DNA of 64,000 nt from Lepisosteus oculatus (taxonomy: Eukaryota; Chordata; Actinopteri; Semionotiformes; Lepisosteidae), in the NCBI RefSeq assembly GCF_040954835.1, contig NC_090703.1:17869444-17933443 (forward strand), given 5' to 3'. This document shows positions 1-64,000 of the stretch, in pieces. The translations under genes were made by a program, and so were the position numbers. A model generated the notes under the pieces. The model made no database searches and had not been told where the DNA came from. It saw nothing but the letters and a program-made list of their open reading frames with translations. The first letter of the stretch is position 1; every line of letters starts with the position of its first letter.

Positions 1-564
1 GATTTGAATTTGCCCTCCTCTTGGCCTTCTGTTTAAAAAAACATCACTATTTAGATTAAGATCTTCCTTACAAAGGTACGATCAAATTTAAATTAAGAAA
101 CAATTAGAATGCGTGAATGCAACAGACATAAGTCAAATATGCCAGAGATCATTGAGATCAAATGTTATGTCATCTGCTATGTAATTTGACATGTGAGGAA
201 AACACACAAGTAAGCATTTCATTGTACTCAGGCATATTCAGTATGACAATACACGTGAACTTGAAATGCAAGGAACTGGTTTCTTGATAAAATAATTTAA
301 GAAATCTTTACATGCAGATTAAAACGTATTAGTAATGCCATTGTTTATGATTTTATTTTCCCTAACTGTCTGGCTTAGATCAAACCATGTAAACCTAGGA
401 TCAATCATCCCTTTAATACAGTGTTTTGCTAAGGAGTCCTGACATTTAAACCTCCTTCAAAGAACTTTTAATATGCACTGATCAATTCACAATCAAGAGA
501 TGAATTTTTGTTTTGAATGTAAACCCCTTTTAGGTTCTGTGCTGTAAAAAAACTGTTAACTTGC
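1..564. other. Left edge: intron of the ccdc9b-like gene
   Basis: AT-rich sequence with no open frame or repeat that I recognise. It lies 3' (on the minus strand) of the last visible ccdc9b-like exon, so it should be the start of the next intron. The remaining exons are expected beyond the window. Confidence 0.5.
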
Positions 565-717
565 CTTGTTTTTGTTGGCCATTGTCACCAACAGCTGCCT
601 CCTTCTGCCCCTTCCCACATGAAACGTTAACCCAACATCCCCTTCTGGCAGCTCTGCTCCTCCCCTAAGGCTCAGAGGACTCCCGGATCCAGGCTTTTTA
701 GTGACAACTCGGGCCTC
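565..717 (-). CDS. ccdc9b: ccdc9b-like coding exon 3 (51 codons), GC donor
   Basis: The acceptor is a T-run ending CTGCAG just before 717. The donor after 565 reads AAG|GCAAGT, a textbook GC-AG intron consensus. The other two frames hit stops inside the exon, so phase 0 is forced. The product is Gly- and basic-rich (HVGRGRRRQLLVTM). Confidence 0.7.
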
Positions 718-3210
718 CTGCAGAAAAAAACAGACATCCAACTGCTTTTCTGTTATCTAAAAGAGACTGCGATTTTGTGAAGCTGAGCATGAAATTTATT
801 GTGCCCAGAGAGGCAAAATCTAAAATCATTCAATATTGAAGAGTCTTGTCATGCCTTTCCCTTTGGACAAAAAGAAAACAGAAAAAGGCATGTTTAGTGT
901 TCTGCTTACCTGGTAGAATACGTATCATAGTAGAGAATTTCATTGAAATAGAACATCGTAACACAAAGCCTAAACTCGGATAAAAGCCAACTGACCTATC
1001 ACAGAAAAAAGACAAGAGCATCTAAATGGTCATTTACATGAGATGTTGTGCAAAATACTGTGCCTCTAGAGAGAATAAAATCTGAGCCACCAATGGAAAC
1101 CCTGGTGCTCAGGCTGAGTGATGCATGCATAGAGTGTGACCAGCCCTGAAAAGCTTGATAAATACAGCTCCTGCACTGCACCAGATCTATTTAATGAGTA
1201 GCCAGTCAGGAAGCAGATACTGTTGTCCAAGTAGTACAAACCAAACTATGCAAAAAAGTTTTCATTATCCATCAAAACAAATTGTAATCTTGTTCAAATA
1301 TAGAATAGAATATCAAGGGTTTTGCAATATTACAGTAGTTAACAAATATTGTATTACAAGCATATAGGATTTACTGATCACTGTACCCTAATTTAATTTA
1401 ATTGAAGGTCAAAATACATAATGGTAGTATTATTGTCATTTATTGTAGCAATTTAAAAGTGTTTTTATTCAACAGTTGGTTGGTTTCCTCTATATTGAGT
1501 GCCTTAAACACACTGTTGCTTTTGACTATCCTACTCTGTATTATACTGCACTGGGTTTTCTATATTTCTATTTCGTTTAAAAACACAAAAGAACTGCACT
1601 AAAATTCATTTCCTGTCTAGTATTCCAACATATACATTTAACTACAGTATGAGGTGGAGCAGATATGATGCAGTAATGTTTCAAGGTTAATAATGATTCT
1701 ACCTCCCATGTTCCTATTTTCTCCCTTTCTCTATTTAATGTGAAATTAATTTGAATTGAGTGAAAGTGAAACATCTGGATCTCTATTAGTACTGAACATA
1801 CAGTACAAGCATACATACTGTGCTGATGAGGTTCAAGTGAGGAGCCTTTGAAGGAATGCAAAGCATGGGTGGCAGACAGACCCAAAGAAACACAAAAAAC
1901 TGTCTCTCTTCTTCATTTCTACGTTTCTGTGTGGAATTAAAATCTACAGGTTGCTCTGCAAACATATTGGGTATTTTGCATTGCTCTGTTTTTTTTTCAC
2001 TCAATGCCTTTCCTTTCTCATGCAGATGATGATGTTCTACTGAAATTGTAGCCATATTGTTTCAAACTAACAGTTAATAGTCCTAGCTCTACATTTGATA
2101 GTACCAAAAGTAGCCTTTTAGCTTTAACAATGTAAAGAGAGGGAGAGAGGGTGGCATGACGGTGCAGTGGTTAGGATTGTTGTCTCGCAGTGCTGGGGCC
2201 CTGGGTTGGGTTCTGGACCTGCTGTGCTTTCTGCGTGGAGTTCGTATGTTCTCCCTGTGGGATTCCTCCAGGTGTTCTGATTTTCTCCCACAGTCTAAAA
2301 ATATACTAGTAGGTTAGTTGGCTTCTGAGAAAACTGGGCTGTGTGTGAATATCTGTGTCTGTGTCTTCCCTGTTGGTGTCCTGTCCTGGGTGTAGTTTGC
2401 CTGTTGTTTGCTGGCACAGGCTCTGGCTTCCCTATGACCCTGAATTGGAAGAAGCCGTTACAAAATGGGTGGGTGGAAGAGAGAGATTAATTCAATCTCA
2501 GATTAAAAACACCACTCCTTGTTTACACAGTATACTGTATATCCAGTCTTGGTGGTAGGCAAATGTAAATGTAAACTCCATTACTTACATTGGGGGACTT
2601 CTTGATTGTAATGGTAAGGTCCTCTGCTTTCGCTCTCCGGCTGAGGAAAGCCATGCCCTCTTCTTCTGCTCTCTTCTTGTCTTCTTCTACTTCCTGTGAA
2701 GATTGGGCAGGTTTAAAGTCTGGTCTGAGACAAGAGAGTGACTTCACTGAATTCCAACTCAGTGGAAACAAGCGGCTCCTGTTTTGCTTTATCATTCCCT
2801 AATTTCTTTTTTTTCAGACACTGCCAGGGCCTTTTCTTTTCTTTCATCTAGTAGTACAACTTTTAAAATACTGTATGTAGATGAAAAAAGTGAAAACACT
2901 GTGTAATACAGAATGTATTATCTGTGTTCCATCCCCCACCCCCCTTGCTTTTAGGCTTATGACTTCACAAAATCTTCTACAATATCTGTAGATAAATACA
3001 CAAAGGGTAACACAAAGGTGACCTCTTTCATTTTCTTTATATTTCTTATGCAGACAAAGTGAGAGTTCAGAAACCAAAATGAAATTTCAAAGACGCCACC
3101 TGGTATCTTTTCATCAGCGCTTCATTCTTTTTCCGTAAAGCTTCAATTTTCTTATCCAGTTCTGCATCCTTCTGTTCTTTCTTTTTAAACATGACATCAG
3201 GTGAATTATT
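565..3210 (-). CDS. ccdc9b: CCDC9/CCDC9B-like coiled-coil protein, 5' coding part (three exons, partial)
   Basis: Three minus-strand exons, 3210-3100, 2693-2589 and 717-565, join in one phase-0 reading frame of 37+35+51 codons. The first encodes a charged coiled coil (KDAELDKKIEALRKKNEAL, then KRYQ). The second continues with EVEEDKKRAEEEG and ends LTITIKKSPN. The third starts EARVVTKKPGSG and ends LLVTMANKNK. From memory of the family, human CCDC9 and CCDC9B start with the same KDAELDKRIEALRRKNEAL-type helix followed by an EEDRK-rich stretch. CCDC9B also has LTVTIS followed by RVVS, which matches the exon 2 to exon 3 junction, so CCDC9B is preferred. The function of CCDC9B is poorly known; CCDC9 is a putative exon-junction-complex and RNA-associated protein. 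The C-terminal part is outside the window. Translation could start at the in-exon ATG (3192-3190) or in an upstream exon. Family assignment is fairly sure; CCDC9B rather than CCDC9 is less so. Confidence 0.75.
910..995 (-). other. Possible cryptic or poison exon in the ccdc9b-like intron
   Basis: Minus-strand segment with a strong acceptor (T-rich tract ending GATAG) and a strong donor (CAG|GTAAGC). It is 86 nt long, so including it between the flanking phase-0 exons would shift the next exon into a frame with an early TGA. Its translation resembles nothing I know in CCDC9 proteins. It could be a regulated nonsense-mediated-decay exon or chance. Confidence 0.25.
2149..2492 (+). repeat. tRNA-derived SINE, V-SINE-like, nearly full length
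   Basis: Starts with the tRNA-like head (GGTGCAGTGGTTAGGATTG...CTGGGTTGGGTTCTGG, a degraded box B). It continues with the conserved central domain (GTGGAGTTCGTATGTTCTCC, TTTTCTCCCACAGTCTAAA) and ends with the CCCTGAATTGGA...AATGGGTGGGTGG tail. It matches other copies in this window at 36.6, 38.4 and 50.7 kb. It sits in a ccdc9b-like intron. Confidence 0.8.
2589..2693 (-). CDS. ccdc9b: ccdc9b-like coding exon 2 (35 codons)
   Basis: Acceptor CCAATCTTCACAG before 2693 and a perfect AAT|GTAAGT donor after 2589. Encodes EVEEDKKRAEEEGMAF...LTITIKKSPN, the continuation of the coiled coil. Length is a multiple of three, phase 0 at both ends. Confidence 0.75.
3100..3210 (-). CDS. ccdc9b: ccdc9b-like coding exon 1 or 2 (coiled-coil exon)
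   Basis: Acceptor TTATTTCTTTCCAG before 3210. Open from AAT AAT TCA CCT GAT GTC ATG, then a Lys/Glu-rich heptad helix ending KRYQ. The donor CAG|GTGGCG is weak at positions +3 to +6, but the junction falls exactly where human CCDC9 reads RYQ|E. An ATG at 3192-3190 could be the start codon. The seven codons before it are also open, so an upstream coding exon remains possible (see 14365). Confidence 0.75.
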
Positions 3211-3539
3211 CTGGAAAGAAATAACAGTTGAAGTAAAGAGCAAAAGAAATGCACAGTTTCTTGGGGGTATTAAGTATGCCACAACAGAGGCTGCAGTCCA
3301 CAATTGTTTCCTGATTGTTCAGAATAGCAACAAAGTTGACAAGGAAAGTATATCAGCTCTTGTCTTTAAGCACTCATAGACTTATAGTCCATAGTTCTTG
3401 TGAGGGATGAGGCAAGTCAGAGTTTGACCCCAAACCAAGGGCAGCAGGCAGGACTGTAAGTATACAGCTGCTCTCTCCATGACAAGAAGTCAATATATCA
3501 CAGAGCAACAGAAAAAAACATTGAACAAGTGCTAATCAA

Positions 3540-3645
3540 AACTAGCTGGCATGTCTTTGGGAGCTGGGAGGAAGCTAGACCTCTTATGACAATAGAGTTA
3601 AAAAGCACAATTGCTAACCACTATACTACTATGTCACTCTATCTT
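3540..3645 (-). repeat. Old V-SINE-like fragment, reversed
   Basis: GGCATGTCTTTGGGAGCTGGGAGGAAGC followed later by TTGCTAACCACTATACTACTATGTCA is the reverse complement of the SINE central domain and tRNA-like head. The internal part is deleted and heavily diverged. The preceding 3385-3540 may belong to the same copy but is too decayed to be sure. Confidence 0.5.
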
Positions 3646-4080
3646 TTCACCATTAATATCCAAATCTGATACTGGAGCTACAGTAATTGCCTGTACCACT
3701 TTTAAGCATTATTTATGAGGTGGGATATTTGCTTTTCCAAATGTATGACTCGTAAATTTCTACACTTTACAGTCAAAAATTAAAATGCAAAAGTAATCTG
3801 AAGAACAACTGAACCACAAAAGAATTGTTCCTTAGTTAAGTAAAATAATTAAGTATGTACAGTAAACAGCACAGAAGTTGTAAGAGGCCTTTTTATTAAC
3901 TAACCAACTGAATTTGCCAAACCAGTTTATTGATGCTAAGAGTGTGGTTTTAATATGGAAATAGAACTTTCGTAACAAGAAAGAACAAAGAAAGGTACTT
4001 TTGTTGATTTAGCAATTAATTGTTCTTTGGCTAGTATTGTTCTTGTCTCCAAATAAAATTAATAAGATAAATTAAATAAT
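3646..4080. other. Unassigned AT-rich noncoding DNA
   Basis: No open frame, splice pair or repeat that I recognise; it carries two copies of the TACAGTA heptamer. Confidence 0.4.
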
Positions 4081-4109
4081 TGAGGGGCGCTGTCAAATAC
4101 CTACTGTTC

Positions 4110-4275
4110 AGAGAACAGGTAAAGGTTTATACCATACTGATAGGAAAAGAAACGAGACACAATGTTTCACCTGTGGAGCCTTCTTCAGGTGTTTGTCACT
4201 TTTCTTTTGCTTTCACCATGGAATAAACCTTTACCTGTTTTTTTTGCAGCCTACACATGCTGATGCAGCTGCCTA
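4110..4275. repeat. Foldback repeat with Penelope/hammerhead-like core, copy 1
   Basis: Inverted arms AACAGGTAAAGGTTTATACC (from 4114) and GGAATAAACCTTTACCTGTT (to about 4239) flank a centre containing CCTGTGGAGCCTTCTTCAGG. It ends with GCAGCCTACACATGCTGATGCAGCTGCC. The same layout occurs at 18561-18680 and 18936-19093. The complementary strand of the centre reads CTGAAGAAGGCTCC...GAAAC, like a hammerhead core. Assignment to Penelope-like elements is inference. Confidence 0.5.
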
Positions 4276-5344
4276 CTTAAACTTCTTCTGCCCAGAGTAC
4301 TTTGTCCCTTTTGAATTCTAGGGTCAAAACAGTTGCAAAAATAATAATTTCACATTCACATACTGTACAATTTATTTTCTGGGAGCAAGATTCATATACC
4401 TCATGAAGGTAAAAGTGTATAACTATGTCAGCATACAGGCTAAAAAGAATCAAACAGAGGTTAATATATACTGTATAACATATACACCATTTTATATCAA
4501 TGTAAAGATGAAAGCAAAACAAAGAGTCTTTTCATCCCTTCCATGTACTTTATTTTAATGAACACTTTATCAAATGAATCAATTAAGTTAAGCTCTGGAA
4601 ATTTTTTATATCACACATATTGATGGGACATTATATAATAGTTTCCAAAGTACAGTATAACAGCAAGGATCCTGAGCAAAACTGATTCCTTTAGAATTGT
4701 TAATGCAAATGAAGTTATCTTAGTTGGATACATGATATTATATCATTACACATTTCTTAACAAATGCTTAATATTCAGATCTGACCAAATTTAAGGAGAA
4801 ATATTCTTTGGGAGCATAAAGTGTACATACAGTAAAAGGACATTGTGTTTCTAACAAGCTAACTGCTGAACAACTGTTTCACAGTTACACTGATTTACAG
4901 TATGTAGTACTGCATTTTATTTACAGTACCAGTTTTTGATACCACTTTCCAACAATGAACATCTTTAAAGATTACCATTTTTAATTAATCTGATCTCTCT
5001 ATCTTCTTACAGAAACACAGTTATTTAAGATGTCTTAAAAGTTGTAAAGAATGTTTCTGTGACTGGGAAGCAGGTTTTTGAGGGGCCCCATACACAAGGG
5101 TTTGAGAATGATACTCTTTTCTCCTTACTAGGGGAAATGTACAGTTTTCTCAAGGTGTTTGAGCTCTAGTTTCCATTGTTTCTCTGCACACATTGACAAT
5201 CAGCTAGAATTGTAATTACACTGACAAGTAATCACTCTACCATCAATGACTTATGAGATAATTTGCCTCCAAAGCATCAATTGCATAATTTTCAAGACAA
5301 TGTGTTTCAAGCAGCATTAGGTTGAGAATGTGATAACTACTGTA
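4276..5344. other. Unassigned AT-rich noncoding DNA
   Basis: No gene evidence. Dense in TACAGTA/TACTGTA heptamers (for example near 4366, 4468, 4647, 4826, 4897, 4920 and 5338). Confidence 0.4.
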
Positions 5345-6645
5345 TATAATGTACAGTACCTTGCAAACGTTTTCAAACCCTTGTAGAGATCTGATGTTTC
5401 ATTGCTTGAAGGCTTTGAGTCATTACACATTGAAGTAGCAATTAATATTTGTTACATACTTAGCTACTCCGCACATTCTAAGCAAAAAATCTATAAAGAA
5501 AGAAGTAAACATAATTTTCATTAATAAAACATTATTGCAAAAGAATCCAAACTCATAGCTAAATTAATTTGAAAAAAAAAATACCTTAACAAGTGGCCTC
5601 TGTGTGTGCAATAATAATGCACATACCGAAATGATTTCAGAATAAACATCATGAAGTCTAAGGACTTGCTTTCAAAGCAAGTCAGGTATAAAGTAATAGA
5701 ACAGCACAATAGAAGGAAGCAAATAATACCCAAATCTCCAAATATCCTTGGGAGTACATTCTACTCAATCATCAAGAAATAGAAGCTGCATTGTGCCACC
5801 CACGCGTTGCCTAGATCGGGCCATCCCTTCAAACTTAGTAGCCATGCAGTAAACTAATTACTAATGCCACTTTGAAGCCAATATAAACTTTGAAAGAACT
5901 ACTATATAAGGTTCAATATCTAAGATGGGACAAAATGGCCGTGAGTCAACATTATCATATGAACTCCACAAAGCCAACCTGTAAGAAGAGTGGCAAACCC
6001 ATCTCAAATCCTGCACTGGGTTTGCTACAAAGTATAGCGTAGGTGATACTGCAAGCCTGTGCCAAAATATCTGTCAGATGGGACAAAACTTGAACTTTGT
6101 GGTCTAAATCTAAGTGCAAACTCAACACTTAGAAGCACTAAGTTACGTAAGCATGGTTGTGGCAGAACCATGTTAATAGGCTGATTCACATCACGAGGGA
6201 CAAGATTATGAGAAAAAATGAAGAAGCAAAATACAGGCAAATCTTAGGAGAAAACCAGCCTCTGTCTGCTAAAGACCTTAAACTATGAGAAAAGTTCCCA
6301 TTTCAGCAACACAATGACCCAAACCTTTACTGTGGTGGCTTAAGAAAACAAGATGAATGTCATTGAGCACAATCAAAACCCTCACTTGAATCCTATTGAG
6401 AATTTGTAGAAAGATGTGAAAACTGCTTTAAACAAAATGAAAAAAAAAAACATTCATAAATGAATCTCAAGCAACTGGAGACAGCTTGAGGAAACCTGCC
6501 AAAACTACCCCAAAAACACTTGCTGTTCTATTTGCTGCCAAATGTGCTTCCGCCAAATATTGAGTTTATGGGTCTGAATGCTTGTGTAATCAAAATATTT
6601 CATTTTATACTCTTTTTTTTTTCTAATACGTACTGTAATTTATCA
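5345..6645 (+). mobile_element. Degenerate Tc1-like transposon
   Basis: The left end CAGTACCTTGCAAACGTTTTC resembles a Tc1 terminal repeat. Around 6303-6430 the plus strand reads like a broken transposase: FQQHNDPN, then after stops NPHLNPIENL, the second Asp and the Glu boxes. Upstream, 6080-6240 still recalls the GHGG/GRTML region. Many stops and frameshifts mean it is long dead. The right end near 6600-6645 is unclear. Confidence 0.6.
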
Positions 6646-6687
6646 TACCCATAGAGATAAAAAAAACTTCAGTTTCAGCATTCAAAT

Positions 6688-6958
6688 ATTAATCTGCCCC
6701 TGTGGCTGGAAGGTTGTCAGTTCGTATCCTGTGGCCGGCAGAGTAATCCTACTCTGTTGGGCCCCTGAGCAAGGCTCTTAACCCCATCTGCTCCAGGGGC
6801 ACCGTATAAATGGCTGACCCTGCGGTCTGACCCCAAGCTTCTCTCTCCCCGTGTGTCTGTGTGTCTCACGGAGAGCAAGCTGGGGTATGCGAAAAGACAT
6901 ATTCCTAATACAAAAAATGTACAGTACACTGTATATGGCCAATAAAGTGATATATTAA
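6688..6958 (+). repeat. tRNA-derived SINE (second family)
   Basis: CTGTGGCTGGAAGGTTGTCAGTTCGTATCC is a tRNA-like A/B box region. It is followed by GGCCCCTGAGCAAGGCTCTTAACCCC, CTCCAGGGGCACCGTATAAATGGCTGACCC and an AT-rich tail. This body differs from the V-SINE copies. Confidence 0.65.
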
Positions 6959-7089
6959 TATAATCAGTCAGTTGATTATGAGATTAATCCTGCTTTAATT
7001 TAAAAATCAAGAAAGAAATACAAATAAACGATCCTATATGCCCTACTTATCAAGAAAACAATGCCTTCATGTCATTGGAATGTTGTAGG

Positions 7090-7726
7090 CTAGACTAATC
7101 CAGGATGATCACAGCCAGAATTTCTAAACTGTCAAAACATTGCAACCAAACATAGGCCATAAATGACAGGCCATGATCTTGAAAACAATACAAGACACCT
7201 TGCCAAAATCAATATCAACTCACTTTTTTGCACTTTTGATACTTCCTGTTCCACTGCATCAAAAATGCCTCATGTCACAACAACAAACATATCAGCATGT
7301 CAGTTGTAAGCAACTAGCTAAACAGGCATTGTTTGCATGCCAGACAATCACACATGGGCCTAGGTTTACAAACCTTCAACAACACAACTGCAAGAATGAG
7401 ATAGTGTGTGCAACACTTTAGGTGTAATTACCAGCAGTGGTGTCTATGCCACTTAACTGTTGAATAAAGTTTTGTGTACAGCACACTGATGGACATCAGT
7501 AAGTATGGCACAGATCTACAGAATATTAGCTAACTCTTGTATAACACAGAACAAGTGATTGGTTCTTCAGGTCCTAGCATAATGATCTGGGCAGGAGGGT
7601 CTGGTTGCCACAGAGCTCCACTTATAGTTTGTATATTTTGTGGCATCTATGGCTCAAGACCAGTGAACAGGCACATACAGTAACTGTTCAGGCTCTATGA
7701 AGAGAATGGGACAGAATGCCACAAGA
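7090..7726 (+). mobile_element. Old Tc1-like remnant interrupted by the intact Tc1
   Basis: Conceptual translation in shifting frames gives pieces like MPDNHTWA, GPSIMIWAGGSGCHRAPL (the GSVMVWGG box) and EWDRMPQDTV (the EWDRIPQ box near the transposase C-terminus) in the correct order. Many stops. The younger Tc1 at 7729 has inserted into its 3' part, and sequence after 9360 may be the continuation. Confidence 0.55.
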
Positions 7727-7728
7727 TA

Positions 7729-7944
7729 CAGTGCCTTGCGAAAGTATTCGGCCCCCTTGAACTTTTCAACCTTTTGCCACATTTCAGGCTTCAAACATAA
7801 AGATATAAATTTTTTATTTTATGTGAAGAATCACCAACAAGTGGGACACAATTGTGAAGTGGAACGAAATCTATTGGATTTTTGAAACTTTTTTAACTAA
7901 TAAAAAAATGAAAAGTGGGGCGTGAAAAATTATTCGGCCCCCTT
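7729..7944 (+). repeat. Tc1 left terminal inverted repeat
   Basis: Reverse complement of 9143-9358 with two visible mismatches. The inner TATTCGGCCCCCTTGCG motif ends three bases before the transposase stop codon. Confidence 0.9.
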
Positions 7945-7947
7945 GCG

Positions 7948-8967
7948 TTAATGCTTTGTAGAGCCACCTTTTGCTGCGATTACAGCTGCAAGTCGCTTGG
8001 GGTATGTCTCTATCAGTTTTGCACATCGAGAGACTGAAATTCTTGCCCATTCTTCCTTGCAAAACAGCTCGAGCTCAGTGAGGTTGGATGGAGAGCGTTT
8101 GTGAACAGCAGTTTTCAGCTCTTTCCACAGATTCTCGATTGGATTCAGGTCTGGACTTTGACTTGGCCATTCAAACACCTGGATACATTTATTTGTGAAC
8201 CATTCCTTTGTAGATTTTGCTGTATGTTTGGGATCATTGTCTTGTTGGAAGATAAATCTCCGTCCCAGTTTCAGGTCTTTTGCAGACTCCAACAGGTTTT
8301 CATCCAGAATGGTCCTGTATTTGGCTGCATCCATCTTCCCCTCAATTTTAACCATCTTCCCTGTCCCTGCTGAAGAAAAGCAGGCCCAAACCATGATGCT
8401 GCCACCACCATGTTTGACAGTGGGGATGGTGTGTTGAGGGTGATGAGCTGTGTTGCTTTTACGCCAAACATATCGTTTTGCATTGTGGCCAAAAAGTTCG
8501 ATTTTGGTTTCATCTGACCAGATCACCTTCTTCCACATGTTTGGGGTGTCTCCCAGGTGGCTTGTGGCAAACTTTAGACGAGACTTTTTATGGATATCTT
8601 TGAGAAATGGCTTTCTTCTTGCCACTCTTCCATAAAGGCCAGATTTGTGCAGTGTAAGACTGATTGTTGTCCTATGGACAAACTCTCCCACCTCAGCTGT
8701 AGTTCTCTGCAGTTCATCCAGAGTGATCATGGGCCTCTTGGCTGCATCTCTGATCAGTCTTCTCCTTGTCTGAGCTGAAAGTTTAGAGGGACGGCCAGGT
8801 CTTGGTAGATTTGCAGTGGTCTGATACTCCTTCCATTTCAAGATGATCGCTTGCACAGTGCTCCTTGGGATGTTTGAAGCTTGGGAAATCTTTTTGTATC
8901 CAAATCCGGCTTTAAACTTCTCCACAACAGTATTACGGACCTGCCTGGTGTGTTCCTTGGTCTTCAT
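7948..8967 (-). CDS. Tc1-like transposase, complete, 339 aa (DD34E)
   Basis: Cut-and-paste transposase that binds the terminal repeats and moves the element to TA sites in the nucleus. Residues 1-110 hold two helix-turn-helix units (GFGYKKISQASNIPRSTVQA; ITLDELQRTT) joined by the GRPSKL hook. The catalytic domain has D152 (WSDETKIELF), the glycine box KHGGGSIMVW at 185-194, D243 (FQQDNDPKHTA) and E278 (SPDLNPIENLW). Exactly 34 residues separate the second Asp and the Glu, the Tc1 DD34E signature. The length of about 340 aa is normal for Tc1 and no stop or frameshift is present, so the protein may be functional. The start is the first ATG, about 180 nt inside the right repeat. It is unrelated to the host genes and sits in the long ccdc9b-like first intron or intergenic space. 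Confidence 0.97.
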   Translation of the reverse strand: MKTKEHTRQVRNTVVEKFKAGFGYKKISQASNIPRSTVQAIILKWKEYQTTANLPRPGRPSKLSAQTRRRLIRDAAKRPMITLDELQRTTAEVGEFVHRTTISLTLHKSGLYGRVARRKPFLKDIHKKSRLKFATSHLGDTPNMWKKVIWSDETKIELFGHNAKRYVWRKSNTAHHPQHTIPTVKHGGGSIMVWACFSSAGTGKMVKIEGKMDAAKYRTILDENLLESAKDLKLGRRFIFQQDNDPKHTAKSTKEWFTNKCIQVFEWPSQSPDLNPIENLWKELKTAVHKRSPSNLTELELFCKEEWARISVSRCAKLIETYPKRLAAVIAAKGGSTKH

Positions 8968-9142
8968 GATGCTCTCTGCGCTTTCAACAGAACCTTGAGA
9001 CTATCACAGAGCAGGTGCATTTATACAGAGACTTGATTACACACAGGTGGATTCTATTTATCACCATCAGTCATTTAGGACAACATTGGATCATTCAGAG
9101 ATCCTTGCTGAACTTCTGGAGTGAGTTTGCTGCACTGAAAGT

Positions 9143-9358
9143 AAAGGGGCCGAATAATTTTGCACGCCCCACTTTTCATTTTTTTATTAGTTAAAAAAGT
9201 TTCAAAAATCCAATAGATTTCGTTCCACTTCACAATTGTGTCCCACTTGTTGGTGATTCTTCACATAAAATAAAAAAATTATATCTTTATGTTTGAAGCC
9301 TGAAATGTGGCAAAAGGTTGAAAAGTTCAAGGGGGCCGAATACTTTCGCAAGGCACTG
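9143..9358 (-). repeat. Tc1 right terminal inverted repeat
   Basis: Pairs with 7729-7944. Ends AAGGCACTG immediately before the TA duplication. Confidence 0.9.
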
Positions 9359-9360
9359 TA

Positions 9361-10560
9361 GAATCTGCAATTTTGTGCAGTGCACACTTTGCAAGTGTAC
9401 AGTTTGCAGTGTTATGAAAGTGCCTAGATGCTATTAGCCCTTTGAATTTAACAGCTGACCACCTGTCAATACATCCTGTTAATGACAAATGTTCGTCAGC
9501 ATCACAAATTTAATAATAATCATCATCATCATAAGTCATCTTTATTCAACAAAATGTCAATGCTCTTTGCTATGCAAATGCAAGTTTTCTTGATTATACA
9601 GTACTGTAACTTTGTGAGCTGCAATTAAGTAAAGATTTTTCTTTTCATGTTCAGTTTACAAGTGAATCACAATTTGGATTAACCAAGAACCTATTCTTTC
9701 TTAAATATTTACATTACATTAATATTTTAACACTTTATCAACAATTGAAACAAGAGCTGAGAAACCAAAGTGAAATCCCAAGAATGCTGCACAACTCTGC
9801 TTCCACAAATTATATGGCAATAAACCACATATTTTGCATATTTTGATTGAATGGTCACAAAAACTACCAATCTAATAAAATAAACTGAAATAAATCTGTC
9901 TGCATATTTTTAAGCAGCTGAAAGTCCATTAAAAATAACCAGTTAAGAAAATTATGAGTCATTAAAAAATCCATGGATACAATGGAAAAATCAACCAAAA
10001 CTAAATTTTAAAGCCTCTAAATATCTAATTTAATTTTTGACAGTAATGAGTTACTGTCAGTTCAAACCATGTTCACCAGCTTTACTATTCTGTGTATCGT
10101 CCTGTCTGTCACCATGGAGACACTACAATATTTAAAAATTGCTGTTTCTTCAATAGCCAAGTTTGGCCTCAAGAAATCCTCCAAATGTATTGCGTTCTGA
10201 GTTAAGCCAATCAATATCTGACATATGATAAGACAAAAGGGATTTAATGTATCATCTTAAAGTGCATTTGCTTTAAAACACTGTAACTTTAAACTGGCAG
10301 CTCAGGGATTGAAGGCCAAATGCCTGCCGTGCTTTGGAAATTAATACAGACTCCTGCATGTCCTGCCAAAACAAGGATTCCTGCCATGGAACTTTGCACA
10401 CAAGCAACAGCAGTATAGAACTGCTTCTTCAATGTTTTGTGTGAAAGAGACTGAGGGAGTTCTGTATTTTAACAAAGGAACAGACATGTTTGTTGACCTA
10501 CTAAATGGCTATAAAGTTTCACCACTTGTAAATGTACCTGTATTAATTCAGTGTTTTTTT
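9361..10560. other. AT-rich noncoding DNA
   Basis: The first about 80 bases may continue the old Tc1 remnant. There is a short (ATA/ATC)n tract at 9511-9535. Otherwise no gene or repeat that I can name. Confidence 0.4.
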
Positions 10561-10572
10561 CTCTCTCCTTAG

Positions 10573-10647
10573 ATGGTGCTGACCAGAAAATGTTACAATA
10601 AAGTTACAGCCCGATGCCTCAGATATCTTTCAAATAAGAGTTATAAG
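10573..10647 (+). other. Candidate spliced exon, 25 open codons, no known product
   Basis: An excellent acceptor (T-rich tract, CTCTCTCCTTAG) and a fair donor (AAG|GTAATG) bracket 75 nt beginning with ATG and open throughout in that frame (starts MVLTRKCYNK). I recognise no family, and no partner exon with matching phase was found. It could belong to a noncoding RNA or be chance. Confidence 0.25.
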
Positions 10648-10649
10648 GT

Positions 10650-11900
10650 AATGTACATAGCTTAATTAACTGCTATGGTGTAAAAAATGCAATTTTGCCA
10701 ACCAAATGATGTCAAAAGTAAAAATTCTAAACAAGTAAATTACAGACAATTACACAAAGATTTCCACTTGCATTTAGGTACCCCGGAAACCACAGTAAAC
10801 AAAACAGATGCAACAAATGTATGAGAAAGATAATTATTTCAAAATGTCAGATCAAGTCATATCAAATTAATGGCACCTTCAATTAAAACTAAGTGAAAGA
10901 CACGAGCAACTAGGAAAGTTATATGTTGATACCTCTTGTCTCAACTCAGGTTTCTCTACATCTTTACCACTACACACTAGGAGGAACAATGTTGAATAAA
11001 TATTTATGGAACGCATATTGTGTATATACCCCAGCCTGACTACCTACAGTATATCTGTACTGGAAAAGCAACTTTGTTTCACAAAGTTTGAATACCAAGA
11101 ATTTCTGCCAGCAGTTTCCACTGACATGCCACACCCAATTCTAGGTTTTCAGAGAAATCCCTCTATTATATGTATAGTTTTCAAGTAAACAAACAGAAAT
11201 CCTTAACATGCTTAATAAATAGATGCTTCTCTATAGTTTCCTAATAGACTCTTAATAGGTTACCAATTCACATTAACATTGTACAGTACATACAGTACAA
11301 TGTCAATGTCACATTAACACACTAATATCATGACAGCACAATAAAGAAAAACATTTTGAACAATGCCATATAATATTATTTGAAGATATCTCAGATTTAT
11401 TTATATATTACATTTTTATTTACATATTATATTTATGTATTATTACATTTAAATTATTTTATTATACAGTACATAAAGGGAAATTGTATGTAAAAGAAAC
11501 ACACATTGAAATGAAATAAGGATTCTTTTTTTTCAAAATGAACAATGACATTTTACAAGCTACCTTGAAATATTGCCTAAAAGTGCAGCGAGTATATATG
11601 GATATTACTTCAAACAATCTGTACATTTCAAGTTATCTTCATCTTATAGTCAAATAAGGCAGGGATACCTGAAAATATTTGCAAGATATGGTTGATTAGC
11701 TCAATTTATCAGGTTGTAATCTGTCTTGCCATACTAATCAAGAAATCGGTTTTATTAAGGAGTTCAATCTGCCCAATAATACATCCATCTCTTAACAGAA
11801 AGTTACTCGTCCTGTGAAGGTTATGACAAATAGAAAACTATCTTCTCCAAGATGGGATGTGAATTTTTGACAAGGTCACAGAGAAAGGTACAGTTTAGAT
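10650..11900. other. AT-rich noncoding DNA
   Basis: Low-complexity ATTTA/TATTA runs at 11395-11475. No gene evidence. Confidence 0.4.
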
Positions 11901-11904
11901 CTGC

Positions 11905-12062
11905 CAATCAAACCAGTCCAGCATGTCTTTGGGAGGCTGGAGTAAACTAAAGCACCTGCAGAAAATTATGTGAACACTGGGGTCACATCCAAACACCACA
12001 TGGATAGGCAACAGAGGGCAGAATCGAACCCAGGACCCTGGAGCTCTGAGGCAGAGCTCTTT
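11905..12062 (-). repeat. V-SINE-like fragment, reversed
   Basis: CCAGCATGTCTTTGGGAGGC, then GGCAACAGAGGGCAGAATCGAACCCAGGACCCTGGAG, is the reverse complement of the SINE central domain and box B region. Confidence 0.65.
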
Positions 12063-13870
12063 TGAAATATGATATGTACTTGCTTTCTTTCACTCCCAAA
12101 ATAGTAATAGTTGTTTTGTTTTGTTTTGTTTTTTACGTTTAACATTTTTTTTCTCTTTTCTACAGTTCATGGCAATCAGGTCAGGAAACTTAATTTCAAT
12201 CAATTCCTGTGGAGATCAATAATCTAATTGGGTGGGGAAACAACATAACTGCTATCTGCAGCCCTAGTCCTGTAAGTGTTTTGGTTTTCATCCCATCTCA
12301 GCTACTGTATGTGAACTTTACGTAATGATTAAGTTGTCAGTCAGTGTACAGGTTAACGTGTTTTCCAGTTTTCCTTCATTAATGCACTTAAACTTTTTGG
12401 AGGACTGCAAGAGAAATGGCAGTTTACTTTCTTTAACAGACTACCAGGGCATATTCATGCCTAGTAAGTTTTATTTATGTCTGTTAAAGCAACACTGAAG
12501 AGCTAAACTTCACAAAGTAGAGGCAAATGATAAAATCCCTGTATATCCCTGCTGTAAGAACAATACACAGGTACAGTAGGCGGCTGATTTAGAGTATCTG
12601 AAGTACAGTACAGATTCCAAACATTTTGTCAGATCCTTTCTCAGAAGACAGTCATTTCAAAAATTAGAATATACTGTAAGAAGGTTCTTTACAAGGATTA
12701 TTAAACCATTTCACATGCTACCCTATTTCTCCACCAACACATTCCAAAAAAAGCAGGTTGTCTAGATAAGCATGCAGATATAACTCTCTATAAAGCTTAC
12801 AACATCACAAAAACACAACATTGCTCAGCACATGGGAATTCCTTGTGAAGAGGAGATTGCCATGAGAGATAATGCACTTAATGAAAAAGCACTACATACT
12901 AATTATTCAAAGCAACTAGGGGGGCTAAGCAAGCCAAAAACTTTGCAATGATTGAAGGAGGATGTAAATCATTGCGGGGAAGATGCTGCCAACAAAAGCA
13001 GCTTGGAACAGAGCATGTGTCTTGAGTTCCCAGATGGAGTGAAGACAGCACTATACGTGAAGCATGATGCTTCCAGAGCAAAGGGCTGTTTCTCATTAAG
13101 ACTGGAAAAATAGCACAGCGCCACTGCTTCCTGAGTGGTGCCATATTCACAACAAAAAAACAAATCAAAGAATGGAAGAATGCTGTGCCATTCATTTTAC
13201 TCCAGGTGAGTTAAGATGGCCACAGACATTCAACCTGTTCTATGAAATACAGATGCTACTTGCCTTATTGTAAAAATTCCAGATCTCTTCCTTTTAATTA
13301 AAGGAAAGAAACTATTGAGATGCTGATGGAGCTTGGACTGGAGCTGTCCCACATCAGTTTTTATATTGTAATCCTCCTTTTAAATTGCACTCACAGCACA
13401 GTCCTGTTCAGGGGGTGGAAAATAATAACACAATTTAAAAAAACAATCACATATTTTAACAGACAATGTTCATCTTAGAGCCAAAGATTTATTTCAATTT
13501 TTTGTTTGTGAACAAAAGGAGAAGTATTCGATAAAGTGAGTATTAGCCATTATTTCACTAAAAAAAAACAGAGCAGCACAGTGAAGAAAACCTATTTTGT
13601 TTCTGAAAACAACAGATAAGTGGCAGGCTCTGTAAGACAAAAATAAAACATTTTCAGGGTTTTTCACTTTAAAACCTAACTTTAGGACAAAAATGTCTTA
13701 GAAAAAACATATTTAAAACTATTCCCTAAGGACTAAAGGCTGTTACAATGTTAGAAAGATAGATGAAGTTTAACTTATAAAGGCCGCACAATATTTAAAA
13801 ACTATTTGGCAGTTCCAACAAACATGTAATGTCAGACCCAGACTCAAAAAGAAAACACATCAGAAAGAAA
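12063..13870. other. Noncoding DNA; (TTTTG)n tract at about 12113-12131
   Basis: Apart from the pentamer run and one plus-strand acceptor-like site near 12164, nothing interpretable. Confidence 0.4.
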
Positions 13871-14364
13871 CCAATTGTGGCTGCATCTTCTCATGCAGGG
13901 TTAAAGCAAAACGTTATCATCAGTGTCGAGAGTGATTGTGATGCTTTTCAGTTGGAACACGAATGACATCCCTCCCTGCAGCTCTGCATACTTTCACTGT
14001 CAGCTGTTTCAGAAGCGAAGCCCCAAAAGGGAAGCAGGTCTTGAACTAACATCGGCTGGCTGAAATGCACACAGATGCTTGCAGTCCCATGTTTTCAACA
14101 TTCAGCAGAACAGCTGTGGCAATTAGCCCCCTGTCTCGAAATAAAGGCCGTTCTAGAAATGGCTGGCACTGCCACTTTTTCCATGGAGCTGTCTGACACC
14201 ACACATCCATGCTATTGGAAAACAAATGCAATAGAACCACAACATAAACATAATATGAGGGAAATTGCAGTTTACACCTCAGAGAAGCCCTTTATATACA
14301 CCATAATCCCTAAAAAGAGACAGAGAGAAAGAGACAGATTGAGAAACAGAGAGAGAGGACTCAC

Positions 14365-14640
14365 AGGTCTGTGCATTTTGGATGTCAGCGGCGAAAACTG
14401 GGCTCCTTCCAAACGAGAGCTAGCCGAGTGAGGCATCAGGCAGGCTTTTGCACAGCGAGCTGCATGGAGTCCGTGATCATGCTTTGATTACAAAAAGCCA
14501 AGTTGGGCTGCCAGCCAAAAGCCCAGGCTGGCTTTGACAAATGTACAGGGAGCCCTGAGAACGTATTTCACACTGCCTGCTGCTCCTACGAACGCTTGCT
14601 CTCAGTTAAAATTACCCTTCAAACCCCCTTCCCCACCACT
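14365..14640 (-). other. Candidate first exon and promoter of the ccdc9b-like gene
   Basis: On the minus strand the sequence reads ATG CAC AGA CCT then GTGAGTCC, a strong donor at 14364 (ATG at 14376-14374). The frame would enter the coiled-coil exon at 3210 in phase 0, giving MHRP-NNSPDVMFKKKEQKD. The human family has a similarly short lead before the KDAEL helix. The 250 bp upstream (minus sense) is more GC-rich than its surroundings, has several CpGs and contains C-rich runs on the plus strand (14630-14685), consistent with a promoter. The implied intron is about 11 kb. Inference only. Confidence 0.35.
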
Positions 14641-14699
14641 ATTCCCCCGCCTTTCCCTACTCACCCCCCCCACACACCCCATTGCAATTTAAAGGGACA

Positions 14700-16400
14700 T
14701 TGAATAACCAAAAGTTAAAGTCTAATCTACAAGCTAGAATACAGTCCATGAGGAGACTGACTTGCTTGCTACACATATAAAAAATATACTTAGAATGCAA
14801 TACAATTTTGCAGTAAGACAACCAAAGAAAAAGTAGTTCATCAGCAGCAACAGCGATTGCAACACAGGGCTAGAATTGTCAGATGCAAATCATTCCCAGA
14901 TTTATTGATCTACATTTTATTTCAGTACAACCAGGTTCTTAAGCTGAAAAGAGTTTGAAGATCTTTTTAATTCTGCATCATGTAATTTACATACAGTTCT
15001 CCTACCTTCAGAAATAATCCTGAAGACAGCCAGGGTATTGCGCTGTTTAGCTGGCCAAGTGGAACCTCCTATTAAGCTAGCTTCACAAATGGCACATTAA
15101 TCAGCTGTCAAACCTTTCACCATTACATGTAAAAAAAACGAACCTTCTTCTTAGAGCTGTAAAACTACTGCATGTTTTTTAAACTATAATTTTATTAATA
15201 AAGCCCCCTATAATAAGTCCCTTCAAATTGAGAAAATGATGTTTGCTATATTAGCCAATTGTCACTAAGTACCCCCTCCTCAAAACTTACAAAATTCATG
15301 CACTACACACAAAACCAATACACAAAACCAAGAATCACTTTTTCCCTAGGAACGTTCAGATCTCATTCAATAATCCTTTTTTTCTGTGAAGACAATACTA
15401 CAGGATCTTCTCTATGATGTGTTTGAAAGACATTTTGAGCAGGGAAAATACCCAATTTGTACTGTACATGAGATATTTTTTTTTTCTTCCCCTTACACTT
15501 CCCCTTACTTGTTTGATGTTTGGTGTGTGTCTGACAGAACAGAAGTCTGACTGCCTCTCTAGAGAGTAAGAGGAAGGGTAAACAGCATTCTGCAGGATTT
15601 CCCATAATTGCACATGCAGGCCAGAGCTGCTTCTGGTTGCCATGCATGCTAATTGAGGGAGAGACAAACAGCACAGGCTGTTCTGAAAGGAATGAAGCAA
15701 ACTTAAAAGCTTGTGACTTGCATACTTGGGAAATGTCCCAGAGTACTTCGGGGGTAAATAGGCATGCCTTTGGTACTGCTCAAACTCTATTCTGTTGTCT
15801 GTGCTTGGGATACAGTTGCATGTTTTTCAGCTTAAATTCAAATGTTTTCATCATCCTGCATAATGCATAAACCCTTTAGGAGAGATTATAAAACTCAAAA
15901 TAATTCAAGCATGCTCTGTTGTATTTTGGAACGTGGAATAACTACAGCACAATATGTCTCATAACACCCTAATTATGTGGTGGCTCTATGCAAAAACAGC
16001 CAAGTGCAGCCACTGTAAACATTTAACTATCATTCAATATTCAAATTAACTGCAGATTGCACTGAAGACCAGTGAAACGTCTTTCCAAACATGTCAAAGA
16101 CAACGAAATCATTCCAGTAAACGATAAAAAGCTACAGTATTGTTTCCTTTATAGTCAGTTCAAACTTTATGCTTTTTAAATGTAAACCCATAGTAGACTA
16201 TACAATTTGACAAATCATATAAAGTTATTTACTGACTCACATTAAAAAAAACATAATCTGACATAAACATAATCTTTTTAACCTAAATTTATTATATCAT
16301 TGTACAAAGTCCAGAGCAAAATCAGCTAAATTTCTTAAACTGTGAAAACTTTTAACTTTTAAAAGGTAATGTTCCTTCCTTCCTGATTCCTACCACACAT
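14700..16400. other. Noncoding DNA, part possibly conserved
   Basis: 15540-15790 is less AT-rich, contains CATGCATGCTAATTGAG and looks more like a regulatory element than a gene. Short open frames on both strands there have no recognisable protein signature. Confidence 0.3.
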
Positions 16401-16413
16401 CATTCTTAAGAAG

Positions 16414-16480
16414 AACAACAATAATGATGATAACAATAACAATAATAGCGATAATAACAATAACAATAAAAATAATAATG
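16414..16480 (+). repeat. (ATAACA/AAT)n microsatellite
   Basis: An imperfect run of ATA, ACA and ATG triplets over about 65 bases. Confidence 0.8.
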
Positions 16481-17273
16481 TACTGTACACCAGTTCACCC
16501 CCTACGAAGCAGATCAAGTAGAGAAGTCAGAAACTGCTTCACCTTAACTCCAATGAGATTTTTAATAATCAATAGTCAAGACATTGGTTTAACATTTAAA
16601 TTAGTAGTACTAAGTACTGTACACTTGGCGTGTCTAAACCACAGTAAATCCAGGGATGGTAACTGAAATCTAAAAACAAAAATGTGTCTGGAGTAAGAAA
16701 AATATTTCTAAAAGAAAACATTCTCAACAACAATAACAAGCTCCAGTTTCTCAAAAAGAATTTCCTACAAGCAGTTTTAAATAACAGATCTACAATCATT
16801 CAGGCTGTGTGACAACATGCAAAAGGAAAACTCCTCAGTAACTAAGACAATACTAAATTGCTACTGTACACCATAAAAGACAGGTTAAATAATCCAAGGT
16901 CCACCCCCTGGCTCCTCTTGATGTACAGGTAAGCCTCCATTTAAGCCAGAGGTGAGTCTGCTCTGTAACGTGATAGAAAATGGGTGAACAGACAAGGATA
17001 ACAGCGTGGATCCACAATGGGTAATTTAAAATTCTAAACAAACAATGTAAAAATGAGTAATAGTTATTTACAACAGCCATGATATACTGTAAATCCAAAT
17101 ATAAAGATATTTACATGGTTCTTTATTTGTTCCCGAATTAAGGGTTTATGTGGACCTTGGAAGTCATGTGACAAGGAAGTGTATCTCTGGTGTTATTTAG
17201 AGTCAGTAGTTGTGTTCATTCCTTTCTTATTCTGTGTGCACTAATATTACAGTATATACAACATAAATGTTAC

Positions 17274-17331
17274 CTGTGCACCATTGCTGTTCTGCTGTGA
17301 TGACTGGAGATGCTTGGTGCTCTTGCTTGAA
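17274..17331 (-). other. Candidate minus-strand exon, 58 nt
   Basis: Acceptor CTCTTGTTGTTGCAG before 17331 and donor ACAG|GTAACA after 17274. All three frames are open. In one, the peptide is Ser/Gln/Asn-rich (SSKSTKHLQSSQQNSNGAQ). It could be an upstream exon of the ccdc9b-like transcript, a separate RNA or chance. Confidence 0.3.
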
Positions 17332-17699
17332 CTGCAACAACAAGAGTATAATTAAAATTACAGGTTGTTAAGCTTCCTCAAGGAAGTCTAGTTGTCTCAC
17401 TCCTATATGTATATATACTGTATGTATACAGTATATGTATATGTGGTAGTATTGTCTGTGCAGCATATTTCACTTAATTTCCTGTATGTTTGAAAACAAC
17501 TATTAAAACCCAATCATATTCAAATTGATAAATTCCTTGCATATCAGTTAGTCATCAGCTTTCAGATACCCAGTGGGGAAATAGTATGGCAGTCGATGTT
17601 TTTTGCAGACAACAATATGAAGTTTAAATCTACACGCATTTGAAATATAGCACAGTCACCAGTCGCCAATCTCCATGTGTGTGGCCTCCCCAATGATAA

Positions 17700-18550
17700 G
17701 AGAACACTGGTGCCCATATCTGTCCCTCAGATGACTGGATGGACACAGTCTGTCTCAAACAGACATCCAGAGCCCAAAGAGAACACAAAGGATGAGATTA
17801 ATGTTTTTTTTAATAATTTTATCCTTTTACAGCAGTCATTAGACGTGTCTTCAATTTCAACTGTTTATTTCCCAGTCCATGCAAGGAAAATTAAACCGTT
17901 CGCAATCACTTTCACTTCTTCCGTGATTCACATCCAGAAATCTCTATGGTATAAAACTGCATTCTAATTGCTAAAGAAATACATTTTAATCTAATAAAGT
18001 TGTTATTAAGTAGTTACTCTAGTACTGCAGACAAAACATGTCGCAGATGACAAGACTATATTCTGGACAAGGCTTGTTATTTGTACATACTGTACATTAC
18101 CGTACAATAACGTTTCTCCACGTCTCAGCAGATTTTGAAATAAAAATGGTTAGAGTGTTTGGTACGTTCATACACACCGCTATGCATAAATCTTTGTTTA
18201 AATTGTTGCTCTCTTTTTATTCAATGTTATTGTTTTCCTGTTTTAAGCAGAAAGACAATTCCATATTGAGCTACTGCAAATGTGGCTGCTTTATCAATTA
18301 ATCCTGTGAGGTGTATTTTGTAGTACAAAGGTAGCTTATTGTTCTTATGGATGTGTAGGGAGGAAATGATGTTAATAAATTGAATCACCAGACAATGAGT
18401 CGTTTAGATTTCATTTGTGTTTACTTAGCAAACACAGTTTACTTTAGCTGTCGGAATCACATTTTTGAAGATTCTAATTCAATTTGAATTAAAATTTTGA
18501 TCAATGAAACTTGCCCCTTTCTCACCCAAATTAATATGTTCAGTATGAAT
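17700..18550. other. Unassigned noncoding DNA
   Basis: Two open frames of 87-96 codons lack protein-like composition and any recognised motif. I take them as chance. Confidence 0.35.
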
Positions 18551-18560
18551 AGTAGTTCAG

Positions 18561-18680
18561 GTGGGTAGCTGTGTCAGCATGCGTAGGCTGCAAAGGAACA
18601 AGTAATAGGTTTATTCCATGCTGAAAAAAAGGAAGAAAGAGAACACAACGTTTCGGCCGTGGAGCCTTCTTCAGGTGTGA
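18561..18680. repeat. Foldback repeat with Penelope/hammerhead-like core, copy 2 (half element)
   Basis: Begins GTGGGTAGCTGTGTCAGCATGC, then AACAAGTAATAGGTTTATTCC. It ends with AACACAACGTTTCGGCCGTG and GAGCCTTCTTCAGGTG. The complement of the end reads CTGAAGAAGGCTCCACGGCCGAAAC, with CUGANGA and GAAA separated by a possible GGC/GCC stem. Confidence 0.55.
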
Positions 18681-18935
18681 ATAGTAGTCAACATTGTAAC
18701 ATATACTGTGTCATAACCAGTTGTATGTCTGCTTATAAACACTAGAGGGGGTGTTTCCCTGTTTCTCTTCAGTGTTTAAAACATCTCTAAGAGGAAAAGG
18801 GTTAATGCTAAGTCACTTTAAGTCCATACGAGTTTGCATTCTTTCCATTAAAGCTATTAAATGTGGAATATCAACTTTTCTTTGGACCAAATTTAGATTC
18901 AATCGTGTACAAGTTTAAGCTACACTGTAAATATT

Positions 18936-19093
18936 GGGTCAGCATGCGTAGGCTGCAAAGGAACAAGTAATAGGTTTATACCATGCTGAAAAAAAGAACA
19001 AAAAGAACACAACGTTTCTTAAGGCTCCACGGACGAAAAGTTGTGTTCTCTTTCTTCTATTTTTCAGCATGGAATAAACCTATTACTTGTTCC
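18936..19093. repeat. Foldback repeat with Penelope/hammerhead-like core, copy 3 (inverted dimer)
   Basis: GTCAGCATGCGTAGGCTGC, then an inverted repeat: GGAACAAGTAATAGGTTTAT (from 18960) against ATAAACCTATTACTTGTTCC (ending 19092). Inner arms AAGAACACAACGTTT and AAAAGTTGTGTTCTC flank a centre with GGCTCCACGGACGAAAAG. It looks like two half-copies of the 18561 repeat fused head to head. Confidence 0.55.
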
Positions 19094-19239
19094 ACTGTAA
19101 ATATTTGCCTTCTTTTGTTTTATTTTTTGGATAATTTTTAACTAACATCAATTCCTACATCCACAGGAAAACAATAGATGCAAAATTGTATCACATTCCA
19201 AAATGAGCTTCAGCTTTTTTTACATTTTGATGTTTCAGT

Positions 19240-19915
19240 ACAGTGCAGTGTAGATTATCGACTGTCAATTGTCAATTGTCGATTGCCGATTGTCACATGC
19301 ACACTTTGACCAAGATTAGTCATCATAGCCTGCAGCTCTTTCAAAGTAGCCATTGGCTTCTTCCCAGCCTCTCTGATCAGTCTCTTTCTTGCTTGGTCAC
19401 TTAGTTTGAAGGGACAGCCTGATCTAGGTAAGTGTCATTCCACTTCCACTTCTTAATAATAGTCCCATACCCATACCCTGACCTGTGACAGCTTTGTCCT
19501 GGAGTTATTTTGAAAGCTCCTTGATGCTCATGGTTGAGTCTTTGTTTTGAAATGCACTACCTAGTAGAGGGAACCTACAGAATCTCCTGAATTTGCTTTG
19601 TATGCATGTGAATCACTATAATTTAACACAGGCCATATTAACATGGTGTGTGATTTTAAAGGCAATTGGTTGCACCAGAGTTAATCTGGGATTGCTATTA
19701 CGGAGGGTGGATACTTATCCAACTAATTAATTTCCATTTTTACTTTTAATTAATTTTTTTAATAATCTAGATTTTTTTTTTTACTGGTATGATGTGGGGT
19801 AGGTTGTGCAGATAAAAAAACATATTTAATGCATTTTAATTACTAGCTGTAAGTCAACAAAAGCCGAAAATTTTGCAAGGGGGTGTAGACTTTCTTTAGT
19901 GACTGTTTTCATGAC
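19240..19915 (-). mobile_element. Degenerate Tc1/mariner-like element
   Basis: The right end GCAAGGGGGTGTAGACTTTC is the outer part of a Tc1/mariner-type terminal repeat. 19370-19450 (CTGATCAGTCTC...GGACAGCCTGATCTAGG) is the reverse complement of a decayed transposase DNA-binding region (the GRP hook). GGGTGGATACTTATCC lies internally. No intact frame. Confidence 0.5.
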
Positions 19916-20960
19916 ACCTGACCTAGAATCCCCTTGTTTAGGGATCATTCCAAATCCCTAATTCTAGTTTTCTTCTGTTTTGAATATAAAATCCTGTCAA
20001 GAGCATAGTATTTATAACTCTAAAAAGGCTCAATCAGCTTTCAATCTGATAACCTATTCATGCTGTACAATGTGTATGAATAGAAACTAAAGCCATTTAT
20101 GGAGCATTAGAACAAAAGAAACATAATAAAGAAGCCATCTTAGCAATGTGGTTGCTAGTAATTTATTGATTTGATGATGTCATGCAGACAGTATTTATAC
20201 CGTAGGATTTAAAGGAATCTTCTTCAGAATATTAGCTGTATACCATACTTTGTTCCAGATACGGCCCTCAGGAAATTGGCTCTGTTGTCAGTTTTGGACA
20301 CACAATCTCTAACTCAGCTCTTGTGCTAAGGTTCTTGTTTCACTATTGGCCTAAAGTAGCCCCCTGGATTGATTTTGTTAATAACTTTCAGGGGTTTTAT
20401 CACTTGGATCATAACCTCTTTAATTCTAAAGAGGTCTATGACTAAAGATATCTGGTTTCTTTCTGTGACACTGACATTTCTTTATGAGAAACATTTGCAG
20501 ATTTCAGGGAAAACCCCACCAACAATAAGTTGCATTTAGCTGAGAGCATGACTTTTCCACTGGTTGGGACACTAATTCAAATTAGCTTTTGAGAGCTCAT
20601 CACAAAATATTATGAAATTTAGCAAAAGGACCAAAGACAAATTTTAAGAGAAACTGAAGAAGAATAAGAAATATTTTAAGTCTGATTTAGTTATATTTTG
20701 TTATTTTTTTCTTTTCTTTTTTGTCAGTTCCTGACGTGCAGGTGTTCTGTTTCTCTGTTCCTGGAGAGTTGTCTGTTGTTTTCTTACTCTGTGTATAATT
20801 GTGTAAACTTTTAAATATGACTAATATTGATGAAGACACTAAAAATAAATCAAATGTACTTAAAATTGAATTGAAACAAGTCAATCACATGGATTGAAAT
20901 CAAATGAATGAAGTATTTTGTTTTTCCATTTCACAAAATATATCAAAAATTAACACTTAC
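19916..20960. other. Unassigned noncoding DNA
   Basis: No recognised gene or repeat. AT-rich. Confidence 0.35.
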
Positions 20961-20998
20961 CACTTTCTGACTGCTCTATAGTATTAGAATATCTTGTC
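20961..20998 (-). other. Candidate minus-strand microexon, 38 nt
   Basis: Strong acceptor TTTACTCTCTTCCCAG before 20998 and strong donor GTG|GTAAGT after 20961. Only one frame is open (TRYSNTIEQSES). Joining it to the candidate exon at 17331 keeps a frame open. No family is recognised. It may be an upstream untranslated exon of a minus-strand gene. Confidence 0.3.
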
Positions 20999-20999
20999 C

Positions 21000-23900
21000 T
21001 GGGAAGAGAGTAAAGGGTAACAACGTTTTGTGAAGTATAGTGAAAACATGATTAAAGACTGGTAAACTGTAAGTGGCTATGTTGAAACATGATACTGCAC
21101 AAACCTAGAGGAAATTGTGGAACAGCAAAGCACTGTACATACTGCACATGGCATGATCACCATAAAACTGTGGGAATTCTGCAAAAATACAGCACTTGCT
21201 TTCATTAAACTTTCAAGTGCATACTAATTATAATAACAACCCTAATTTTTATGGCATTTTAAGATAAAAGTAGCACACCACAGAAGGCTATTTTCTGCGT
21301 GTAAATAATCAATATCTCTGTAGTGTCATGCAGTTTCCTGTTGACTTTACAGCAAAAATAAGGTGCCTCATCTCTTACACAATACACAGTGTCATGTATT
21401 CCTAGATGAATGCACAGACCTGTTTATGATTCGAGGGTGGGAAAACAGTGGGTGGAGAAATGGTTAAAAAACAAAGCTAACTGGTTCAGAGGATCGAAAG
21501 ATAAAATCAACCAAACAGCATTTGCATTGTGTTTGGCATGCTCAGTTTGTGCTGCAAAAACAGATTAAGGCTTACTTAGTTACTTTAACATGTTCAGTAC
21601 AATTATCAAAGATATGCGGGGCTCTTTGGACATTCTTTGTGAGTATTATATGGTCTTTGAATCAGTATGGCAAATGTATGTCAGGGGCCCATACATGAGG
21701 TCAACTTAAGGCTAGAATTGTGGACATCTTCTTAGCAGTTACCCAATAACCCCTGAACCAATCTGACTGTAAAAAGTTGTAAATTGTAAATTTTGACTGT
21801 AAAAGTTGAAAAGCACCCAATGGAAATAAAGATGAATTCCATATCAGAGCCACGTCCAAAGGCTTGTGCAAACCACTGTTCTGCACACAGTGCTGCTAAC
21901 CTATGACAAAAATAAAAATCTTACTGAAAAAGAAAACACGCAGTACTCTATAAAACACATAGCAAACTGAAAAAGCCCTCCAGCTTGTTCCAGTTCCAGT
22001 GGAACAAGATTAATTGAGTTTGTGAAAACCTGTTCTCTTTTTTTTTTTGCACGCTTCAGGATATGGGTGTGTCTGACCCGGTCTTCAAGTCATCACCGTA
22101 AACACATAAATTAAAACTGCGCAATGTCAAAGAGAGACTGTTGTGATCTTGGCAAGACATCTTTTCTCTTTCAAACTCACATAATGAGGGTTAGCAGGCT
22201 TAAGCAGGAGACTCCCTTTCCTGGGGCTTCTTCATTCTTAAGCTTAAAACTAGCAAAAAAAAACAAACAGAATGGGAAGTCAGACAAAAGAACTAGTGCT
22301 TACGCCATTAGCACAATAAGGAAAAAAGCAGAAACACTATTATTACTGTTGTGACAATTAGAAAAAATAAAATAGTTCAGAAAACCTCCCTTCATTATTC
22401 TGTGTGTGAGCATTATCATAAAAAAATCGGTACAAATTTCTATTCAGTTTTATTAAGATTCTCGGGTGAACTTCCCCTCACTTGCCTCTTTTTCCATGGA
22501 TGACTTCACCAAAGGGAGAAGATCTTCTTTCCATTTTAAATGATAACCATGAAGTGAAGGTTTGGGGAAGAAAATGGGGACGCTTCCTCTCTTCCTCTGT
22601 TATTCAATTATCTCTCCACCTATTTAAACCTTTGACACAGTTAATGCATGTCCCATCTAAAGTTTTGAGCTGGGGGATCCATCTCTCTTCATTTCTATCC
22701 CCGCTCCCAGTTGTGAGGCAGCACTTCTCAAAGTGAATCTCAGCGAGTCAGGGGAGTCTTCCTCTTCTTTTCCATCCCTTAAGGGCCCGGCTCCCAGTTG
22801 CATGGCTGCACCTCTCAAGCGACTTTCAGTAAGTCAGGTGGGTTTATGAATTCAGGCGTCAAAGGCTGCTGAGACACCCAACCCATAAGGACCTCTTGGG
22901 TTCTACCCCTGTTTCTCCCTATGGATTCCCTTTGCAAAATGGTAGTTTTGCACTTTTGTTAAGAAACCAAAGAAACAAACCAGTGTGCCTCAATATATAC
23001 TGTATGGACAACAATTTTAAATGAGGAGATTTCCTGAATACTACAATACTACGTGTTGCAAAACAAGCTACCATATCAAATGGAGCATTCTATTTAGATC
23101 TGAGCAGGATGGTGTTGTAGCAGCTGTGAACACTGTAGTACTGTCCCTTTCTCTATATTCACAGTGGTGTCCAAAATCTCTTTAATAAGTAATTGCTACT
23201 TTCATATCAGGTCAAAACACAAGCTATGGGCAAGCACTGCAGCATCAGGTTGACGCCTGGAATGGCTGGAGAGAAGCAGACAGAATGATCGTATCCATCT
23301 TCTTCATTTTCAGGCCAGCCAACCTACAGTACAGTATCTGTAAAATGCAATTAGAAAAACTGTAATTTAATCACACCTCAATTTCCTAACACAAATCCCA
23401 CCATGAAAAGCTTTGTGGTAAAACGGCAAGTCTCTTTAAATACTGGCACTGACTATTTGTGGTTATTTTCAAGCCTTTTTTTGCTAGGGCTTTCTGATCA
23501 TAATACATTTACATCAAGCATGGTGACAGACACTGAAACAACTGTTGCTAATCACCACCTTAATTTAGCTTTGGAGAGCTATGGATAGCATTCCTATGAC
23601 ATGTCCTCATGGTCTTCAGTGTCTCTGAGTGAATATGGCGTCTGTCACCTTAAAATGTATTGTGAATAGTTAACATAATATTCCAGCAGTATATCACACA
23701 TAATGTATACTCTGGAATTGAGACAGCTGAACCTAGCATGCACTGTACATCATTCCACCATGGTGGTCAAACTGTTTGTAGCTTTTAAATACTGCATTGA
23801 TATTTTTCATAAGCCAGGTCACATAAATAATTCATTGCTGCTTGAAGTAGTGTCAAGCATGCCAAGTATTCATAAAATCATGTTTGTCTGGTTCAGCCAA

Positions 23901-25570
23901 AACTTGTTTTCCATAACCAGATATTTGACTGAAAATATTCATGTCAACATAAGGAAAAACATTTAGCGCTGAAAGCCTATTCCACTACGCTTAACAGAAT
24001 ATACACTGATACTCTTATACTGACCATCAAACCACAAAGTACATCATGTGTGCAAGAAAGCATTTTTTTCCTAGAAAGGTCACCCATGTTAAGAACTAAA
24101 AATGTGTAAAATTAATATATACTTTATTCTTACATACATAATGAGCCTTCTCATGTTCCTCTACATTCTTAAAGTGTAAAGCAATAAGTGCCAGGTGAAA
24201 AAAAAAAAAAAAGTAACAGTAACAAATATAAAAGTACAGTATTTTGTTAACCTAAAGATTCTTGCATCTGACATTACCACATCATACAAAATCACATTTT
24301 AAGTGGGAAAAAATTAAAATAATACCACCTAATCCATTTATGCTATTACATTGAGAGCTGATTGAATTAGTCCACGTTCTCCCTATTTAGAAAAGAGCTA
24401 AAACCACCATTTCACTGTGCCCCCACCTCTGTATTTGCTTTAAAAGTAATTCTGCTTGTTTAGCCCTGTTCTTATCTTACTGAAGTAGCACCTTTTGTGA
24501 GAGATATTGAAGGTCTGGATCAGGCGGCTGCAGGCACCTCATTTCTTCAAATACCAATAAATGACATGCAACTGTGTATTGTTATAGTGTGAGCACAACT
24601 AAGTGGGTTAAGGAAAATAATACAGAATAAACAAATGTTGTTTATCAGCAAACTAAAAGAGCACATAATCCAAGATTTAATAAAAATAACAATACTTGTG
24701 AAAACAGAAAACACAAGAGTCCAATAGTGAATTAATTAAATAGGAAAGTTATATTTCCTCGCAGTTCTTTTCAAAGTACCCTAGCATTATTTTTTCTCTC
24801 TAAATTTGTTCTCAGCTTCAGCAGAAAGACAAAGTGCAGGAAAACAGTATTTAAGGCACATACAACAGCACAATGTTTTTTTTTCCAATGCAGGAAATCT
24901 AAACACCTCACTGCAGGTTTTCCTACAGATCACAAAGTGGACAGATTGGATTTTTTTTTCTGTAAAACTCTCCTTAAAATAAAAGGAAATGATCAAAATT
25001 TACTGTATATGAAGAAGGTCCACCCAGAATGAATAAGTCTAAGTGTCTCATTTGTCTGCCTTGTTTTGCAACAAAAATGAATACCAGACAAGAACTAACC
25101 ACAGTCACCTTGCCCTGACAGCACACAACTATAAAAATGTGCAGAGGAGTACCATCCCTGACAGACAGCATAATTACAGTCATTGTTTTCCGTAATAACT
25201 TGCTCTACCTTAAGTCACCTAAGAATTTCAAATGCCATGTATAAACAATGATTGTTGTCCACTATGGAACTATGGAATCCAGTATGTCTGCATGTGAAGA
25301 CTCTGTCTCTCAGTGCCTTTACACATATATATGGCTTAGACAAGAAAGCACTGCATTATAGAGGATTTTAAGATTCTGATCTCCACTATGCTAATAAAGG
25401 CATGAGAAACCAGTTTTTTAACCTGTCTGGATATCAGTTATCAACTGGTTTCTTCACTGAGAGGGTTCTGCACACCAAACTGCCAGTAACCTTTTAGATT
25501 TTAAACTCTGAGTAACAGCAAGAGATGTCAATTCCTAAAAAACAAAATTTTGTTTGGACCCTCATCTATC
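21000..25570. other. Intergenic or intronic DNA without recognisable genes
   Basis: Short open frames here (for example 22482-22736) have no protein-like signal. 22685-22860 contains two diverged copies of a CTCCCAGTTG...CTCTCAA...AGTCAGG segment. A poly-A run of about 15 lies near 24199. TACAGTA-type heptamers are frequent. Confidence 0.4.
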
Positions 25571-25719
25571 CTTTAGTTCAAGTTCAAGTTCAATTTTATT
25601 GTCATTATACTCATATACAGGTATATGGTATAATGAAAAGCTATTTAGCTAGCTCTCAGACATACGTAGTACAAAGAAAAAAACAACAACAATACAATTG
25701 TATAACAAAAGAAAGACAG

Positions 25720-25865
25720 AGACAACAGGCAGTGTGCAAAGAACAACAACAGGCGATGTGCAAAAAAAACAACAGGCAATGTGCAAAAAAAAACAACAGG
25801 CAATGTACAAAAACAACAACAGGCAATGTGCAAAACAACAAAAAGGTAACAGGTTATGTGCAAAA
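25720..25865 (+). repeat. Minisatellite inside the LINE 3' region
   Basis: About seven copies of a 19-23 bp unit, core ACAACAGGCAATGTGCAAAA, with A-run length variation. It makes long spurious open frames on both strands. Confidence 0.85.
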
Positions 25866-25989
25866 ACATCCATCAACAGAATGAAATAAAGGGATAGAAA
25901 TGATGGGGAGTGAGCTTTTGACATGTATGGTAGAGGTAGATTTTCAATGTGTGTTTGGGTTTTTGGTAAGAAAGAAAGCACTGTGAGGT

Positions 25990-26748
25990 TCAGATCATAG
26001 GTGAGGGGTGAGGTGAGAGTAAGAGAGGCTTACGTTTTCCAGATGGTAGCGGATCATACAGTCTGTAGCTGGGGTGTGTGGGGTCTTTGATGATACTTAG
26101 AGCTTTCCTCAAGCACCGTCCATCATAAATGTCCTGTATAGATGGGAGGGCAACCCCAGTGATGGACTGGGCAGTTTTCACCACTGACTGTAGGTCTTTG
26201 TGGTTAGCAGTACTGCAGTTGCCATACCACACTGTGATGCAGCGTGTCAGTGTGCTTTCTGTAGTGCATCTGTAAAAGTTAGTGAAGATCTGGGGACATA
26301 TCTTAGCCTTCTTCAACCGTCTTAGGAAGTACAGGCGCTGTTGCGCTTTCTTGATCAGACAGGTGGCGTTGAGAGACCATGTGAGGTCCTCGGTGATATG
26401 GACGCCAAGGAATTTAAAGTTACTGACCCTTTCCACTTCAGTCCCGTTGATGTGGATAGGGGCATGTCCAGTTTGCAGTTTCCTAAAATCAACGATCAGC
26501 TCTTTGGTTTTGCTGATGTTGAGGGTGAGGTTGTTGTCATCACACCATGTTGTAAGGAGATTGACCTCCTCCCTGTAGGCCCTCTCATCATTGTCTGTGA
26601 TCAGACCTTCAACTGTGGTGTCATCAGCAAACTTGATGATGGAGTTGGTGGTGTGTTTGGCCTTACAGTCGTGGGTATAGAGGGAGTAGGGCAATGGACT
26701 AAGCACACACCCCTGGGGGACCCCAGTCTGCCTGTCAGAAAGTCCCAA
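25990..26748 (-). pseudogene. LINE reverse transcriptase, C-terminal fragment (252 codons)
   Basis: Contains the VPQGCVLSP box, the FADD catalytic motif, the NLTLNISKTKELIVDF box and a KFLGVHI segment typical of L2/CR1-clade reverse transcriptases. Upstream parts of the protein continue in other frames to 27267. Not functional. Confidence 0.85.
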
Positions 26749-27290
26749 ATCCAGTTGCAGAGGGTGGTGTTGAGACCCAATGCACTGAGTTTCTTGACTA
26801 GTTTCTCTGGGATGATAGTGTTAAAAGCTGAGCTGAAGTCGATAAATAGTAGTCTTGCGTATGTGTTCTTTTTGTCCAGATTGCATAGGGCAGTGTGTAT
26901 GGCAATGGAGATTGCGTAATCTGTGGATCTGTTGGGCCTGTAGGCAAACTGGTATGGGTCCAGTGTGTTTGGAATGGTGTCCTTAATGTGCTTCATGACC
27001 AGCCTCTCGAAGCACTTCATGATGACATGTGTTAGTGCCACCGGTCAGTAGTCATTAAGACATGTCACTGTGGTTTTCTTTGGTATTGGGATGATGGTGG
27101 TAGTCTTGAAGCAGATGGGGACTACTGCTTGGGCCGGAAACATGTTGAAAATATCTGTGAATACACCCGCCAGTTGATTTGTGCAGGCTTTGAGGACACG
27201 ACTGTGTATGCCGTTGGGTCCTGCAGCCTTGCGTGTGTTCACTTTTAGTAGATATCATTCCACTCACCTTTCAGAAGGGTTTTGTGGAAG

Positions 27291-28205
27291 GGAACACTCT
27301 GTCAAAAGAAAATACCGGTATCGGTTATCTGCTGTTAATGTAATAAATTAAACATCATCACCACTGTTGTCAGAAGTGAGCAAATTATCTGTAAAAAGGT
27401 AAATTTGGCAGACATGTACTGTAAATAAAAGGGTAATGATATTCTAACTAGGCAACAGAACAAAAAGAAGATTTTGTTTAGTACTTTTAGAACTATGGTT
27501 TTAAATCATTTTTAGTGGTAGTATATAATCATTTTAATACAAAATGGTCCAAAACAGGTGAAAACATTTTACCCCTAAATATTTTTCTCAATATATTTTT
27601 ATTCTTTACATTACAACACCAATAGTATCACAAAATTAACACCAAAAAGTATTATTAAAATGTGTTGTTTGCAAGACATAACTGCTGTTTCAGCTTGTTT
27701 CAATTCATACAGTATAGATACAGTTCAGTTTGTAGACATTGTCGTTTATACATCACTGTCGGTCAAATGTATTCAGTGATCAGGTCTAAAGCTGGTGAAC
27801 TTCAGGTCACTAAATTCAGTATGACACCATCTTAAGTGCAATTAAAATAATTACTCTGCATTTAGTTTTTAAGAAGTCCAGAATAAATGTGAAGTACTAT
27901 CAATAGGATTCAACAGTACTCGCACAATATTAACTAGCGTAGACATTCCAAATCGAAATCCAGTAAACAATTTTGTTTTCTACAATTGAATAGTTAGGTT
28001 TAATGTTGATGGAATTAAATGTGTGGTGATGTTAGACATAAGTTGCTTTTTCCTTCACTAACAGTGACAAGCCCTCATCAGCTTGGAAATGATGGAGCTA
28101 AATGCTGGGGACGTCTTCTTGCTCTTAATGTCTTCTGTTTTGTTAATCAATTTCTGGTAGCCGAAAACTATTTAAAGCAAATGATTATCTCTGTAAAGCA
28201 GTATC
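27291..28205. other. AT-rich noncoding DNA
   Basis: No gene evidence. One short plus-strand open frame from 28019 runs into the SINE and is chance. Confidence 0.4.
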
Positions 28206-28213
28206 TACCCTAC

Positions 28214-28765
28214 TCTTGGCCAGCAGCCATATCACTCTGCAACTCACAAATGGCAACCCACTGAAGCTAAGCAGGTGTGAGCCTGGTCAGTACCTGGATG
28301 GAAGACCTCCCAGGAAAAACTAAGGTTGCTGCTGGAAGAGGTGTTAGTGGGGCCAGCAGGGGACACTCACCCTGCGGTCCATGTGGGTCCTAATGCCCCA
28401 GTATAGTGACGGGGACTTTAAACAGGCGCTGTCCTTCGGATGAGACGTAAAACCAAGGTCCTGACTCTCTGTGGTCATTAAAATCTCAGGGTGCTTCTCA
28501 AAAAGAGTAGGGGTGTAACCCCGGTGTCCTGGCCAAATTTCCCATTGGCCCTTACCAATCATGGCCTCCTAATAATTTCCATCTATGAATTGGCTTGATT
28601 ACTCTGCTGTCCTACCTACTGATAGCTGGTGTGTGGTGAGCGTTATGGCGCATTATGGCTGCCGTCGCATCATCCAGGTGGAGCTGCACATGGGTAGTGG
28701 TGGAGGGGAGTCCCAATTACCTGTAAAGCGCTAGATAAGTGCAAGCAATTATTAAAATTATTATT
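28214..28765 (+). repeat. 5S-rRNA-derived SINE (SINE3-type), near full length
   Basis: The head resembles 5S rRNA: GAAGCTAAGCAGG, CCTGGTCAGTACCTGGATGG and AAGACC correspond to the 5S internal promoter boxes (28263-28306). The body runs GGGGCCAGCAGGGGACACTC, TCCTTCGGATGAGACGTAAA, GGTGTAACCCCGGTGTCCTGG. The tail AAAGCGCTAGATAAGTGCAA plus ATT repeats resembles the 3' end of CR1/L2 LINEs. Confidence 0.85.
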
Positions 28766-31700
28766 ATTTTAATGTTTGTGACAGTGGCCACAATTGAAGA
28801 TAAACATGATCAGCATTTGTGCAAATATTAATTAATAATATATTAATTCTTATCAAATGAAAATGTTCAGTATAGCTACAATAGTACTTCTTACAACTAT
28901 TAGTCTGTCAACTGTATGTAAAAACTATAGCTCTAATGTAACCTGTAACTCAATGAAGCATATTTTCTGTAATGACGTAGTAAGAATGGGGAGAAACATG
29001 ATTTAATTTAATTTGTCAAAAAGATGGTTTATTATTGGTGTAATTTATGTATTGAAAAATACCCAAAATTAAAATGTGATTAGATTTCCTAAGGCAATTA
29101 ACATGTTTTAATATGTGAGTGCCTGGCTTCCAACAGAGGTGAAATTCTGAAAATTACTTGAACTGAAAGGTTCAAATGGAAAGACAAGTTAATCATGTGA
29201 ACCCCTTTCTAGAGTATGTGTTAGTAGTAGTAGTATTTTTTTTGTGAGTACTGTTGTTTTGATATTGCACCCCAAAAAATGCACATTCTCATTTGACTCC
29301 AGACAGACATTTTCATGATCATTTCTGATTGCAACTTTACAAGTGGTATATAATGAAAAACTATTGCTCTATGTTTGAGGTTTAATTTGTTACATTACTT
29401 ATCTTTGGCTATTCTGATTCCCAGACAAAACCCCAAAACATCTGCTAATTACAAAATAAGGCAGTTTTCTTTACTGTTGAAATCTCAGCTGGTGGGTGTT
29501 TTGCTTAATAAATCTTTCAAATTCAGTAAACAGGTGACATTTACTGATAGCCCAGAGCCTAACTTTCATTTCAGTCCTGCAGTAACTAATTTGTATTTGA
29601 GTATACAGAACACTATAGTTGCACAATTTTGCCAGTTAAACGAGATGTTGTAATCATTTTAATTGCCTTTTCAACACGAAAGACAGTGTACTGTACCTAG
29701 AACTCTGTGCAGCATTTGTGTTTGTAAAGCCTCCCCACCAAAAAAAGCTCAAAGTTTAAAAGGCTGAAAATACTCTGGTTATGAAACCAAACTCAAAGTC
29801 TTGCCATTTTGCAATGTTATGACCATTAATAGAAAGTTGTCCCTTTTACAGTGACTGCAACAAATTTCTAAAGTTATTATGAGGATTTTTTTTCAGCAGG
29901 TGCATTAACATTTTACTGAACAGACATGACATAAGTAAATCTATTATTCTGTTTAACATTCTTCATCAACACAGGCTCTACGGCTCTACTGCCTGTAAAA
30001 AAAACAGACAACAACTAACAGTGTTCTGCTTTAATCCAGTTTCCAACATACCAAATGCATTAAGACATTGATTTCTTGATAAGCAAAAAACATGTTGGTT
30101 CTTTTTTCTTTTCTTTCACAAGACTCAGATTCAACAAGTTAAATCACTTCATCACTTTAACACAATCAACTATATCACTAATGAGGTAGTTTAGTGCTTA
30201 TGTAACAGCAGTCATGATCAATTAATCCAAATGACACCAAAATCAATGTTTTGATCATGTTTAAAGCTCATGCAGATGATAAGAATCATTATCAGAAATA
30301 TATATACTTCGCTTTTCTAAAAACATTCATGCAAAAATAGAATGAAAGCTTATTTTAATTCCCAATATATATGAAGTGCACAACAATAATTTTGAAGCTG
30401 ACATTATTTGGTTGTACACTTGGCTTTTTGAAGAGCAAATGTCAACATTCCTGTGGGCAAGTTCTGACTTTTCAAGGTCTTGAAAACGCATTCTGCTACA
30501 CTAGGCTGACACAAGCTATAATTATCAATAATTTTAAAAATATTTACCACACCACTACATCCATTTTTTCTTTAGAGCACTTGGGTGTTGCCTTTTTAAT
30601 CCCTGTGTTTAATTCAAATTGAGGTCCTTTCTGACTGCATGTGCTACCAGTTCTTCTTCACTGTGTTTCTTATAGTTTGCAAAGTTATCAAATCTTCAAA
30701 AAAATACTTTTTAAAGAGTCTTGATAAGGGAAACTCTCACATATTGTGATGGGGATTTTTTTCTGGACAGAACATTGAATTCAGGATTCATTGCTTACGT
30801 CATGGAACAATTAGAAATTGGTCACCTAGTTCATACCCTTATGGCCACTCTTTCAGAATCATTTTTTTTCCAATAGCAAAGATCAAAACCTAATCACATA
30901 CTGTAACAGAGTTAGAAAGAACACAGTTGTACCAGTGTCATTTTTAACTCATACAACATGAGTTAGGGAATAACCTAAACATCTCATGTCAGATGCATTT
31001 GTGGGTAAATACGTTATACCTAGAGACTCAACTGAATTTCCAAGAAATGTTTTACTACATGTAAGAATATGCATTCCTGCAGGAGAAAAGCCTTTGTAAG
31101 TTCTTGAAGATGACAAGAAGAAAATGGATACATACAGTATGTTTATGATGTGGCTTGCTGTAGCTGAAAGCTGCATCCGACAAACAGGCTGGGAATCCAG
31201 TAGGAGCAGCTCAGTGTTTTCCAGAAGGAAAAAACTCCAAAGAGGAACGGAGAATCATTGTGTAATGGTAAGAGAGTAAGAACTGAAAGGAAGAAAAATA
31301 GTGGTGGCGGGCAGATGGATGCAGGGAAGATGCCACTGGTTAGGTACTGGTTGGTCTCAAGCAGATGCGGGCAGATTTCGGATCTCAGTTCTCAAGTTTC
31401 AGGATTTCTCAGGGTTGGGTAGGCATGGCTCAGAGCAGAGCTGAGCACAGCACTATCTTGGATATCTCAATGGCAGAGCTCCATTCCAGTGGCATTTTGG
31501 GGATTACAGGGGGGAAAACTGGGATGATGAACTGGAAGATTGGGTGGCTGATTGCAAGGTTGATGGGCGCATGGGCGGGCAACTCAAGAGTGTCGGTACA
31601 AAAGCGATTCAGGGGAACGTTGCGGTCTCTTGGGTCAATCATGGACTGAGAGCCGCTACTGGTCTGAGCATGACAACATGAGAGTGAGTATTGTGAAGAA

Positions 31701-33120
31701 GAGAGTGATGTACATACTGTACAGTATCAGGTTCTAAAGAGTGACTTGTAGATGCTCCTTAAATGCGTGTATACATTAAAGTAGCTGTATTTAAACAGGA
31801 TTTCATTTAAAATAAAGTAAAAATCCCCATATAATCTGATAAAATGCTTAATACATTTATTATTCCATTTTATGCAGTATTCTATTCAGATATTTCATTT
31901 GAAAACTGCAATGCACAGACATACTGTATTCTGAGATATTCTGGAAGAATTTTATAAAAGTATTACAACTTTGTCACAATGTAGAAATGAAAGCAAATGG
32001 TCATAATATTCTTCTGCATCATCAATGCAAAATAATATTTTGTTACTGTAACCAGTGTTGCAGCTTTGATAGCATGTGTTGTCTTACATGTGTACTAATC
32101 TTCAAATTGTGCTGCTTTTCTACAAGAGCCCCACCCATTTTCTATCTCTTCGGCACTACCTTCCTTGTCTACCTTATTCAATGACTAAAATGGGTGAGGT
32201 TTTCTAAATTCCAAACCAGTGAATCAGAGAGGCTATAAGTAGAGGGCGAATACCTAATTCATCAATATCCTGTGAAGATCCCACAAAAGGTAAGATAATT
32301 TTGTGCCCATTAATCCTATTCTGCACATATTGAGAAAGATGGACAGAAAAACATGGACATTTTATTAAAGCATTTAAGCAAAACATATAATGAAATAGCA
32401 TCTGTAATTCTGAATCTCTGAGTCAGTAGTAGCCTGCATAAATGAACACAAACATAAAAGTGTGAATGACAGATATCATGCCTAGGAGGTATAGATCATA
32501 CAGTATGTACAGTAATACTTTGAAGTATTTCAATCTATGAGTTCACTTCATTGTGATGGTTAAAAATGAAAACAGAAATATTGTTTTAAAGATTTAAGAT
32601 GGACAGCAGGAGGCATTAACTAATAATGGGTGATATATCTGTCACTTTCTACTAATAAACTCTAAGCAAAAATGATTACAAATAATTTGGTTTTTAAAAA
32701 ATTCTTTATGCTTTATACTTCAGATGTTTAAATTAATAATTGTTGTACATTCATTTTTATTAAGTTAAATTTAAATAATGACAAACTAGACTGCAGAGAT
32801 GGAAAACTGAGAAATATTTTTTTTTATTAAAGAATAAGTCATATGTCTGTGTGCCACTACTGTATATGAGCAACATACTTACAGAGAGATCCTTCTTGCA
32901 TTTTAGGCTAACATTTTAGTCTGACACACATTAAATCACATTAAACATCAAGACAAAATAATGATTGTTTATCTTGAGTTAGTCAGGTTTTTACCTTTTT
33001 CTAGGTTCTCAATTGTTTCTAACTTGATCTTGTAATAAAAAACCCACAGCCATGTGCATTTTAATTTATTCCCTTAAGACACTTTCTGACTTTCTTTTCC
33101 TCAATGTTGTCCAGTGCATT
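28766..33120. other. Noncoding DNA upstream of the small Gly/His-rich gene
   Basis: 31190-31690 is less AT-rich and includes donor-like sites at about 31262 (AATG|GTAAGA) and 31682 (GAGA|GTGAGT). It might hold the untranslated first exon and promoter of the gene starting at 33154, but no acceptor-donor pair proves it. The 94-codon open frame at 31365-31649 has no recognisable features. Confidence 0.3.
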
Positions 33121-33153
33121 TTTTCTATTCCATCCTACATCAGGAACATCAAC

Positions 33154-33166
33154 ATGAGTGACCCAG
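33154..33166 (+). CDS. Gly/His-rich gene, start-codon exon
   Basis: ATG AGT GAC CCA G followed by GTCAGT donor (phase 1). The acceptor for the leader part of this exon is probably CTATTCCATCCTACATCAG ending at 33143. Confidence 0.55.
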
Positions 33167-35901
33167 GTCAGTGTGTGCACTGTTTTGTTTTCTTTAAATG
33201 AAAAGCAGACAGACAATATTCTGCAAAAAGATGATGTAACAACAAGTAGGATCCCAGTTAGGATTTAGGAACTAATGACAATTGTTGCATGGCTTGTATT
33301 TTTTAAAACATTACTTCATGTAACTAATTTACTCAATTCAATACCAATATTAATTTAGAGGGATATTTTTGTTACTTCAGCTTAACATAATAATTCAAGC
33401 TTACTAATAGTACTCCCAGTTATATTTGATCTTAATTACCACTCAGAGAAGACAGAAGATTTATATCAATATGATAAAAGTCCAATCAATTAATATTGAC
33501 AAAATCACAGATGCTTATACAATAGTACAAATACCTCACAAGACATAGTGAATTAATGTATATTTGCTCTACCCATCATTTAATTAAGCATTTATGCAAT
33601 ATGAAAATGTTACAAACTGGATTTGCATCAACAAGTCAGTCACATCACTGTACTAAATATGTAAATCAATTTACTAAAGCAAAATACAGTACATTGCTAC
33701 CTGTAAGATATGGGCTTTAAAGAATCCTATCTATATTAAAAAAACAAGACAATGAAGTTCTGAAGACATTTTATGTTTTATAAAGTTATGTATTGTGAAG
33801 AGATAATGACAATGTTCAGAATTCATTTTCATATTTAGAAAGTAGATCATGTAATCATAATCACAGTTCATTCAAGCATGATATACTCATCCTAGAATTA
33901 ATAGGATTAGATCCAATTAATAAATGCTAGCAATCTTCGTTAACAGGAAAAAGGTAATTGCAGTTAGTAGTTGTATCAAACAGTTGATATAGTTGTTATC
34001 CAGCTCCCTGCTAGTACTACAGCATTTGTGGTAGTGTTAATTTATGACTGGCGCAAGATAAATGTCTGTCTACATGTAAAGAAAATAATGTTTTAACTTT
34101 TTATTGTGTATACAATTAGCGATAACAAATAAAAAGTGGAAAATATTATATATCTATTGTACTTCATAAGTACTGTTTGTTTGTTTTTTTCAGCAGTACC
34201 AAAGGTAAGGTGTTCTTTTTATTTTGGACATTTCATCTAGCTTTCCTCTCAGCCCCTGTGAGGATCAGAAACGTTTACAAATGTGAGAAAAATGGAAAAG
34301 CAGTGAATAATTAATTAAAAAGTATTGCAGATCATGCTGACTAATGCAAATTTAAATCACTGAAGCACTGCTAGTCTTTGGTTTTGTCGTTTATAAATCA
34401 ATTAGAAATTACACAAATGTACAAAAGTTGAAATGTACAAAATTAGCATACAAAAATGAATACCCTATAATTCCAAGACATCCTATAATTCCAATATCCT
34501 TTAATTTCAAGATTATAATAATATTTCGTAATATTTAACAACTATGATGCTAATTGTATTTTTTTTAATTCTCTCTTAAGAACCCTGAGCATGATTAACA
34601 TTCTCAATTTTTCCAACCTAACATTCATTCTAAATCAAAGGTATTACTGCCATAAATTTAGAAAAAACTAATAAAAATGGACCATGCAATATTACTATTT
34701 AGTCATCCTTACAATCTTATAAAAGATTGCCTAAATGTCCTTTTTGCTGTGTTAACAGGTTCCTCAGGAAGGAGTTGCAGGAGAAGGAGGATCTGTTGAT
34801 GAGGTAGGATTAACTACTGTAGATAAAGCAGTTAGATCAGTTAGCAAAACCAAATGAGATAATGAGAATTCGAACTTCAACAACTGTACTGTGTCGCAAC
34901 TAAAAGTTAAGTTGTGGTCCAGTTCTTTTTAAGAACCACTGCAAAGCTTTTGAACAGGTGTTAATATATAGCACAATACTAAGATGCTTTCCCTTCCGAG
35001 TATAAGATACGACATATCTTTCCTAAATCATTTTTTCTAGAATAGTCAGTTTGTATAGTAACCTTTCAGAAAGTTTACCATGGAAATTGTTTCATGTCAA
35101 GATGAAGGAAAGTACTCACCAGCCCAGTCCACTGTTTTATGTGGGACATACACGTTGCATTATTTTGAAATGTTTTTAGGCTGTGAAGCCAATAAAATAA
35201 TAAAATAAACCTAAAAGAATAACTAATATTGAAAAGGTACTTAAACTGATATCATCATGGCTATGTTTCCATCAGTAAATTATTCAGTCATTGCAGCTTT
35301 TTAAAATTCCTTTCAAAGGAGCAGTTTGTGTTTCTTTTCTAGAGCTGTGGGGAGTGAACTTTAAAAGTTCTTTTGCAAATTCCAACCAAAAGAAATACTG
35401 TACATCCTAGCCCTTTAAGAACCAAGTTTAGCCGAAACAATATAATGACAGCAAAGGACATTATGCAGGCTGTGGAGTTAGAAACTTGAACTTGAACCAG
35501 TCTGCTTTTATGCTGACTGGACACAATACCCACTTACCCAACTGAATGATTGCACAAGCAGTGAAAGAGAAACACTCAGTCACATTCGCAGGCTCAGTAT
35601 CCAGCAGTCTTAGAGAGTATTGCCCTGACACATGTATCAGCTGATGAAATGGCAAACCTGAAAACGCAATGGAGGCACTTGCACAAGTACAACTGGGAAA
35701 CAATGATAGAGCAGAATGGCTAAATATCCAAACAGTAAAATAACAATGATTTTATTACGCTTCCAGGGAAAGAAAAAGGGACAAGGAAAAGGAGGAAAAG
35801 GAGGAGAACATGCGGAGAAAGGAGCTGGCCATGGACATGGTCATGGCCAGGGTCATGGTCATGGTGGTGGTGGAGGTAAGGGTGGGCGAGGTGGCCACTA
35901 A
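33154..35901 (+). CDS. Small Gly/His/Lys-rich protein, four coding exons, PHGR1-like candidate (66-67 aa)
   Basis: Assembled from the sequence: exons 33154-33166, 34194-34204 (or from 34197), 34759-34803 and 35767-35901, all with GT-AG introns and matching phases (1, 0, 0). The product starts MSDP(A)VPK, then VPQEGVAGEGGSVDE, then a Lys/Gly stretch and a GHGHGHGQGHGHGGGGG segment ending GGRGGH. There is no signal peptide, membrane segment or cysteine. The His-Gly repeats could bind metal ions, which is inference. From memory, human PHGR1 is a short Pro/His/Gly-rich intestinal protein beginning MDPGPKG and lies head to head with CCDC9B. Here too the gene faces a ccdc9b-like gene. Sequence similarity is otherwise compositional, so orthology is tentative. 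An untranslated exon probably lies upstream, since a CATCAG|GA acceptor sits about 10 bases before the ATG. Confidence 0.65.
34194..34204 (+). CDS. Gly/His-rich gene, microexon with NAGNAG acceptor
   Basis: A long T-rich tract ends in CAGCAG, then TACCAAAG, then GTAAGG. Using the first CAG gives an 11-nt exon (A-V-P-K), the second an 8-nt exon (V-P-K). Both keep frame. Skipping the microexon would read the next exon into an early TGA, so it appears required. Confidence 0.55.
34759..34803 (+). CDS. Gly/His-rich gene, third coding exon (15 codons)
   Basis: Acceptor GTGTTAACAG before 34759; donor GAG|GTAGGA after 34803. Encodes VPQEGVAGEGGSVDE, phase 0 at both ends. Confidence 0.6.
35767..35901 (+). 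CDS. Gly/His-rich gene, last coding exon
   Basis: Acceptor TTATTACGCTTCCAG before 35767. 44 codons plus TAA. Starts GKKKGQGKGGKGG, then alternates GH and GQ dipeptides, and ends GGRGGH. GGN/CAT-biased codons set it apart from the AT-rich surroundings and argue for real coding sequence. Confidence 0.7.
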   Translation, partial: GKKKGQGKGGKGGEHAEKGAGHGHGHGQGHGHGGGGGKGGRGGH

Positions 35902-36060
35902 GAAAAAAACTCAGCCCTGAAACAATGACTGCCATATCCTCTTCAATGGAACCAGGAACCAAACACAAACCCAATATATTCAATGGGGAGTATTTGTTCA
36001 AGTTAAAACAATTATACTGTACTAAGAAACTTTAATTTTTTGTAAAAGAAAAAGGTAAAT

Positions 36061-36066
36061 AATAAA
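36061..36066 (+). promoter_or_regulatory. Poly(A) signal of the Gly/His-rich gene
   Basis: AATAAA about 160 bases after the stop codon at 35901. Confidence 0.5.
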
Positions 36067-36614
36067 AAAGAAATGTGAAACATCCTCTAGATATACTGTG
36101 TTCTTTCAGTATTTGCACAAAGTACAGTAGCTGCTTGATCATCACCCCAGTGGGGTTTGCACCTCAATGGCAGATTAAATTAATCATTTCGCTGCTAAAT
36201 TCAAAACATGATTTGCAAAATTTGAAATGCAAAACATAGGAGACCAGTGGAAACTATGGCATGTTCCATATAAAACTGAAAACTGGCAGCACATTTTTAC
36301 ATAGAAGACTCTGGGGTTATAAAACAAGATGCCCAGCCTCATTGTTGAAAGAGACAACTTTACTTATTTCAAGAGACAAGAAGCTACCCTAGTCAATTAG
36401 CTACTAGCAACCAAACATGGTAGGTGAGTTCTTGAACCAGCAAGGACCTTTCTTGTGTTCATATGGTCCAACCTATCTTTAAAGAACTTGAATTTTACTA
36501 TAGTATACACAATTATACTAAGAAATTGGTATACAAATAAATAATACTTTATTAAGTGTATTGGGATTAATAATATATACATATTAATCATATAAATTTA
36601 CCAAATTAAACATT

Positions 36615-36805
36615 TTCCAGGTAATATGTGGGGTGACACCAGACATACTAGTGGCTTCTGGGAAAACTAACCCTGGTGTGAGTGTGTCTGCCCTGTAATG
36701 GAGTAGCATCCTATCCATGGTTTACCCTTCCTTGCCCCTGTCGCTTGCTGGGATAAGTTCCCCAGTGACCCTGAACTAGATGACATGGTTAGAAAAAGAA
36801 TTGAT
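36615..36805 (+). repeat. V-SINE-like 3' fragment
   Basis: TGGCTTCTGGGAAAACTAAC, CTGTAATGGAGTAGCATCCTATCC and GGATAAGTTCCCCAGTGACCCTGAA correspond to the 3' half of the SINE. Confidence 0.7.
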
Positions 36806-36809
36806 GAAG

Positions 36810-38345
36810 ATGTAGATATTGCCTCATTTGAATCCTAGAACCTATCACTGCTTTATAGCATAAAAGACAGAATGTTCATCATACAGTAGCACAACAACAA
36901 ACATGCAGTTGTACTGGATAGGTATAAGACAAAAGATGTACTAATACTTGGAACATCATCAGTGTGCAACATTTATTTCTTTAGCCTCATCATATGTATT
37001 TATTTATACTGTGTGTATATACAGTATATCAATTGCATACAGTTTCACATCTTTATCACATCTGTTATCTTTCCTTCAGAGATGACACTGGTGAAGACAG
37101 TGATGACTTACATTTGCAAGTGGAGTACCAGAATTAAACTTTAATAACAGATCACAGATACAGTAAAGTCTGCAATCATGAGCTAATACTCCAGGTAATG
37201 AAATGCAAGACAGAAAAGGAATAATTACAAAAAAGGATAAAAACAATCTTTTTATGAAAGAAAAAAGTAAAAGCAATATGTTAGGCCGGTTATGAAGTTA
37301 AGATGATTCAAATAAAACCTCAAGCTTTTAAAACTGAACAGGCAAATTACTTTGGCTATGTTAAAAGTAAAACTTTCTGAGCCACAGTTTATTTAAGTAG
37401 AAATTTGTCCATTTTCTCAAAGGGCTAACCCACAATTACTGTATGTGTAATGGCAGCTGAAAAAATCTTGAGTCTACAACGTTAATGAATGAGAATAGAT
37501 ATATGTTTAATTTTTTAGGCTTTCCCAGATAAGCCTCTAGTGTTCATAATAAAGGTTTCTTTTTTCAAACAGAACACAGACAGTAAAATGAAGTTTTGAA
37601 TCAAAGGCAATTCAGGTTAATAAGCACACCAGAATTTACAGAATTTGTAAATAACATTACAGCCCAAGAAATATATAAATGAAATAGAAAGATTATACAG
37701 CTGTGCTGAAATGAAAGACAAGCATATACAGTAAATTACACAAAGAATTGCAAACTTAATTGTATGAGTTCTTTCGAAAAATATCCAGAATAACTTCCAA
37801 AACATAATCAGTATATGGACAATCATCTTCATCAACATGCCAGTTGTGTGAAGGTGTGAGCTTATATTTTCTCACATTTTCTGTTATTTTACCTAAGCTT
37901 TGTATCAGATAGGAATCCTTTTTAAATGAGCAAGAAAGGAGCTACTACCACTTGTGAAGCGCCTACAATGTTAAAATCATCAATCCAAAACATTACATCT
38001 AAGAACATCCCAAAACATTAATATTTTAGCAACAAAATCATATTTTTCTCTGTTCCTCTTAGGGTGGGGTTTTTGAAATAGGAGCATAAGGTAACTAAAG
38101 CCAAACTAAGAAAATCTGTTTTTCTTTAAGTCAGCAGGACTTAGGAAAACTGTTTCGTGCTGCTGTCAAAAAGAAATAGACTATTCATACATAAAATGTA
38201 GGAAGATCAATTATTTAATTTAACCTCAATGAAATTCTCTTTCTTTAATCTACATAACAGTGCCTTTATAGATTCACATGGCTGTAGACAGGGAGCACTA
38301 GCAGGCCTGAAAGAGGAACAGGAGACACGCGGTTTAAGCCCAGCA
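36810..38345. other. AT-rich noncoding DNA
   Basis: No gene evidence. A TATACTGTGTGTATATACAGTATA near-palindrome lies at about 37005-37028. Confidence 0.4.
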
Positions 38346-38349
38346 CGAT

Positions 38350-38690
38350 ATCCATTAATTTTATAACTGCTTCTCCTAATTCAGTGTTGTGGGGGAACCG
38401 GAATCTATCCAGGCAAGCAATGGGCTCAAGGATGGGACACTAGTCCATTGCAGGGATGAACCACAAATGCAGACATGCACTCACTCACACCTAGGGCCAG
38501 TTTCCCCAGAAACCAAATAACCTACCAGTACTGTATGTGTTTTTGGACTGTGGGAGGAAACCCACGTGAACACAGGAGGAACAAACAAACTCTATGCAGA
38601 CAGCAGCCCAGTGCCAGAATCGAACTCTGGGATCCAGTTCTGCAAGGCACCAAAGTTAGCCACTGCACTACCATGCTGCCCCCAACACAA
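38350..38690 (-). repeat. V-SINE-like copy, reversed, nearly full length
   Basis: The reverse complement has the head CAGTGGCTAACTTTGGTGCC, box B-like GAGTTCGATTCTGGCAC, the central TTCCTCCCACAGTCCAAAAA and the ATCCTTGAGCCC tail. Confidence 0.8.
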
Positions 38691-38699
38691 TATTATTTT

Positions 38700-40970
38700 T
38701 ATTTTTGAATTAAAATAACCTGAATAAAACAAATGGTTTAAAGAATAATACAACAGAACTGTACCTTTCATCACTTGCACTCCGTTCCAGTGGTTAATTT
38801 TACCCTTATCCGATGATGTGTACTGCAGATGCCTCCATAAGATTGTGACAGAAATATTCTCTGATCAGTCTCAATCCTTACCTGCTGTCCAATTAACAAG
38901 AGACCAAGAGAAAAGAGATATTTTGAACTCCAAAATAAAATTGCCTCACAACATCACCCCCAGTTTCATGTTATATATTATAATGTACTATTATATAAAT
39001 TAATCAATATATACTGTACTATTATATTCATCACATTAATCAATATACTCAGTGTATGAATTACCACATTTTATGCCAATTACCAACTCTACTTTCTGCA
39101 GTGGGGAGCATAGTGTGTAAAATAGCAAAAGTCTGCATTTTAGCAAACACCATGTGGTCTCTTTATCATCCCCCACCATCTCCTGTGCTTATACTGGGAA
39201 AATAGCAATAAACTAATTAACAGTGGGGAATTAAAACAATGCACAAAGAAAAAAAACTGTGCAAAAAGAAACTGTGAAATACAACACAGTCAGGTGAATG
39301 TGAAAAGCACACTCAGTGCAACAACATTTCTACATTAATAAGAGTATATGATTATTCAAAGGTTTTCTGCAAAACCTTTAAATTTGTAAAACAATTCCAC
39401 GTGATTGTACATTTAAGCGAAAACTATAAATGTATTTTTTTTTGTCTTATGAAACTTTCTATCACAAGTTTCAAGCACATATCAGGGAATTCTGGTCAAA
39501 GAATTACAGTCTGCAGGTCATAGTTTTTATGTCATGCTTTGAGCAAAGGCATAGAATATCTTTGGTTGCCATGGGGTCAAATGTAAAGCTCTTAATGTTA
39601 GTCACATCACTGGAAATCTCAGAACTTTAAGAGATGCAGGCAGATAAAAGGAAAATCTAGAGCATCCCTAGATAGAGCCACAGAGTGACCTTGACCAGAA
39701 GGCCACTCACTTTTCACCCCCTACTAAAAGCGTACTGTTTCCACACACACCAGCTCACTCCTTCACCATCAGAGGTTCCCTTTTTACATATATCATCTAC
39801 TTACATATCGTACAACACGCTGTGTTGTGATCACCATTGGATATCAGTCTAAAACAAAAAAACTTTTTATCTGACAAAATCTAGATGTAATTTTCTCTGT
39901 CATCTGCTCAGACAGGGTGCATTGTACCAACATATTTCACAGACAGTAATTCTGTGAAGTTTAGTCTCAGCATACAACTGGTTACAAAATAAGGTTTGGG
40001 ATTTAAAAAAAATAGATCTGAAACAGGGGATGGCAACCCTACAGTATTTAAAATGGATAAAGCACCTAGAAAATGAATGGTATTTTATTGGCAAAAAAAA
40101 AAGACTTACCATCAATAATTATTATAATAATGGGTACATTATTCAATGCAATGCATCAACATAAGAAAGATTTCTGGAAGACACATGAAAAATTCAAAAC
40201 TCTGTAAATACATTAAAAACTGTATTTTCTGCCATCTATTGGACGTTTCTGTCCATTACACATCCTAACTATAAAACATGGCATCTCTTAAATGTTACTA
40301 GCAATGTTTGGGTTATGCAATGGTAAAGGTAAAATTAATTATTCATAGCATTAAAAATGTAACTATGTTAGCTGCCACATAAAAATGTTAATGCCTAGGA
40401 TTCTCTAATCATGAATGATAAAGAGTGGAAGAGAAACATGCATTTGGTCCTTAATGCATAAGGTAATTACAGATTAAGTTAAGTAATTTCAGTTAAATTA
40501 CAGAATCAGTTAAATCTTAATTCATACAAATAACAGCATTATCAATATTAGAACACATTCATATTCATATGACACCAAAACAAAAAAAAACTGAAGGAAA
40601 ATTGCTAACACAATAGACTTTTATATTGACTATTTTTTCATGGAAACCATAATATGATTGTCTTGTGCTGTACCAAAGGTGATTTCAAAGCACATCTTGA
40701 TTAAAAATAGACTGGCTGATTCTAAACAATTTCTATATAGTGTTTTCCCAAGTCCTTCCAAAATACTCCAAAACAAGTTTCTCTCCCACAACAAGTTTCA
40801 TTTAAAAAAAAAAGATTTGAAAAATATTTTATGCCCAAGCAACATAGCCATTCACTCAGACATTCACACAGTCTACGGAAACAAAATACTTGCTGTGACT
40901 TACCTTTGATGAAGAAGATCAACTTCACAATTATTTACCTCATACAGTACTGTGCATTAAACTAAACAAA
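38700..40970. other. AT-rich noncoding DNA
   Basis: Short open frames only, none with protein-like features. Confidence 0.4.
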
Positions 40971-40973
40971 ATT

Positions 40974-41425
40974 AGTGGGGCCAGCAGGGGGCGCTCACCC
41001 TGCGGTCCATGTGGGTCCTAATGCCCCAGTATAGTGACGGGGACACTATACTGTAAACAGGTGCCGTCCTTCGGATGAGACGTAAAACCGAGGTCCTGAC
41101 TCTCTGTGGTCATTAAAAATCCCAGGGCGCTTCTCGAAAAGAGTAGGGGTGTAACCCCGGTGTCCTGGCCAAATTTCCCCCCTGGCCTTTACCCCATCAT
41201 GGCCTCCTAATAATCCCCCTCTATGAATTGGCTACATTACTCTGCTCTCCTCCCCACTGATAGCTGATGTGTGGTGAGTGTTCTGGCTGCCGTCGCATCA
41301 ACCAGGTGGATGCTGCACATTGGTGGTGGTGGAGGGGAGTCCCCATTACCTGTAAAGCGCTTTGAGTGGAGTGTCCAGAAAAGCGCTATATAAGTGTAAG
41401 CAATTATTATTATTATTATTATTAA
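40974..41425 (+). repeat. SINE3-type copy lacking the 5S head
   Basis: Begins at GTGGGGCCAGCAGGGGGCGC and follows the body of the 28.2-kb copy closely (TCCTTCGGATGAGACGTAAA, GGTGTAACCCCGGTGTCCTG). It ends AAAAGCGCTATATAAGTGTAAGC followed by an (ATT)n run at 41406-41422. The 5S-derived promoter is missing, so it is a 5'-truncated copy. Confidence 0.85.
40979..40997 (+). promoter_or_regulatory. CTCF-like motif inside the SINE
   Basis: GGCCAGCAGGGGGCGCTCA matches the core CTCF consensus (CCASYAGRKGGCRC) at every position. The equivalent bases in the 28.3-kb copy (GGGGACAC) have lost it. Binding is not shown. Confidence 0.4.
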
Positions 41426-41429
41426 AATA

Positions 41430-44280
41430 TGTTTAGAGTATTGTATGCATATAGTTTCCTTTTAAATAGTTTTAGATGTTTTAAAAAATAATAATCATTG
41501 ATAAAAAAATATAGACACTCTCCTGGGCACAACTTCAAGAGCTACGATATTTCAAAATGAGCTGTTACTGTCTGAAAGCGTGGAATATGCTGTTCAAATG
41601 AATAATGGTAAAAAAACCACAACTAAGTGAAAGTGTTTGAAATATTGCCCCCTATTGGTAGTTTTCAAAATTAATACCACTAAATCTGCATAATACAGAA
41701 ATCATATTAAACTTTGATGTACAGTATAATGTATTACATATTGTTAATAAAAAGTTGTATTACTGCCAATACCATTCTGAGTATTATATATTTTTAATGA
41801 GAAACTAAAATTTAAATGAAGTTTCTCTCCATTTCTAGTTAATCTGTGAGATTGCTGCATTGCATCAGGATTCTAGGAGTCTATCAAATACCGAAGTCCT
41901 TAGGACACAAAAAAGATTAAAGCAAAAGCAGAGCGAACCTGTAACTGAAATAATAAGGACTTCATCTGCCAAATATTTCTTGCTACACTGTGCCATCTGT
42001 TTTCTAAAACCTTCACACAAATAAAGACAAATTTGGCTAACCTAGAGGTAGAAACACACTAGCTGTCTATTATCTACTGTATACTGCATATTGAAGTGAA
42101 TGGTAGTCCAGTTCATGGAGTAACTTGCCAGAAGACGCTTACAGAATAGTCTCTCAACAAACAAACACAACAGACACTTTTGCAGCCCTTAAAAATGTAG
42201 GAAGCAGGAGAAGAATCCTGTAAGTTGTTCCAGAATTGCTCCTGTATAATAATACACTGAGAACTGTCTGTGTTTTAGCCTATTTAGACATTCTTGTTGC
42301 ATCTGACTGTGTTACTTCACCATATAAAGCAATAGGACATTATCCTTTGGATCACATGCTTCATCCTGCAAATTATGCTTTGTGTCACAAGATTTAAGCA
42401 CATAGCCAATTTACACTGCCGCACTATGACTTTGTTATGTCTATGACATATAGTAAGAAGTAAGACATAATAAGAGATACTGAGAAGCATTAAAAATACA
42501 AATGAATACTAAAATCAATGCCTCTCAATACATACTGTAGACTAACTTTTTACCAAAAGGCCTGACATGTCAGGCAATGGGGATGTAGCATGTAGTTCTC
42601 AGTAAATTAAAGTCTGCTCCTGGGCAGTATACTTCACATTGCATCCCCCTGAAAATACAATAGCACTGAATTAAATATTACGTTCCATATTTTTGAGATA
42701 ACTGAGAAATACTGTTTGATTAGAACACAGGCCTTGGAATCCTCACTATGACTAGATTCAAAGGGTGATTTTCTAGAGCGGCAATATTTTGCAGTCTTCA
42801 GCTACATTAAATTATTTCAAAACTTTAAAAGGCCAGTTTTAACTTTGTTAAATGGCACAACAACTACACTAGAATTGCTACACTAACAGTAGAGGGTGAA
42901 GTGCGTGTAATGCTGATAGAGTAGAGTAACTGGCAAAATAGAACACCTAATTTTGTATTACTGATTCAAAATCAACTGTAGCCATTAAAAATGTAGCAAA
43001 GTTGGGTCTTGCACACTTTTCAGAGTGCTGCTAGACCACATTCAGGCTGAATAATAGAAATCCTACCATACTTCTGTGAGCAGTAGTACCTGTACTTCAA
43101 TGTAATGTGAATGTTAGTATAGTAAAAAACAAAACAATGGATTAACTCTAAGCATTCAAACCTTTATTTATGAATTTAGGAGGACAGCTAAAAAAAAGGG
43201 ATAGGATAAGTCTTGTAACATTGGTACTGTAGGTCACGATCCAACAGAACAGCTGTTACTCAAGATGGAGTAATATAGTGCAAATTATAAAATCATTCAG
43301 TGAAATAAAAAAATAATCGAAGAACTATTCCATTTTGACCACAACATCTTTGGTAGAGTATGAAGTTTGTGATGTGCCAATACAGTTCTGCAAAACTCCT
43401 TTGGATTTGGAGTTCTTTCAGTAATTGTCAGTATATTTTGTTTCTCTGGAGTACTCTGTGTACAGTACATCATTAAAATATTGTAACAATGCATAACCCT
43501 CAGAAATTATCATCTACAAAAACATATCTTTTCATGGATTTAAATGTCTGTGGTGTTTCAAGTACATTTTAGTCATTTATTGCAGTTTAATTTTACAGCT
43601 TTTAATATATTAAATGTTTCACCTTAAATAGTGACACTGATAAAATGAACATACCGACATGCTTTGAAATGTAATATATTCAAATATACAAGTTTCAGTA
43701 ACTTCAGCTTAAAAATGATGTTGTGGTATTATTTAAATTTCATTACTGCTTGTACATTTGTAACTAATTTCCAGAAATTCTGACGGCAATGTGATCAATT
43801 ATCATGAAACCATTTGTTCACAATGTAATAAATAAAAAAGTTCATTTTGTACCTTAAATCTTTTGCAATATGAGAAAAAACATTCTGCCATGCAAGTAAA
43901 TTAAAGTTAAATGGAAATGTTTTATTTATCTTAGTATAGAATAAACTGCCTCTAAAATTGTCAATTATATAGAATATATTTAAAAGACTTACCAAATGCA
44001 CATGGTTTAAAATATGCAAGGACAGTTATAACCCTAAATATTACCACTGCATGAAAAGATGTAACATCAAATCCATCAATATGTGCTTTCCACAAACAAA
44101 TGTCCGTCAACATATTGCTGTAATGTCTACCAGGTTTTATTACAGTATGGATGTTGTGAGCCAAAATGTTTAAAGGCTTTTACCCCAGAGATCCCTTTGC
44201 CTGTGTAACTTTAAAAATTAAATAATCAGATGACATATACAATAAGTGTATACAGAATCACAGACATTGAATATTGGCAA
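41430..44280. other. AT-rich noncoding DNA
   Basis: No recognised gene or repeat family. Confidence 0.4.
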
Positions 44281-44304
44281 CATCCATCTCTACTATTTTT
44301 ATTT

Positions 44305-44318
44305 GGGGGGGGGGGGGG
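44305..44318 (+). repeat. Poly-G run (14 G)
   Basis: An uninterrupted G homopolymer in AT-rich sequence. Its length is prone to sequencing error. Confidence 0.8.
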
Positions 44319-44519
44319 TAAATAAAGCTTTTTAAACTACATGATACTACATGTCTTCCAAGTTTACTGAAGTGAAAGACAGTCTTTAGACACTTATTTA
44401 TAGTACTACAGATATACATATTCACAACCTGTATATTATTTAATTCATTAGAACCATTTACTCCCAGCTGCTGTTCAATAAACTTAGAAGAGGTGATACT
44501 GTCAGTTTAAAAGACAACT

Positions 44520-44725
44520 TTTTATAGCTAGGGCACTAGACTTGTAGCAGGAGGGGTTCCAATCTCAGGTGAGATACTGCTGTTGTATCCTTGAGCAAGT
44601 ACCCACACTTAGATTGTTCCAGTCAAATATCCAGTTTTACAACTGAGCATAAATTAAAATGCTGCCAATATCAATTACATTTTAGAAATCAGCAGATTGC
44701 ATTTTTGTAAGTGTAGGCTGGCGAT
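44520..44725 (+). repeat. tRNA-derived SINE fragment (third family)
   Basis: GGGCACTAGACTTGTAGCAG, GGTTCCAATCTCAGGTG (box B) and CTGCTGTTGTATCCTTGAGCAAGTA are the tRNA-like head and body of a common fish SINE. The L2-like tail is decayed. Confidence 0.65.
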
Positions 44726-45793
44726 ACTTCTATTTTTGAATACATGGATAAATTATTAATTGTAAAGGGTTTGAAATAATAAATGTGAGGTGTATGTGAT
44801 GTGCATCACAGTTGAACTATACACAGTGTAAGGCAGGATAATATAAGGGGTAGTCAAATAATTAACTTTTTTACAGGAGAATGTTATAGCATTAGGCTTA
44901 AAACATTAATAGTGTTTTTCTTGAACACTGCAGCTGTGCTTCAATAAACTCTTCAATCCTGACCCTGTTCTAAGAAGGGGCATCTTAATGTTGTTATTAT
45001 TGAAGCATCACCGGTTATAATATGACACATACGTGTAGTTCATGACACCTAACAACTGAGTTTCATGTAAAAATTGGATACACAAAAGTCTAAATCTTCA
45101 TCAGCACCATCTTTTTTTCCCATACGCACTTCTAAGGCTAAAATTAAGTTTGATTGTCCCTATGCTACACCTGGGTGCAAAAGCCTTATGTCTGGAAAAT
45201 GACGACTGTCATATACTATTATGTCTTTGCTGAAGTAATAAATGAAATAAATCAGTGAATCGATAAACAGATTTGAAATAGATGAAGGCTTCATTAAGGA
45301 ATGATAAACCAATGATAGACATTAAGAACAGACCAAATGTGGATATGAAGCAAAGGAACGTTTTGCAACACAAAACCTAAGGTGCATAACATACAGTAGG
45401 AATTGTTGTACTAATACAATATCTTTTGGTAAAACAGTTTTGGAGTAAATGGTGATACTGAAAGAAAACATACCAGTTATAATTGCTGCCCACTGCACTA
45501 CATGCTTTTCAAAAATATTATATTAATTTGAATGAAAATTATTTTTATACTTGTCATCAATAAAATGGAGAATGAACAAAAAACTGAATTAAAAGTAAGC
45601 TCCTTTGTATTTTAATAACTGGTATGAGAGAGAATGCTTCTGTCGTTTTGTGGTATGTATCATGGATACATTCTTTAACTAAATGCAGGTAATTAAATGC
45701 ACTAATGCTAGTTGTTGCTTTAAGGGCAATGTCTTGTTACATTAACTGAAAGCAGGAAATAATCCTGACCTGGGACCTCAGCCATGGGAGGAA

Positions 45794-45886
45794 TTATCTT
45801 GATGTAATTTTGTTTTCATTCTCCCATTTAATTTATGGCCAAGAGCAATTAAATGGGAGGATGAAAACAAAATCACATCAAGATAA
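45794..45886. repeat. Near-perfect hairpin, 40-bp arms, 13-nt loop
   Basis: Left arm 45794-45833, loop 45834-45846, right arm 45847-45886. As RNA the arms give 38 Watson-Crick pairs, one G-U pair and one A-C mismatch. It could be a tiny foldback transposon (MITE), a small-RNA hairpin source or a recent inverted duplication. Confidence 0.75.
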
Positions 45887-45889
45887 GAT

Positions 45890-47024
45890 TAAATTGCTAT
45901 AACAAAAGGATCATTATTATATTGGATGAGAGATTTTAGGAACGCATGCAGCACTGTGAACAGCAATGACAAATATAACATGTTTATCCTTAACACATGG
46001 GTGTGTTCCATAACCTGTTGCATTTCACATAAATTGTATTTACAAAAAAGACTTTAAATGAAATCATGTCATTCATCAGCCTCAGAATTTGCCTCTCTAA
46101 AAAACATTTGGTTTACATTCTTATCAACTTCCTAGCCTTTTACAAAACCTTAAAAAATAGAATGACACTCCTTATCAAGGACTTTCAGCAAAAGTCCATA
46201 GTCAAAAAAGCGATTGAGCAGTGATTACTCATTTACCCTGCCATGAATTCTTAAAAAAAATGCTTTTAAAGAGACACTGTTTTAAGATGCATGCTTTACA
46301 ATGTGTTCTTTTCATATTATTGGCAGACAGAATCCCATCTGATGTCCAACCCACATTTCTGTGTTTTGCATCTCTCCCATGTGTCCAAATCACATGAACT
46401 ATACTATCTACTTTTTTCTCTCCTAAAATTAAAGATACAAATAATTCACACATACTGTATATGTAATTCAGAGTTAAAATATAGGATGTAACATACACAA
46501 AGGATGTAAAATTGATTCAATGCTTCTTCTATATTTTATACAAAATGAAACCTCACATAAAATAGTATGCAAGTTAAGGGAAGGTAAATAATATTTGTAC
46601 GGCACTTTTGGTCTGTGTGCTTTCTTTTAGCAAGCCGAGCTGAAGAAAATCTTTCTTCTGTGTCACTGCAACTGAAATAAGGTATTACACCTTGGAAACA
46701 AAGCAAACATCTTGCAAACGAGAAAAAGCACAGCCAATAATGGCAATGACACATACAATAAGATTTGCTTAGTTTATACTGATAACTAAAAGCCTTTTTT
46801 AACTGAAAAACCCATAAGTGAGGATACAACGCCCATTAAGCACTCACACCATATAGTCTGAAATAATGTTCATAAAGTTCAAAACTGAAAATGTAACACT
46901 ATACTTAAAGCTTCTGGCACTAATTACCTTTTGACATATAATAAAACACAACCGTTATTTGGTACTTGGGTGAATACAGTCTTTTTCACATTTATGGCTT
47001 TTATAACAAAATCTTCCATCTCCC
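45890..47024 (-). other. Probable ZBTB1 3' untranslated region and downstream DNA
   Basis: Directly follows the ZBTB1 stop codon on the minus strand. ZBTB1 transcripts in other vertebrates have long 3' UTRs. No clear AATAAA was located close to the stop, so its end is not set. Confidence 0.35.
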
Positions 47025-49118
47025 TTATATTTTTTTGGCATGTTTTGAGTTATAGTGGCTCCTCATGTCTTTCCTCAAGCGGAACTTTTCTCCACACACT
47101 CCACAGATATACAAATGTACGTCCATATGCAGCTCTAGTTGTTCATTGTTGGGAAATATCTGGAAGCATACTTGGCATATGGTCTCCCCTGCAGACAGGT
47201 GGGAGATCATGTGACGTACGTGATCGTGTTTTAGAAAGGTACCTTGATCGCACACCGGGCAGACATAGCGAGCCATGCCTTTATGCATGTCATTGTGGAG
47301 GCGTAGTTGGCGCTCTCTAAGAAACTGCTTCCCGCACGTCTGGCAGGTGAACTGCTTCTCCTTGGTGTGAACTGTGTAGTGTTCCCGAAGGTGACACCGC
47401 TGGTAAAACCCTTTCCCGCAAATACTGCAGAAATGTTTCCGTCGGTGATCCCGGTCTCCTTCCTCCACCAGGCCAGACCTGTAGAGGTCTTGATCGGGAC
47501 ACTTGACCATGTGCTCCACTACCAGTTTCTCATTCTCAAAATGCAGGCCACAGTGTGGGCATCGGAAGGCAAAACAAGCATCTTTGTACATCTGGCAAGA
47601 CCCAGCTATATCGCCATCGTAGCTCATATCAGCCTCTAACAGGCCTTCGTCCATGGTCTGTTTCTCCCCGCCAATGGAGTCTTCCCCTACCGAGTCAGTT
47701 TCCACATCCTGGGTTTCCCCACACCTCTCTGCATGTTCTTGTAACTGCCTACCTTTGATTAAAATCTGGCCACATTTTCCACACGCACAAATGTGCCCCA
47801 TGTGACTGGAGATATAATGGGAAGACTGATCTTCTTCAGTCAGCAGAATTCCACAAAGCTCACAAGGCAAATAGAGAGTACCTTGTCTTTCCTCTTTTAT
47901 AGTGCTGACCTTGGTTAATGTACCCTTGTCTTCCCTGTTTGGCAAATGGCCATCAAATGGGCTATTGCTGTCTTCCAAGCCAGAAATGCCAGCTTCCTCA
48001 TCTTTGTCATCCACAAGTTGGACTTTCATCATATCCTCATACCCAGAATTTTGTGTGCTTGAACCATCTATACTATGCTCTCCAACCTGAACCACTTTTA
48101 TGCTATCCATTTCCAATGGAGAGCTTTCTTCTGGCTCAATTTTGATAATGATGGTATTTCTAGAGGACTTTGATTTATTCTCTGTTCCTGCCCCAACAGA
48201 CTTGATCACAGTTTCTTTATTGAATGTTTCACTGTCAGACTTTTGCTCTGGCCAGTCACTGTCCATTTTGCCAACATCGCTATGGTCTTCTGATGACTCC
48301 GAGGCTGAACTTTCCATCTTGCTGCTATCATTATCAGCTCCCATCCTGATCTTGGGGGGTTGGAATGCTTTTCTGTTCGTGCACGTGAGAATGTGCTCTA
48401 TCAGCAATTTTTCACAGCTGAACACAAATCCGCAGTCGTCACACGTATATGTTCGTCCAAAGCGAGGACGCTCCTTCATGGAAGAACTTCTTCCAGAGGG
48501 TTTTTTGCGCAAGTCACATGGCTGGTCTGACACATTGTCCACATGAGGCAGCACATGAGACACCACTATGTCTTCGATCTGTCTGCTGCTGCTTGTGCTA
48601 CTACTTTGCACTGTAGAGGTCAAGCTAGTGGCTTGCTGCAACCGATCACCTTCCACACTGCTCTGCTTCTGTTGTTCATACATGCGAACGCCAAACATCA
48701 TTTTGCTCTTCATCAGGCCCAAAGTTGTAGATGAAGAAGAAGGGGTTAGACTTGTACTTCTGATATCTTTCAGGTCCTCAAGAGACTCTGGAATATAATA
48801 CATCTGCAGATAAATCATAGCAGCTTTGAGCTCCTCAAACTCATATGGGCCAACCACTATTCTCCCAAGATACATCAGCTGGAGGATAAGATCAAAGCAT
48901 TCAGCGCTGATCTTCATGTTGCTGAGGTTCAGACGGGCCATAACCTGTTGGTCTTTGATAAACATCATTCTGAAGTAGGAGCTGCAGGCTGCAAGGACAG
49001 CTTTGTGAGCCCGAAAGTAAATATCTCCGATGGCGATGCAGCAGTCACAAAGAAACCCCCATTCTCTCTGGTTATTCAGCTGTTGCAGGACATGCTCACT
49101 GTGGCTGGGCTTGGGCAT
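47025..49118 (-). CDS. zbtb1: ZBTB1, BTB/POZ and zinc-finger transcriptional repressor (697 aa)
   Basis: Nuclear repressor needed for lymphoid development and implicated in translesion DNA synthesis in mammals (family knowledge). The CDS is one exon. Residues 8-115 form the BTB/POZ dimerisation domain (LNNQREWGFLCDCCIAIGD...FRAHKAVLAACSSYF). Fingers: C226/C229/H242/C246 (C2HC), C419/C422/H434/H439, C446/C449/H462/C466 (C2HC), C520/C523/H536/C540 (C2HC), then C2H2 fingers at 564-584, 592-612, 620-640, 648-668 and 672-693. The third to last of these share long runs with human ZBTB1 as I remember it (GKGFYQRCHLREHYTVHTKE). The C2HC spacing fits the UBZ4 ubiquitin-binding type described for ZBTB1. 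IIIKIEPEE at 323-331 is a sumoylation consensus centred on K326. Human ZBTB1 is about 713 aa. The intact full-length frame makes this certain. Confidence 0.97.
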   Translation of the reverse strand: MPKPSHSEHVLQQLNNQREWGFLCDCCIAIGDIYFRAHKAVLAACSSYFRMMFIKDQQVMARLNLSNMKISAECFDLILQLMYLGRIVVGPYEFEELKAAMIYLQMYYIPESLEDLKDIRSTSLTPSSSSTTLGLMKSKMMFGVRMYEQQKQSSVEGDRLQQATSLTSTVQSSSTSSSRQIEDIVVSHVLPHVDNVSDQPCDLRKKPSGRSSSMKERPRFGRTYTCDDCGFVFSCEKLLIEHILTCTNRKAFQPPKIRMGADNDSSKMESSASESSEDHSDVGKMDSDWPEQKSDSETFNKETVIKSVGAGTENKSKSSRNTIIIKIEPEESSPLEMDSIKVVQVGEHSIDGSSTQNSGYEDMMKVQLVDDKDEEAGISGLEDSNSPFDGHLPNREDKGTLTKVSTIKEERQGTLYLPCELCGILLTEEDQSSHYISSHMGHICACGKCGQILIKGRQLQEHAERCGETQDVETDSVGEDSIGGEKQTMDEGLLEADMSYDGDIAGSCQMYKDACFAFRCPHCGLHFENEKLVVEHMVKCPDQDLYRSGLVEEGDRDHRRKHFCSICGKGFYQRCHLREHYTVHTKEKQFTCQTCGKQFLRERQLRLHNDMHKGMARYVCPVCDQGTFLKHDHVRHMISHLSAGETICQVCFQIFPNNEQLELHMDVHLYICGVCGEKFRLRKDMRSHYNSKHAKKI

Positions 49119-49144
49119 TGCGTAGTGTTTTCTTTATGTTTTGC
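49119..49144 (-). other. zbtb1: ZBTB1 exon 2 leader and splice acceptor
   Basis: The minus strand reads a T-run, AAATCTTTTAG, then GCAAAAC..., then ATG. The acceptor AG is at 49146-49145, so the coding exon carries 26 untranslated bases before ATG 49118. Confidence 0.7.
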
Positions 49145-52100
49145 CTAAAAGATTTAAAAAAAAACAATGTTGACACAGTTGTAATTACTAGTGAAAATAA
49201 CATCAGTACTAATTCCACTTTGAATGTTTCTACATATTACATTTACTCCCTTTTAAAAACCGTAATTAAGTATTGCAGTTTCTTTAATATTTGAAATATG
49301 TTCTGCATTCGAAAGATCACACCAAGGAACTCATTCATGATGAAAATCTTGTGCATTAAAGTTTGATGGCAAGCTTAGGTTTCAATATTAAGTAAGGTAT
49401 TTTAACAAATACATATTTTACAAAAAGAGCATTTAAAAATTTAAAAAGTATCTGTAGCACTTCAGTATTATAAATGATAAAGATACTGTAACATTACCTT
49501 TTAAGATGATAATGTCATATAATAGGTTATTTTAGTTTCTACCATCCAAAAGAAACCAACTTCTATTTAAATTTGAATACGTATTATCAGCAGGTATTAT
49601 CAGCTCATATTTATTTATTATATGATATATATATATATGATTTAATCCGGATTAAATTAATTCAGAATAATAAATAAATTCAGATGCAACAAAAAACTAT
49701 TTACCCCTCACACAGAAACTGGAGAATGGGCTTAATTTGTAAAGTCATAGCTTTTGTCATGTTTAACTTTTACCTTGTTTTTATGCTATGTTAGCAGAAA
49801 ATATTAATTCTGCTACCTAACCTGAATTTAATCTGATGGAGTTCTACTGGTTTCTCTTCTTTGGCCTCTGCTTTCAAACTTTATTTTTTGCTCTGATCTC
49901 ATCCAAAAATCCTTGAAAGATTATTATGATTTTGTACCTACTGCCTCTACATTTTCTATATGGTTAGAACTCAGACATAGATACCTGAGGATTTTTCACA
50001 GCCTTGGCTAACATATACAGTAGACTGCAATCTTACTACTGGACTTCCAGATCACATCTACAGTGGGTCTCAACTTCCGCTAGCACGTTTCATCTTCCAT
50101 GAAATAATCCTACTACTTTCACCATTTTGAACACTGCTGCAATAATCTACTTACACGAGTCCCATCTTTGATTCAGAATTTCAACCAGAAACAAATGGCA
50201 TGGATACATTACATCATTGCTGGTTGGCCCCACAATGGCAGATTTTCAACTGCGTGCAAGAATATCTATTAATCAAAATATCCCTACATTCTATTAGTTG
50301 AGATTCATCACCTGAACTACTCTTCCACTATGTTTTAGTAGAAAACTGATAGCCACTCATTCTGGACAGCTTTTATCTTCAGTACCTAAGAATGGCTCTT
50401 TTTGAGCTTATATCAAACGGGGCTTAAAACTTGTGCAAATCCAAATCCCTTAAAGAAGAGTTATCATTGCAAGCTATGGAACACCATCAATCAGTACTCT
50501 CAGTGACTTGAAAACGACCTTTCTGTATTCAACCCTCAAGTAAAATAAAATAATTTAACCACTTTCATTGATAAAAAAACTGTAAAATAAAACATGAACA
50601 CGAAGAGGTAGAATACACAGCATCTACAATTATTCATCAATTCAATTTCTAACCACTTCATTCCATTTGGGGATGCAGGGGAGCTGGAGCCTATCTCAAC
50701 TGACATATAGAGGTACCAACCAACACTTCACACATTCTAGATGGCTGCATCCTGTATGTGCATGGAGTTTGTATGTTCTCCCAGTGTTCAGGTGGATTTT
50801 CTCCAGGTGTTCCTGTTTTCTCCCCCAGCCCCGAGACATAGTGTTATGTTAAATGGCGTCTGAGAAAACTGGCCATTTATGGTGTGAGTGTGCATGTCTG
50901 TGTTTGTCTCTGTGTGTGCCCTGGGATGGACTGGCGCCCCATCCATCCATACGGTATTCTTCCCTGCGCCTGTTGTTTGCCATGATAGGCTCCAGCTCCC
51001 TTATGGCCCTGTATTGGATAAAGCTGTTATAAAACGGATGGATGTATCAGCTTTTCAATGCATTGCTGGGAAGCAAAACAAATGGTGATTGCTGGGAAAT
51101 TTAAATAATTTACTCCAGGTTAAAGGCTGTAATTAGTGGATGGACAATAAACTCAAAATAGCTGGTATGCAAATACATAGTTGCTTTATCTTTTAATCAA
51201 GGCCTACGGTTCGAACAGTTACTAAATAAGACACAATGACATGAAAGCCCTACAAATCAAAGTAATATTGCCTAATTTTAAACGCTTTGCTCATTAATTG
51301 CCATGTATTGTAATATTAAAACTACCAATATAATTTAATCAATGAAACATAAACCTAAGATAACCCTTATTAAGCAAGACTACAGTGTATCAACAGCCAG
51401 ATGTTATAACACATACGTAGTCTTGATTCGATTAATTTGTATAATCGCTAATATACTTTACAAAATATAGTTCCATATCAATTTCTAATGCATATTGTTG
51501 AATTGCACTAGAAACACCGTTCCTCGGGGGTAAATAACTATACTGTTACATAGCGAGCTTTATTAAGAAAACACAAGCGGTAAATAATTAACATTAAAAA
51601 TAAGTAGTACTAGGAAACATTTCAACGAATGTGTGCAGAGGTAAATACGAAACCAAAAGAACCAATATTTTGGATGATCTTATATATTATTCATTTGTAA
51701 TCTTCACAGCAGATGCTCTTAAAAACACGTACAGTATTTGCAATCTTTGGCTTTCACTGCTGTCTGGGTCTGTGAACCACCATGAAAACGTGTTTACTTT
51801 ACCATAGCAATACTGCTGTGCTTTATACCAGTCGGAGCGTGGGCTGTGTCGGTAGTCAGCACTGAGTACAGTAATTTGCAAAGCTTCCAGTACTGTACGT
51901 AATAACCTTGCGGGCAATTTAACCGACTAAAAATATACTATATAATTCATAATGCCAAACTCTAAATTCAGTACCTCACACACGCATTCAACTTTATCAG
52001 CCTTCCAAATATATATGCAAATGTCAGTGCTGACTATTTTGGGACTTGACCCACCCCGCAGTTGCTAAGTCAAAGTATGTAGCTGTTAAGTTTTAAAAAC

Positions 52101-52769
52101 ACTTCTGTCTGTACTTTGTCAAAAATAGGTTAAGCACCTAAACACTTCATAGCACTACAACAGTTAAAACATTTTATACAGTACGTACTGTACAAAAGTA
52201 AATCAAATCCCATTTGAATTTTCTTCTTGTACAACTTAGGAAGGGTATACAGTAAGAACTATTCTTTCAAAGCTTTCCTTCGACAGCTTCCCAAACCACT
52301 ACCGCTGCTTAATTTATATGTTGCACGAATTAGTTCAATAATTTAAAAAACACTTTATTCAAAACTTTTAACAATGGCAACATACAGTATCTCCAACCTC
52401 GTCGCTGACAGTTTAAAGAGGGATTTCAATGTCCCGCCCACGCGCATTTTCATTGGCCTATTTCGTTAAGATGGAATCATGCGGGCACTAGAGCTGTCAA
52501 TCATACCGCACTAAAAACTCATTAAAAGTATACAGCAAAATAATGTCTAATTCGGTCTTTTTCTCTTGTGAATATTAGCGTTATTTATCCGTTCGCGGCA
52601 GCTTTTTGCTAAAAAAAAAACTAAGAGCTCCCAAAGAGAGCTGGTGCAATACTGACTGTCTCAAGTCTCACGCACCACCACCCCCGCGCTACTTCCCGCA
52701 TTCACGCTCAGAAAAAAAATAAAGGAATTACCATCCTCAAAACCTGTCAACACTCACAGTGCTACTCAC
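49145..52769 (-). other. zbtb1: ZBTB1 intron 1 (predicted)
   Basis: About 3.6 kb between the donor at 52769 and the acceptor at 49145. It contains an (AT)n tract and TAATCCGGATTA palindrome near 49625-49655 and a SINE at 50655. There is no other gene inside. Confidence 0.6.
50655..51057 (+). repeat. V-SINE-like copy in ZBTB1 intron 1
   Basis: GGAGTTTGTATGTTCTCCC, TTTTCTCCCCCAGCCCCGAG, GTCTGAGAAAACTGGCC, GGGATGGACTGGCGCCCCATCC and CCCTGTATTGGATAAAGC follow the SINE body in order. A second tail-like segment at 50655-50700 suggests a partial tandem copy. Confidence 0.8.
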
Positions 52770-53000
52770 CAGCAGGGAAGGAAGCTGCGACTAAATGACT
52801 AAAAAAACTCCAATCGCTGTCTGTGTTGCCGAGGGTTCAGCTTTTCTTCTTTAATCCCTGTATAAAGTTGTGGCGAGAATAATGCAGAAAGGCGAACCCC
52901 TCCTGCAGCACGGATGAAAAGAACTTCCGCACAGCCGCTCTCGGCAACATCACCGCACTGAGGCTGCTTGAGCCAGATCCAGCCCTGCTCACGCAAATCC
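52770..53000 (-). other. zbtb1: Predicted ZBTB1 noncoding exon 1
   Basis: On the minus strand the sequence ends CTTCCCTGCTG|GTGAGTAG, a strong donor at 52769. The exon body is GC-richer with CpGs and no long ATG frame leading to the CDS. A noncoding first exon matches ZBTB1 gene structure in other vertebrates. Its 5' end is a guess. Confidence 0.5.
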
Positions 53001-53929
53001 AGCCCTCCTGCAGCCTGTCATTACAGTTTCTCCCACCATCACATTTACAAGTACACGACAGCGTGACAGAAATGCAGAGAGAGAAAAAAAATCTGTCGTT
53101 TCATCTAAACTAAACTAAGAATGAAGCAGTTTCAGGAAGTTTTGAACAGAAATGCTATGTCTAGATGCAGTGGACATAAAGGGACGATTCACAGTATTGT
53201 ACAATATTTCTGTTGCTTATGTCCTTTGGCAAATCAAAATATTATCCAGCTCAGTTCTGAAGTCCCTCATATTTATTTTTTTCTGTATAAACTGTGAATT
53301 GTGTTGTGTAAATAAGAGGTGGGATGGTGGTGGGCTGAGTTACTGTACAATGCGAACAGAAAATATAAATATAAACACCAAGGCAATTATTATTGTTATT
53401 ATTATGATAAGAATTTGTATACAGACAGTAAACGATGACAACCTTTACATTTGTTTTTAAAATAAACTTATATTTTATTAGACTAGTTACAATAAAGTGT
53501 AAGTTATTTCAAAGTATAAGGTTCTTCACATAATATTTTGGGAAGAGACATGGAAACAAAGTTTGTTTAAATGAACCAATAAGCCAAGCCCCCTGAACTA
53601 TAAAACAAAGATGCGTAAATAATGAAGAGTCACATGTGGTCAAGTCGTTTTGCAAATTTGCTCACGTGAGAAAGATTTCTTCTTTAACATCACGCACAAT
53701 AATAACACTTTTGAAATATAAAAAAAGAGTGTTTTATCATCTACGTCCTTGCCGAACACTTTTAACAAGTTCAGAAGTGGATGTTTTTGTTTGGTTTCGG
53801 TATGTTATGGGAGAAGAACAAGTTAAACGTAACTTTGTGTTAATATAGCTGCTATACAAACACAAGCCAGCAGCTTCCGGTAGACACAACAATAAAAAAA
53901 ATAATTGCCCCGTTAGAAGCCCCTTTGTA

Positions 53930-54068
53930 CGTTCTGCTCATTTACAGTGCTGTCATGTGACACAATAGCTAGCTGAGCTCACAGTCGTAGACAAGCAGCG
54001 CGAGACCGTACGAGAACGTCTCTGCAGCAACAAATACGAAATCTAAACCAATCTCTAGAATATAGGTG
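53930..54068 (+). other. zbtb25: Candidate ZBTB25 noncoding exon 1
   Basis: CpG-rich segment (AGCGCGAGACCGTACGAGAACG) ending in a donor GTG|GTAAGA at 54069. It is on the plus strand and upstream of the ZBTB25 start exon, with an ETS-like TTCCGG about 60 bases before it. Inference. Confidence 0.35.
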
Positions 54069-57000
54069 GTAAGAAATAGTTTTCGCATTTACAACATTAA
54101 TTATTATTTTGCGATTAAATGCTGAATTGAAATGCATGCACGCGGTCTTGGGTTGCATGGCACATTCCATAGCAATGTCTGTTTTTACCGTGAGCTCTGA
54201 TTCAGAGCAGCCGTGAAAAATGGATGTGCTGGCTTGGAATTAGTTAAGCTAGTTGCATTGCATGGGGGAATCTTTTGATAATAACGTTTCAGGATTTTTT
54301 TTTTACTCACTTATGGTTACATTTGACACAGACAAAGCAAAATATAATGGGGACTGTTTTTTAGTGCACATGATCAAATAACGAAGATCCCCACACATAT
54401 TCTCTTAGATACATAATTTAAGTTTTGGGTATTGGTTTAATGTATTTGATGTTTGTGTGCGTATGCATGGTGCGTGTATATATACTGTATATCACTAGAA
54501 TGAAATATTAATTAATGTTGTAAGAGTTGTAATGTCAAATAGAATATTCCTGTCGACTAAACGTGTAATTGTCATTGGTTCCAATAAAAAAACAGTACAC
54601 TACATTTCTCTGAATACATATAAGCAAATCACTCGTTTGTCACAGGTAATATACAAAAGAAAACGGAAGTGGTAGAGTTATAAAAAAGTGTTGATCGTTT
54701 TATTCAGAATTGTGTATCTTTCCTCAGCTTTAGGACTAAAGAAGGGGATCTCCAACCTTAGTTGTGGAGAGCCCCAGTTGGGCGTTTTTTTAGGTAACAG
54801 CAGAGTTAATGTGGGACAATGTATCTGTAATCCATTAAACAAGTGATTTGTTGAATTATGTAATTTATTGATTATTTTAAAATTAGAATGCTCTTCAGCT
54901 CTTATGTACAGAAGTTCCATTAAGTGAGTTTATTACCGCCTTAATTAAACAGTAATTTACAAGTGTTCTAAACTTTTAAAGTACAGGTGATATTGGATGA
55001 TCTAGAAAACTAACTGAATCGGGGTTCACCAGGACCAGGCTAGAAGACATAATTTGTCAATACTCCTACTAAACTATTAATAAACTATATCAGAAGAATT
55101 ATAAATGATTTCACCCCACAGGGGATTTTCCTGGGAGTCAGACAAAGGTGAAGCTTTTAATTATGTATAATGGACATAGTACACTATATTAATCTGTTGA
55201 CAGCTAACAAAAGCATCTTTGAAATGTTTGTGTCTCATATCATTTATCATGTCTAAAGCAGTGACATTTACGTCTGGCCTTGGTATGCTGCAGACCATCA
55301 GGCCATATACATATTTGATGGTCCTCAATTTGTAAAGACCTGGTTATAGTGGTAATAAAAAACAATTAAATGAACATTTGATTCAAATCAGGTCATTAAG
55401 TGTACAGGGAGGAATGAAAACCAAGAGATACAGTTGCACTCCAGGTTCAGGAGTGGCATTGTGATGCTGAAACTTTGGCTGTATGTCACGTTGTTCTCTG
55501 TATTGAAGAGACCAAAAGAGAAAGTTATACTCAAGATCATTGGTATTTCATATTAATTCTTGTATAAGCTAGATACCAACAGTAAACTTCATGCAAAAAA
55601 TGCAAATTTAATAAAATGATTTCAACCTTATTTTATAAAAAAAACAATTACTGTCCTCAGGCTGGTGGATAAGTGGTGACCCTATGTGCCAGAGACACTC
55701 CATTTCTGCTAAAGAGGAAAAGTCTTCATTTGCCCCAAACTGCCACTCAGTTGACCCAAGTGGTGAGTGTCTGATCTTCTTCATCCAAGTTCTTTTGGTG
55801 GCTCCAGTTTCCCACCTCCAGTGAGGAGCTAACAGAAAATAAGGCTACATTGTCTTAATCTGCAATATAACTGACCTTGCAGTATTAAATTGAAAGGTTA
55901 GATTCACATACAGTATACACATTAAATACAACAGAGTCAACTGGGATTTCCCTGTCTAAAATGATAATTTTGCTATATAAAAAATAACATGGGATCAAAT
56001 TCAGCCATTCATTGTCTAGGTGATCTCAAGATTAGTCAGTCATCACTTGAGTGACAGAGTTGAACAATCATTTTGTACAATCAGGTGCCTGTTCACTGAA
56101 TCCTAGATGCCACACATTATCCCAGCTCAACCCACATGCGTTCAGTGAGGTTCAGGTCTGGCCAGGAGAGCATCCGTAGTATATCTTTCATCTCACAATA
56201 AACCACAAGCATATAAAGTTGTTCTACTGGAATGCTGTTTTGTCAAGATGAGCTTGATGGAAGGACTTGACCAAGGTAGTGCTGCAGTCAGGTGACTGTC
56301 CAATCACTACCAGTACAGTTCTGTAGCAACTAGATCCACCTGAAAAAAACATCACACTTGTATCTCCACAATGATTGGTGTATTATTCATTATTGGTGTA
56401 TAATTAATGTATCATAGTACATATCTGTGCCAGACTCATAACATCCATCAGCATGGTCTACATAAAAATTTAGATTCATTACTAAAGAGCACTTGACTAT
56501 GGTACTGGTGAGTCCATATGAGGTGTTGCTCACTTCACCTCATTCTTTTGCATCGATAAACATACAGTAGGTGAGCACTGTGCAACTGTGTGGTCATCTG
56601 GCCTGCAAGAGGAATGTTAAAGTTTAGCTGCCTCCTCATAATTGAACTGCTGATGGTTTTGGTCATTAGGACCTTGGGTTTCTTATGCAGTGGAAACTGC
56701 AGTGGAAAAAATGATCAAAACGAAGAAGAAAGTGAGAATGATTATATATTGATCTCAGCTAGATTTCATGTTTCATGATCTCCCAGATGATGGCCTCATG
56801 TTGATAGACTGTGTTTGGCTGTAAAGGCTTGCCAGCTTAGAAATAGCTGGTTCTGAACACCCCAGATGGCAAGTGACAGTGCACTGATTATGACCAGCTT
56901 TCAATATGCTGATAACAGGAAAGTGATGTTCTCTTGATGAGCAGACCATATTGATTCATATTGATTTACACTAGGATTTTTTCAAGCAATTTACATCACC

Positions 57001-57796
57001 TCATCTATGCTTATGCGCCAAAGTCTCTCAGCTGTACCATACTCAATCATGACTAAACAATTAATCAGAATGACACTGTAAACATTTAATAATTGACATT
57101 GATATACATTTTATAAAACAGAGTGGTAAATTTCTTTCAATTCTTATTGTACCTCCTTCAATAGTTGTCGATGAATTATTGGTGACTCAAGAGACCAACG
57201 TTTAACAATAAAAATGGGGGACTGCAGACTTTCTAATTTTTCCTGATGTGAGTTCCACTGTATTTTTATTATAAGATTGTGGATTAAGACATTTCTAAAA
57301 GGAATTCCACTGCAATGTACAGTATAGCGCAATTTGTATATCTTATACAATTATATATACATACTGTATGTCTTTGGCCAGCAGGGGTCATATGTTTTAC
57401 AATCTTTCTTTCTTGGGAAAAACTGCAAGTGGAGGGCAGTGAAACATCATGCAAGTGACATTAACAGTGCATTAGAGACAGCAATAGATTTATCTCAAAT
57501 AATGACACTGCATTAGTCACTAGGTGGTGTCAAAATGTAAATAATGAATTTACTTATGCTGTCTGTTCCCACCATCCTGGGCATGAACCACAGACCATAA
57601 GCAGACATCCTATGGATTCAGTATGCTTAGAGGGATATCTACAGTACATCATATGTCTGTTGAATCAGCAGGGGCCGCTCATTAGGACTGAGTAAAAGTT
57701 TATGTGACTCAGGGCTCACAAAATGCTGAGAATGAATTAAGCATAATAAAAACACACAGGCATACACATTACCATAATGACTTTTGTCTGTGGCAG
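54069..57796 (+). other. zbtb25: Presumed ZBTB25 intron 1
   Basis: Noncoding. Near 54737-54785 and 55015-55045 there are decayed fragments of a CTCCAACC...GGAGAGCCCC-type repeat. A Tc1-like remnant lies at 56085-56670. Nothing else is interpretable. Confidence 0.45.
56085..56670 (-). mobile_element. Degenerate Tc1/mariner-like remnant
   Basis: GTTCAGTGAGGTTCAGGTCTGG is the reverse complement of the PDLNP(I/L)(E) catalytic box. The following about 500 bases resemble a decayed transposase read backwards (for example ACTGTCCAATCACTACCAG). There are numerous stops. Confidence 0.4.
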
Positions 57797-57988
57797 GTCG
57801 GGTCACCGTGGTGTCATGGACGTGTCTAGCCACAGCCTGTTCCTCTTACAGCAGCTGAACATACAGCGGGAGTTTGGTTTTCTGTGTGACTGCACTGTGG
57901 CCATTGGCAATGTGTATTTCAAGGCTCACCGTGCTGTGCTCGCTGCTTTCTCCAACTACTTTAAGATGATCTTCATTCATCAGTCAAG
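57797..57988 (+). CDS. zbtb25: ZBTB25 start-codon exon
   Basis: Acceptor TTTTGTCTGTGGCAG before 57797, 19 untranslated bases, then ATG at 57816. Codes [20 protein letters not shown] through FKMIFIHQS, the first half of the BTB domain. The donor AAG|GTAAGG at 57989 splits a codon in phase 2. An in-frame ATG at 57777 lies in the intron side of the acceptor and is not used. Confidence 0.9.
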
Positions 57989-60900
57989 GTAAGGAATGAA
58001 TGCTGTTAACAGGATGGGTGCCCTAATATTAATATAACTAATTTAAAATAGGATATTAATGTAACTTATCATAAGGATTAGGAAGATCATAATTGTACTG
58101 TGTAATGCATCACTGTCTGCTTTTTACCCAATGATTATCAAATACCATCGCATTTTCACACTCAGAGAAATGTGAGACTGTTAGGATGACATCACTCCCA
58201 GTGTTTCCCAGGAGCATTGGAACTCCTCACAAGAAGAGGCCAACTTTTTGGTACAGTATATCAGGTTTGGTGCTTATATAGGTTGGGCACTTGAAAATGG
58301 CTGTTGAATTTAGGTTTTCAGTAAAAAAAATACAATTATCTTCTTTTGAGAAGGTGGATCATCATTCCTAATAATAAACAGTATATGCTTAATCTTTCTT
58401 AGAATGTCTGTGATAATATTGAATTTAAAGAAAATAATGTCATGTTTAAGAAGAATGCTGAAGTTACTGAAGTACAGTAACTTGAGTTTTAAGATCTTAT
58501 GTGCCATTATAGTCAGTTATTGTGATGGAAAGTAGTGAAGTGTAGTGATAAGAACAGCCCATTGCACTTTGGTTATTTCGGGTAATATGCCCATTCCACT
58601 GCTGCACCAAACTCATTAGTGTTATGTATAGTATAGTTGGGGGTGGTTGTTGCCCTGGCTATTTTGCTGAACTGATCAAAAACTAGTTAAACCCCAGCCT
58701 CACAACAATCTCTTACTTACTCATCAGCAAGCAGAGTAGGGAACAGGGAAAACAACTTTCTTCATCATGTTTCTGCAGTCAGTGCACAAGAAAAAAGATG
58801 GTCCAGTAAGGTTGTAGATCGGTAGAAGAAAGAAAGAACTCTGCCCTGGTTTGCTGAAGATGTACAGGCTTTTGTTCCAATTTATCTGGGCAGATACAAG
58901 CTTTCTAGAATATTGAATCCAAAGTAAAAAGGTATACAGTATTTTCCAATTAGCTTAGAATTATCAGTTGAAAGTATAAACAAAAGCCCGAAACAATGCA
59001 GCATAAATATTTTAAAAAGCAAAAAAAAAAAACTTTATATCCAAACATGTTTCTCATAAGATGGAGGTGGGTGTTTTCTCCAAGAAGCTTTTCTGTCCTG
59101 CGAGTTTACATTTACACAACCTTTAGAAGACGAATGGGTTGTGACAAAGTTACCTCTTTGTGCAGAAGAGAAATACCCAATCTGACAAGGTGAGGAGGGC
59201 ACAGGAAAAATACAAAGTGCTGCTTTAGTTTACAGTTTACATTTTGTTGCATTGCCTGTGATGTTACTGTACATTAGCTGCAAAAAGGTGGTAGCTTTAG
59301 TGTGTTATCGATGGTCTTGATATTAATTCTTTAACAGAAGTCAGTAGCCTTGGTGCAATCTTTGACTCTCACGTGAATTTTGAATCCAGTGTCTCAAATG
59401 AAAGTGCAAGTTGTGACATTTACAAAATATTGCTCGATGAAGGACCTTATCTCCTGTGATGCAAAGAACGTAACACACTATTATTTAATCAAGAATTGAT
59501 TATTGTGATTATCATGGTGGTTCTACTGCCAAGAACTGTATTGATTACATTTTACTGTAGTATTATTCTTTCTTAACTTATGTTAATTGTATTTACTTTC
59601 TGCTGTTGTAAGTCACCCTAGATAAGAGTATCTGCTAAGCAAATAATAACTATAAGCATTCTACTAAATAAAAGTTTTTTTTAATTCTCTTACATTTTTT
59701 TGCTTTGTTCATTTATCAGTTGTTTTTGATATTTTATTGGTTTTATTATGGTTCGTGTGATTTTTATTTATAATATATGTTATATGTAATATGCTTGTTT
59801 TTTTTGGCTTGTTTATACTTTGGGAACTTTTTGAAAAGCACTATATAAGTAAATAGGGCTACACAAATAAGATTTATTGCTATTGTGATTGTAACTATAT
59901 TATTACTTGTTTAGTTTTTAGTCACAAACATCATAGGAGTTACAATTACACAGGTCCAGATGTCTTCTGTTTATCCAGGTCTGGTACAACATTCTTGGCC
60001 ATCTCAACTCACAGCGTAAGGACAGCTTAATTCCTCTGTTGGGAAAGTTATCTTTTGGAAGCCACAATATCTTTATTACTTTTAGTTTATTAAGTTTCAA
60101 ATTAGTTTTAATTTAAAAGTTTGTTTATTAAAGTAGTTTTAAGGGGATACTGTCATAGTACTGCTAAAAAAAGCTTGCGTTTGAATCAAGGAGTGTAACT
60201 TTTACTCTGAAGTAAAAAAAACTAAAAATGAATGCTCAGGATATTAATATAATATAAATTAACATATGTTCTTAGTCAATAAAGTTTTGAACGCATTTTT
60301 TTCATACTGCAGGAAGAAATGATCATTCTTGAACCAAGAAAATACTTGCTGATCACAAGGTTTTAAGTAAAGGTTCTTAGTTTGCAATGTCAAGATAGTG
60401 AAATGTTGTCCCTCAGAAATTGCAGATCTTCGGGTCAGCAATTGGGTAAATGATGCAACTTCCATTCTTAGAAATTAAAAGTCCAGTGTGTAAAAATGTA
60501 AATCTTCTGCCCCAAGTGTAAGTATAGTAAAATACTTTACTGGGAAACAACCCAGCTGTTTCCAGGCCCACGAGTAATTGGCATCAACAATGTGTTTGGA
60601 TCGTTTTCACCAGACACTCAGAACTCAAGCATGTTATACCACTTCTAAGTGTGATGGAAAGTATAAATGAGTTTTTCAGTTGTTGTTCAGGCATTCCTTT
60701 CAGTTGTCATTAATGAGAAATTTAAGAAAATGTTGCTTCCAAATTAATCTTGTTAACAGACTTTGTCTGTTTTGTTATAATGTGCAAGGGTTAACCCCTT
60801 GTTGATATAATGCCTGAGAAGCTAGATTCTGCTACAGATCCAAATACAATATTATCAATTAAAAGGAGATTTAACTTATCGTTGAGTAAACAGCAAACTA

Positions 60901-62384
60901 GACAGCAGGGATGTAAAGATTAGAGTATGGATATCATCTCCATATTAATTTCCTCACATGATACACAAGAGTGAGGGTCATTATGAGGCTCAAACAGAAT
61001 TTCTCTTGCTAACAATATTTAAGATCAATAGAAAATAATAGTATGAGTGGATAGATAGTTCTCTCAGTTTACAGTTTCAGCCTAATGTCAGTTACGTCAA
61101 AATGCAACAAAGCACTGTTCAGTTTTATCTTGGTTTCAGTTTTAAACATTGTTTGTCTTTTTAAAGGTGAATTCATAAGCTCTCACAACAGACTATTTTT
61201 TTCCTTTTTGTTTATCTCCTAACAGTGAGTGCATTAAAATACAACCTACTGACATACAGCCTGATGTCTTCAGTTACTTGCTCCATATCATGTACACTGG
61301 AATGGGCCCCAAGCAGCAGGTGGACCAAAGTCGACTGCAGGAAGGAATTAAATTCCTTCATGCCTACCAGCTTTACCGTAACACAGGTGAAGGTGGGCAG
61401 GAGGCAGCTTCTGATACAATCAAAATTTCAAACTTGTATGGGATCCAGATATCATCACAGATGGCTGCCAAGGAAAACCTGGGCCTCAAAGAAAACCGGT
61501 CTAGAGTTTTAGAGGAAGAGATGTCTGGGACTCAAGCTGACCGTCCTCAGATCCAGTTGTCACTTGCTGTAGGACTGGAAGGGACATCTTCTGATAGACC
61601 ATTGTCTAGTCTTCATGGACCTTCTTCTGTAACTTCCAGAGATGAACCTGAGGCACCAAACATCTCTGTGACCATAAAGCAGGAAAAGACGGAGTTGGAG
61701 CTGTCGGCAGAGCCCCAGACTAGCTCCCCACAAAACCCGGAGAGTCAAAGCCCAGGATTTTTCAAAGACAGCCCAAAGCCCCTCTATTGTCATTACTGCG
61801 GGGAGCGCTGCAGCTCGCGCCGTAACCTGCGTGAACACTTGTATACACACGCCAGTGGTTCTCTTCCTTTTGGGGTCCCAGCTGGCATCTTGGAAAACAA
61901 TAACCTTGGCGAAGTGCAGAAGATGAGTGAAGACTTTGAGAGCCTAGAGGAGAGGCACCTGCAGAGCTTCTTGGTGCGGAAAAGCCCACAGTCACAGGAC
62001 CAGCCAGACTCGGGTAGCCTAGAGGAAGCCCTCCGGCAGAGCCAGTCATTGACATTGTCTTCTGAAGAGCTGGCAGCGGAACTGAAAAGTGGCAGCCCTT
62101 ACTCCCGGAAGCGAAAGATTGCTTGTGCTATCTGCAGTCTCAGATTTGCACAAAAGAGCCAATTGCAGGAACACATGTACACGCATACAGGTAAACACTC
62201 CCGCTATCACAGGTACAACCGCTTTTGTAGTCAGCTGATCCAGGCATCCCAGCATTACTGTGAAAGTCAGTCTGAGTATGGAGTCGAAGAATCTGCTAGG
62301 GACTCTCAAGACAATGTCAGCTCGTGTTATTCCTTAGATTCTGAGATTTCCCAAGAAAGCATTGACACTGTTGTTGTAGAATAG
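57816..62384 (+). CDS. zbtb25: ZBTB25, BTB/POZ and zinc-finger protein (443 aa, two coding exons)
   Basis: Join 57816-57988 with 61226-62384. The junction restores [19 protein letters not shown], a run nearly identical to human ZBTB25 as I remember it. The gene encodes a nuclear zinc-finger regulator reported to repress NFAT-target genes in T cells. BTB/POZ covers residues 1-110. A QLSLA(V/I)GL segment at about 168-175 and an IKQE sumoylation consensus (K209) follow. C2H2 finger 1 has C246/C249/H262/H266 and finger 2 has C358/C361/H374/H378, the two-finger layout of the family. The C-terminus ESIDTVVVE is conserved. Length compares with about 435 aa in human. It is divergent from zbtb1 about 8.7 kb away, as in human. 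Confidence 0.96.
57989..61225 (+). other. zbtb25: ZBTB25 intron between coding exons
   Basis: GTAAGG...TTTATCTCCTAACAG, 3,237 bp. It holds a LINE/SINE remnant at 59330-59870. The other short open frames are chance. Confidence 0.85.
59330..59870 (+). mobile_element. Decayed L2-type LINE or SINE tail in the ZBTB25 intron
   Basis: [19 protein letters not shown] (from about 59351) resembles the C-terminal part of an L2/CR1-type reverse transcriptase. Downstream, GTAAGTCACCCTAGATAAGAGTATCTGCTAAG is the typical L2-like 3' tail, and AAAGCACTATATAAGTAAAT near 59838 is a second tail-like motif. Confidence 0.55.
61226..62384 (+). CDS. zbtb25: ZBTB25 second coding exon
   Basis: Acceptor TTTTTGTTTATCTCCTAACAG before 61226. 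Contains the second half of the BTB domain ([16 protein letters not shown]), the linker, both zinc fingers and the TAG stop at 62382. Confidence 0.95.
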
Positions 62385-64000
62385 AACTAGTCTTGGAATC
62401 CTAAACAAATTTGGCCTTTTCACCTACTTCTGATATTCCATTTTTTTCACCTTCTCCTTTTTCTATAACATTTGCTTCCTTTCATGTGGCACTAATTATA
62501 CCCATTATAGCGCTGTCTGCTGTTCTTGAAGCTGTATTGTTGGTTTCAGTAAGTGTGCATCTGCTTTATTATCAGTCAGGCTACCGTATGGTACTGGTGT
62601 TCAACACAACCTTTTTCATCTTCATAAGCTCATTAGAATTATCACCACTGTAAGGGTTCAACTCCAGTTCTTAACTACGGTCCTAGAGTAAAAGAAATTA
62701 AATGAGCAAACCTGCTTACTTCCATATCTAGGGTATGTATTAATTCAGTCTTCAATTTATCAGTGCTTTATCTCGAACTGTGTTAATTACCTTGTGAATA
62801 ACCAGCACTAGTGAGAAATCATACCGCAGATTGTTTGCGTTACAGTATTATTTTGACAATGGAATAGCTAATGGAGGGACCCAGGAAAATCATCTGCTTC
62901 TAAACAATTGTTTCCTCCACTGTAGTCCTGCTGTCTACAACAAATCGTTTTCAAGGTGAATATAATTGACTTTGTTATGCGGTATAATGCTATTTATATC
63001 TAAGATTTGTAAAGTAACACATACAAAAATTGAAAATATTCTATCATTTAGAAGTTGACAAGTCTATACTTGGCCAAATGCTGTATCCTTGGTCAACATT
63101 TAACATGCATGCACATACAGTATCCTGTATATACAGGAATACGGATTTATTTGTACTTTATCTAAGGAGAACTAGGAACAAACAAAACCTAATAGAATGA
63201 GCTACAGATTCAACCTTGTCTTGTTTAAAAATGACTAAAAATGTTATGTTGTAATCTTAATAGTAGTGCACAGAGCAAAGTCATATTTGTCATGCATAAT
63301 TAATTGAATCTTGGAAAATTTGATGGTCCGTTTACTCAAGCTTTCAAATATTCCTTTAAATAATATCCAATCTAAAACAATCTACAATAACATTCTGTTC
63401 TTTGAAAGTGCAGTGAATCTGAAGCTAGATAGGAATACATGGAAAACATTCAGCAGTAGCAGCATCATTATGACGAATGTCAGAGAGCTCTCCGAATATA
63501 GTAGGCAAATGGTAATTAAATTCCACAAGTTGGGGGATGGCTATAAAAAAATCAACAAAAGGCTAATTTACCACTTTCCACCTTACTGTGCTTTAAGAAG
63601 TTTAAGACTTTTGACTTAGGGACCAACTCACCAGAAAGAGAAGACAAGTGTATTCTGTTACGAGATAAGAAGTGATTCAGGAGGCAAACATAAATCCAAC
63701 AGCAACAGTTGGAGATTTTCAACAAGGATACCATTCAATGTCACCTGAATGAATGTGGTCTTCAAGGCCTGACTGGATGTAAGAAGACATTATGTTAAAA
63801 TGTTAAAGCGGTATGAATAAGTGTGATCTGGTGTTTTTCTGCACTTTATGACAAATACTCCTTTGATCTGTACAGTACGTTTAAGCATGTTTAAAATGTA
63901 ACAGCAAGAATTTAAGCAAGACAAATTACCAATCTGTAAAGGTTACTGTTGTATGATTGGTTTTGGTTTTGAGTCACCGATGGTATGAATAAATCTGCAG
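62385..64000 (+). other. zbtb25: ZBTB25 3' untranslated region or downstream DNA
   Basis: No gene in this stretch. It contains a Tc1 remnant at 63470. A possible poly(A) signal AATAAA lies at 63988-63993, next to the window edge. Where the transcript ends cannot be told. Confidence 0.4.
63470..63800 (+). mobile_element. Tc1 transposase N-terminal remnant
   Basis: MTNVRELSEYSRQMVIKF and HKLGDGYKKINKRL match the first helix-turn-helix of Tc1 transposases (RELS...IV.LH..G.GYK.I). Farther on, EANINPTATVGDFQQ resembles the second helix-turn-helix. It is frameshifted and lacks the catalytic domain. Confidence 0.55.

Follow-up and report, generated by a model that had tools for sequence, protein, structure and literature searches.

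Introduction

Histidine-rich metal-binding tracts occur in the histidine-rich loops of ZIP transporters and in histidine-rich glycoprotein. PHGR1 has been described from mammals, and its human leader is MDPGPK; a literature search for this string returned no match, only the lysine at residue 6 being found in print, and searches for PHGR1 with teleost or with Xenopus returned no match. The protein is a marker of the gut epithelium whose function is given as unknown, and its low-complexity sequence makes homology searches difficult (PMC5803922). The human gene has four exons, a 434-nt mRNA and a product of 82 aa containing 29% Pro, 18% His and 31% Gly, in which the lone lysine, at residue 6, is followed by glycine; three cysteines and one lysine are conserved among the six mammals aligned, and the protein is found in the mature gut epithelium, where it is both cytoplasmic and nuclear (PMC5803922). 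PHGR1 is also among the proteins named for differences between human and mouse in their low-complexity sections (PMC3836704), and composition therefore says little about relationship across a span of more than 400 million years. Lists for human 15q15.1 hold INAFM2, CCDC9B, PHGR1 and DISP2 together (PMC8850418; PMC6826789).

The current study concerns a window of 64,000 nucleotides (the whole stretch of DNA analysed; C8:17869444-17933443) from Lepisosteus oculatus, whose 1.2 Gb assembly includes both large chromosomes (C1, 78.9 Mb) and small ones (C30, 12.0 Mb). An earlier note on this DNA had proposed a four-exon gene for a Gly/His-rich microprotein that might be a counterpart of PHGR1. The gene model, the search for a second copy, the neighbours and the composition of the product were computed here. 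If the gene is indeed a positional counterpart in a fish, the PHGR1 gene would predate the split between ray-finned fish and tetrapods, the comparison would reveal the constrained part of PHGR1, and fish would be available for tests of function. Genes with coding exons of 8-45 nt and a low-complexity end form a blind spot in gene finding, and ccdc9b as a neighbour provides a handle for locating such genes.

Gene Model and Predicted Product

Four plus-strand segments of the window with GT-AG borders join in phase (33154-33166, 34194-34204 or 34197-34204, 34759-34803, and 35767-35901). The borders and phases in the earlier note were reproduced, as were its protein of 66-67 aa ending in a GHGHGHGQGHGHG tract and the AATAAA that follows, which lies at 36061. 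The features of the gene are:

33144..33166, plus strand: exon 1, coding from ATG 33154 (MSDP), with a phase 1 donor
34194..34204, plus strand: exon 2, a microexon of 11 nt (8 nt from 34197), coding for (A)VPK
34759..34803, plus strand: exon 3 (45 nt, 51% GC), in phase 0 at both ends, coding for VPQEGVAGEGGSVDE
35767..35901, plus strand: coding part of exon 4, GKKKGQGKGGKGG...GHGHGHGQGHGHG...GGH, stop TAA at 35899-35901
35902..36066, plus strand: 3' UTR, up to and including the poly(A) signal AATAAA at 36061-36066

At its border exon 1 reads ATGAGTGACCCAG, then gtcagt; exon 2 is bounded as tttttttcag, CAGTACCAAAG, gtaagg, exon 3 as gtgttaacag, GTTCCT...GATGAG, gtagga, and exon 4 follows acgcttccag with GGAAAG...CACTAA. 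Exon 1 may be the first exon, or it may start at an acceptor (atcag, then GAACATCAACATG) after a noncoding exon. The joined product, MSDPAVPKVPQEGVAGEGGSVDEGKKKGQGKGGKGGEHAEKGAGHGHGHGQGHGHGGGGGKGGRGGH, has 67 aa, and a 66-aa form lacks the first alanine; this ambiguity arises because exon 2 has a tandem acceptor (cagcag) and starts at either 34194 or 34197, which gives a coding sequence of 204 or 201 nt. The poly(A) signal is 160 nt downstream of the stop, and the whole mRNA, which would have at least four exons, is perhaps about 450-500 nt by our estimate. The predicted protein (6.2 kDa, pI 9.2) is basic, rich in Gly, Lys and His, and without a signal peptide. Its 67-aa form contains 27 Gly (40.3%), 8 Lys (11.9%), 7 His (10.4%), 3 Pro (4.5%) and no Cys, and includes the tract HGHGHGQGHGH. 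On the opposite strand, an open frame of 103 codons (window 35723-36031, minus) runs over exon 4 and encodes HHHHDHDPGHDHVHG between hydrophobic runs; it is probably a mirror of the GH tract.

Genomic Neighbourhood and Origin of the Gene

The ccdc9b-like gene that had been reported to the left, on the opposite strand, is indeed there, and the case for it is stronger than first claimed, with a DUF4594 exon, coiled-coil exons and an InaF gene beyond. The neighbouring features are:

3070..3318 of the window, minus strand: ccdc9b coiled-coil exon ORF (stop-to-stop), KKEQKDAELDKKIEALRKKNEALMKRYQ
C8:17854151-17854321, minus strand: ccdc9b DUF4594 exon (PF15266, E 8.6e-21), outside the window, the gene running leftward
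47025..49118 of the window, minus strand: single-exon BTB and C2H2 zinc-finger ORF, the right neighbour (Pfam BTB 7.9e-20, zf-C2H2)
61278..62384 of the window, plus strand: C2H2 zinc-finger ORF (Pfam zf-C2H2)

Coiled-coil exons of ccdc9 type lie on the minus strand at about 2.6-3.2 kb of the window, the ccdc9b coiled-coil exon being 77% identical to its C3 paralogue over 30 aa. The candidate gene is on the plus strand and is transcribed away from ccdc9b, and the InaF gene lies beyond ccdc9b. Two genomic places carry DUF4594, the domain of the CCDC9 family (C8:17854151, minus; C3:5391331, plus), and two carry the InaF motif (PF15018; C8:17811987 and C3:5410843), so that the C8 and C3 sites resemble a pair of paralogous inafm-ccdc9 loci. 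On C3, a SAE1-like exon (PDB match, E 1.5e-16) at a distance of about 60 kb from ccdc9 fits human 19q13.32, and the C8 pair was therefore taken as inafm2-ccdc9b. Since the C3 locus has InaF, DUF4594 and the SAE1-like exon but no gene like the candidate was seen in its 90 kb, C8 was likewise taken as the CCDC9B copy. The arrangement InaF, ccdc9b, candidate on C8 agrees with the human set INAFM2, CCDC9B, PHGR1, given the order and strands that we take INAFM2, CCDC9B, PHGR1 and DISP2 to have in human.

Frames resembling those of mobile elements were also recognized by eye in the window. Between ccdc9b and the candidate, interrupted frames from a non-LTR retrotransposon resemble reverse transcriptase (25990-27254, minus), an open frame of 350 aa (339 aa from ATG) at 7951-9000 (minus) resembles a Tc1/mariner-type transposase, and a second Tc1/mariner-like fragment is found at 19258-19434 (minus).

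On the right-hand side, the BTB zinc-finger ORF is presumably zbtb1; since different proteins with BTB or zinc-finger domains were its best matches in PDB, the name is provisional. We take the ORF at 61278..62384 to be zbtb25, and an mthfd1-like exon with an FTHFS domain is found further right, on L021; together, zbtb1, zbtb25 and the mthfd1-like gene presumably correspond to human 14q23.3. Because the human cluster has DISP2 but the neighbour here is zbtb1-like, the candidate is placed at the boundary of two syntenic blocks. Between C8:17811987 and C8:17973443, a block resembling 15q15.1 (inafm2, ccdc9b) borders one resembling 14q23.3 (zbtb1, zbtb25, mthfd1-like, under the names assumed above), and this junction may represent ancestral linkage or a lineage rearrangement. 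A DISP-like long ORF lies at C8:12207264, 5.7 Mb from the candidate; the 20 kb before it (C8 12186000-12205999) contain no Pro/His/Gly-rich frame, and no rival PHGR1 candidate was accepted there.

No second copy of the gene was found in whole-genome protein and DNA searches. The protein search with the peptide matched exons 3 and 4 of the gene itself and, weakly, one place on C30, which was rejected as a paralogue (E 3.9, 35% identity) and whose own frame is Gly-rich and without a GH tract. In DNA searches, which pass over simple repeats and highly frequent words, the stretches containing exons 1, 3 and 4 each occur at one genomic place; a repeat origin was rejected on this ground. A Pfam search of the joined peptide, taken up to E 1, gave no match, and PDB gave no significant chain, with two insignificant matches (E 0.024 and 0.64). 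At the paralogous C3 locus, no counterpart was seen in the 90 kb beside ccdc9: tblastn of the peptide gave one insignificant match (E 0.28), and two marginal Pro/His/Gly-rich frames (12/20 and 13/20 residues), both without a GH tract, were rejected.

One potential explanation is that this is a real microprotein gene unrelated to PHGR1, lineage-specific and rich in Gly, Lys and His, whose origin or arrival next to ccdc9b was an independent event, which we regard as possible though on balance improbable. An independent origin would account for a product with no Cys (against three conserved in PHGR1), 4.5% Pro (against 29%) and eight lysines (against one), for the valine that follows the leader lysine where PHGR1 has glycine, for a flank that is zbtb1-like where we take the human one to be DISP2, and for the absence of related sequence elsewhere in the genome in the whole-genome search. 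However, it would leave to coincidence that PHGR1 and the candidate have in common a flank, a strand (as we take the human strands to be) and a leader-like N-terminus, and that exon junctions lie inside and at the end of the leader. The fast evolution of the low-complexity sections of PHGR1 (PMC3836704) also speaks against it.

Splice Chain Versus Chance

Splice sites were scored with a general vertebrate consensus matrix that was not trained on the host species, and were ranked among the 3,581 plus-strand GTs and 3,991 plus-strand AGs of the window. By this matrix, the donors of exon 1 (CAG/GTCAGT), exon 2 (AAG/GTAAGG) and exon 3 are in the top 0.75%, 0.28% and 1.23% of the GTs, and the acceptors at 34194, 34759 and 35767 in the top 0.35%, 2.9% and 2.4% of the AGs; the alternative exon 2 acceptor at 34197 and the acceptor before 33144 are in the top 1.9% and 3.9%. 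When all chains of an ATG and three introns leading into exon 4 were enumerated in the region 32900-35766, the proposed chain was the only one found, in four variants (two in-frame ATGs by two exon 2 acceptors), and the same was true at looser thresholds.

Among 1,000 first-order Markov resamples, none contained any chain at the strict thresholds; at loose thresholds, a chain appeared in 1 of 200 resamples and the observed score was reached in none. Real controls consisted of 350 half-overlapping pieces from both strands of C8 and C3, five of which contained a chain and four of which reached the observed score, in a test that is not blind and favours the chain because its thresholds were taken from the observed one. 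The leader motif did not occur in control chains in any set (0/1,000, 0/200 and 0/350), a weak test because the null pieces hardly contain chains. In addition, exons 2 and 3 together are 50% GC in surrounding introns of 28-36%, and 119 of 20,000 random pairs of segments of the same lengths were equally GC-rich.

These comparisons bear on a second explanation, in which a decaying (GGTCAT)n simple repeat with chance splice-like signals upstream has been mistaken for a gene and is not expressed. The tract is a tandem repeat (an 18-nt unit in 2.2 copies, a 6-nt unit in 6.7 copies), exons 1 and 2 contribute only 13 and 11 nt of coding sequence, and the four real control pieces that reached the chain score might be read in this way. 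However, the C3 locus, which is 50% GC, supplied every one of the five control chains, at least one of which lies inside a real, SAE1-like gene, and none was found in the 228 control pieces from C8 (35-37% GC); the absence of chains from the 1,000 resamples likewise speaks against chance. Exon 3 is in phase though it lies outside the repeat, and of the four differences between the first six GGTCAT-like units and the commonest unit, three are silent in the frame, a count of few events. A fortuitous chain is thus quite unlikely: the splice chain is confirmed to be better than chance, the four-exon Gly/His-rich microprotein gene of the earlier note has good support, as a model, against both Markov and real controls, and the chain is very probably a genuine protein-coding gene.

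A longer, secreted form, starting at the in-frame ATG 33052 with a hydrophobic leader MCILIYSLKTLSDFLFLNVVQCIFSIPSYIRNIN before MSDP and exporting the Gly/His-rich part, is highly improbable: although no stop interrupts the frame between 33052 and exon 1 and window 33052-33153 (plus) encodes a hydrophobic, signal-like extension, the stretch is 34% GC, T-rich and looks like the polypyrimidine tract of the acceptor at 33144, and the mammalian PHGR1 protein has been reported from both cytoplasm and nucleus (PMC5803922).

Proposed Role

The best explanation, to which as a whole we give an even chance, is a genuine single-copy gene that is most likely the positional counterpart of mammalian PHGR1 and that encodes a microprotein which would act as a metal or pH buffer. 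We infer that such a protein would be expressed in epithelium as an intrinsically disordered microprotein of the cytosol or nucleus. Constraint would fall on the short leader that exon 1 and the microexon encode; the last exon would be a fast-evolving low-complexity tract. It is plausible from the sequence of the (Gly-His)n tract that it binds metal, and such binding of Zn(II), Cu(II) or Ni(II) would be loose and reversible; the Lys/Gly half may make the protein more soluble or let it bind acidic partners weakly. With its GH tract and Lys/Gly half, the protein could buffer metal or pH in absorptive epithelium. That metal binding is its main role is a further step of reasoning and appears doubtful.

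Comparison with Known Systems

The tract of the candidate is like those of the ZIP transporter loops and histidine-rich glycoprotein in having alternating His-Gly runs of the kind that weakly bind Zn, Cu or Ni, but the candidate differs in being a free-standing microprotein without a domain or a membrane segment.

The likeness to PHGR1 begins with position: CCDC9B is adjacent on the opposite strand and an InaF gene lies beyond, if the human order and strands are as we take them to be. Both genes are multi-exon with a short mRNA, the candidate having four coding exons and an mRNA length that is estimated only, and both encode a small protein without a signal peptide and with a low-complexity body rich in His and Gly. 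Both also have a short leader ending in lysine, at residue 6 in human and at residue 7 or 8 in the candidate, MSDP(A)VPK here against MDPGPK in human. In contrast, His makes up 10% of the candidate and 18% of PHGR1, while Gly makes up 40% and 31%, respectively, and the (GH)n tract of the candidate stands against five repeats of about 11 aa; the tandem units in exon 4 are of 6, 9, 13 and 18 nt only, and repeats of about 11 aa are absent.

The suggestion that the gene is a PHGR1 counterpart thus holds in part: place, strand, size, the lack of a signal peptide and a leader, MSDP(A)VPK, that may resemble the human one speak for it, while the composition, the valine after the lysine and the zbtb1-like flank speak against it. 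Because the candidate departs from PHGR1 in Pro, Cys, the number of lysines, the glycine after the lysine, the repeats and the right-hand neighbour, it was not filed as PHGR1. From its sequence and surroundings, it is better described as a positional counterpart whose orthology to PHGR1 is about an even question, if slightly on the doubtful side. With the same reserve, it can be tentatively proposed that PHGR1 is an ancient gene of bony vertebrates, in which a stable spliced leader of 6-8 residues, encoded partly by a tandem-acceptor microexon of 8-11 nt, would have been kept while the body drifted from a Gly/Lys/His-rich form without Cys to the Pro/Cys/His-rich form of mammals.
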